From an uncultured Eubacteriales bacterium (lineage in GTDB: Bacteria; Bacillota; Clostridia; Peptostreptococcales; Anaerovoracaceae): 37,005 nucleotides of DNA. Below are positions 1 through 37,005 of the stretch, piece after piece. The first letter of the stretch is position 1. Every line of letters begins with the position of its first letter. The notes under the pieces are model-generated. The model worked only from the letters and a program-made list of their open reading frames with translations. It searched no databases and was not told the origin of the DNA. The stretch covers positions 1-37,005 of the forward strand of contig CACYYH010000012.1 in assembly GCA_902778565.1 (NCBI GenBank), given 5' to 3'. The position numbers and the translations under genes were made by a program.

Positions 1-1488
1 ACTCAGGGCGTTGAGGCTCAGACTCTGGCCAACGTTTACCTTGCTCTCGACGAGAATCTGGAGATCATGCCGGTGCTGAACAAGATAGATCTGGCTTCCG
101 CCCGCCCTGAAGAATGCAGGGAGGAGATCGAGGAGGTCATCGGTCTGGACGCATCGGAAGCGCCGCTCATTTCTGCCAAGACAGGCCTTGGAGTTGATGA
201 GCTTCTGGAGGAACTCATCAGGGTCATCCCGGCTCCCGAAGGAGACGAAGACGGCAAACTCAAGGCCCTGATCTTCGACTCGAAGTACGACAACTATCTG
301 GGCGTTATAATCTATGCGCGCATCTTCGACGGAAAGGTGAAGAAGGGCGACGTGATCAAGCTCATGTCCACCGGCGCTAAATACGAAGTAACGGAAGTGG
401 GATACTGCGCACCGGGACTGGTTCCCACCAGGGAACTGAGAGCCGGTGAGGTAGGATATATCTGCGGCTCCATCAAGCAGGTGGCTGACGCTCGAGTTGG
501 CGATACCGTGACTCTTGCGAACGACCCCGCCGATGAACCCTGCCCGGGCTACAAAAAAGTCCAGTCCATGGTTTACTGCGGAATCTACCCTGCAGAAGGC
601 GAAAAGTACGAGAGCGTAAAAGACGCCCTGGAGAAACTTCAGGTAAACGACGCCGCTTTCAATTTCGAACCTGAGACTTCTCAGGCTCTGGGCTACGGTT
701 TCCGCTGCGGATTCCTTGGATTGCTCCACATGGAGATCATCGTGGAAAGGCTTGAAAGAGAGTTTAATCTGGCGGTGATCACCACAGCTCCCAGCGTTAT
801 TTACAAGGTCGTTAAGACCGACGGCGAGGTGATCATGCTGCAGAACCCTTCGAACCTGCCTTCACCTCAGGAGATAGATCACATTGAGGAGCCCATGGTA
901 AAGGCCAACATCATGATCCCCAACGAATACGTGGGGTCTATCATGGAACTCTGCCAGCAGAGGAGAGGCACCATGAAGCACATGGAATACATTACTCCCA
1001 CCAGGGTGCAGCTCCACTATGATATGCCTCTTAACGAAGTCATTTACGATTTCTTTGATGCTCTCAAGTCCAAGACCAGAGGCTACGGCTCTCTGGAGTA
1101 TGAACTTGACAGATATCAGAAGAGCGATCTTGTAAAGCTGGATATCATGCTGAACCGCGAACTCGTGGATGCTTTCAGCATGATCGTACACTCATCCAAC
1201 GCTTACCAGAGAGGAAGATTCGTCTGTGAGAAGCTGAAGGAGATCATACCGATGCATCAGTTCGAGGTTCCCATCCAGGCTGCCATAGGACAGAAGATCA
1301 TCGCTCGTGAGACTGTGAAAGCATACAGAAAAGACGTTATAGCCAAGTGCTACGGCGGAGATATTTCCAGAAAGAAGAAACTTCTGGAAAAACAGAAGGA
1401 AGGAAAGAAGCGTATGAGACAGTTCGGTACTGTGGAAGTTCCTCAGGAAGCTTTCACTGCCGTACTTAAATACGACGATAATAAATAA
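1..1488 (+). CDS. lepA: Elongation factor 4 (LepA), 5' truncated
   Basis: Ribosome-bound translational GTPase that back-translocates or remodels stalled elongation complexes. The reading frame is open from base 1 and begins [13 protein letters not shown], so about 100 N-terminal residues (P-loop and switch I) lie outside the window. The G4 motif NKID is visible near base 76. The central part contains [12 protein letters not shown], characteristic of LepA/EF-G domain III, and the LepA-specific C-terminal domain ends in [17 protein letters not shown]. The stop codon overlaps the hemW start by one base (TAATG), so the two are translationally coupled. lepA next to hemW is the standard Bacillota arrangement. 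The first ATG in the window, at 64-69, is internal and not the true start. Confidence 0.98.
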
Positions 1489-2663
1489 TGAGTTTCGGAG
1501 TATATGTACACGTCCCTTTCTGCAAGAGCAAATGTCCGTACTGCGACTTTTACTCTGTGCTTTTAAGGGACCCTGAAGCAAAAGAAAAATATACGGACGC
1601 AGTTGTCAGGGAGATAAGGAGCTTCAAAAGATTTTTTGAAGATGATGCTGAACATGCCTTCATGAAACAGGCACCGGACTCCATCTATTTCGGAGGAGGG
1701 ACCCCGAGCCTTATGGAACCCATAAGGATCAAAGAGATCATCAAGGCCTGCGACGATACATTCGGACGCGAAGATGACAGGGAAGTGACTTTGGAAGCGA
1801 ACCCGGGAACTGTTGATCAGGATTCGCTTAAAGGCTTCCGGGCTATGGGCGTGAACCGCCTGAGCCTGGGAGTCCAGAGCTTCGATGATCAAATCCTTAA
1901 GAAGCTGGGAAGGATTCATAAGGCTGCGGATTCCGTCAAAGCTTTTGAAGATGCGAGGAAGGCCGGGTTCGGAAACATCAGCATCGACCTGATCTTCGGT
2001 ATCGAAGGGCAGAGCATGGAAAGCTGGGAGGACAGCCTGAGGCAGGCGCTTGAACTTGAACCTGAGCATATCAGCCTTTATTCGCTGGAATTCATGGAGG
2101 GCACGGTTTTCACCAGGATGCTCATGGAAGGAAGGATGAAGGAAACCGACCCTGAAGAAGACAGGAAGATGTACGAGAGAGCTGCCGCAGTACTCACTGA
2201 AGCGGGCTACGTACACTACGAGATCTCAAACTTCGCGAAGCCCGGGTTTGAATCCAGGCATAACCTGAAGTACTGGGATCTGGACGATTACGCAGGCTTC
2301 GGGCCGGGAGCCCATTCATATATGACTGACGATGAGACCGGCTACGGACAGAGGTTTTATCATGCAGGAGACCTGGAGGGATATCTCAGGGATCCTCTTA
2401 AGGTGACATTCATGGAGCCCAACGGCTACGCGGATGACATGGTCGAGTACACGATCACAGCTTTAAGGCTGAGCCGTGGAATATCCAAATCCGAATTCTC
2501 GGACCGCTTCGGTCAGGAGTTCTGGGGATTTTTTGGAGATCTTGCCAGACTGCAGTTCGGGTCCTTTGTGGACACGGGGCATGCAGCGGAGGATGAAGAT
2601 AACATCAGGCTGACCCTTAAGGGGTTCAACGTGAGCAATCAGATTTTGAGCCTGTTTGTATAA
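1488..2663 (+). CDS. hemW: Radical SAM heme chaperone HemW (HemN-like)
   Basis: 391 residues. Residues 8-21 carry the radical SAM cluster motif of the HemN/HemW type, CX3CX2CXF (C12, C16, C19, F21), followed by YFGGGTPS, the SAM-binding glycine motif. Early annotations call this family oxygen-independent coproporphyrinogen III oxidase. The short N-terminus without the extra HemN extension and the position after lepA fit HemW, which binds heme and delivers it to acceptor proteins. Start ATG 1488 overlaps the lepA stop; the SD is weak, consistent with translational coupling. The C-terminal HemN_C-like region runs roughly from residue 300 to 385. The chaperone rather than oxidase role comes from family knowledge, not from a residue seen here. 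Confidence 0.93.
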   Translation: MSFGVYVHVPFCKSKCPYCDFYSVLLRDPEAKEKYTDAVVREIRSFKRFFEDDAEHAFMKQAPDSIYFGGGTPSLMEPIRIKEIIKACDDTFGREDDREVTLEANPGTVDQDSLKGFRAMGVNRLSLGVQSFDDQILKKLGRIHKAADSVKAFEDARKAGFGNISIDLIFGIEGQSMESWEDSLRQALELEPEHISLYSLEFMEGTVFTRMLMEGRMKETDPEEDRKMYERAAAVLTEAGYVHYEISNFAKPGFESRHNLKYWDLDDYAGFGPGAHSYMTDDETGYGQRFYHAGDLEGYLRDPLKVTFMEPNGYADDMVEYTITALRLSRGISKSEFSDRFGQEFWGFFGDLARLQFGSFVDTGHAAEDEDNIRLTLKGFNVSNQILSLFV

Positions 2664-2680
2664 GGCGGAAAGGATAGTAT

Positions 2681-4192
2681 ATGTCAAAATACATCATGAC
2701 ACTGGATGAAGGAACCACCAGCGCACGTACGATAATCTACGATAAAAAGGGAAACATGATCTCCGTTGCTCAGAAGGAATTCACACAGATCTTCCCTAAG
2801 GAAGGCTGGGTGGAGCATGATGCAGTTGAGATCTGGTCGACCCAGATGGGAGTTGCCCAGGAGGCGCTCTTGAGAGCTGGCCTTACCTATGAGGATATAG
2901 ATTCCATCGGTATCACCAATCAGAGAGAGACCGCCATCGTATGGGACAAGAACACCGGGGAGCCTGTGTATAACGCCATCGTATGGCAGTGCAGAAGGAC
3001 TGCCAAATACTGCGACAGCTTAAGAGACAAGGGCTACAGCGATATGATCAGACAGAAGACCGGTCTTCTCATAGACCCTTACTTCAGCGGCACCAAGCTC
3101 AGATGGATACTTGAAAACGTGGAAGGCGCCAGGGAGAGAGCTGAGAGGGGAGAGCTGCTCTTTGGAACTATCGAGACCTGGCTCATCTGGAAGCTCACAG
3201 GAGGAAAAGTCCATGTGACCGACTACTCCAACGCGAGCCGTACCATGATGTTCAACATAAACACTCTTCAGTGGGACGATGAGATCCTTGAGATCCTGAA
3301 TATACCTAAATGCGTGCTTCCGAAGCCCATGCCCTCATCATGCGTTTACGGAGAGACCGCACCCACGATCTTCGGCGGCCCCATCAAGATAGCAGGAGCC
3401 TGCGGAGACCAACAGTCTGCGCTTTTCGGCCAGACATGCTTCAAGGAAGGCGACGCCAAAAACACTTACGGCACGGGAGCTTTCCTTCTGATGAACATAG
3501 GGGAGAAGCCCATCTTAAGCAATAACGGCCTGGTGACCACCATAGCATGGGGTCTGGACGGTAAAGTCAACTATGCTCTGGAAGGCTCTGTTTTCATCTG
3601 TGGCGCTGCTATCCAGTGGCTGAGGGACGAGGTCAATATCGTGGAAAACGCGCCTCAGTCGGAAGAAATGGCCCTCTCAGTGGGTGATAACGGCGGAATG
3701 TACGTGGTACCTGCGTTCACTGGCCTCGGCGCACCTTACTGGGATCCTTATGCCAGAGGAGCGATCTTCGGTATCACAAGGGGAACCAACAAATATCATC
3801 TCGTAAGAGCTACTCTTGAATCCCTGGCATATCAGGTCAAGGATCTGATCGACTCAATGAATCAGGACCTTCAGGAGACAGATGAGGATAAGTCAAAAGG
3901 ACTGAAAACCCTGAGAGTTGACGGCGGTGCATGTGCAAACAACTTCCTCATGCAGTTCCAGTCTGACATACTCGACTGCAAAGTAGTAAGACCCGTATGC
4001 ATCGAGACGACTTCTCTGGGAGCAGCATACCTTGCAGGTCTTGCCACGGGTTACTGGAAGTCACAGCAGGATATCCTGGACAACTGGCAGATCGAGAGAG
4101 AATTCACTCCTGAAATGACAGAAGATAAGAGAAATGAACTCATAAGAGGCTGGAAGAAAGCAGTTTCCCGCGTGAGAGACTGGGCAAAATAA
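2681..4192 (+). CDS. glpK: Glycerol kinase
   Basis: Phosphorylates glycerol to sn-glycerol 3-phosphate with ATP; cytosolic FGGY-family kinase. 503 residues, the normal GlpK length. Seen: N-terminal phosphate-binding loop LDEGTTSAR (usually LDQGTTSSR; the Q-to-E change is mild), glycerol-contact region [17 protein letters not shown], and C-terminal [23 protein letters not shown] lies just before ATG 2681 and the gap from hemW is 17 bp, so it appears to belong to the lepA operon. No glpF or glpD is adjacent. It sits where hrcA-grpE-dnaK-dnaJ are normally found and is followed without any gap by a MerR regulator. Other FGGY sugars are possible, but similarity to GlpK is high along the whole length. 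Confidence 0.95.
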
Positions 4193-5068
4193 ATGAAGAA
4201 GGACAGGGAATACCTGACAACCGGTGAATTCGCCGAACTCTTCGGAGTTAAAAAGCAGACCATGTTCCACTATGATGACATGGGGATATTCAGACCCGAG
4301 ATCATAGGAGAAAACGGCTACAGATATTACAGCTATGACCAGATGGAGACCTTTTCGATCATTCTGATGCTGAGGGAACTGGGGCTGTCCATAGCTGAGA
4401 TCAGGGAACAGATAGAAAGCCGCTCGCCGGAAGAACTGGTGGAACTCCTCGATTCCAAAAGGAAGGACATCGACCGGAAGATCGAAAGGCTCAGATGGGC
4501 CAAGGAGTACATCGGACGAAAGACTCTGACCACCCGTGAAGGCATAAGGCTCAGGAACGGAGACGGCGATCTCAGGACAGGCGAAGTCTTTCTTCAGGAA
4601 CTTCCTGATGAGCTCATGATCACCACAAGCTACAGCGGATCCGGCGATGAGCGGACCGTGAATAAGGCTGTGGGGGACCACTTCAGGTACCTGAGGAGCC
4701 TTGGAATGAACAGCTGCTATCCCGACGGAGCCACGATACCGAGGGCATCCGTGGTTTTGGATGAAAATGGTGCAGGCTACAGATACGATAAGTACTACAC
4801 CATACTTACGGAGTCCGAAGCGGAGCACTTAAGGGAAAGCGGAGACCTTGTGAGAATGGCGGTTGAAGACGGCGAAGGCAGGTTCATCGCAGTCTACGAT
4901 GAAAGAGGATACTCCGGTGTAGGCAAATGCATCCGGAAACTTCTTGAATATGCCGACGAGCACGGTCTGGAACTTGGGGATGATTTCTACGAGGACGTGA
5001 TCTGGGACGATCTTTCAGGAAGAAACATAGACAATTATCTGATAAAAATAAGCATCCGGGTGAAATAA
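4193..5068 (+). CDS. MerR-family regulator with GyrI-like effector domain (BmrR type)
   Basis: 291 residues. Residues about 6-75 form the winged HTH (TTGEFAELFGVKKQTMFHYD, then GYRYYSYDQME). Residues about 80-110 are the dimerisation helix (IDRKIERLRWAKEYIG). The C-terminal ~150 residues resemble the GyrI-like or BmrR small-molecule-binding fold, ending in DNYLIKISIRVK. The ATG follows the glpK stop with zero spacing and no separate SD, so translation is coupled to glpK. BmrR-type proteins bind hydrophobic drugs and untwist promoters with 19-bp spacers; the ligand and target here are unknown. Pairing with glpK suggests control of the local operon, but this is inference. An 8-bp hairpin overlaps its stop codon. 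Confidence 0.88.
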   Translation: MKKDREYLTTGEFAELFGVKKQTMFHYDDMGIFRPEIIGENGYRYYSYDQMETFSIILMLRELGLSIAEIREQIESRSPEELVELLDSKRKDIDRKIERLRWAKEYIGRKTLTTREGIRLRNGDGDLRTGEVFLQELPDELMITTSYSGSGDERTVNKAVGDHFRYLRSLGMNSCYPDGATIPRASVVLDENGAGYRYDKYYTILTESEAEHLRESGDLVRMAVEDGEGRFIAVYDERGYSGVGKCIRKLLEYADEHGLELGDDFYEDVIWDDLSGRNIDNYLIKISIRVK

Positions 5069-5077
5069 GCCCGGATG
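5053..5077 (+). promoter_or_regulatory. Hairpin across the merR stop codon
   Basis: Perfect 8-bp inverted repeat CATCCGGG (5053-5060) and CCCGGATG (5070-5077) with a 9-nt loop that contains the TAA stop of the MerR gene. There is no T-tract, so it is not a classical terminator. It could act as an mRNA processing or stability element that uncouples merR from prmA, whose own SD (GGAGG) begins 8 nt downstream. Confidence 0.45.
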
Positions 5078-5094
5078 TATGATGTGGAGGACAG

Positions 5095-6078
5095 ATGAAA
5101 TATCTGGAACTTGTTATACATACCAACCGCGAAGGTCTGGAAGCGGTGGAAGGCTGCCTCATGGGCATGGGGTTCACCGACATGGTGGTCAACGACCCCA
5201 ATGACCTTCAGGATCTGATGAACAAAAAACACGATTACGACTGGGACTACATCGGTGATGAAGTCCTGGAAATGGCTGATGAAGAGCCTACCATCACCAT
5301 GTATTTTGATGGAGAAGAGACCGGAAACGGCTATGCTCTTTGTCAGGAAGTGGACATGGCCATAGAGGAACTGAGACAGGCCATGATGAACGGAGAGTAC
5401 GGCGAGGGAGCTGACTTCGGACCTCTTACGGTTACTACTTCTCTTCACGATGACTCTGAATGGAAGGACAACTGGAAGGAATATTTCAAGCCTTCAAAGG
5501 TAAGCGAAAGGATCCTGGTGTGCCCCACCTGGGAAGAATATGAACTCTCCGATGAAGAAAAGGCAGCAGGAGTAAGGATCCTTAAGATAGATCCCGGTAT
5601 GGCCTTCGGAACGGGAACCCATGAGACCACTTCTCTTTGCCTTAAGGCCATGGAGAAGTACATGAAGCCGGGAGACAGCGTCCTTGACGTAGGCTGCGGA
5701 TCCGGTATTTTGTCGATCGCTGCTGATCTTTTGGGGGCAGGGGACGTGCTTGGAATCGAGATCGACCCTGTTGCTGTGGACGTATCAAGGGAGAACCTTG
5801 AACTTAACGGCTGCGGAGAAAACGTTAGAGTAATCGAAGGCGACCTTACCAAGGGCGTGGACTACAAAGCTGACATCGTGGTGGCCAACTTGATGGCTGA
5901 TCTGGTGGAGATGCTTTCGCCCGACGTAAGAAGACATATGAAGCCCGGCGCCAAGTATATCAGTTCGGGCATAATAGACGAAAAGGAAGAAGAGGTCCGT
6001 TCTGCCATAGAGTCTTGCGGATTCACCATCGAGGAAGTCTGTGCTGACGGAATGTGGAGAGCCATCGTTGCATCGTGA
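5095..6078 (+). CDS. prmA: Ribosomal protein L11 methyltransferase
   Basis: SAM-dependent methyltransferase that trimethylates lysines and the N-terminus of ribosomal protein L11. 327 residues. The N-terminal L11-recognition domain covers roughly 1-125, and a linker leads to DPGMAFGTGTHETT, the PrmA hallmark. Then come motif I LDVGCGSGILSIAA and an acidic motif II GIEIDPVAVDVSRENL; the NLMADL segment corresponds to the PrmA catalytic loop. SD GGAGG lies 9 nt before ATG 5095. prmA followed by rsmE and then mtaB is the conserved Bacillota order, although dnaJ, the usual upstream neighbour, is missing. Confidence 0.96.
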   Translation: MKYLELVIHTNREGLEAVEGCLMGMGFTDMVVNDPNDLQDLMNKKHDYDWDYIGDEVLEMADEEPTITMYFDGEETGNGYALCQEVDMAIEELRQAMMNGEYGEGADFGPLTVTTSLHDDSEWKDNWKEYFKPSKVSERILVCPTWEEYELSDEEKAAGVRILKIDPGMAFGTGTHETTSLCLKAMEKYMKPGDSVLDVGCGSGILSIAADLLGAGDVLGIEIDPVAVDVSRENLELNGCGENVRVIEGDLTKGVDYKADIVVANLMADLVEMLSPDVRRHMKPGAKYISSGIIDEKEEEVRSAIESCGFTIEEVCADGMWRAIVAS

Positions 6079-6087
6079 GGAAGAGTC

Positions 6088-6855
6088 ATGATAAAGTTTT
6101 TTGTGGATAAGGAAGATATCTTTGAAAACAAAATATACCTGAGTTCCCCGGAGGACAGGAAGCACCTTACCAGAGTGCTGAGGGCCCGGGTGGGAGATGA
6201 GGTAATGATAAGCGACAAGGAAGCCTACGAGTACGAGACCGTGATCGATGAGATCACAGAGACCGACGTGGTGCTCAGGGTGATTGGCAGGCATGAGTTC
6301 AGCCAGGAACCCGAGACGAAGGTCACCCTGTATCAGGGAGTGCCTAAGGCGGCGAAGCTTGAAACGGTAGTTCAGAAGACGGTGGAGCTCGGCGTTAAGC
6401 GTATCGTCCCGGTTTTCATGGCAAGGACCGTGGTGTCCGACAAAGGCAATTTCTCCAAAAAGCGCGACAGACTGCAGAAGATCGCGGACGAGGCTGTCAA
6501 GCAGTGCAAGCGCGGCATCATACCTGAAGTGGCCGGTGCCATGAGCTTTAAGGATATGATGGAGGAACTGTCCGAAAAGAATTACGATGCTATCCTGGTT
6601 GCCTACGAGAACGAGAAAGGATACTCAATAAAAGATGCCTTAAGAGGCGGCGGGGATGATACTCCTTTAAGAAAGGGAAGCGAGATCGCGCTGATCATCG
6701 GCCCTGAGGGAGGCTTCGAAGAGGACGAAGTGGATCGCATCCTGGATGAATTCAGCAGGAAGGCCTGTGCGGTCACCCTTGGGAAAACGATACTCAGGAC
6801 GGAGACGGCCGGAATGGCTGCTTTGGCGATGATCATGTATGAATTGGAGCTATAA
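6088..6855 (+). CDS. rsmE: 16S rRNA (uracil1498-N3)-methyltransferase
   Basis: Methylates N3 of U1498 in 16S rRNA; SPOUT fold. 255 residues, close to the family norm. An N-terminal PUA-like domain (KHLTRVLRARVGDEV) is followed by the SPOUT knot: IGPEGGFEEDEVD, then VTLGKTILRTETAGMAAL, which form the knotted SAM pocket. ATG 6088 has SD GAGGAAGA and lies 9 nt after the prmA stop, so the two are in one operon. No ordinary Rho-independent terminator follows; the next structures are the inverted-repeat elements beginning 41 nt downstream, and the operon may end there. Confidence 0.96.
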   Translation: MIKFFVDKEDIFENKIYLSSPEDRKHLTRVLRARVGDEVMISDKEAYEYETVIDEITETDVVLRVIGRHEFSQEPETKVTLYQGVPKAAKLETVVQKTVELGVKRIVPVFMARTVVSDKGNFSKKRDRLQKIADEAVKQCKRGIIPEVAGAMSFKDMMEELSEKNYDAILVAYENEKGYSIKDALRGGGDDTPLRKGSEIALIIGPEGGFEEDEVDRILDEFSRKACAVTLGKTILRTETAGMAALAMIMYELEL

Positions 6856-6895
6856 AACGGTAATCGGATCGCATGGCTTTGGAAAAACGGGGGTT

Positions 6896-7161
6896 TTCGA
6901 CTAACAGCTGGAAAAAGCTGAAAAAAGTCGAAGAATACAGACTGCTTATCGATAGATGAGAATGTGTTTTCGACTAAATAAAGATAAATGCTTTATTTAG
7001 TCGAACAATTAGGCAGTGCATAGGCAGTGCAGACGTGAATTAAAGACTATTTTTCGACTAAATAATAAAAAATTGTTTAATTAGTCGAATCTTGTCCTTA
7101 TGTATTAAATAAATAAGTGATTTTTTCGACTAACAGCCATAAAAGTCTGAAAAAAGTCGAA
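6896..7161. repeat. Array A: four 37-nt inverted-repeat elements (TTCGACTAA...TTAGTCGAA)
   Basis: Elements at 6896-6932, 6969-7005, 7053-7089 and 7125-7161, each exactly 37 nt. Left arm TTCGACTAA is identical in all four; the right arm is TTAGTCGAA in elements 2 and 3 and AAAGTCGAA in 1 and 4. Arms start exactly 28 bp apart in every copy. Elements 1 and 4 are near-identical over their length (both contain TAACAGC and TGAAAAAAGTCGAA). Element 2 is a perfect 15-bp stem with a 7-nt loop. Gaps between elements are 36, 47 and 35 nt; the 47-nt gap contains an 11-bp tandem duplication, which accounts for the excess. There are no open frames across it. Function unknown. Confidence 0.9.
7011..7032. 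repeat. 11-bp tandem duplication between array A elements 2 and 3
   Basis: AGGCAGTGCAT followed directly by AGGCAGTGCAG. It lengthens the gap between elements 2 and 3 from about 36 to 47 nt, so the array probably had a regular period of 72-73 bp before this local duplication. Confidence 0.7.
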
Positions 7162-7175
7162 ATCATAGGGAAAAA

Positions 7176-7205
7176 GAAGAAAGTTAGAAATTGCTAACTT
7201 TCTTT
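7176..7205. promoter_or_regulatory. Hairpin upstream of the orphan promoter
   Basis: GAAAGTTAG (7179-7187) pairs with CTAACTTTC (7194-7202) around a 6-nt loop; two further A-T pairs and a G-T pair extend it. It lies 12 nt upstream of the -35 box of the promoter at 7217. It could be a terminator for incoming transcription (T-rich but interrupted 3' side) or an operator. The CTAAC core recurs in the hairpin at the predicted transcript start. Confidence 0.4.
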
Positions 7206-7216
7206 ATTAAAACCTA

Positions 7217-7245
7217 TTGACAAAGGTTTTTTCATAGTGTATATT
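7217..7245 (+). promoter_or_regulatory. Strong sigma-A-type promoter with no obvious gene
   Basis: -35 TTGACA at 7217-7222 and -10 TATATT at 7240-7245 with a 17-bp spacer: a consensus -35 box and a five-of-six -10 box. Transcription would start near 7252 and run towards the terminator at 7360. No + strand gene with a ribosome binding site follows. Confidence 0.75.
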
Positions 7246-7251
7246 AAGTAC

Positions 7252-7387
7252 ATCAGTTAGCCAATGCTAACCACAACTTACAAGCCTTCTTGGTCTCGTG
7301 TAACACGGGCCAACGTGAGAGTCATTTTTTCATAACATACACACACCTTAAAGCAGAAAACCCTTGATGAGCCTCAAGGGTCTTTTT
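7252..7387 (+). ncRNA. Candidate small RNA, about 135 nt
   Basis: Bounded by the promoter at 7217-7245 and the terminator at 7360-7387. Near its 5' end GTTAGC/GCTAAC (7256-7261/7266-7271) forms a perfect hairpin with a 4-nt loop. A second fold is TTGG/CCAA enclosing CGTG-TAA-CACG (about 7289-7313). A 23-codon frame starts at ATG 7264 and ends at TAA 7333-7335 but has no SD and would start only ~12 nt from the 5' end, so a leaderless microprotein is possible but less likely. It does not resemble tRNA, 6S or SRP RNA to me. Existence is inferred from the flanking signals only. Confidence 0.5.
7360..7387. terminator. Bidirectional terminator between the candidate sRNA and the DUF4886 gene
   Basis: ACCCTTGA (7360-7367), loop TGAGCC, TCAAGGGT (7374-7381), then CTTTTT on the + strand. 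On the minus strand the same stem is followed by TTTTC, so it can also end transcription of the convergent DUF4886 gene, whose stop codon is at 7403-7405. Confidence 0.85.
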
Positions 7388-7402
7388 GCGTTCGGAAATA
7401 TG

Positions 7403-8359
7403 TCAATTATTAGCTTTTGCTACAGTTATAGCAATTTGTTTTGCAGTTTTAACATTATCTGCATTTATGCCCCTAAGTTCACCATGTGTCATTCCACCGC
7501 CTTTTCCGTTGGAGGCATTAATTTGCACAACATTATTATTGTCAGGAAGCCACGAAGAATGTTCCAGTATAGAAGGATCATATCCAAGGTACTTTAGGAT
7601 CTCCGCTGCAGTTGTATAAGTGGCAAGAAGGGAAGGTAACCCGGCTTGAAGGTGAATATTATCGCTATATAGCATTTTTCCTTCGGTAGAATCACCGATT
7701 TTACGGAAATCAGGCAAATTTCTAGCTTCCTGAATAGCGGTACCAACAGGGATTACAGTTTTTATATTCAGAGCGTTTACAGCTTCAATTGAAGCTGTAT
7801 GAATAAGGTTGTACATTTCAAAATCGTTCAGGTTTTCTAATGGCCTGCTTGACCACTCAAACCACATTAAGTCAAATTTATATGAGACGTTTTCCTCTAA
7901 TAAATTTATAAGAGAGGATGCATCATCGATCATTGCTTCAACACCCTGATTTGATAGTACATCGGGTGAATTGCCCTGGATTGTGATAATATCCCAATCT
8001 TCCTTTTCTAAAACCTGTTCCAATGTTTTAGCGCTTCTGCCAGAATATCTTCGCCATGACTCTTTATCATATCCCCAATAGTTAAAGGATGTATATTTCT
8101 TTTCGTCGTAGAACCAGTGTACATGATCGATTAGTTCAGCGCTGCCTTTATAGCAAGTCCCGTATGTTATTTTATAGTTTGGGAGGATCTCATTAAGAAC
8201 TGGTGGTAAATACGCCATAGTATCCTGATTGAATGAGTTACCGATGCATAAAATTTTCAGTTCTTTAGGGGAACTGATTCTAAATAAAATAAAAGTAATT
8301 AAAAATATAATGATTATAACTATTATAATTATCGTTTTGTTTTTGAAAATAGACTTCAT
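7403..8359 (-). CDS. Membrane-anchored DUF4886 / SGNH-hydrolase-like protein
   Basis: 318 residues. Residues 1-30 are a short basic N-terminus followed by an Ile-rich hydrophobic stretch, a signal anchor or uncleaved signal, so the enzyme domain would be outside the cell. The domain begins ILCIGNSFNQD, the SGNH/DUF4886 block I with the likely nucleophile Ser in GNS. An oxyanion-type block (ITIQGNSPD) and a C-terminal SDNIHLQ supplying the Asp-x-x-His follow. Substrate unknown; related SGNH enzymes deacetylate or de-esterify glycans. It is the only minus-strand gene here, is much more AT-rich than its neighbours, and splits the conserved rsmE-mtaB pair, so recent acquisition is likely. Upstream SD is weak. 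Confidence 0.82.
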   Translation of the reverse strand: MKSIFKNKTIIIIVIIIIFLITFILFRISSPKELKILCIGNSFNQDTMAYLPPVLNEILPNYKITYGTCYKGSAELIDHVHWFYDEKKYTSFNYWGYDKESWRRYSGRSAKTLEQVLEKEDWDIITIQGNSPDVLSNQGVEAMIDDASSLINLLEENVSYKFDLMWFEWSSRPLENLNDFEMYNLIHTASIEAVNALNIKTVIPVGTAIQEARNLPDFRKIGDSTEGKMLYSDNIHLQAGLPSLLATYTTAAEILKYLGYDPSILEHSSWLPDNNNVVQINASNGKGGGMTHGELRGINADNVKTAKQIAITVAKANN

Positions 8360-8540
8360 TTTGTTAAACCTACATGCAAGGAATCAGAAACTTGAGCAAA
8401 GAAATTAATATAATATTATAACATATTATATCTTAAAATAATAATATATTATTTTACTTCTTTTTTTAAAGTATCTTCAACTCTTCTTTCTGTGATATAG
8501 TAAGTCGCAATTCATATAAGAAGTGATGTCCTGAAAAGCA
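8360..8540. other. AT-rich divergent intergenic region
   Basis: About 180 nt separating the minus-strand DUF4886 gene from the mtaB promoter. It is almost pure A/T between 8400 and 8455, with several TATAAT-like words on the minus strand that could serve as the -10 box of the DUF4886 gene, but too many to choose one. I see no coding frame or repeat family in it. Confidence 0.5.
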
Positions 8541-8568
8541 TTGTAAAAAAATTTTTTTATGTTAAAAT
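8541..8568 (+). promoter_or_regulatory. Predicted mtaB promoter
   Basis: TTGTAA (8541-8546), 16-bp spacer, TAAAAT (8563-8568). A closely similar pair (TTGTAA, 17 bp, TAAAAT) precedes the Fe-ADH gene. The predicted start near 8575 places a strong SD at the very 5' end of the transcript. Confidence 0.6.
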
Positions 8569-8577
8569 ACTCAACAT

Positions 8578-8596
8578 AGGGGGATATATAATGTAG
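8578..8596 (+). promoter_or_regulatory. Start-stop element (SD-ATG-TAG) in the mtaB leader
   Basis: AGGGGG (8578-8583) is followed 7 nt later by ATG TAG (8591-8596), a well-spaced ribosome start with an immediate stop. The mtaB start at 8628 has no SD, and the ATG at 8591 is not in its frame. This could be a minimal upstream ORF that feeds reinitiation at mtaB, or chance. Confidence 0.4.
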
Positions 8597-8627
8597 AATA
8601 CAGGTTCCCTTTACAGTAATAATTTAC

Positions 8628-9962
8628 ATGAAAGCAGCTTTTCACACACTAGGATGCAAAGTTAATCAATACGAGACCCAGGCCATGGCGGAGCAGTTCG
8701 AGAAGGCGGGCTTTGAGATCGTGCCGGAGGAGGATGCGGCGGATTGCTACGTCATAAATACCTGCACGGTGACGAACCTGGCTGACCGTAAGTCACGTCA
8801 GTTCATCAGGCGCGCCAGACGCGTGAGCCCCGGGGCTGTCATAGCGGTTACCGGATGCTATTCGCAGGTCAAGCCTGAGGAACTCTGGGCCATGCCGGAA
8901 GTGGACATCGTTACGGGAAACGGCGACAAACCTCATCTCATCGACCTGGTGAAGGAGGCCATGGAGGAGCGGAAGCGCATCTTCAAAGTCCCCGCATACG
9001 AGGCGCTTACCGAGTACACCGACCGCGGGATCATTATGAACATGGAGGGCAGGACCCGTGCCTACATCAAGATCCAGGAAGGCTGCAACAGGTTTTGCTC
9101 TTACTGCCTCATACCTTTTGCGAGGGGCAAGGTGAGATCAAGAGATCCTGAGGAAGTGGTTGATGAAGCCAAGGCGCTCATCGCCAATGGCTTTAAGGAG
9201 ATCGTGCTCACCGGCATAAACACCGCGCTCTACGGAACTGAGGAAGGCTTCGCTGAGAAGTACGGCGTTTACGAGTACGGAATAGAATCCATAATCAAAA
9301 GGATAGATGCCATTCCGGGAAGTTTCAGGATAAGGCTCAGTTCGCTGGAGCCCACGGTGGTGAACGCCGAATACGTAGGAAGGCTTCTTAAATATGAGAA
9401 ACTCTGTCCGCATCTTCATCTCAGCATCCAGTCCGGAAGCGACGAGGTGATAAAGGCCATGAACAGACACTATACCAGGGATGAATATCTGGATATAGTG
9501 AAAGTCCTTAAGGAGCATGATCCGGGGTACGGTATAACCACTGATATCATCGTAGGGTTCCCCGGGGAGACCGAGGAGGATTTCATGGATTCCGTCAGGA
9601 TGACCGAAGAAGCCGGCTTCCTTAAGGTGCACGTGTTCAAGTACTCCAAACGTAAGGGCACCAGGGCTGAAAGCATGAAGGATCAGGTGCCTGGTGAGGT
9701 TAAGAACGAAAGATCCGACAGGCTTCTGGAAGCAGGAGAGAAAGCTGCGAAAGAGTTCTTCGGGAAAGAGTCCGGAAGGACCAGGACAGCGCTCTTTGAA
9801 GAGGTGACTGAAGAGGGACTTCTCACCGGATATACAGAGAATTATGTAAGGGTCTATGCGAAGGCTGAAGGATCACCCGAAAAGTATCTTAATGAGTTTT
9901 TTACCGTTATCATGGGCGGACCTTTCGAGGACGGCATGACGGCGGAGATAATAGAGAAATAA
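8628..9962 (+). CDS. mtaB: tRNA t6A37 methylthiotransferase MtaB
   Basis: Converts t6A37 to ms2t6A37 in ANN-decoding tRNAs using two 4Fe-4S clusters and SAM. 444 residues. N-terminal UPF0004 domain starts HTLGCKVNQYETQAM, the signature separating MtaB from MiaB, with cluster cysteines C10, C46-region (NTCTVTN) and VTGCYSQ. Radical SAM triad GCNRFCSYCLIPFARG follows near residue 150. A C-terminal TRAM domain covers roughly 375-440. The start ATG is fixed by the family N-terminus although it has no SD. In most Clostridia it directly follows rsmE; here an AT-rich island intervenes. The next gene, HIT, lies 22 nt downstream. Confidence 0.95.
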   Translation: MKAAFHTLGCKVNQYETQAMAEQFEKAGFEIVPEEDAADCYVINTCTVTNLADRKSRQFIRRARRVSPGAVIAVTGCYSQVKPEELWAMPEVDIVTGNGDKPHLIDLVKEAMEERKRIFKVPAYEALTEYTDRGIIMNMEGRTRAYIKIQEGCNRFCSYCLIPFARGKVRSRDPEEVVDEAKALIANGFKEIVLTGINTALYGTEEGFAEKYGVYEYGIESIIKRIDAIPGSFRIRLSSLEPTVVNAEYVGRLLKYEKLCPHLHLSIQSGSDEVIKAMNRHYTRDEYLDIVKVLKEHDPGYGITTDIIVGFPGETEEDFMDSVRMTEEAGFLKVHVFKYSKRKGTRAESMKDQVPGEVKNERSDRLLEAGEKAAKEFFGKESGRTRTALFEEVTEEGLLTGYTENYVRVYAKAEGSPEKYLNEFFTVIMGGPFEDGMTAEIIEK

Positions 9963-9984
9963 ACTGACCGAAAGGAGACATACC

Positions 9985-10326
9985 ATGGCAGATTGTATTT
10001 TTTGCATGCTGGCGAATCATGAGATCCCCACGAACGTGGTATACGAGGATGACGAGATGTTCTGCTTCCACGATGCGGAGCCTCAGGCACCCGTGCACGT
10101 GCTGCTGATCCCTAAGAAGCATATCGAGTGCATCGATGACATCAAGGAAGAAGACGCTGCGCTCATCGGCCGCATGATGCTTAAGATCAAGGACATAGCA
10201 AAGGAACTGGGTCTTGAGAACGGCTACAGAGTGGTTTCCAACAACGGCGCCGATGCTTTCCAGACCGTAAAGCACCTGCACTTCCACATCTTAGGAAAGC
10301 GCAAAATGACATGGCCGCCGGGCTGA
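9985..10326 (+). CDS. HIT-family (histidine triad) nucleotide hydrolase
   Basis: 113 residues, HINT/PKCI-like. N-terminal CIFCML is the zinc-binding pair common in bacterial HINT proteins. The C-terminal triad HLHFHILG provides the nucleophilic and stabilising histidines that hydrolyse purine nucleoside phosphoramidates. SD AAAGGAGA precedes ATG 9985 by 7 nt. Between mtaB and rpsU is its usual place in Bacillota. Physiological substrate unknown. Confidence 0.95.
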   Translation: MADCIFCMLANHEIPTNVVYEDDEMFCFHDAEPQAPVHVLLIPKKHIECIDDIKEEDAALIGRMMLKIKDIAKELGLENGYRVVSNNGADAFQTVKHLHFHILGKRKMTWPPG

Positions 10327-10379
10327 TCATCCGGGCCTGCCCGCTGGCAGTTTAAGGCAGCTGTTGTCTGAAAAAACAC

Positions 10380-10408
10380 TTGCATAATCCGAAAAGAGAT
10401 AGTATAAT
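10380..10408 (+). promoter_or_regulatory. rpsU promoter
   Basis: TTGCAT (10380-10385), 17-bp spacer, TATAAT (10403-10408). A near-consensus sigma-A promoter driving rpsU from about 10415, giving a leader of about 60 nt. Confidence 0.85.
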
Positions 10409-10473
10409 GCTTTTGTTATAGATAAAAGGCTGTCATATGGCTAAACTTGAAACAGCGAGGAGGTGAATCAGAT

Positions 10474-10653
10474 ATGGCAACAGTAATCGTTAGAGAAGGC
10501 GAAAGCTTGGAATCCGCTCTTAAAAGATTCAAGAGATCATGTGCCAGAGACGGCGTCATGAGCGAACTCAGAAAGAGAGAGCACTACGAGAAACCCAGCG
10601 TTAAGAAGAAGAAGAAATCCGAGGCTGCAAGAAAGAAAGCCAGAAAGTTTTAA
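10474..10653 (+). CDS. rpsU: 30S ribosomal protein S21
   Basis: 59 residues starting [20 protein letters not shown], the exact S21 N-terminus; the lysine-rich tail [16 protein letters not shown] is typical. The start is chosen at 10474 rather than the upstream in-frame ATG at 10447 because AGGAGGTGA (10458-10466) lies 7 nt before it and the upstream nine codons match nothing in the family. S21 sits on the 30S platform and helps mRNA engagement at initiation. It has its own promoter and a strong terminator at 10761. Confidence 0.97.
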
Positions 10654-10749
10654 TTAAAACATTCAATTCAAGGTGATCATAGGACCATCATAGAACAGCT
10701 GGCGGGAACTGAAGTTTCCGATATCTATAACATTCACCTCAAATATTAA
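10654..10749 (+). other. Open stretch after rpsU, possible RNA structure or gene remnant
   Basis: The rpsU frame stays open for 31 codons beyond its TAA, to a TAA at 10747-10749, with plausible amino-acid composition (RTIIEQLAGTEVSDIYNIHL). There is no ATG, GTG or TTG in that frame with an SD. AGGTGA (10671-10676) and TCACCT (10734-10739) are perfect complements enclosing most of the stretch, so a 3' UTR fold is an alternative. Probably not a gene. Confidence 0.25.
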
Positions 10750-10760
10750 ATGATCATCCG

Positions 10761-10789
10761 AAGGGTCCCTTGTAAAAGGGACCCTTTTT
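10761..10789 (+). terminator. rpsU terminator
   Basis: Perfect 11-bp stem AAGGGTCCCTT (10761-10771) and AAGGGACCCTT (10776-10786) with loop GTAA, running into TTTTT at 10785-10789. The clearest Rho-independent terminator in the first third of the window. Confidence 0.95.
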
Positions 10790-10798
10790 GCTTATATC
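10770..10798 (+). promoter_or_regulatory. Possible yqeY promoter inside the rpsU terminator
   Basis: TTGTAA (10770-10775, in the terminator loop and flank), 17-bp spacer, TATATC (10793-10798). The -35 word equals the one seen before mtaB and the Fe-ADH. It would give a start near 10805 and a short leader for yqeY. Confidence 0.35.
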
Positions 10799-10832
10799 TG
10801 CTTCTTTTAGGGGAGCGCGAAAGGAGATTGAA

Positions 10833-11288
10833 ATGACTATCAAAGAACAACTTATGGAAGACTTTAAGGCTGCGATGAAGGCACACGACGAGGCTGCCAA
10901 AAACACCATCAGCTTTGCAAGAGCTGCAGTCAAGCAGTATGAGATAGATCACAGAGGAGAGGAACTGGACGACCAGGGCATTATCGCCATCCTTTCCAAG
11001 CAGGTGAAGATGAGAAAGGATGCTCTCGCTGACTTCGAGAAAGCCGGAAGAACTGACCTTCTGGACCAGTATAACAACGAGATCGCCATACTTGAGAAGT
11101 ATCTCCCTGCTAAAATGAGCGAGGAAGAACTCCTGAAGGTCATCGAAGAAGTAGCTGCCGGCCTCGGCATCTCCAAAGGAGACGGACCGAAACTCATGGG
11201 TAAAGTCATGGGTCCTGTAATGGGCAAGGTCAAGGGCATTGCCGACGGCGGCGACGTAAAGCGTCTGGTGCAGCAGTTCCTGAGCTAG
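10833..11288 (+). CDS. yqeY: GatB/YqeY domain-containing protein
   Basis: 151 residues; small all-helical protein homologous to the C-terminal tRNA-binding domain of GatB. Seen: N-terminal MTIKEQLMEDFKAAMKAHDE, middle LPAKMSEEEL, and the C-terminal GKVMGPVMGKVKGIADGG motif with VKRLVQQ, both typical of the family. Start at 10833 has AAGGAG (10821-10826) 6 nt upstream; an upstream in-frame start at 10788 would translate the terminator and is rejected. rpsU-yqeY is a conserved pair. Exact function unknown; a role in aminoacyl-tRNA handling is suggested by the GatB homology. Confidence 0.95.
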   Translation: MTIKEQLMEDFKAAMKAHDEAAKNTISFARAAVKQYEIDHRGEELDDQGIIAILSKQVKMRKDALADFEKAGRTDLLDQYNNEIAILEKYLPAKMSEEELLKVIEEVAAGLGISKGDGPKLMGKVMGPVMGKVKGIADGGDVKRLVQQFLS

Positions 11289-11339
11289 GAGTTTTTCTGG
11301 AAACCGCTATAGTTCAGTATGCTTTGAAGGAGGCCCGGA

Positions 11340-12620
11340 ATGAACATATTCATTGAATACAGAAGAGAATTCCATCACTTCCCTGAACAGGGATGGGATG
11401 AGGTGAGGACCACCTCGAGAATATATGAGATCCTTACAGACATGGGATACGATTGCCTAATGGGGCTGGACGTGGTTGACTATGATACCATTGACGACAT
11501 GATGAGGACCCCCGAAGAGAGAAGAGCCAATATGGACAGGGCCATCGCGCAGGGTGCAAAACCTGAGATCGTGGAGATGACCAAGGGCTTCCCCGGGGTA
11601 ATAGCCACCTTCGATACCGGACGTCCGGGGCCTGTAACGGCCTTCAGATTCGATATCGACTGCCTTCCGGGCAAAGAACCTCATAAGGAAGGATTCAGGC
11701 CCTATGACGAGGGCTATATTTCCTGCAATGAAGGCTGCGTACATGCCTGCGGTCACGACGCCCATACGGCCATGGGCCTTGGTATCGCTGAAGCGCTGCT
11801 TTCAAAGCGCGATCAGTTCAGGGGCAAGATCAAACTTATCTTCCAGCCATCTGAAGAGGTATACCACGGAGCTGAATCAGTGGTGGCCAAAGGCCATCTG
11901 GATGACGTGGATCACTTCATCTGCATGCATGTGGCTCTGTCCGCTGAGGGAAGACCTCTGGGATCACACACCATGTGCTGCGGATGCAAGGACTTCCTCA
12001 GCGACAGGCAGATAGACGTCACTTTCCACGGTTACGGCGCGCATCCCTGCGGTGCAGCACAGGAAGGCAGAGATGCCATGCTGGCAGCCTGTTCCGCCGT
12101 GCTCAACTTAAGGACCATCGCCGACCACGAACTGGGGCTCACCAGGGTGAACGTGGGTATAATCAGAGGCGGTACCGTAGTCAATTCCATACCCGACGAA
12201 TGCTTTATCAGCCTCGAGTGCCGGGGCGAAACACCGGAGATCTCGGAGTACGTAGAAAGAAGGGTATTTGAAGTGCTGGACGGAGCTGCCAAGATGCACG
12301 GATGTACCTACGACTGCTACAAGTGGGGACTCTATCCGGCATCAAGATCAGATGATGCCATGATGGAGATCATCGAAAGAGCCGCACACAAGGTTCCCTG
12401 GTTCGAAAAAGTGTACTATGAGGGAAGCATCGGAGGCTCGGACGACGCTGCCGCTATGATGAACGCCGTCAAGGAACACGGCGGCATCGCCACATATCTC
12501 GGCATAGGTACAGATACCACCCAGGCGGTGCACAACGACGAGTTCGACCTGGACGAGGAGTGCATCCCCGCGGCCATCGACATGTGCATGTACGCGCTGG
12601 ATGAGATACATGGGATGTAA
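11340..12620 (+). CDS. M20-family amidohydrolase, AbgA-like
   Basis: 426 residues. Residues 1-20 (YRREFHHFPEQGWDEVRT) and the GFPGVIATFDTGRPGPV segment resemble AbgA, the p-aminobenzoyl-glutamate hydrolase A subunit, more than ordinary amino-acid amidohydrolases. Metal ligands are visible: CGHDAHTAMG (His-Asp-x-His), QPSEEVYHGAE with the catalytic Glu pair, a His in CMHVALS, and a C-terminal VHNDEFD. The bacterial dimerisation domain lies roughly at 210-320. SD GGAGG (GAAGGAGGC) lies 6 nt before ATG 11340. No AbgB or AbgT partner is adjacent, so activity may be on another N-acyl or aryl-glutamate substrate. Likely co-transcribed with yqeY (51-nt gap). Confidence 0.85.
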   Translation: MNIFIEYRREFHHFPEQGWDEVRTTSRIYEILTDMGYDCLMGLDVVDYDTIDDMMRTPEERRANMDRAIAQGAKPEIVEMTKGFPGVIATFDTGRPGPVTAFRFDIDCLPGKEPHKEGFRPYDEGYISCNEGCVHACGHDAHTAMGLGIAEALLSKRDQFRGKIKLIFQPSEEVYHGAESVVAKGHLDDVDHFICMHVALSAEGRPLGSHTMCCGCKDFLSDRQIDVTFHGYGAHPCGAAQEGRDAMLAACSAVLNLRTIADHELGLTRVNVGIIRGGTVVNSIPDECFISLECRGETPEISEYVERRVFEVLDGAAKMHGCTYDCYKWGLYPASRSDDAMMEIIERAAHKVPWFEKVYYEGSIGGSDDAAAMMNAVKEHGGIATYLGIGTDTTQAVHNDEFDLDEECIPAAIDMCMYALDEIHGM

Positions 12621-12643
12621 ATCCTAAACTCTATAAGGAGGAT

Positions 12644-12729
12644 TGATCCTTTAGAAAAAATAATTGCTGGGGGATCGTCGGATCGACAATGATAATTATC
12701 CCGGAACGAAAAAAAGGCCTAAAGGATCA
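12644..12729 (+). ncRNA. Candidate structured RNA element (3' UTR or ncRNA)
   Basis: Three nested helices can be read directly. P1 is 11 bp, TGATCCTTTAG (12644-12654) with CTAAAGGATCA (12719-12729). P2 is GGGAT (12671-12675) with ATCCC (12698-12702). P3 is GTCG (12677-12680) with CGAC (12684-12687), loop GAT. It lies just downstream of the AbgA-like gene and upstream of a strong terminator at 12800. There is no good promoter of its own. It matches no riboswitch class I recognise. Confidence 0.4.
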
Positions 12730-12799
12730 TTGTTTTACGATTAAAGTTTATCCTGGAATTGGATTGTTTAAAGAAGGATCAAAATATTAGCGACAAATG

Positions 12800-12839
12800 T
12801 ATCCCGAAGAGAAATAGTTCTCTTCGGGATAAGTTTTTT
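12800..12839 (+). terminator. Strong terminator
   Basis: Perfect 14-bp stem TATCCCGAAGAGAA (12800-12813) and TTCTCTTCGGGATA (12818-12831), loop ATAG, then AG and TTTTTT (12834-12839). It would end the yqeY-amidohydrolase transcript including the structured element upstream. Confidence 0.95.
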
Positions 12840-12929
12840 AGGATTATAATGAGCCTGCAGGGAATAATTGCTTTGCAGGATACTCTTTGTATAAAAAATG
12901 TAATCCTGTAATTCTGTTTATATCACAGG
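12840..12929. other. Nested and alternative hairpins
   Basis: AGGATTA (12840-12846) pairs with TAATCCT (12901-12907), enclosing CCTGCA (12854-12859) with TGCAGG (12874-12879). CCTGT (12905-12909) can instead pair with ACAGG (12925-12929), so the outer helix and the last hairpin exclude each other. Not coding. Could be an RNA switch-like leader or a decayed mobile-element end. Confidence 0.35.
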
Positions 12930-13119
12930 GATAACAAGCTTGAATAAAGCACTAAAAAAATAAAAAATCATCTTTTCTTTCGCCGCCTAAGATAAAAGGC
13001 TGATAAATCAAGGCCAGCCGTTTACGACGATTTTTTGTATACGATTCCGGCATATTGATTTTTGTAAGAATGTGAAGTACTGTAGTTGTCTCAAAAGGGA
13101 GTAATAAAGGAGGATAACT
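12930..13119 (+). other. AT-rich region before the nuclease-like gene
   Basis: No gene seen. GGCTG/CAGCC (around 13000-13020) gives a weak hairpin. I could not pick a convincing promoter. The segment ends in the strong SD AAAGGAGG serving the gene at 13120. Confidence 0.4.
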
Positions 13120-13917
13120 ATGAGATTATCAGTCAAAAACATGAAATCAAGAGCCAAAGCACTGGAGGACCTGATAAAGACGAAAAACACCCGATTACGG
13201 GATGCCCCTGAAGGCAGGATAAGGATTAGTTCATTTCACGGTAAAGTGAGGCCATACTATGTAGAGGAGGATGGTAATAATACCCAGGGCAGATACATTC
13301 CACTCAAAGACCGCGCTCTTGCTGCAGCTCTGGCTCAGAAGGACTATGATGAGAGGATCATAAGGGCGGCTGAAAATGAGCTGAAAACCCTGAATATCCT
13401 TATCAAAAAGTATGAAAAGGGTACATGCGAAGATGTATACGGTAAGCTCAGTCTTCAGAGGCAGCAGCTTATTACGCCGGTCATGGAGCCCGATGATGAG
13501 TTCGTAAAGAAATGGCTGAGCGAACCTTATGTGGGTCTTGGGTTTGAAGAGGGCGATCCGGAAGTTTATTCCGAGGGCGGTCTCAGGGTCAGATCAAAGA
13601 ATGAAATCATAGCAGCTGATATCTATGATAAATACTGCATACCTTACAAGTACGAATGTCCGATCTATCTTAAAGGATACGGCACCGCTTACCCCGACTT
13701 TACTCTTCTTAATGTCAGGCAGAGGAAGGTATACTATCAGGAGATAATGGGTAAAATGACGGAAGCAGATTATGCGGATACTAATATAAGTAAGATCCAT
13801 GCGTACGAGAGAAACGGTATAATTCAAGGCAGAAATCTCATACTGAGTTTTGATACCAAAGCACACCCTCTGCTTCCGAGGGATATAGAAACAGTGATAA
13901 AAAACTTCTTGCTGTAG
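13120..13917 (+). CDS. PD-(D/E)XK nuclease-like protein
   Basis: 265 residues. The N-terminal half (1-115) is charged and helical with an REN-type coiled-coil-like stretch (AAENELKTLNILIKKYEKG). The C-terminal half carries a restriction-endonuclease-like core: VRSKNEIIAADIYDKY with E162, YPDFTLLN with D193, and VYYQEIMGKM with E208 aligning with the more usual YWEHFGMM. SFDTKAHPL follows. This clostridial family is usually annotated hypothetical; DNA cleavage is inference from the fold motifs. SD AAAGGAGG precedes ATG 13120. No methyltransferase, helicase or other defence partner adjoins it. It lies in the region that interrupts the yqeY-ybeY backbone. Confidence 0.72.
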   Translation: MRLSVKNMKSRAKALEDLIKTKNTRLRDAPEGRIRISSFHGKVRPYYVEEDGNNTQGRYIPLKDRALAAALAQKDYDERIIRAAENELKTLNILIKKYEKGTCEDVYGKLSLQRQQLITPVMEPDDEFVKKWLSEPYVGLGFEEGDPEVYSEGGLRVRSKNEIIAADIYDKYCIPYKYECPIYLKGYGTAYPDFTLLNVRQRKVYYQEIMGKMTEADYADTNISKIHAYERNGIIQGRNLILSFDTKAHPLLPRDIETVIKNFLL

Positions 13918-13931
13918 AAAGCCCCATATGC

Positions 13932-13960
13932 TTGTAATTTGACCTGACTTAAGGTAAAAT
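13932..13960 (+). promoter_or_regulatory. Predicted Fe-ADH promoter
   Basis: TTGTAA (13932-13937), 17-bp spacer, TAAAAT (13955-13960). An overlapping TTGACC (13939) with TATATG (13962, 17-bp spacer) is an alternative. Leader about 45 nt with SD GGAGG before ATG 14012. Confidence 0.5.
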
Positions 13961-14011
13961 ATATATGGAGTAGATTGACTTCTTACTTAACTCAAAAAAC
14001 GGAGGAAAATA

Positions 14012-15208
14012 ATGAAAGGTTTCAAATATTACACACCTACAGAGGTAAGATTTGGTAAGGATACAGAACTTAAGGCAGGAGAGATGCTGAAGAAATACGG
14101 TGCTACCCGCGTACTGGTGCACTACGGTTCCGACAGGATCGTTGAAAACGGCCTTTTGGGAAAGATCCTGAAGACTCTTGATGAAAACGGCATCGCTCAC
14201 ACAGAGCTTGGCGGAGTAGTTCCCAATCCCAGGCTTTCCAAGGTAAGAGAAGGCATAGAGCTTGCAAAGGAATTCGGCGCAGACTTCCTCTTCGGAGTTG
14301 GCGGCGGATCAGTGCTCGACTCTTTGAAAGCCATTGGCTACGGACTGGCCAATGAAGGCGATGTGTGGGATTTCTATGAGCATACCAGAAAGCCTGAAGC
14401 TTCCATGCCCATCGGTTTCGTGCTCACCCTGAGCGCCACCGGTTCGGTAATGTCCGATTCATCAGTCATTACCAATGAGGACGGCTGGAAAAAGAGAGGA
14501 TGCAACAGCGATCTCTGCAGGCCGAAATTTGCTCTCATGAACCCTGAACTTACCATGACGGTAAATCCTTATCAGACTGCCAGCGGTTCCGCAGATATCA
14601 TGATGCACACCATGGAGAGATATTTCAACAGACTGGGCAGCATGGAAATAACTGATTCGATAGCTGAAGGTCTTCTGAAAGTTGTAATGAAGAACACCAA
14701 AAAAGTGCTGGAGGATCCCACTGACTACAACGCAAGAGCGGAGATCATGTGGTGTGAAGCACTTTCACATAACGGCCTCACAGGCTGCGGCACTGACGGC
14801 GGAGACTGGTCATGCCACAGACTTGAGCATGAACTGGGCGGACTTTATGACGTGGCACATGGCGCAGGCCTTTGCGCGATCTGGGGAACCTGGGCAAGGA
14901 TGGTATGCGATGACCTTCCGGACAGATTCTACAAGTTCGCTGTAAACGTAATGGACGTGGAACCCGACAAGGACGAGATGAAGGTCATCTATGAAGGCAT
15001 CAGAAGGATGGAGGAATTCTTCAGATCCATCGGAATGCCCACCGACATCAAGGGTCTGGGAGTCGTTCCCACCGGTGAGGAACTTCATCTTCTCGCCGAA
15101 AAATGCGCAGCAGCTACCGGCGGACATATCGGTTCTGCTCTGACACTTTATGAAGAAGACATGTACAGGATCTACAAGGATGCTGTAGACAGAAGCGAAG
15201 ACAAATAA
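14012..15208 (+). CDS. Iron-containing alcohol dehydrogenase (BDH/YqhD type)
   Basis: 398 residues. N-terminal Rossmann-like domain with GVGGGSVLDSLKAI, the NAD(P)-binding glycine motif, and LSATGSVMSDSSVI. Metal ligands expected for the family are all present: D195 and H199 in SADIMMHTMERYF, H269 and H283 in the CHRLEHELGG...VAHGAGL segment. The sequence is closest to butanol dehydrogenase/YqhD-like enzymes that reduce aldehydes with NADPH; substrate cannot be read from sequence. It has its own promoter, and ybeY follows 14 nt downstream, so it may be co-transcribed with the ybeY-era group. Confidence 0.93.
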   Translation: MKGFKYYTPTEVRFGKDTELKAGEMLKKYGATRVLVHYGSDRIVENGLLGKILKTLDENGIAHTELGGVVPNPRLSKVREGIELAKEFGADFLFGVGGGSVLDSLKAIGYGLANEGDVWDFYEHTRKPEASMPIGFVLTLSATGSVMSDSSVITNEDGWKKRGCNSDLCRPKFALMNPELTMTVNPYQTASGSADIMMHTMERYFNRLGSMEITDSIAEGLLKVVMKNTKKVLEDPTDYNARAEIMWCEALSHNGLTGCGTDGGDWSCHRLEHELGGLYDVAHGAGLCAIWGTWARMVCDDLPDRFYKFAVNVMDVEPDKDEMKVIYEGIRRMEEFFRSIGMPTDIKGLGVVPTGEELHLLAEKCAAATGGHIGSALTLYEEDMYRIYKDAVDRSEDK

Positions 15209-15222
15209 AAAAAGAGGTGTCC

Positions 15223-15705
15223 ATGACTATTTTTATCGAAGAGAACGAAACAGGTATCGAAGAACTTCTTAAGACCATGGAAAAGGCTGCTGAAAAAGCA
15301 GTTGAGCTTGAAGGACTTCCGTCGGAAGCATGCCAGCTTTCAGTAACCTTTGTGGGTCCGGAGGAGATCCATGAGCTCAACAAGGACTACAGAGGGGTAG
15401 ACAGAGTCACAGACGTTCTGAGCTTTCCGCAGTTCGGACCGGACGAACTCGGTTGGTATATTGAGAACCCGGACGAGGCGCCTGATGAGCTCATGATAGG
15501 AGACGTGGTCATCTGCAAAGAAAAGGCAGAGGAACAGGCAGCGGAATTCGGGCACGGTCTCGAAAGAGAACTGGTATATCTCTTCACCCACTCGGTGCTC
15601 CATCTCCTGGGATACGACCATGAGGATGAAGAAGAGAAAGCTGTGATGAGAGCCCGTGAAGAGGAGATCATGGACTGGCTCGGCATCCCCAGGATGCAGG
15701 CCTGA
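15223..15705 (+). CDS. ybeY: rRNA maturation endoribonuclease YbeY
   Basis: 160 residues from ATG 15223; an upstream in-frame GTG at 15217 overlaps the SD (AAAGAGGTG) and is rejected. Zinc site HSVLHLLGYDH matches the family HxxxHxxxxxH, with DVLSFP upstream. Single-strand endoribonuclease for 16S 3' maturation and 70S quality control. Usual companions phoH, cdd and era follow, although here cdd comes between ybeY and phoH. Confidence 0.96.
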   Translation: MTIFIEENETGIEELLKTMEKAAEKAVELEGLPSEACQLSVTFVGPEEIHELNKDYRGVDRVTDVLSFPQFGPDELGWYIENPDEAPDELMIGDVVICKEKAEEQAAEFGHGLERELVYLFTHSVLHLLGYDHEDEEEKAVMRAREEEIMDWLGIPRMQA

Positions 15706-15716
15706 AGGAGGAACAT

Positions 15717-16118
15717 ATGACAGACAGAGAATTATACAGAATAGCAAAGGATATGACCCTGATGAGCTACGCGCCTTTCAGTAAGTTCTGCGTGGGAGCA
15801 GCCCTGGAGTGCAAGGACGGTACGATCTATACAGGATGCAACGTTGAGAACTCATCCCTTGGCGGCACCATCTGCGCTGAAAGGACTGCCATGTGCAAGG
15901 CGATCTCCGAAGGACACAGAGATTTTGCAAAGATCATGATCGCATCCTCAGGCGGAGAAGCCTGGCCCTGCGGCATATGCAGGCAGTTTATGAAGGAATT
16001 CTGTGACGACGATTTCATCATCATGACTGCTGCCGACGAGGATCATATCAGAAGTTACACCATGGCGCAGATCCTGCCTGAAGGCTTCAGGCTGAACGAA
16101 GATCTGCAGCAGATCTGA
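15717..16118 (+). CDS. cdd: Cytidine deaminase
   Basis: 133 residues, short tetrameric type. Zinc and catalytic motif TICAERTAMCKA (Cys, proton-shuttling Glu) and PCGICRQFMKEF with the other two zinc cysteines. Converts cytidine or deoxycytidine to uridine or deoxyuridine for pyrimidine salvage. SD AAGGAGGA 6 nt before ATG 15717. The linkage to era and ybeY is conserved in Bacillota. Pyrimidine salvage also links it to the uraA-pyrR operon farther along. Confidence 0.96.
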   Translation: MTDRELYRIAKDMTLMSYAPFSKFCVGAALECKDGTIYTGCNVENSSLGGTICAERTAMCKAISEGHRDFAKIMIASSGGEAWPCGICRQFMKEFCDDDFIIMTAADEDHIRSYTMAQILPEGFRLNEDLQQI

Positions 16119-16149
16119 TCGATACTACACTTAAGAGGAGACATACAAT

Positions 16150-17184
16150 TTGGAAAAACGAATCAAGATTGTAGATGGAATAGATACCAAAGAACTATTC
16201 GGAAGCATGGATATCAACATGAAGCTCATCAAGGAGGCCACCGGAGTGGACGTGGTCCAGAGAGGCGATGAGCTGGTGCTGATAGCCGAGTCCGATCTGC
16301 CGGACAGAGATCTGACCGGCATGGACATGTCCGAAATGAAGGAAGCAGACCAGGAAGAAGCCATCGGGCTTGCTGAAAGGATCATAGCTGAATACATCAA
16401 TCTGCTTAAGACAGGGGAGACCATCGACAGGCAGAAAGCATCGTATATAGTCAATCTGTCCAGAGAGGGAGTATCCTATCAGGAAAACAGTGTGGGTAAG
16501 GACGTTATCTGCTTTACACATTCCGGAAAACCTCTCAAGCCCAAGACGCTGGGACAGAAAAACTACGTAAACGCAATAAGAGAAAAGGAAGTCGTTTTCG
16601 GCATCGGACCTGCCGGTACCGGAAAGACTTACATAGCTGTGGCCATGGCAGTGAATGCCCTTAAGGCCAAGCAGGTGAATAAGATCATACTGGCAAGGCC
16701 TGCCGTGGAAGCGGGAGAAAGGCTGGGATTCCTTCCTGGAGATCTTCAGGATAAGGTGGATCCCTACCTCAGGCCTCTTTATGATGCTCTTTACGATGTT
16801 CTCGGAAGAGACGCGGCCTTAAGACTCAAGGAAAAGGAAGTCATCGAAGTAGTTCCTTTGGCATATATGAGAGGACGTACTCTGGATAACGCCTTCATCA
16901 TCCTGGACGAGGCGCAGAACGCCACCAGGGAGCAGATGAAGATGTTCCTCACCAGAATGGGTTTCGGCTCCCGGGTGGTGGTTACCGGAGACGTTACCCA
17001 GATAGACCTGCCAAGAGGCAAGAAATCCGGTCTGGTGGAGGCCGAAAGAGTGCTTAAACCAGTTAAGGATATAGGCTTCTGCTATCTGAAGGATACCGAC
17101 GTGGTCCGTCATGAACTGGTAAGAAAGATAGTTAACGCTTACGACGTATTTTACAAAAAATACCCTGAAGAGATCGGGGAGTAA
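16150..17184 (+). CDS. phoH: PhoH-family ATPase
   Basis: 344 residues. Start is TTG at 16150 with AAGAGGAG (16133-16140) 9 nt upstream; no ATG fits. N-terminal ~100 residues are KH/jag-like; Walker A GPAGTGKT at 153-160, Walker B IILDEAQNAT near 234, and sensor-like VVTGDVTQIDLPRG. An RNA-associated P-loop ATPase that accompanies ybeY across Bacillota. Exact role unsettled; thought to act with YbeY in RNA processing. Confidence 0.94.
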   Translation: MEKRIKIVDGIDTKELFGSMDINMKLIKEATGVDVVQRGDELVLIAESDLPDRDLTGMDMSEMKEADQEEAIGLAERIIAEYINLLKTGETIDRQKASYIVNLSREGVSYQENSVGKDVICFTHSGKPLKPKTLGQKNYVNAIREKEVVFGIGPAGTGKTYIAVAMAVNALKAKQVNKIILARPAVEAGERLGFLPGDLQDKVDPYLRPLYDALYDVLGRDAALRLKEKEVIEVVPLAYMRGRTLDNAFIILDEAQNATREQMKMFLTRMGFGSRVVVTGDVTQIDLPRGKKSGLVEAERVLKPVKDIGFCYLKDTDVVRHELVRKIVNAYDVFYKKYPEEIGE

Positions 17185-17196
17185 GAGGAGAAGGAT

Positions 17197-18180
17197 TTGA
17201 AATCAGGATTTATAGGGATAGTGGGAAGGCCCAACGTTGGCAAGTCCACTCTTCTGAATGCAATACTGGGCGAAAAGATCGCCATCACAACAGATAAGCC
17301 TCAGACCACGAGGAACAATATCAGAGGAATTTACACCAGAGTCGATGAAAGGGAAGAGACCACTTCGACAGATGACGTGATCAACGCATTTTTCGGCAAA
17401 ACCTCTGAACCCGCCAGACCCAAGGAAGGGGTCCAGATGGTCTTCATCGACACTCCGGGGATACACAAGCCTCACTCAAAGCTTGGCACCTTCATGACTG
17501 AATCCGCCATGGGCACCTTCAGAGAGGTGGACGTGATACTGTTCCTGGTGGACGAAAGACTGGGAAATGCCGGCGGAGACAGGTTCATCCTGGACAAGCT
17601 TTCAGAGGTGAAGCCCCCGAAGATACTCATAATAAACAAGACCGACACCATGAAACCGGAAGAGTTCCGCGAGATATACGATGAGTATGAAAAGACCGGA
17701 GTCTTTGAGGACATCATCGGACTCAGCGCACTTAAGGGCAAGGGCGTGGACGATCTTTTGAAGAAACTGGAGAGCATGATGCCTGAAGGACCTATGTTCT
17801 TCCCTGAGGGAATGGTGACGGACCACCCTGAAAGGTTCATAGTCAGCGAGATCATAAGAGAAAAGCTCCTTCTTTATCTCAAAGAGGAAGTACCTCACGG
17901 CGCAGCTGTCGAGATCGAAAGCTTCAAGGTGGAGACAGACAGGAACGGCAATGACCTGGCCCGGATAGGGGCTGTGATATACTGCGAGAGAAAGTCACAC
18001 AAGGCCATCATCATCGGCAAGGAAGGCAAAAAACTGAAGGGCATAGGCAAGGCTGCGAGAGAGGAGATCCAGGGCCTTCTGGGCATGAAGGTAATGCTGG
18101 AACTCTGGGTCAAGATAAAGGAAAACTGGAGAGACTCGGATTTTGCTCTTTCCAATTTCGGATACAAGGAGAATAACTGA
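17197..18180 (+). CDS. era: GTPase Era with an insertion in the switch region
   Basis: Binds 16S rRNA near its 3' end and controls 30S assembly. 327 residues against about 300 usually. TTG start at 17197 with AGGAG upstream. G1 GRPNVGKST (10-18), G3 DTPG (85-88), G4 NKTD, then the C-terminal KH domain IIGKEGKKLKGIGKAAREEI and ELWVKIKENWRD. Between the TTRN motif and G3 there are about 26 extra residues (roughly 50-77, rich in Glu, Thr and Asp) where standard Era has a short strand. The frame is intact, so this is an insertion, not an error. Operon with phoH and recO. Confidence 0.95.
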   Translation: MKSGFIGIVGRPNVGKSTLLNAILGEKIAITTDKPQTTRNNIRGIYTRVDEREETTSTDDVINAFFGKTSEPARPKEGVQMVFIDTPGIHKPHSKLGTFMTESAMGTFREVDVILFLVDERLGNAGGDRFILDKLSEVKPPKILIINKTDTMKPEEFREIYDEYEKTGVFEDIIGLSALKGKGVDDLLKKLESMMPEGPMFFPEGMVTDHPERFIVSEIIREKLLLYLKEEVPHGAAVEIESFKVETDRNGNDLARIGAVIYCERKSHKAIIIGKEGKKLKGIGKAAREEIQGLLGMKVMLELWVKIKENWRDSDFALSNFGYKENN

Positions 18181-18185
18181 TCTAA

Positions 18186-18938
18186 ATGATCACGGATACA
18201 GAAGGAATCATCTTAAAACAAGTCAAGACGGTCAACGGACGCACCATGCTGGTGATGTTTTCCAGAAAGTTCGGGAAAATTTCGGTGGGCACCAATCTCA
18301 CCGGCGCCGGCAAGAACAAATCCGCTCTCGCCACCAGACCTTTTACCTATGGCGAGTATGAGCTGTTCAAGGGCAGGGACGTATATAACCTGAACAGCGG
18401 CAGGGTGATCAAAAGTTATTTTGATATCGGAGACGATCTGGACAAATATATGGCTGCTTCATATGTGCTGGAACTGACGGACAGACTTCTCATGGAGGAG
18501 GACCCTCAGCCGAAGCTTTTCGGAGATCTTCAGGGCTTCATGGAAGCCATAGAGAAGAGGAGCCGCAAAGCCGACACGCTGATACTGGCATACATAGTCA
18601 AGGCGCTGGAAGCCACCGGCACAATGCCTGAACTGGAGTCCTGCGCATGCTGCGGAAGACCCAGGGGAAGCCACAAGGCGTCACGCTTCAGCACAGAGGA
18701 CGGCGGCATCATCTGCAGGGACTGCGCAGAAGAATATATTGGCGATAAATCATTGATTTATCAGATCGATTTTGATATAATAAATATCCTGAGTTTTTTT
18801 AAAAACGAGCCTTTCTCCAGGTTTGAAAAACTCGCTCTGGAGGACAGGGTCTCAGACAGACTCATGGAAATATTAAAGGGGTATATGGCATATCATCTGG
18901 ATATATCAGACCTGAAAAGTGAATTCATAAACATATAA
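18186..18938 (+). CDS. recO: DNA repair protein RecO
   Basis: 250 residues. N-terminal OB fold (TEGIILKQVKTVNGRTMLVMFSRKFGKISV), helical C-terminal domain, and an intact four-cysteine zinc site (CACC plus CRDC, residues about 156-180). Loads RecA through RecFOR onto SSB-coated DNA. The start is 6 nt after the era stop; its SD AAGGAG lies within the end of era, with long spacing. era-recO is the standard arrangement. Confidence 0.95.
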   Translation: MITDTEGIILKQVKTVNGRTMLVMFSRKFGKISVGTNLTGAGKNKSALATRPFTYGEYELFKGRDVYNLNSGRVIKSYFDIGDDLDKYMAASYVLELTDRLLMEEDPQPKLFGDLQGFMEAIEKRSRKADTLILAYIVKALEATGTMPELESCACCGRPRGSHKASRFSTEDGGIICRDCAEEYIGDKSLIYQIDFDIINILSFFKNEPFSRFEKLALEDRVSDRLMEILKGYMAYHLDISDLKSEFINI

Positions 18939-18959
18939 AGCATTAGAGGAGGATTTGAA

Positions 18960-19793
18960 ATGGAAATTACTCTCGAAAAGATCGAATTAGTTAAAGACAG
19001 AACCGGAGTTTCCTACAGAGAAGCCAAGGATGCTCTTGAAGCTTGCGACGGAAGCGTAGTTGATGCCATCATCGCTATCGAAGAGAATATCGATAACGGC
19101 AAGGCAGGCAAGACAGGCGATTACGTCAAGACCACCATGGCCAAGGTCAAGGAACTCGTCAACAAGGGCAACGTTACCAAGATCAGCGTCAAAAAAGGCG
19201 ATGAATCCATCGTTAACATCCCTGTAAACGTTGGTATCGTCGGAGCAGTTCTCGCACCCTGGGGACTTCTGGCAGCAGCCATCGCAGCTTTCGGATTCAA
19301 GTGCAGAGTAGAACTTACAACTACTGACGGAAAGGTCATCGATGTATCCGAGAAGGCAGAGACCGCTGTGAACAAAGTTAAGGAAAAGAGCAGCGTAGTC
19401 ATAGACGAGATCAAGGAAAAAGGCGGCGCTGTAGTAGGCGACCTTAAGGAAAAGGCTCCCGACTATGTAGAAAAGGTAAAAGACGCTTCTCAGGACGTTT
19501 TCAGCAACCTAAAGGAAAAGGCTCCCGGATACGTTGATAAGGCAAAGGAAGCAGGAGCAGAGGCTTTCAGCAATCTTAAGGAAAAAGCTCCCGAATATGT
19601 TGACAAGGCAAAAGAAGCAGGAACCGAAGCCTTTAACACCATCAAGGAAAAGGCTCCCGAATACGTTGACAAGGCAAAGGAAGCCGGAACAGAAGCTTTC
19701 AACAACCTTAAGGAAAAGGTTGCAGGCGAAGATGATTTCGAGATCGAGATCGATATCGCAGACGAAGACGTCAACGAAGAACTTAACAAATAA
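18960..19793 (+). CDS. DUF4342 protein with UBA-like N-terminus and 22-residue repeats
   Basis: 277 residues. Residues 1-45 resemble the UBA-like helix pair of EF-Ts (VKDRTGVSYREAKDALEACDGSVVDAI, split here by chance). Residues about 60-120 match DUF4342, including a hydrophobic segment (VNVGIVGAVLAPWGLLAAAI) that may insert in or lie on the membrane. Residues about 155-262 are a tandem series of five 22-residue units, LKEKAPxYVDKAKEAGxEAF, amphipathic and reminiscent of apolipoprotein, LEA or YtxH helices. The end is acidic. The 66-bp DNA period is exact (unit starts at 19443, 19509, 19575, 19641, 19707). SD GAGGAGG precedes the start. Function unknown; membrane-surface stress role is a guess. 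Confidence 0.85.
   Translation: MEITLEKIELVKDRTGVSYREAKDALEACDGSVVDAIIAIEENIDNGKAGKTGDYVKTTMAKVKELVNKGNVTKISVKKGDESIVNIPVNVGIVGAVLAPWGLLAAAIAAFGFKCRVELTTTDGKVIDVSEKAETAVNKVKEKSSVVIDEIKEKGGAVVGDLKEKAPDYVEKVKDASQDVFSNLKEKAPGYVDKAKEAGAEAFSNLKEKAPEYVDKAKEAGTEAFNTIKEKAPEYVDKAKEAGTEAFNNLKEKVAGEDDFEIEIDIADEDVNEELNK
19443..19736 (+). repeat. Coding tandem repeat, 66-bp period
   Basis: Five units, all beginning with a Leu/Ile codon then AAG GAA AA(A/G), with exact 66-bp spacing at 19443, 19509, 19575, 19641 and 19707. Units 3 and 4 are the most alike, which points to recent slippage or duplication. Copy number may vary between strains. Confidence 0.9.
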
Positions 19794-19819
19794 TTTAAAA
19801 AAAGAAAGGCAATTACAGT

Positions 19820-21223
19820 ATGAGCATCGAAGTTACAATGGATAAAATCGTAGCCCTGTGCAAGAACAGAGGATTCATCTTCCCCGGATCAGAGATCTAT
19901 GGAGGTCTGGCAAATACATGGGATTACGGCCCTTTGGGAGTGGAATTTCTCAACAACGTTAAGAAGGCCTGGTGGAGAAAGTTCGTTCAGGAATCAAAGT
20001 ACAACGTTGGACTGGACGCTGCGATCCTTATGAATCCCCAGACATGGGTAGCTTCCGGACACGTAGGCGGATTCTCCGATCCACTCATCGACTGCAGAGC
20101 CTGCAAATCCAGATTCAGAGCTGATAAGCTCATTGAAGACTGGAACGCAGAGCACGACATCAAGGACATGATCGTGGACGGATGGTCGAACGAAGAACTT
20201 GAAAAGTACATTTCAGATAACGGCATCTGCTGCCCTGAATGCGGCAAGAGCGATTTCACCGGTATCCGTCAGTTCAATCTCATGTTCAAGACCTTCCAGG
20301 GAGTAACAGAGGATTCCAAGGCAGAGATCTACTTAAGACCGGAAACAGCTCAGGGTATATTTGTAAACTTCAGAAATGTACAGCGCGCTGCCAGAAAGAA
20401 GATCCCTTTCGGTATCGCACAGATAGGCAAATCCTTCAGAAACGAGATCACTCCCGGTAACTTTATCTTCAGGACCAGGGAATTTGAGCAGATGGAACTT
20501 GAATTCTTCTGCGAGCCCGGAACTGATTTGGAGTGGTTCGCATACTGGAAGGACTATTGCTGGAACTTCCTCATGAACCTTGGCATGAACAAGGATCACC
20601 TGAGAATGAGAGATCATTCCCCTGAGGAATTATCACACTACTCCAAGGGCACCACGGATATCGAATACACCTTCCCGTGGGGCTGGGGAGAATTATGGGG
20701 TATCGCTGACAGGACAGATTTCGACCTGACACAGCACATCAATACCTCCGGACAGGATCTCAGCTACGTTAACTCAGAAAACGGAGCTAAGTATGTCCCT
20801 TACGTAATCGAGCCATCACTGGGAGCAGGCAGAGTAAGCCTTGCTTTCCTGATAGATGCATATAACGAGGAAGTACTGACTTCAGAGGACGGTAAGGAAG
20901 ACGTCAGAACTGTTCTGAAACTTCATCCTGCGCTGGCTCCTTTCAAGGCAGCAGTTCTCCCGTTAGCTAAAAAGTTATCACCAATCGCTGAGCCGATACA
21001 TGAAGAACTCAGTAAGTACTTCATGGTCGACTATGATGCAGCAGGATCCATCGGAAAGAGATATAGGAGAGAAGACGAGATAGGAACACCATTCTGCATT
21101 TGTGTAGACTTTGATACTGAGACCGACGGCTGTGTTACAGTCCGTGATCGAGACACCATGGAACAAGTCAGGATACCTGTATCAGAAGTGCGCAATTACA
21201 TTGAAGAGAGACTCGTATTTTAG
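19820..21223 (+). CDS. glyS: Glycyl-tRNA synthetase (dimeric, single-chain type)
   Basis: 467 residues, the alpha2 archaeal/eukaryotic-like GlyRS used by many Clostridia rather than the GlyQ/GlyS heterotetramer. Seen: [20 protein letters not shown], zinc-like CRAC and CPEC pairs, class II motif 2 ([23 protein letters not shown], given in part), motif 3 [14 protein letters not shown] and a C-terminal anticodon-binding domain. The SD GAAAGGC is modest. Two small hairpins (21208-21249) separate it from ppdK. Confidence 0.96.
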
Positions 21224-21249
21224 AGTCTCCCTTTAGCGTGAAGACACGC
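21208..21249 (+). promoter_or_regulatory. Two adjacent hairpins between glyS and ppdK
   Basis: GAGACTC (21208-21214)/GAGTCTC (21223-21229), overlapping the glyS stop and followed by CCCTTT, then GCGTG (21236-21240)/CACGC (21245-21249) with loop AAGA just before the ppdK SD. Likely mRNA processing or partial attenuation; not a strong terminator. Confidence 0.45.
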
Positions 21250-21262
21250 AGAAAGGAAAAGA

Positions 21263-23890
21263 ATGGAAAACAAAATTGTTTACTCCTTCAATGAAGGATC
21301 AAAAGAAATGAGAGGCCTCCTGGGAGGAAAGGGAGCCAACCTGGCAGAGATGACAAGGATCGGACTGCCGGTACCTTTCGGATTCACCATCACCACGGAG
21401 GCATGCAACAAGTATTACGAAGACGGAAAAAAGATCACTCAGGAAGTGGTAGATGCCATCTACGAGAAGCTTGCCGACCTTGAGCAGGTCACAGGCAAGA
21501 CTTTCGGTTCCACTGAGAACCCGCTGCTGGTTTCAGTCCGTTCAGGAGCTGTTATCTCCATGCCCGGCATGATGGATACGATCCTGAATCTTGGTCTTAA
21601 CGACGATTCCGTAGAAGGCCTTGCAAAGAGGACCGGAAACCGCAGATTTGCAATGGACAGCTACAGAAGATTCATCCAGATGTTCGGCGACGTAGTACAG
21701 GAGATATCCAAAGAAAAATTCGATAAGATCTTCGACGGACAGAAGGAAAAGAGAGGCGTCAAGTTCGACGTTGAGCTCACTGCTGAAGACCTTGAAGAAG
21801 TAATCGCAGGATACAAGGAACTGGTAAAGGCTGAGACAGGAAAAGAATTCCCTCAGGATCCCAGAGAGCAGCTGATAGAGGCTGTAAAGGCAGTATTCAG
21901 ATCATGGATGAACGACAGAGCCATCCTTTACAGAAAGCTGAACGGCATCTCCGGAAGCCTTGGAACCGCAGTTAACGTACAGTCCATGGTATTCGGAAAC
22001 ATGGGCGATGATTCCGGTACAGGCGTAGCCTTCACCAGAAGCCCGTCCACAGGAGAGAAGAAGATCTTCGGAGAATTCCTTGTAAACGCACAGGGCGAAG
22101 ACGTAGTTGCAGGAGTAAGAACTCCTCTCAACATCGACGAAATGGAGAAGGCCTTCCCCGAAGCTTACAATGACTTCGTAAGGATCGCAAACCTTCTTGA
22201 AAAGCATTACAAAGACACCCAGGACATGGAGTTTACCGTTGAAGACGGAAAGCTTTACATGCTCCAGACCAGAAACGGCAAGCGTACTGCACAGGCTGCA
22301 GTAAAGATCGCCGTAGATATGGTTGAAGAAGGACTCATCGATAAGGAGACCGCAGTCACCAGACTTGAGCCTCAGCAGATCGACCAGCTCCTTCACCCCA
22401 TGTTCGAAGCAGGAGAACTTAAGAAGGCAAAGAACGTTGCCAAGGGACTTCCCGCATCACCGGGAGCAGCTTCCGGACACATCTACTTTACAGCAGAAGA
22501 GGCCACCGAAGCTGCAGCAAAGGGTGAAAAGGTACTCCTGGTAAGAGCAGAGACTTCCCCTGAAGACCTGGCAGGTATGGTAGCGGCAGAAGGTATCCTT
22601 ACCGCAAGAGGCGGAATGACCTCCCACGCTGCAGTAGTTGCCAGAGGAATGGGCAAGTGCTGCGTAGCAGGATGCTCAGAAGCCAAGGTGGATGAAGCAG
22701 CTAAGGCACTGACTTTCGATTCAGGCGCAAGTTATAAGGAGGGAGACGTTATCTCCATCGACGGATCCACAGGCGCCGTTTATGACGGAGCTGTCAAGAC
22801 AGTGGAACCCGACGTATCCGGAGACTTTGCTACCCTGATGAAATGGGCTGACGAGATCAGAACTCTCAAGGTAAGAACAAACGCTGACAATCCAAGAGAC
22901 GCTAAGCAGGCCGTAGATTTCGGCTGCGAAGGAATCGGTCTCTGCAGAACTGAGCACATGTTCTTCGAAGAAGAGAGGATCCCCGCCATCAGAAGAATGA
23001 TCGTGGCAGAGACCCCTGAAGAAAGACAGGAAGCTCTTGAGATCATCAGACCTTTCCAGCAGGGAGACTTCAAAGAGATGTACAAGGTACTTGAAGACAG
23101 ACCTATGACGGTAAGACTTCTTGACCCTCCCCTCCACGAATTCCTTCCTCAGACTGAGGCTGAGATCAGAGAACTTGCCAATACAATGGACATGTCCTAT
23201 GAGAAACTCCAGGACATCGTTGACGATCTCCACGAACAGAACCCTATGCTGGGAACCAGAGGATGCAGACTTGCAGTTCTCTATCCTGAGATCGCAGTTA
23301 TGCAGACTGAGGCCATCATCGGCGCAGCTATCGAAGTCAAGAACGAATGCGGATTTGACATCGTTCCTGAGATCATGATCCCTCTCGTAGGAGAAGTTAA
23401 GGAACTTAACTTTGTTAAGGAAAGAGTAGTTGAGACCGCTGACAGGATGATCGCAGAAGCAGGGGTCGAAATGAGATACATGGTAGGAACCATGATCGAG
23501 ATCCCCAGAGCTTGTCTGACAGCAGACGAGATCGCAAAGGAAGCTGAGTTCTTCTCATTCGGAACCAACGACCTGACTCAGATGACTCTTGGATTCTCCA
23601 GAGACGATACCGGCAAACTTCTGGAATACTATGTTGACAAAGGTATCTATGAAGACGATCCTTTCAAGACGCTGGATGTAAACGGAGTAGGCAAACTGAT
23701 CGAAATGTCAGTTAAACTCGGCAAGCAGGCAAGACCCAACATCAAGCTGGGAATCTGCGGCGAGCACGGCGGAGATCCGAAGACCATCGAATTCTGTCAC
23801 AAGGTAGGACTCACATACGTATCATGCTCACCTTTCAGAGTACCTATCGCAAGACTTGCCGCTGCACAGGCTGCAATCAAGAACAAATAA
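21263..23890 (+). CDS. ppdK: Pyruvate, phosphate dikinase
   Basis: Interconverts pyruvate + ATP + Pi and PEP + AMP + PPi; in anaerobes often glycolytic. 875 residues, normal length. N-terminal ATP-grasp domain (GGKGANLAEM; TVEDGKLYMLQTRNGKRT closes it near residue 340). The swivelling phosphohistidine domain has GGMTSHAAVVARGMGK with the catalytic His, preceded by the regulatory Thr. The C-terminal PEP/pyruvate barrel has GCEGIGLCRTEHMF, the GTRGCRL arginine, and KLGICGEHGGDP with the catalytic Cys. No PPDK regulatory kinase/phosphatase gene (DUF299) is adjacent. glyS-ppdK adjacency is common in Clostridia. Confidence 0.97.
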   Translation: MENKIVYSFNEGSKEMRGLLGGKGANLAEMTRIGLPVPFGFTITTEACNKYYEDGKKITQEVVDAIYEKLADLEQVTGKTFGSTENPLLVSVRSGAVISMPGMMDTILNLGLNDDSVEGLAKRTGNRRFAMDSYRRFIQMFGDVVQEISKEKFDKIFDGQKEKRGVKFDVELTAEDLEEVIAGYKELVKAETGKEFPQDPREQLIEAVKAVFRSWMNDRAILYRKLNGISGSLGTAVNVQSMVFGNMGDDSGTGVAFTRSPSTGEKKIFGEFLVNAQGEDVVAGVRTPLNIDEMEKAFPEAYNDFVRIANLLEKHYKDTQDMEFTVEDGKLYMLQTRNGKRTAQAAVKIAVDMVEEGLIDKETAVTRLEPQQIDQLLHPMFEAGELKKAKNVAKGLPASPGAASGHIYFTAEEATEAAAKGEKVLLVRAETSPEDLAGMVAAEGILTARGGMTSHAAVVARGMGKCCVAGCSEAKVDEAAKALTFDSGASYKEGDVISIDGSTGAVYDGAVKTVEPDVSGDFATLMKWADEIRTLKVRTNADNPRDAKQAVDFGCEGIGLCRTEHMFFEEERIPAIRRMIVAETPEERQEALEIIRPFQQGDFKEMYKVLEDRPMTVRLLDPPLHEFLPQTEAEIRELANTMDMSYEKLQDIVDDLHEQNPMLGTRGCRLAVLYPEIAVMQTEAIIGAAIEVKNECGFDIVPEIMIPLVGEVKELNFVKERVVETADRMIAEAGVEMRYMVGTMIEIPRACLTADEIAKEAEFFSFGTNDLTQMTLGFSRDDTGKLLEYYVDKGIYEDDPFKTLDVNGVGKLIEMSVKLGKQARPNIKLGICGEHGGDPKTIEFCHKVGLTYVSCSPFRVPIARLAAAQAAIKNK

Positions 23891-23941
23891 ACCGCTGTTG
23901 ACCGATAGCCATGACAGACTCGTGGCACAGAAAGGATAATT

Positions 23942-24394
23942 GTGAAAGGCATACTTTACACATTCTTTATATCCATGGTCCCCGTCATCGAACTGAGGGG
24001 AGGTATCCCCGCAGGCGTGGCAGCAGGACTCCCGGTATTCTGGGCTGCTCTGGTATCCATTGTGGGAAACATGATACCGGTTCCCTTTGTACTGATCTTC
24101 ATCAGGAAACTTCTTTACTGGATGGAGGGAAGAAGCAGCATACTGGGGAAGTTCGCAAAGAAACTCAAGGACAAGGCCGACGCCAATAAGGAAAAGGTGC
24201 TGAAATATGAGTTCTGGGGACTTGTGCTTCTGGTTGCCATACCGCTTCCCGGAACGGGGGCGTACACCGGCGCACTGGTAGCTGCCATGGTCGATATGCA
24301 GATCAAAAGAGCAGTGCCCGCTATATTTACAGGTGTAGTCATAGCGGCCATTATCGTAAGCCTGGCTACAGCAGGCGTAGTTGCCATCTGGTAG
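23942..24394 (+). CDS. Small membrane protein of the COG2426 / putative small multidrug export family
   Basis: 150 residues. GTG start at 23942 with AAAGGA 5 nt upstream. Hallmarks: MVPVIELRGGIPAG near the N-terminus, NMIPVPF, and AIPLPGTGAYTGALVA. Three to four membrane segments, with a charged cytosolic stretch (KFAKKLKDKADANKEKVLKYE) in the middle. The multidrug-export name is historical; transport has not been shown for most members. It directly precedes the sigma-54 activator gene (13-nt gap), so the two are probably co-transcribed. Confidence 0.85.
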   Translation: MKGILYTFFISMVPVIELRGGIPAGVAAGLPVFWAALVSIVGNMIPVPFVLIFIRKLLYWMEGRSSILGKFAKKLKDKADANKEKVLKYEFWGLVLLVAIPLPGTGAYTGALVAAMVDMQIKRAVPAIFTGVVIAAIIVSLATAGVVAIW

Positions 24395-24407
24395 AAAGAC
24401 GAACAGC

Positions 24408-26495
24408 ATGAAAGATTTCGGCATAAGCAGGGTGCTGGAGCCAAAGGGCTCCATACCCGTGGCAGCTTGGAAACTTGATAATTCAAAGAAGATCCGGTCT
24501 GAAGAGATCCGGATCTCTTTGGATTGGATAGATTTTGAAAGAGACAACATGGACCAGATCGCGGCCATTTCTGAATACGATCCTGCGGAGACCCGGTCCC
24601 GCATAATGAAGATCATTCAGGAGAGGGGCAAACTCCATAATCCATATACTGAATCCAGCGGCGTCTTTGCAGGTGTTATCGAAGCCTGCGGAAAAAACGT
24701 GGATCTGGATGCAAGAGGGCTCAGGATCGGCGACAGAGTAGTGGGAACGTGCCCGCTGGCAGGTCTTCCCATGTATCTTGAAGAGATAACCGAACTGGAT
24801 TTCAACTACAGCCAGGCAAAGGTAAAAGGCTATATCATCTGTTTTGAGACCTCAAACCTTTACAGGGTCGATGATAAGGAAATAAACGTTCCCCATCTTC
24901 TGAGAGCCATCGATGAAGAGGGTAACTTCGAAGGCATACAGTACGAGCTTATGACCCACAGGTCCAGAAACGTGGCTATCGTGGGAAGCAATCTGGCTGA
25001 AGCGGTGCTTTATTCGAACCTGGTGAAAAAGACCTGGTTCGGGGACTGCAGAGTCACCTTCATAATGGATAAAGCATATCTGTATGAAGGTATGGAGGAA
25101 GACCTGGCAGAGGTGTTCGGGGATACTGTAGACAGGATCTACGGCGTGAATCTTTCAAGCCCCTACGAGGCAGGCCTGGACGTTATCCGCAAGGAGGACG
25201 GCCGGCTCTTCGACTGCACCATAAATCTTGAAAACATCGCGGGCTGCGACAGCTTCACTGCTCTCATAACAAAGAACAAAGGCGAGATCTGTTTCATCAG
25301 TATGAGCAACCGATACAACCAGAGCATGCTTGCAGCGGATTCCATGGGCAAGGAAGTATTCTTCTATGCTTTGGACGGCTTCAAAGATACCACCTTTGAA
25401 TTCTCAAAGGAACTGGTGGAGTATTCGAAGCCATGCCTTGACAGGCTGGATGAGTTCTACAGAGAGAAAGCTCCGGAGAAGGGTATGCCTATCCTTGAGG
25501 CATCTCTTGGAGAGAGAACGAAGAGGGCTGTCAGAAACATCGACAACTTTATCTATGAGTCTCCCGCTACCGGAGAAATGGTGGAAGAGGTGCTGAACAT
25601 CGCCAGATATGACGCCAACGTCATAATCCAGGGTGAGACCGGTTCAGGTAAGGAAAGAGTATTCGATCTGATCCAGCAGAATTCCCTTAGACGCGAGAAA
25701 CCTGCCATAAAGATAAACTGTGCCACCATCCAGGAAAACCTGGCTGAAAGCGAATTTTTCGGCTATGAGAAGGGGTCTTTCACCGGAGCCTCCGCTGAAG
25801 GCAAGGACGGATATTTTGCTCTGGCCAACAACGGTACGCTGTTCCTGGACGAGATAGGCAGTCTGCCCCTTGATATGCAGGCGAAGCTCCTCAGAGTACT
25901 TCAGGAGAATACTTTCTACAGGATCGGAGGTACCGAACCCATACACGTGAACGTCAGGGTCATTGTGGCCAACAACGTACCGCTGAAGAAGCTGGTGGAG
26001 GAGGGCAAGTTCAGGGAAGACCTGTACTACAGGCTCAATATCTGTCAGATCAACGTACCCCCTCTGAGAGCCAGAAAGGAGGATATCGTCTGCCTTGCGG
26101 ATGCATTCCTGAAGAACTACGGTGAAAAGTACGGCCTTCCGAAATCATTCTCACCGGATGCTTACAAGGAACTGATGGAGTATCATTGGCCCGGTAACGT
26201 AAGGGAACTGGAAAACACAGTTCACAGACTGTACATCACCGAAAGAGGAGACGTGATCGACGGAGCAGACGTCAGCAGTATGCTGAACGAAAGTGTCTTC
26301 GATGACGTGGTCGTGGACGTGAGAAAAGAGTTCAGCAGGGACAAGGATCTGACGTTTGATTCAATAATGAATCAACAAGAAGAGAGATTGATCGCCTTTG
26401 CCCTTAAAAAAGAGGGTACAACCAGGGCTGCTGCAGAATTTCTGGGCATGCCTCAGGCAACGCTGGCCAGAAAAAAGATCAAGCATGGTCTGTAA
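24408..26495 (+). CDS. Sigma-54-dependent activator fused to a diaminohexanoate-dehydrogenase-like domain
   Basis: 695 residues from ATG 24408 (a TTG 27 nt upstream overlaps the previous gene; SD is weak). Residues 1-~365 resemble L-erythro-3,5-diaminohexanoate dehydrogenase (Kdd, lysine fermentation): RVLEPKGSIPVAAWKLDN at the start, then ERGKLHNPYTESSGVFAG, GLRIGDRVVG, and a Rossmann strand VAIVGSNLAEA at about 189 in which the glycine motif is degenerate. Residues ~385-620 are an AAA+ domain: Walker A GETGSGKE (409-416), loop GSFTGA (456-461; Ala to Ser variant of GAFTGA), Walker B TLFLDEIG, arginine region FREDLYYRLN. A Fis-type HTH ends the protein (TTRAAAEFLGMPQATLARK). Inferred: the enzyme-like half senses a metabolite. 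A perfect candidate operator lies inside its own 3' end. Confidence 0.9.
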   Translation: MKDFGISRVLEPKGSIPVAAWKLDNSKKIRSEEIRISLDWIDFERDNMDQIAAISEYDPAETRSRIMKIIQERGKLHNPYTESSGVFAGVIEACGKNVDLDARGLRIGDRVVGTCPLAGLPMYLEEITELDFNYSQAKVKGYIICFETSNLYRVDDKEINVPHLLRAIDEEGNFEGIQYELMTHRSRNVAIVGSNLAEAVLYSNLVKKTWFGDCRVTFIMDKAYLYEGMEEDLAEVFGDTVDRIYGVNLSSPYEAGLDVIRKEDGRLFDCTINLENIAGCDSFTALITKNKGEICFISMSNRYNQSMLAADSMGKEVFFYALDGFKDTTFEFSKELVEYSKPCLDRLDEFYREKAPEKGMPILEASLGERTKRAVRNIDNFIYESPATGEMVEEVLNIARYDANVIIQGETGSGKERVFDLIQQNSLRREKPAIKINCATIQENLAESEFFGYEKGSFTGASAEGKDGYFALANNGTLFLDEIGSLPLDMQAKLLRVLQENTFYRIGGTEPIHVNVRVIVANNVPLKKLVEEGKFREDLYYRLNICQINVPPLRARKEDIVCLADAFLKNYGEKYGLPKSFSPDAYKELMEYHWPGNVRELENTVHRLYITERGDVIDGADVSSMLNESVFDDVVVDVRKEFSRDKDLTFDSIMNQQEERLIAFALKKEGTTRAAAEFLGMPQATLARKKIKHGL
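26356..26375. promoter_or_regulatory. Candidate enhancer site 1 (perfect palindrome)
   Basis: TTGATTCA and TGAATCAA with a 4-bp ATAA spacer, inside the 3' coding end of the sigma-54 activator. Centre is about 342 bp upstream of the predicted start at 26708. Sites 2 and 3 share the same arms and spacer length. Confidence 0.65.
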
Positions 26496-26503
26496 ACCGA
26501 GTG

Positions 26504-26523
26504 TTGATTCAATAATGAGTCAG
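26504..26523. promoter_or_regulatory. Candidate enhancer site 2
   Basis: TTGATTCA (26504-26511), spacer ATAA, TGAGTCAG (26516-26523). Left half identical to site 1; right half differs at two positions. Centre about -194. Confidence 0.65.
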
Positions 26524-26534
26524 AAATACATATA

Positions 26535-26554
26535 CTGATTCAAATATGAATCGA
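26535..26554. promoter_or_regulatory. Candidate enhancer site 3
   Basis: CTGATTCA (26535-26542), 4-bp spacer, TGAATCGA (26547-26554). Centre 31 bp from site 2 (about three helical turns), about -163 from the predicted start. Confidence 0.65.
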
Positions 26555-26579
26555 ATTTTTGAATAACGATCGTGAAAGA

Positions 26580-26625
26580 AAGGTCTTCAGTCGGAGAAAC
26601 CGGTACCGGAGACCTTATTTTTTTT
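26580..26625 (+). terminator. Terminator of the sigma-54 activator gene
   Basis: AAGGTCT (26580-26586) pairs with AGACCTT (26610-26616), with an inner 10-bp palindrome CCGGTACCGG at 26600-26609, followed by TTTTTTTT. It isolates the activator transcript from the sigma-54 promoter 56 nt downstream. Confidence 0.85.
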
Positions 26626-26680
26626 ATAAAAAAACAGTAATTTCAACTTTTTTTAAAAAATTTTTAATAATTTTGGCATA

Positions 26681-26697
26681 TTGGCACGGCTGATGCT
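26681..26697 (+). promoter_or_regulatory. Sigma-54 (-24/-12) promoter
   Basis: TTGGCACG (26681-26688), four bases, ATGCT (26693-26697). The GG and GC doublets are separated by exactly 10 bp, as RpoN requires; against YTGGCACG-N4-TTGCW only the first T of TTGC differs. A/T tracts at 26617-26672 between the enhancer sites and promoter could provide the bend. Predicted start about 26708. Confidence 0.88.
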
Positions 26698-26767
26698 TTA
26701 TATGTTGGCGTAAAACGAAAGAGTTAAAAACTTCTTAAAGAATCAATAATAAATGGAGGAATAAAAA

Positions 26768-27511
26768 ATGGATATCAATAAATACTTAGACTTTGCTTTT
26801 GAAACTGCAGTTGACACAATAGACGTTGGCGCATTCAGCCGCGAGGACGCTCTTAAGATGGTTATCACCGGAATGAAGGCTTTCGGAAAGAGAAACGGAT
26901 TTGACTTCTCTGACGAAGACATCAAAGCAAGAGCAGAAGCAGGACTTAAAGAACTCGGCCATGCAGAAGCTGATTTCGACGCTAAGCACAGAGTTGATTC
27001 CATCAACGCTCCTAAGACTACCACAAGAGAAGAAATGCTTGAATATGCTTTCCAGTCCGCTACAGCTGCTATCGAGCCCGGCGTTTTCACTCCTGACGTT
27101 GCCATTAAGATGGTAATGACCGGAATGCAGGCTTACAGCGAAACAAACAACCAGGGATTCACTGCTGAAGAGATCCGCACTTTCGCTGAAAAGAAGATGA
27201 GAGAGCTCGAAGTTGCAGATGCTGATTTCGATGAAAAGCACAGAGCAGATTCAGTAAACGCTCCCAAGGAAACAACTCACGAAGATTTCCTTAATTACGC
27301 TTTCGAATCAGTTACAGCTATCCTTGACCTCGGCGGATTCAAGCCTGAGGATGCACTGAAGATGGCTGTTACCGGCATGAAGGCATATGCTTATGACAAC
27401 GGCCAGAAGTTCACCAACGAAGAGATCATCGAAACTGCAAAGAAGAAGATGAAAGATATCTTCGGAGCTTCCAAGGACTATGAATACCTTGACTGGTCAA
27501 TGCCCAGATAA
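26768..27511 (+). CDS. Unrecognised protein of three 84-residue repeats under sigma-54 control
   Basis: 247 residues. Three repeats with exact 84-residue phase: the aromatic start (YLDFAFE, MLEYAFQ, FLNYAFE) with its Leu at 7, 91 and 175; GxF...(D/A)xKM.(V/I)TGM(K/Q)A(F/Y) from 21, 105 and 189. The first two repeats end in ADFDxKHRxDSxNAPK; the third replaces this with a DYEYLDWSMPR tail. No signal peptide or membrane segment; acidic, helical. SD TGGAGGA before ATG 26768. I recognise no family. Sole gene between the -24/-12 promoter and the next terminator, so it is the evident target of the upstream activator. Confidence 0.88.
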   Translation: MDINKYLDFAFETAVDTIDVGAFSREDALKMVITGMKAFGKRNGFDFSDEDIKARAEAGLKELGHAEADFDAKHRVDSINAPKTTTREEMLEYAFQSATAAIEPGVFTPDVAIKMVMTGMQAYSETNNQGFTAEEIRTFAEKKMRELEVADADFDEKHRADSVNAPKETTHEDFLNYAFESVTAILDLGGFKPEDALKMAVTGMKAYAYDNGQKFTNEEIIETAKKKMKDIFGASKDYEYLDWSMPR

Positions 27512-27530
27512 TAAAAAAGTCTGTTACAGA

Positions 27531-27637
27531 AGGGTCGCCCATAATAAGTTAATAAAGATAGCAAAATAATAACTTTTTAAGACCCTATATCCTTTTAAAT
27601 ATAAAGCAAAAAACTGCATCACAAGATGCAGTTTTTT
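27531..27637 (+). terminator. 3' UTR hairpin and terminator of the triple-repeat gene
   Basis: First a nested pair: AGGGTC (27531-27536)/GACCCT (27581-27586) enclosing AAGTTA (27546-27551)/TAACTT (27570-27575), probably a stabilising fold. Then a perfect 13-bp terminator stem AAAAAACTGCATC (27608-27620), loop ACAA, GATGCAGTTTTTT (27625-27637). Confidence 0.88.
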
Positions 27638-27638
27638 G

Positions 27639-27668
27639 TTGACTTGATACCGCAAAATATTGTATATT
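27639..27668 (+). promoter_or_regulatory. uraA-pyrR promoter
   Basis: TTGACT (27639-27644), 18-bp spacer, TATATT (27663-27668). It starts 2 nt after the preceding terminator. Predicted start near 27675 gives a 165-nt leader that contains the PyrR attenuator. Confidence 0.8.
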
Positions 27669-27684
27669 TAACTAAGGAAAAAAC

Positions 27685-27773
27685 ATCTTTAAATCGGTAC
27701 AGAGAGACCGGCAAGATCTAACATAGGGAGACAGACTGTTTTGACTTGACTTGCCGGAAGGCAGGTCTTTTTT
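27685..27773 (+). promoter_or_regulatory. PyrR-binding transcription attenuator
   Basis: All alternative structures are visible. Anti-antiterminator: ATCTT/AAGAT lower stem (27685-27689/27713-27717), CGGT/ACCG upper stem (27695-27698/27707-27710) and the PyrR loop CAGAGAG (27700-27706). Antiterminator: CCGGCAAG (27708-27715) perfectly complements CTTGCCGG (27750-27757). Terminator: GACTTGCC (27748-27755), loop GGAA, GGCAGGTC (27760-27767) with one G-U, then TTTTTT. When UMP is high, PyrR should stabilise the first fold so that the terminator forms. Confidence 0.92.
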
Positions 27774-27842
27774 GATTCTCCGATCCCCATGCCAGGCAGA
27801 TGTTTTTAAGAAACTATCACTGCTTACCATAAGGAGGTAATT

Positions 27843-29243
27843 ATGGGCAAATCACAAAATCAGACGGCCATCTATGACGCCAGAAAAGAACTGGGTTACA
27901 GCAAGGTGGCGATCCTCGGACTTCAGCACTTATTCGCTATGTTCGGAGCGACAGTTCTCGTTCCCATCATCACAGGTTTGAGCGTATCCACAACACTTCT
28001 TTTTGCAGGACTGGCCACACTGTTTATGCACGTGGTAACAAACTTCAAAGTCCCTGTATTTTTAGGATCATCCTTTGCATTCCTTGGCGGATATGCAGCA
28101 GTCAAGACTGCGGGAGCTGCACTGGGATATTCCGATAGGGTTTCCCTTAACTATGCATGTCTGGGAGTAGCTTGTGCAGGACTTGTATATCTGGTATTGG
28201 CTCTCATATGCAAAGCCTTCGGCTCCAAGAGGGTAATGACTTTCTTCCCTCCTGTAGTTACCGGACCCATTATCATTTCAATTGGCCTGATACTGGCTCC
28301 TTCAGCACTTAATAACTGCGCCACAAACTGGCCTATCGCACTGGTAGCGATTTTCGTAGTAATAATCTGCAACATCTGGGGAAGAGGAATGATCAAAATC
28401 ATACCTATTCTGTTGGGTGTAATAGCATCCTATGCAGTTGCCGCAGTCAGTGGTAACGTTGATTTTTCAGCTGTTGCTGAAGCCAAGTGGATAGGTCTTC
28501 CCGTCATCTGGGAAAATACAGGTCTTTCTGTATTTACAGGCGGTGAAGCTGATTTCGGACTCTTCCTTACAGCAGTAATCACTATAGTACCTATCTCCTT
28601 TGCTACCATGATGGAGCATGTCGGCGATATCAGTGCCATCGGCGGAACCGTAGGCAAGAACTACATTGAGGATCCCGGTCTCCACAAGACTTTGATCGGC
28701 GACGGTATAGGTACTGCTATTGCGTCACTCTTCGGAGCTCCTGCAAATACCACATACGGCGAGAATACCGGAGTACTTGCTCTTACCAAAGTATACGATC
28801 CCTTCGTGATCAGACTTGCAGCATGCTACGCTATCATCCTTTCATTCTGCCCGAAGTTTGCAGCCATCATTGAAATCATGCCTGCAGCCACCATAGGCGG
28901 CGTATCCATCATCCTTTACGGTATGATCTCCGCCATCGGTATCAGAAACATGGTAGAAAACAAGACAGATTTCCAGCAGTCAAGAAACGTCATCATCGCA
29001 GCTCTTATCATAGGTCTGGCTATAGGAATCAATTTCTCAACCGGACTTGGCTGTGTATACGAAGGTTCTACCACAATTGCCGGCGCAATCAGCTTTAATA
29101 TCGGTTCCATGAAGATAAACCTTTCCGGTCTTGCAGTAGCCTCCATCGTAGGTATTTTGCTGAATGCCATCCTTCCCGGAAGAGATCAGGTCTTCGGAGA
29201 CCAGCCCGACGAGACTCTGGCTTCCTCACTGGGCAAGTATTGA
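27843..29243 (+). CDS. uraA: Uracil permease (NCS2 family)
   Basis: 466 residues, proton-coupled uracil importer with about 14 membrane segments. Seen: GLQHLFAMFGATVLVP at the N-terminus, the substrate-site Glu in SFATMMEHVGD (segment 8 motif) and GAPANTTYGENTGV (segment 10 motif), both NCS2 signatures. SD AAGGAGGT 6 nt before ATG 27843. Attenuator upstream and pyrR 26 nt downstream make the uracil assignment firmer than sequence alone, since xanthine permeases are close relatives. Confidence 0.94.
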   Translation: MGKSQNQTAIYDARKELGYSKVAILGLQHLFAMFGATVLVPIITGLSVSTTLLFAGLATLFMHVVTNFKVPVFLGSSFAFLGGYAAVKTAGAALGYSDRVSLNYACLGVACAGLVYLVLALICKAFGSKRVMTFFPPVVTGPIIISIGLILAPSALNNCATNWPIALVAIFVVIICNIWGRGMIKIIPILLGVIASYAVAAVSGNVDFSAVAEAKWIGLPVIWENTGLSVFTGGEADFGLFLTAVITIVPISFATMMEHVGDISAIGGTVGKNYIEDPGLHKTLIGDGIGTAIASLFGAPANTTYGENTGVLALTKVYDPFVIRLAACYAIILSFCPKFAAIIEIMPAATIGGVSIILYGMISAIGIRNMVENKTDFQQSRNVIIAALIIGLAIGINFSTGLGCVYEGSTTIAGAISFNIGSMKINLSGLAVASIVGILLNAILPGRDQVFGDQPDETLASSLGKY

Positions 29244-29269
29244 TCCCCCCTTTTGAGAGGTGAGTTAAA

Positions 29270-29797
29270 ATGAAAATAAAAGCCGAGATCATGAACGGCG
29301 ATCAGATGAGACGCGCCATCAAGCGCATGTCCCACGAGATACTGGAAAGAAATTCCGGCGCTGACGACCTGGTGCTTCTGGGCATAATCAGCAGGGGAGT
29401 GCCCCTTGCAGAAGACATCGCGAAAAATATCCTGGAGATAGAAGGCAAGGAAGTACCTGTTGGGGTCCTTGACGTATCTGCCTTTGATGACAGAAAGAGA
29501 GTGGACCCGCTGGAGACAGCTGCACATCCGGGTGTCGATATCGAGGGAAAGAACGTGATCCTTGTGGATGACGTAATTTACACCGGCCGTACTACAAGGG
29601 CTGCCCTTGATGCCTGTTCATCACTTGGAAGAGCGAAGACCATCCAGCTGGCTGTCCTTGTGGACAGGGGACATCGCGAGATACCCATCAGAGCCGACTA
29701 TGTCGGAAAAAACGTCCCCACTTCCAGGGAGGAGCGCGTAAACGTTCTTATCGAAAGGGTGGACGGAGTGAACGGCGTACAGCTTGTAGAAAACTAG
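29270..29797 (+). CDS. pyrR: Bifunctional pyr operon attenuator PyrR / uracil phosphoribosyltransferase
   Basis: 175 residues. PRPP-binding signature VILVDDVIYTGRTTRAAL and LLGIISRGVPLAEDIA are intact. It binds UMP or UTP and the CAGAGAG-type RNA loop, so it should repress its own operon through the leader at 27685-27773; it may also convert uracil to UMP. The segment usually reading DITLYRDD is divergent here (LDVSAFDD), so RNA binding is supported mainly by the leader. Terminated at 29813. Confidence 0.94.
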   Translation: MKIKAEIMNGDQMRRAIKRMSHEILERNSGADDLVLLGIISRGVPLAEDIAKNILEIEGKEVPVGVLDVSAFDDRKRVDPLETAAHPGVDIEGKNVILVDDVIYTGRTTRAALDACSSLGRAKTIQLAVLVDRGHREIPIRADYVGKNVPTSREERVNVLIERVDGVNGVQLVEN

Positions 29798-29812
29798 AAA
29801 ATAAACTTGATT

Positions 29813-29841
29813 ACTGCCCGGCAGACGCCGGGCAGTTTTTT
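29813..29841 (+). terminator. uraA-pyrR terminator
   Basis: Perfect 10-bp stem ACTGCCCGGC (29813-29822) and GCCGGGCAGT (29827-29836), loop AGAC, then TTTTTT. The T-tract runs into the first arm of array B. Confidence 0.95.
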
Positions 29842-30082
29842 GTGTCAAATTTGTCGGAAACATAGCTTCTGACACAAAAAATTATTGTCTAGTGTCAATT
29901 TCATCATTTTTCAGCGATTTGACACAAGAATGTATATATATTTGTGTCAAATAGTATTTTGAGAGATGATTTGACACATTTATCATGGGATTATGTGTCA
30001 AAATCATGATAATAAAGAACTTTGACACAAACCGGACTTGAAAACCTGTGTCAATATGTGGATATTTAGAGGACTTGACACA
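29841..30082. repeat. Array B: five 36-nt inverted-repeat elements (TGTGTCAA...TTGACACA)
   Basis: Elements at 29841-29876, 29891-29926, 29943-29978, 29994-30029 and 30047-30082, all exactly 36 nt: 8-nt arm, 20-nt unique centre, inverted 8-nt arm. Arms start 28 bp apart in every copy. Starts are 50, 52, 51 and 53 bp apart. Only one arm base deviates in element 1 (right arm CTGACACA) and one in element 2 (left arm AGTGTCAA). The 20-nt centres share no sequence. It lies after the pyrR terminator and before the YitT promoter. Not coding: the 79-codon minus-strand frame across it is a product of the repeats. Function unknown. Confidence 0.92.
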
Positions 30083-30155
30083 ACAAGGGATTATTATAAA
30101 ATGTGCATGAATAATATTCATTGATAGGCCTTGCTTGAATCTTCATAAAAAATCA

Positions 30156-30184
30156 TTCACAAAACATCTGCGCGGTGATATAAT
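30156..30184 (+). promoter_or_regulatory. YitT-family gene promoter
   Basis: TTCACA (30156-30161), 17-bp spacer, TATAAT (30179-30184). Predicted start near 30191, 34 nt before the start codon. The last array B arm ends 73 bp upstream of the -35 box. Confidence 0.75.
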
Positions 30185-30224
30185 TTCTCTGTAAAATTTC
30201 GCAGTTGACCGGAGACCCCGATAT

Positions 30225-31166
30225 ATGGAAAACAAACAAACCGAAAAGAGATTTCTTTTGAAAAAGATAGGCATAACCAAGGAGCAGGTCTTTTATTTGC
30301 TTATCGCAGACGTGTTCTATGCTCTGGCGCTGAATCTGTTCTATGTAGGCAATAAGATCGCAGCAGGAGGATTCGCAGGCATCGCGACTGTCATCAATGC
30401 TTTCATACCCATTCCGGTAGGCACCGCGGTATTCCTGATGTCGATACCTGTGGTCATCGTGGCCTGGAAAGTTAAGGGTGGGACATATACTTTAATGGCT
30501 CTGGCAACCACTGCGGTCTATTCCATCATAGTGGACGTGCTTTCGTTCCTGCCCACCATTACAGACGACATGATAGTGGCTGTGGTCTGCGGCGGCATAT
30601 TCTACGGACTTGGAGCTTCAATGGCCATCAAGGCTCACATGTCCTCCGGAGGCACTGACCTTCTGGGCAAGGTTCTGATCACTAAATTCAGGACGCTGTC
30701 CATAGGAACGCTTCAGATGATGATTGACGGCACCATCGTAGTTGTGGCTGCCATCGCTTTCAAGGACATAGGAGCTGCTATCTACGCCATCCTGGCCATA
30801 GGCGTATGCTCCGTCGTAACTGACCTTATGAACAAGGGCTTCAACCGCGCCCAGATGTTCCTGATTTTTTGCGACAAAAATCAGAAGGAGATATCTGACG
30901 CCATCCTTTACGAGATGGGAAGGGGAGCCACGTCTTTCAAAGGCGTCGGGCAGTATTCTCACAACGAGAAGGATATACTCATGGTGGTAGTTAAACCCAG
31001 CGAGACTCACGTGCTTAAAAGTATAGTCCGTGAACTTGATCCCACAGCATTTATGGTTCTGGTATCTGCCAATGAGATCATAGGTGAGGGCTTTGAAGAT
31101 ACGAACCTCACCGAGACGATCCAGGAGAAAAAAATGCTGCGGGAAGCTATAGATGATGACAGATAA
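30225..31166 (+). CDS. YitT-family membrane protein with DUF2179 domain
   Basis: 313 residues. N-terminal ~210 residues hold five to six membrane segments of the YitT/DUF161 type, with the typical AAGGFAGIATVIN and HMSSGGTDLLG stretches. Residues about 220-300 are the soluble DUF2179 domain (VGQYSHNEKDILMVVVK, DPTAFMVLVSANEIIGEGF), which has a ferredoxin-like ligand-binding fold. Transport substrate unknown. SD GGAGA 9 nt before ATG 30225. Single-gene unit ended by a 16-bp hairpin. Confidence 0.9.
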   Translation: MENKQTEKRFLLKKIGITKEQVFYLLIADVFYALALNLFYVGNKIAAGGFAGIATVINAFIPIPVGTAVFLMSIPVVIVAWKVKGGTYTLMALATTAVYSIIVDVLSFLPTITDDMIVAVVCGGIFYGLGASMAIKAHMSSGGTDLLGKVLITKFRTLSIGTLQMMIDGTIVVVAAIAFKDIGAAIYAILAIGVCSVVTDLMNKGFNRAQMFLIFCDKNQKEISDAILYEMGRGATSFKGVGQYSHNEKDILMVVVKPSETHVLKSIVRELDPTAFMVLVSANEIIGEGFEDTNLTETIQEKKMLREAIDDDR

Positions 31167-31182
31167 AATAACAAAATAATCA

Positions 31183-31218
31183 AAAAGACTCCTTTCAGGC
31201 AGCTGAAGGGAGTCTTTT
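31183..31218 (+). terminator. Terminator of the YitT gene
   Basis: 16-bp stem (31183-31198 with 31203-31218, one G-T pair) closed by loop GCAG; the 3' arm ends in TTTT. Near symmetry of the A and T runs makes it potentially bidirectional. Confidence 0.88.
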
Positions 31219-31253
31219 AGCAAGAAAATAAGATTTTTTGGCATTAAGGTCAA

Positions 31254-31282
31254 TTGAATAATTATAATTGTTTTGCTAAAAT
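31254..31282 (+). promoter_or_regulatory. CoADR operon promoter
   Basis: TTGAAT (31254-31259), 17-bp spacer, TAAAAT (31277-31282). Predicted start near 31289, 30 nt before the ATG, which has SD AAGGAGG. Confidence 0.6.
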
Positions 31283-31318
31283 AATATTAACTATGAACAG
31301 ATCATAAGGAGGACAGCC

Positions 31319-33019
31319 ATGAAATTAGTAGTAGTAGGCGGAGTTGCCGGCGGTGCTTCAGCCGCAGCTCGTGTCAGAAGACTTGATCCGTCAGCGGAAG
31401 TAGTTGTTTTTGATAAGGGGGATTATGTTTCCTATTCCAACTGCTCGCTTCCGTATTATCTTGGCGGTGTGGTCACAAGCGACCGTGCCCTCATAATGAT
31501 GACGCCTGACGGTTTCAGAAACAGCCATGATATCGACGTCAGAGTAAGAAGAGAAGTTACGGCGATCGACCGTGAAAATAAGGAAGTTACCGTTCTCAAC
31601 CTCAATACCGGCGAAGAGTATAAGGAATCATATGACAAGCTGGTTCTGAGCCCGGGAGCCAGACCTGTGATGCCGCCTTCCATCAAAGGCATCTTCGGTT
31701 CCAACGTTTACTCGGTAAGAACGGTGAACGACGTAGTTAAGATCAATAACGCTGTTGCGGCTTCTGCAGAAAAAAAGATCACCGTCGTAGGCGGCGGATT
31801 CATAGGAGTGGAAGTAGCAGAAAACTTAGCGAATAAAGGCTGTGAAGTCACACTGGTAGAGGGTTTGGATCAGATCCTGCAGCCATACGATTATGATATG
31901 GTTCAGATGCTTCACAAAGAAATGGACGACCACGAAGTCAAGCTGTACCTGAAATCCACCTTAAAGGAGATCTGCCCGGATCACGTGGTCATCGAAAGGA
32001 ATGGAGAAGAACTGGAGATAGAGTCAGACCTGGTAGTCATGGCCATCGGCGTTCGTCCTGAGACAGAGCTGGCCAAGTCCTGCGGCCTTGAGATAGGCGA
32101 GACAGGAGGCATCAAGGTCAATCACAATTTCCAGACCAGCGATCCCGACATCTACGCTGTAGGAGATGCCATCGAGTTCCCTAACTTCTTCACCGGAAAA
32201 GCCGGAAGACTGGCCCTGGCAGGACCTGCGCAGAGACAGGCGAGAGCTGCAGCCGATCACATGTACGGAAGAGATAATCATCTCAAGGGATACATAGGAT
32301 CCTCATGCATCAAAGTATTCGGACTGAACGCAGCAGCTACAGGACTCAATGAAAAAGCCTGCCGGAAAGAAGGGATCAATTATGATCACGTCATCATCTT
32401 CCCTTCAGATAAAGTAAGCATAATGCCGAATGCTCACTATCTTGCCCTCAAACTGTTATTTGAGGTTCCGACAGGCAGGATACTTGGCGCACAGGCTATC
32501 GGAAAAGGCGAGGCGGACAAGAGAGTTGACGTTATCGCTGCCATGATAACCATGGGAGCGACCCTCGAAGATCTGAAGGAACTGGAACTCTGCTATGCAC
32601 CTCTCTTCACAACAGCAAAGGATCCCGTGAACTTTGCGGCTCTTGTGGGACTGAACGTACTTAACGGAGACGTTAAACAGGTACACTTAAGAGATGTGAG
32701 GGAACTGGTGGAATCCGGAGCATATATCATCGACGTAAGGGAAGAAGGCGAGTTCAGACGCGGACACATAAAAGGCGCCCACAATATCCCTCAGAGCGAG
32801 ATACGCCGCAGGCTGGATGAGATACCCACCGACAGGCCGGTATATCTCCACTGCAGATCTTCACAGAGATCGTATTACTGCTATTGCGCATTGAAGGGCA
32901 GAGGCTTCGACAATATAGCCAACATCCAGGGATCCTTCCTGGGCATCAGCCTCTATGAGTACTTCAATGACAAGGATCAGGGAAGAGAACCCATCGTAGA
33001 CCAATACAACTTCGCATAA
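31319..33019 (+). CDS. CoA-disulfide reductase with C-terminal rhodanese domain
   Basis: 566 residues. FAD-binding GGVAGGASAAARVRR (7-21), single redox cysteine C42 in SNCSLPYYLGG, the mark of the CoADR/Npx class, NAD(P)-binding GGGFIGVEVAENLA near 160, second FAD motif YAVGDAIE, a dimerisation domain to ~440, and a rhodanese domain from ~460 with HCRSSQRS containing the catalytic Cys512. Such fusions reduce CoA-disulfide or per/polysulfide species. Followed 20 nt later by a cysteine-rich protein, suggesting a thiol or sulfane-sulfur operon; the physiological substrate is inference. Confidence 0.93.
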   Translation: MKLVVVGGVAGGASAAARVRRLDPSAEVVVFDKGDYVSYSNCSLPYYLGGVVTSDRALIMMTPDGFRNSHDIDVRVRREVTAIDRENKEVTVLNLNTGEEYKESYDKLVLSPGARPVMPPSIKGIFGSNVYSVRTVNDVVKINNAVAASAEKKITVVGGGFIGVEVAENLANKGCEVTLVEGLDQILQPYDYDMVQMLHKEMDDHEVKLYLKSTLKEICPDHVVIERNGEELEIESDLVVMAIGVRPETELAKSCGLEIGETGGIKVNHNFQTSDPDIYAVGDAIEFPNFFTGKAGRLALAGPAQRQARAAADHMYGRDNHLKGYIGSSCIKVFGLNAAATGLNEKACRKEGINYDHVIIFPSDKVSIMPNAHYLALKLLFEVPTGRILGAQAIGKGEADKRVDVIAAMITMGATLEDLKELELCYAPLFTTAKDPVNFAALVGLNVLNGDVKQVHLRDVRELVESGAYIIDVREEGEFRRGHIKGAHNIPQSEIRRRLDEIPTDRPVYLHCRSSQRSYYCYCALKGRGFDNIANIQGSFLGISLYEYFNDKDQGREPIVDQYNFA

Positions 33020-33039
33020 AGGACATAAGGAGAGAAAAA

Positions 33040-33573
33040 ATGACTGACTATTCAACACTCACACCTGAAGCAAAGGAAGCTTTAGTTGTTAAGGCAAAGA
33101 ACGTAGGATATTCTACAGAGACACTTTACGGAAACTGCATCCAGAGCACACTTCACGGCATCTACAGAGCTTTCCCTGATTTCGGTATTACCGAAGATAT
33201 GCTGAGAGGCTGCTTCGGACTTGCCGGAGGCTGCGGCTGCTGCCTTGACGGAACATGCGGAGCGCTCTTAGGAGCTGCGTGGACGATTTCCATGTCCAAG
33301 GGCAGACCCATCAGTGACCTGGGCGGCAACTATGAAGAATGCCATGCAATGGTAAGAGACGTTGTGGATACCTTCAAGAAGCAATATGGCAGCATCCTTT
33401 GCAGAGATGTGCTGGCACACAATATGGGCGAGGCCTATGACTGGAAGACTCCTGAAGGAGACCAGGGTTACATGGAGCACTTCGGAACTCATCACTGCGC
33501 TACCGCAGTTTCATTCTGCACCGAGATCGTAGCCAGAATGATCGTTGACGGAACTCTTAAGCCCATCAAATAA
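33040..33573 (+). CDS. C_GCAxxG_C_C family putative redox protein
   Basis: 177 residues. The motif region RGCFGLAGGCGCCLDGTCGALLGAAW gives the family's cysteine cluster, split by chance into short loops; further cysteines at NCIQ, ECH, LCRD, HHCA and SFC. No membrane segment. The family has no firmly known function but is often beside redox genes. SD AAGGAGAG precedes ATG 33040. In operon with the CoADR-rhodanese gene, to which it may pass electrons or sulfur (inference). Confidence 0.82.
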   Translation: MTDYSTLTPEAKEALVVKAKNVGYSTETLYGNCIQSTLHGIYRAFPDFGITEDMLRGCFGLAGGCGCCLDGTCGALLGAAWTISMSKGRPISDLGGNYEECHAMVRDVVDTFKKQYGSILCRDVLAHNMGEAYDWKTPEGDQGYMEHFGTHHCATAVSFCTEIVARMIVDGTLKPIK

Positions 33574-33587
33574 CCTGCTGATAAAGA

Positions 33588-33623
33588 ACCGCGTGACTGC
33601 ATAAAGTCACGCGGTATTTTTTT
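33588..33623 (+). terminator. Terminator of the CoADR operon
   Basis: Perfect 11-bp stem ACCGCGTGACT (33588-33598) and AGTCACGCGGT (33605-33615), loop GCATAA, followed by ATTTTTTT. Confidence 0.95.
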
Positions 33624-33731
33624 GTTCTTTTTTTGGATGACCTAAAAATAGTTATAAAAATACTAAAATCAGATACAGAAGATTTACTTTAGCTTGTTAT
33701 ATTATTAATTTAGTGAAATGGAGGTGAAAAG

Positions 33732-35231
33732 ATGAGCAAATTTATCTTTGACAACAGCCCCGGTTTAAAAGTCCTGACAGAAGAGCAGGTCAAGAAAGTC
33801 AATGAAGAGGCCCTCAGAGTTCTGGAGAACATGGGAGTGATCTTCGACTATCCCGAAGCCCGCGAGGCACTGAAGAATGCCGGCTGCAGGGTGGACGAGG
33901 AGACCAAGAAGGTATATTTTCCGCCTGAACTTGTAAACAAGTGCATTGAAACGGCTCCTGAGACCTTTGACCTTTACGATAGAAACGGCGACTACTATTG
34001 TACTTTCGGAGACGGCAAGACCAGATTCAATCCCGGATCCAGTTCCTCCAACGTACTGGAACCGGATAATCATACAGCCAGACTTTCGGCTGTAAGAGAT
34101 CTGAAGCTCCTCACCAAGGTGGCACAGAGTCTGCCTCATATAGATTTCGTTTCATCATCAGTCGTTTGTGAAGAGGCTCCCGGAGAACTTGGTTCCCAGT
34201 ATCTTTACTATACTGAGATGCAGAACTCCATCAAGCCCATCATCGGCGGCTCCACGGATGTGGAAGGAGTTCCCAGGACGTTCAAACTTCTCACCGCCAT
34301 ACTTGGATCCGAAGAGGCGGTAAGGACCAAGCCTTATACGATCTTTGACATATGCATCACATCACCTTTCAAATGGTCCGGCATCGGCGCCAGAAACGTG
34401 GTGGACTGCGTGAAATATGACATACCCATCGAGATGATCTCAGCTCAGATCGCAGGAGCTACAGGTCCGGTCACTCTGGCAGGAGCTCTCCTGGAGCACA
34501 CGGTGGAGATGCTCAGCGGCCTGGTCCTCATCCAGGTGCTGAAACCCGGCTTCCCCACGGTATACGGTGGAGCGCCGTGCATCTTCAATATGCATACCAT
34601 GTACACTCCCATGGAGGCCATGGAATGCAGCATGATCACCGCAGGCTATGCGCAGATGGGCAAGTACTACGGACTTCCGATCCATACCTATGCTGCCATG
34701 TCCGATGCCAAGATAGTTGACTATCAGGCGGGTTCTGAAACAGCCAGATCCGGTCTCATGGCTCTTGAGGCAGGATTTGATAACGTATCAGGCCCCGGCG
34801 GACTCAACGTAATAGCCGAGATGAGCATCGAGAAGCTTGTCATAGACAACGATTTCATCGGCACTTTGAAATTCTTGGAAAAGGGCATCAGGTTCGATGA
34901 GAACACCCTTGCAGGAGACCTTCTGATCGAGGTTGGAGCAGCAGGGAACTTCATGGGCACAAAACACACCCTGAAGAATTACAAAAAGGAACAGAACTAC
35001 TCCAACATCACCTTCAACTATGAAGAGAGAGCCATCTGGGAGAAGGAAGGATCCCCGGACATCATGGACAGGGCCAGAGATTACGTCAACAGCCTGAGAG
35101 ACAAGGTGATCTGCCCCATAACAGAAGAGCAGCGTGAGAGACTGGATAAGGCTTTCATCGAAGTATGTCTGGACGCCGGCCTCACAGAAGAGACCGCCCT
35201 TGACCTCATCAGAAAATATGACGAGGCCTGA
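33732..35231 (+). CDS. Trimethylamine methyltransferase (MttB) family protein, non-pyrrolysine
   Basis: 499 residues, full length for the superfamily, with no in-frame amber codon, so it is of the MtgB/MtpB-like class lacking pyrrolysine. Seen: VLTEEQVKKVNEEALRVLENMG, GVIFDYPEAREALKNAG, GSSSSNV, the GGSTDVEG and TGPVTLAGALLEH barrel loops, and SDAKIVDYQAGSETA near the C-terminus. Such enzymes demethylate glycine betaine, proline betaine, carnitine or other quaternary amines onto a corrinoid protein. No corrinoid protein, activase or BCCT transporter lies in the window; the only neighbour is an NhaC-type carrier. SD GGAGGTG 6 nt before ATG. Confidence 0.9.
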   Translation: MSKFIFDNSPGLKVLTEEQVKKVNEEALRVLENMGVIFDYPEAREALKNAGCRVDEETKKVYFPPELVNKCIETAPETFDLYDRNGDYYCTFGDGKTRFNPGSSSSNVLEPDNHTARLSAVRDLKLLTKVAQSLPHIDFVSSSVVCEEAPGELGSQYLYYTEMQNSIKPIIGGSTDVEGVPRTFKLLTAILGSEEAVRTKPYTIFDICITSPFKWSGIGARNVVDCVKYDIPIEMISAQIAGATGPVTLAGALLEHTVEMLSGLVLIQVLKPGFPTVYGGAPCIFNMHTMYTPMEAMECSMITAGYAQMGKYYGLPIHTYAAMSDAKIVDYQAGSETARSGLMALEAGFDNVSGPGGLNVIAEMSIEKLVIDNDFIGTLKFLEKGIRFDENTLAGDLLIEVGAAGNFMGTKHTLKNYKKEQNYSNITFNYEERAIWEKEGSPDIMDRARDYVNSLRDKVICPITEEQRERLDKAFIEVCLDAGLTEETALDLIRKYDEA

Positions 35232-35320
35232 GACCCATCAAACAGTTTTATGTAGGCTTTTGCCTAAATAAATAGACATTACGAAAGTGATTTTATTATT
35301 CGTTATTATTCATTTAATTT

Positions 35321-35362
35321 GAGAAAGGAGACGTACAGGATTTATCCCGTACAAAATCAATT
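35321..35362 (+). promoter_or_regulatory. Unusual leader of the NhaC gene: distant SD and hairpin
   Basis: A strong SD-like GAGAAAGGAG (35321-35330) ends 32 nt before ATG 35363. Between them GTACAGGA (35333-35340) and TCCCGTAC (35345-35352) pair with one A-C mismatch. Looping out this hairpin would bring the SD to about 12 nt from the ATG. No in-frame ATG, GTG or TTG lies closer to the SD. Confidence 0.45.
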
Positions 35363-36826
35363 ATGGGTAAAAAAATTCCAATGTGGCAGATCCTTATCTG
35401 CGTAGTATTCACACTTGGAATCATTATGTATTCCATTTTCCTGTCATACGGTGAAGCCCATATGCCTTTGATCCTGTCATCCGCTCTTGTATGCATCGTA
35501 GCAGCACTCAACGGATGGAAGTGGAACGTAATGGAAAAGGGTATGATCGCTGGTATCAACCGTTCCATGCAGGCTAACCTGATCCTTCTTACAGTAGGTA
35601 TGCTGGTATCCACCTGGAAGGCCGGCGGAATCATTCCTTCCATGATCTACTATGGACTGAACATTCTGAATCCTTCCATCTTCCTGGTAACTGCCTGTCT
35701 GCTTTGCTCCATCGTATCCCTGGTAATCGGTTCCTCCTATACCACAGCGGGAACCATCGGCGTAGCCATGATCGGTATCTCCATCGGTCTCGGTGTTGAT
35801 CCCGCGATGACAGCAGGCGCTGTAGTATCCGGATCATATTTCGGAGACAAGATGTCCCCCATGTCCGATACCACCAACCTGGCTCCCGGCGTTGCAGGAA
35901 CCAACGTATTCGAGCACGTTCGTCACATGGTTTACACCGTAACACCTTCCTACATCATCGCACTGATCGCTTTCTTTATCCTCGGAAGAGGAGCTTCTGC
36001 AGGCGGTGACGTACAGATGGAACTGAAGGACGTTCTTCAGGAAGCTATCCGGAACGAGTTCGTAGTAAGCCCGCTCCTGATGCTCCCCGTAGTTATCCTT
36101 CTTGCAGCTGTAATCCTGAAGGTTCCCGCACTTCCCGCATTGTTTGCAAGTGTTATCATGGGTCTCTTCTGCATGGGCGTTGTTCAGGGAATCCAGTTTG
36201 TTGACTTCTTCAACATCATGCACTATGGTTATGAATCCATCTCCGGAGACATTCCTCTTTCAGCAGACTATACCGTAGGTGACGTAGTCGGAGGCGGCGG
36301 ATTCGACGGAATGCTGTGGACAGTATCCATCGTACTCTGCTCCATGTCCTTCGCAGGAGTTCTGGAAGTTACCGGAATGCTGGGACAGATCGTAGAAGGC
36401 ATCCTGAAGGTTGCCAAGACAACAGGTCTTCTGGTTCTCGTTACCATCTGCACCTGCATCTTCATGAACCTTCTTACTGCTGACCAGTATCTGGCAATCA
36501 TCCTTCCCGGAAGAATGTATCGTCAGGCTTACGAGGACAGAAAGCTCAAAGCAAAGAACCTTTCAAGATGTCTGGAAGACTCCGCTACTCTTACATCACC
36601 TCTGATCCCTTGGAACGTATGCGGCGCTACCATGACAGGCTTCTTAGGACAGCCTACTCAGGCATATGCTAAATATGCAGTTCTCAACTACATCAATCCG
36701 ATAGTATCTATCATCTACGGATTCACCGGATTCACCATGGAAAAGATGACCGATGAAGAATATGAGAAGATGCTGGAAGCAAGAGCTGCAGAAGCAGAAG
36801 CTATGAAGAAAGAGTTAGAAGCATAA
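35363..36826 (+). CDS. Na+/H+ antiporter, NhaC family
   Basis: 487 residues, about 11-12 membrane segments. NhaC-type features: SSYTTAGTIGVAMIGI, the SGSYFGDKMSPMSDTTNLAPG signature (broken in two here), and DSATLTSPLIPWNVCGA near the C-terminus. The C-terminal tail is a charged helix (EEYEKMLEARAAEAEAMKKE). The family also includes carriers exchanging organic acids such as malate/lactate, so placement after an MttB homologue leaves open a substrate/sodium exchange role. About 130-nt gap from the MttB gene without a terminator. Confidence 0.88.
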   Translation: MGKKIPMWQILICVVFTLGIIMYSIFLSYGEAHMPLILSSALVCIVAALNGWKWNVMEKGMIAGINRSMQANLILLTVGMLVSTWKAGGIIPSMIYYGLNILNPSIFLVTACLLCSIVSLVIGSSYTTAGTIGVAMIGISIGLGVDPAMTAGAVVSGSYFGDKMSPMSDTTNLAPGVAGTNVFEHVRHMVYTVTPSYIIALIAFFILGRGASAGGDVQMELKDVLQEAIRNEFVVSPLLMLPVVILLAAVILKVPALPALFASVIMGLFCMGVVQGIQFVDFFNIMHYGYESISGDIPLSADYTVGDVVGGGGFDGMLWTVSIVLCSMSFAGVLEVTGMLGQIVEGILKVAKTTGLLVLVTICTCIFMNLLTADQYLAIILPGRMYRQAYEDRKLKAKNLSRCLEDSATLTSPLIPWNVCGATMTGFLGQPTQAYAKYAVLNYINPIVSIIYGFTGFTMEKMTDEEYEKMLEARAAEAEAMKKELEA

Positions 36827-36840
36827 ACTATAGCTCAAAG

Positions 36841-36852
36841 ATCAGATCTGAT
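36841..36852. promoter_or_regulatory. 12-bp perfect palindrome
   Basis: ATCAGATCTGAT, 15 nt after the NhaC stop codon. Possible operator or chance; no promoter can be assigned confidently nearby. Confidence 0.25.
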
Positions 36853-36948
36853 TTAATCACATTACATTCGTATTAATACTTTCGTAATTAAAAAAGAGGA
36901 GCGAACCTGAACTAGTCAACAAAAAGTAGACAAACTAAAAAACTATAC

Positions 36949-36984
36949 AAAGCCCATTTCGGTTCTAAACTGGACTGGGCTTTT
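36949..36984 (+). terminator. Terminator after the NhaC gene
   Basis: AAAGCCCA (36949-36956) with TGGGCTTT (36976-36983), an inner CGGTT/AACTG helix and a following T. It lies about 120 nt after the stop; the intervening stretch shows an SD-like AGAGGAG (36894-36900) but no start codon behind it. Confidence 0.8.
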
Positions 36985-37005
36985 GTATTTGAGAGCATAT
37001 GCTGG

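Follow-up and report, generated by a model that had tools for sequence, protein, structure and literature searches.

What is a fermentation enzyme doing at the front of a sigma-54 activator, and which gene would such a protein control? The question is raised by a reading frame in a contig from a gut or rumen bacterium of the order Eubacteriales, whose genome comprises 1.78 Mb in 86 contigs and is 90% complete; the window analysed here is the whole 37,005-nucleotide stretch of that contig. The open frame as called by program begins at TTG 24381, upstream of the ATG at 24408 from which the protein is counted, and the gene divides as follows.

24408..26495, + strand: gene for the fusion of a 3,5-diaminohexanoate dehydrogenase (Kdd)-like domain with a sigma-54 activator, a member of clade II (below); 695 aa, from ATG 24408 to the stop at 26493-26495
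24408..25466, + strand: Kdd-derived presumed sensor domain, aa 1-353, by profile and PDB homology
24981..25004, + strand: VGSNLAEA, an eroded glycine-rich dinucleotide motif, aa 192-199, by alignment with the enzymes
25551..26051, + strand: Sigma54_activat AAA+ domain, aa 382-548, with GSFTGA at 25773-25790
26364..26489, + strand: Fis/HTH_50-like putative DNA-binding end, aa 653-694, below the Pfam cut-off

The likeness of the N-terminal half to Kdd, first proposed in a preliminary description made by reading the sequence, was borne out by profile searches. The NCBIfam model NF052381 (Lys_ferment_KDD) matches aa 5-154 of the window protein with an E value of 6.9e-29, although at 101 bits the match misses the curated cut-off of 200 bits, and the Kdd entries 7dl3, 7dl0 and 7dl1 of the PDB match aa 4-351 with a best E value of 7e-17 for the single sequence and 3.6e-50 for a profile of 34 aligned fusions (profile positions 3-353), so that homology runs along nearly all of the enzyme. 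No sensor-domain model of Pfam or NCBIfam lies over this half, the only match being that of NF052381 below its cut-off; the domain is neither unrelated to Kdd nor a sensor already catalogued in those collections. Where other sigma-54 activators carry one of the usual sensors, this protein thus has an enzyme fold, as had been supposed, and we infer that it serves as the sensor.

The C-terminal half matches Sigma54_activat (PF00158) over aa 382-548 with an E value of 4.5e-63 and 212.3 bits (cut-off 20.2), and AAA_lid_14 of Pfam is matched as well. It carries GETGSGKE (aa 409-416) and TLFLDEIG (aa 477-484), which we take to be the Walker A and a Walker-B-like motif, FREDLYYRLN (aa 535-544), and GSFTGA (aa 456-461), a variant of the GAFTGA loop. 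GSFTGA recurs in 19 of the 33 other clade II proteins, with GAFTGA in 12 and neither in 2; the Walker A pattern used matches 13/44 clade I proteins and hence is no description of that clade. While the AAA+ core with its GSFTGA is as originally described, the Fis-type helix-turn-helix named with it is weak, with matches below cut-off to HTH_50 (E 0.0066) and HTH_8 (E 0.16); the C-terminal ends of clade II proteins are alike throughout and resemble that of the window protein. RpoN is encoded in the genome (462 bits against a cut-off of 277).

A search for other Kdd-AAA+ fusions, one of the checks suggested at the outset, gave at least 77 besides that of the window, which fall into two main clades. 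A scan of public genome records yielded 178 confirmed stretches, of which the best 80 were kept, and the clade counts use the 77 of those 80 loci with a fusion ORF of >500 aa (L115, L121 and L132 left out). The best 80 of 178 include Emergencia, Clostridium aminobutyricum, Anaerovorax, Aminicella lysinilytica, Sinanaerobacter and Bacilliculturomica, the remainder being mostly metagenome-assembled genomes. Kdd-like matches occur in 62 of 99 relatives (the genome itself counted), many in frames of about 700 aa. Sampling across the phylum gave a match in 63 of 298 other genomes but a fusion-length frame in just one of them (G209), which suggests a concentration of the fusions in this family and order.

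In an unrooted tree with long branches, built from 86 of 88 Kdd-like ORFs (two of <270 aa were omitted, and L061, L077 and L078 had no called Kdd-like ORF), one branch with 100/100 support parts the fusions from the enzymes, a result that covers the sensor-domain tree only. A small clade III (L063, L065 and L048) branches beside the enzymes in the same tree. A quicker second tree gave a clade II of 34 rows, the window included (SH-aLRT 92), and a clade I of 44 (SH-aLRT 98). Several fusions may share a genome or a locus. L034 (4571-8812) and L035 (2258-6423) each carry a tandem pair of them; directly after the pair come a sigma-54 site, kamA and atoDA, but kdd is not adjacent. C. aminobutyricum DSM 2634 (L109, L110 and L163) has at least three, one of them followed by a sigma-54 site, atoDA and an aminotransferase gene, and another accompanied by three palindromes of the TCGANTCG type close to a FAM8-like gene (see below for FAM8).

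The surroundings of the clade I fusions give the family a metabolic setting. Kdd is encoded within 3 kb of the fusion at all 44 sampled loci (as short fragments at three of them), kamA at 36 and kal at 34, usually in the order kal <- sigma-54 site - fusion - sigma-54 site -> kdd-kamA, and by this position the clade I fusion is a predicted activator of lysine fermentation. The names kal, kamA-E and atoDA come from sequence reading and position; in the cluster, a MutS-like protein alone was named by search. Sigma-54 sites matching 10-11 of 11 positions lie within 650 bp of the fusion 70 times in 38/44 loci, against 1.0 expected, and a predicted enhancer, GCGAACC-N6-GGTTCGC with up to three mismatches, is found 55 times in 34/44 loci, against 1.27 expected; here and for clade II the expected counts are from first-order Markov resamplings, not exact shuffles.

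A separate clade I fusion lies on contig C19 of the window genome, beside kdd and kamA; there the site TGGCACGGGTTTTGCA (11/11) faces kal and TGGCATATTAATTGCA (10/11) lies 82 bp before kdd, whose product scores above the Kdd cut-off at 239.7 bits. The exact clade I core occurs at one place in this genome, before kdd, and with one mismatch at four places, against one in the control; a one-mismatch match at C2:32959 lies inside an acyl-CoA dehydrogenase-like ORF and was taken as chance. The tie to amino-acid fermentation that had been drawn for the window protein thus holds, by position, for clade I; the window protein itself lies outside the lysine cluster.

Three further features were seen in these genomes. 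Next to the lysine cluster of the window genome (L025:5596-8276) is a TRAP transporter-like gene that has a 10/11 sigma-54 site and adjoins a separate activator of the response-regulator type. At G000:C2:34566 (L205), a 10/11 sigma-54 site lies upstream of a gene that we take, from the start of its ORF, to encode a 4-hydroxybutyryl-CoA dehydratase, followed by ORFs presumed on the same grounds to be acyl-CoA dehydrogenase- and Etf-like. The clade I fusion of one congener (G001:C7:44554-45492, L014) is broken by a stop in the matched stretch, leaving an open frame of 322 aa.

The end of the window fusion gene and the region downstream of it have elements of their own.

26357..26374, no strand assigned: predicted enhancer (UAS) site, a perfect palindrome inside the fusion gene, which may be a coding coincidence
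26505..26522, no strand assigned: predicted enhancer (UAS) site TGATTCAATAATGAGTCA, by motif match
26536..26553, no strand assigned: predicted enhancer (UAS) site TGATTCAAATATGAATCG, by motif match
26682..26697, + strand: predicted -24/-12 sigma-54 promoter TGGCACGGCTGATGCT, matching 10 of 11 consensus positions
26768..27511, + strand: FAM8, the predicted target, previously unannotated; 247 aa, three repeats of a unit of about 80 aa

The promoter-like site at 26682, which lies 70 bp before FAM8, is the sole match of the -24/-12 pattern in the window (0.14 expected), and sites of 10-11/11 recur within 650 bp of the fusion throughout clade II (35 in 28/34 loci against 0.98 expected, with none in the other 6). 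The palindromes are specific to the clade. TGANTCA-N4-TGANTCA, with at most one mismatch, is found 19 times in 12/34 clade II loci, against 0.1 expected, and in 0/44 clade I loci; the clade I motif, with up to three mismatches, is found in clade II three times in 2/34 loci, against 0.77 expected. Because the clade II motif is present in just 12/34 loci, other members of the clade may bind something else, or degenerate sites. The window has three matches (26357, 26505 and 26536) and 100 shuffles of it gave none. Across the window genome, a stricter form of the motif has three matches, all at this locus, and the form with at most one mismatch occurs at four places, three of them here, against 0 in the control; no sigma-54 site of at least 9/11 lies within 1.5 kb of the fourth, one-mismatch place (C57:2251). 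The predicted enhancer of the window paralogue is thus unlike that of clade I, and its only visible target is FAM8.

Within 3 kb of the 34 clade II fusions are found FAM8 (19 loci), nhaC19 (15), pyrR (9), uraA (6), dsdA (5; D-serine ammonia-lyase by NCBIfam in both of those tested, L107 and L116) and Kdd (1). At 17 of the 19 FAM8 loci a 10-11/11 sigma-54 site lies within 300 bp of FAM8, in 14 of those 17 at 60-79 bp, and of the remaining two genes one has a 9/11 site and one has none; the other 15/34 clade II loci have no FAM8 within 3 kb. At L217 (2687-13590), three ORFs (1590, 324 and 349 aa) and one resembling dsdA lie downstream of a clade II fusion and share its strand, while FAM8 is divergent.

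FAM8 proteins consist of one (for example L097), two (L107) or three (the window and L099) of the 80-aa units, and no family of Pfam or NCBIfam matches them over its cut-off. A phage protein or a known fold was considered and rejected: the window FAM8 matches nothing in PHROGs below E 0.02, and no hit in PHROGs or the PDB had an E value under 0.002. A designed helical repeat protein (E 0.0026) heads the profile matches, and weak matches to SonA and LigA domains (E 0.34-0.47) are leads only. As a single query the window FAM8 was found in 5/99 genomes, which had suggested strict co-occurrence with the fusion; a broader profile search found the family in 38/247 family genomes and ruled this out. 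Among 44 FAM8 loci, collapsed by hand from the places found to one per locus, 24 are within 4 kb of a fusion and 20 are not, so FAM8 is not tied to the fusion alone. Kdd-activator fusions of some clade are nevertheless present in 37 of the 38 FAM8 genomes, the exception being G439, whose FAM8 match is marginal. Fourteen further FAM8 loci have mixed neighbours, and at a few of these loci there are upstream sigma-54 sites. Since FAM8 is the sole visible output of the window regulator, it is taken as a candidate effector or feedback partner.

It is unlikely that the window copy is instead a second regulator of lysine fermentation, with the lysine cluster or a lysine transporter as its target in trans. 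A candidate for the latter is the NhaC-like transporter nhaC19 (PF03553), the neighbour at 15/34 clade II loci, which often stands behind sigma-54 sites (contexts of 40/80 loci) and in G045 is accompanied by a 10/11 site and a palindrome that, read by eye, resembles the clade I motif. Orthologues of 66-70% identity are present in G000 (split at contig ends), G005, G006, G045 and G033 and absent from G001, G002 and G004, all of which are without clade II fusions. However, the clade II motif was found neither in the lysine cluster of the window genome nor at any of the 44 clade I loci, an orthologue of nhaC19 is missing from G003 despite its fusion, and the upstream stretches examined for nhaC19 of G000, G005 and G006 have no sigma-54 site of at least 9/11. 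Control of nhaC19 in trans was set aside for the window genus, where no such site precedes it.

What the enzyme domain has lost and kept bears on its function. Numbering and conservation refer to 42 sampled enzymes, all from this order, the PDB sequence being compared in pairwise and profile alignments only. The GxxGKxG glycine-rich motif of Kdd is absent from the window protein, in which GSNLAEA (193-199) stands against GANGKSG of the PDB sequence, confirming the erosion noted in the preliminary description. G193, G196, K197 and G199 are invariant in the enzymes (42/42); in clade I they are kept in 44/44, 0/44, 0/44 and 0/44 domains, in clade II in 30/34, 0/34, 0/34 and 2/34, and in clade III in 3/3, 1/3, 3/3 and 3/3. 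H7 is found in 42/42 enzymes against 1/85 fusions, that one in clade II, and H329 in 41/42 enzymes and 3/3 clade III proteins against none of the other 82 fusions. R8, E33, K75 and P79 are present in 42/42 enzymes and 85/85 fusions, and H77 is a mark of the fusions (85/85, against 3/42 enzymes).

The suggestion that the domain reports the NAD(H) state fares badly, since G196 and K197 are gone from 78/78 clade I and II domains, and this loss of the Kdd glycine motif makes NAD sensing unlikely; the retention of other enzyme-invariant residues argues for an amino-acid-like ligand. We infer that clade I and II domains have lost coenzyme binding yet retain a substrate-like pocket, with the roles of single residues read from the alignment. 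In clade III, Q18 is kept in 3/3 as well, and L048 has the whole glycine motif (GANGKIG), so some members of the family may still bind NAD; the clade is possibly an intermediate between enzyme and sensor. Its fusions (L063:9980-12052, L065:9916-11988 and L048:6893-9010) are followed by a sigma-54 site, by a Kdd-like gene in L063 and L065, and by a TRAP transporter gene.

On these comparisons it is improbable that the Kdd half of the window protein still works as an NAD(P)-dependent dehydrogenase, making the whole a bifunctional enzyme-regulator (a trigger enzyme) or a sensor of NAD(H) or redox state. The extent of the homology and the residues kept by clade III would suit such a protein, but in the window protein G196, K197, G199, H7, Q18 and H329, each present in 41-42/42 enzymes, are all substituted, and the genome already owns a full Kdd on C19. 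Compared with the enzyme, the window domain keeps the GK..NP.T...G region, R8, E33 and K75, but it is without the glycine motif and several invariant residues, falls below the family cut-off, is fused to an activator and is not encoded with kamA or kamDE.

A congener provides an empty site. The clade II fusion and FAM8 were not found in G001, G002 or G004 (94, 91 and 86% complete), and in G004 the order is glyS-ppdk-smExp-uraA-pyrR, with about 279 bp between smExp and uraA that hold no fusion, no FAM8, no sigma-54 site of at least 9/11 and no exact enhancer. The empty site was observed in this one genome, as the contig of G002 ends just past smExp and smExp was not found in G001. Because G004 has uraA-pyrR without the fusion, the site and FAM8, these two genes are probably bystanders. 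That the fusion protein instead governs the neighbouring uracil permease-pyrR operon, perhaps by sensing a beta-amino acid released when pyrimidines are degraded, was the first reading of the conserved neighbourhood and is now very improbable. It is true that uraA and pyrR adjoin the fusion in the window, G003, G005 and G006 and in G045 and G033, recur at the clade II loci counted above, and in G033 follow a 10/11 sigma-54 site (L030:6108) that lies within a different ORF some 420 bp ahead of uraA. Apart from the G004 arrangement, however, the window uraA is preceded by no sigma-54 site of at least 9/11, the site there faces FAM8, and a weak PyrR RNA site lies before uraA (RF00515, E 0.049, 34.9 bits, below the 54-bit gathering score). 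Further along the window, at 31319-35231, is a row of CoA-disulfide reductase-, C-GCAxxG-C-C- and MttB-type trimethylamine methyltransferase-like genes, each below its NCBIfam cut-off.

The reading preferred here, with a probability of about 0.7, is that the window protein is a one-component sigma-54 enhancer-binding protein with an exapted Kdd sensor, probably inactive as a dehydrogenase, that switches on FAM8 through a sigma-54 promoter. An amino-acid ligand resembling the substrate of Kdd would bind the retained enzyme domain, and its binding would free or assemble the AAA+ ring. The protein would occupy two of the TGANTCA-N4-TGANTCA sites, which stand roughly 140 and 170 bp ahead of the -24/-12 element, and perhaps also the third palindrome, some 310 bp upstream within its own gene, and the activator would then open the promoter at 26682 and turn on FAM8. 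The clade I paralogue of the same genome, judging by position, would do the same job for lysine fermentation via a different motif.

How the two circuits arose can be sketched only tentatively, with odds a little short of even. A Kdd would have become fused to an activator, lost its coenzyme site and taken over its own former pathway as clade I, and would then have been copied into an insulated clade II circuit with a new enhancer code and with FAM8, an effector or feedback partner responsive to amino acids, as its output. The window would be the minimal form of that circuit (sensor, three enhancers, promoter and FAM8), gained or lost as one block.

Enzyme-derived sensors have a precedent in GabR, in which an aminotransferase fold is joined to a winged helix; it is like the window protein in using a catabolic enzyme fold as a ligand sensor, but differs in fold, DNA binding and mechanism of activation. 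Among sigma-54 activators, the closest parallels are one-component enhancer-binding proteins that control amino-acid fermentation, such as PrdR, OrdR and others treated in the available text of PMC6615313. The window protein shares with them a layout of presumed sensor, AAA+ domain and putative HTH, adjacent predicted sigma-54 targets and a home in the Clostridia, and PrdR (NF041552) is the best NCBIfam match of its AAA+/HTH part (aa 372-689), at 314.6 bits against an equivalog cut-off of 795. The sensors named in that text are PAS, GAF, PTS-HPr, PrpR_N, ACT, CBS, Fer4, Fe_hyd, FeS, V4R and RR; a Kdd-like sensor is not among them, and the word "lysine" is absent from the main text. The available part of PMC12316311 places lysine 2,3-aminomutase among predominantly sigma-54-regulated genes in Bacilli. 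An activator of the Kdd type was not found in the literature searched, which covers few subscription papers.

If the preferred reading is true, it adds a class of sensor to the sigma-54 activators, and the series from the enzyme through clade III to clades I and II would resemble, in graded form, an enzyme turning into a sensor. FAM8 emerges as an uncharacterised family of small proteins with a very regular promoter. Furthermore, the control of lysine-to-butyrate fermentation in gut bacteria would become testable, as the clade I activator, its enhancer and its promoter sites are all predicted.
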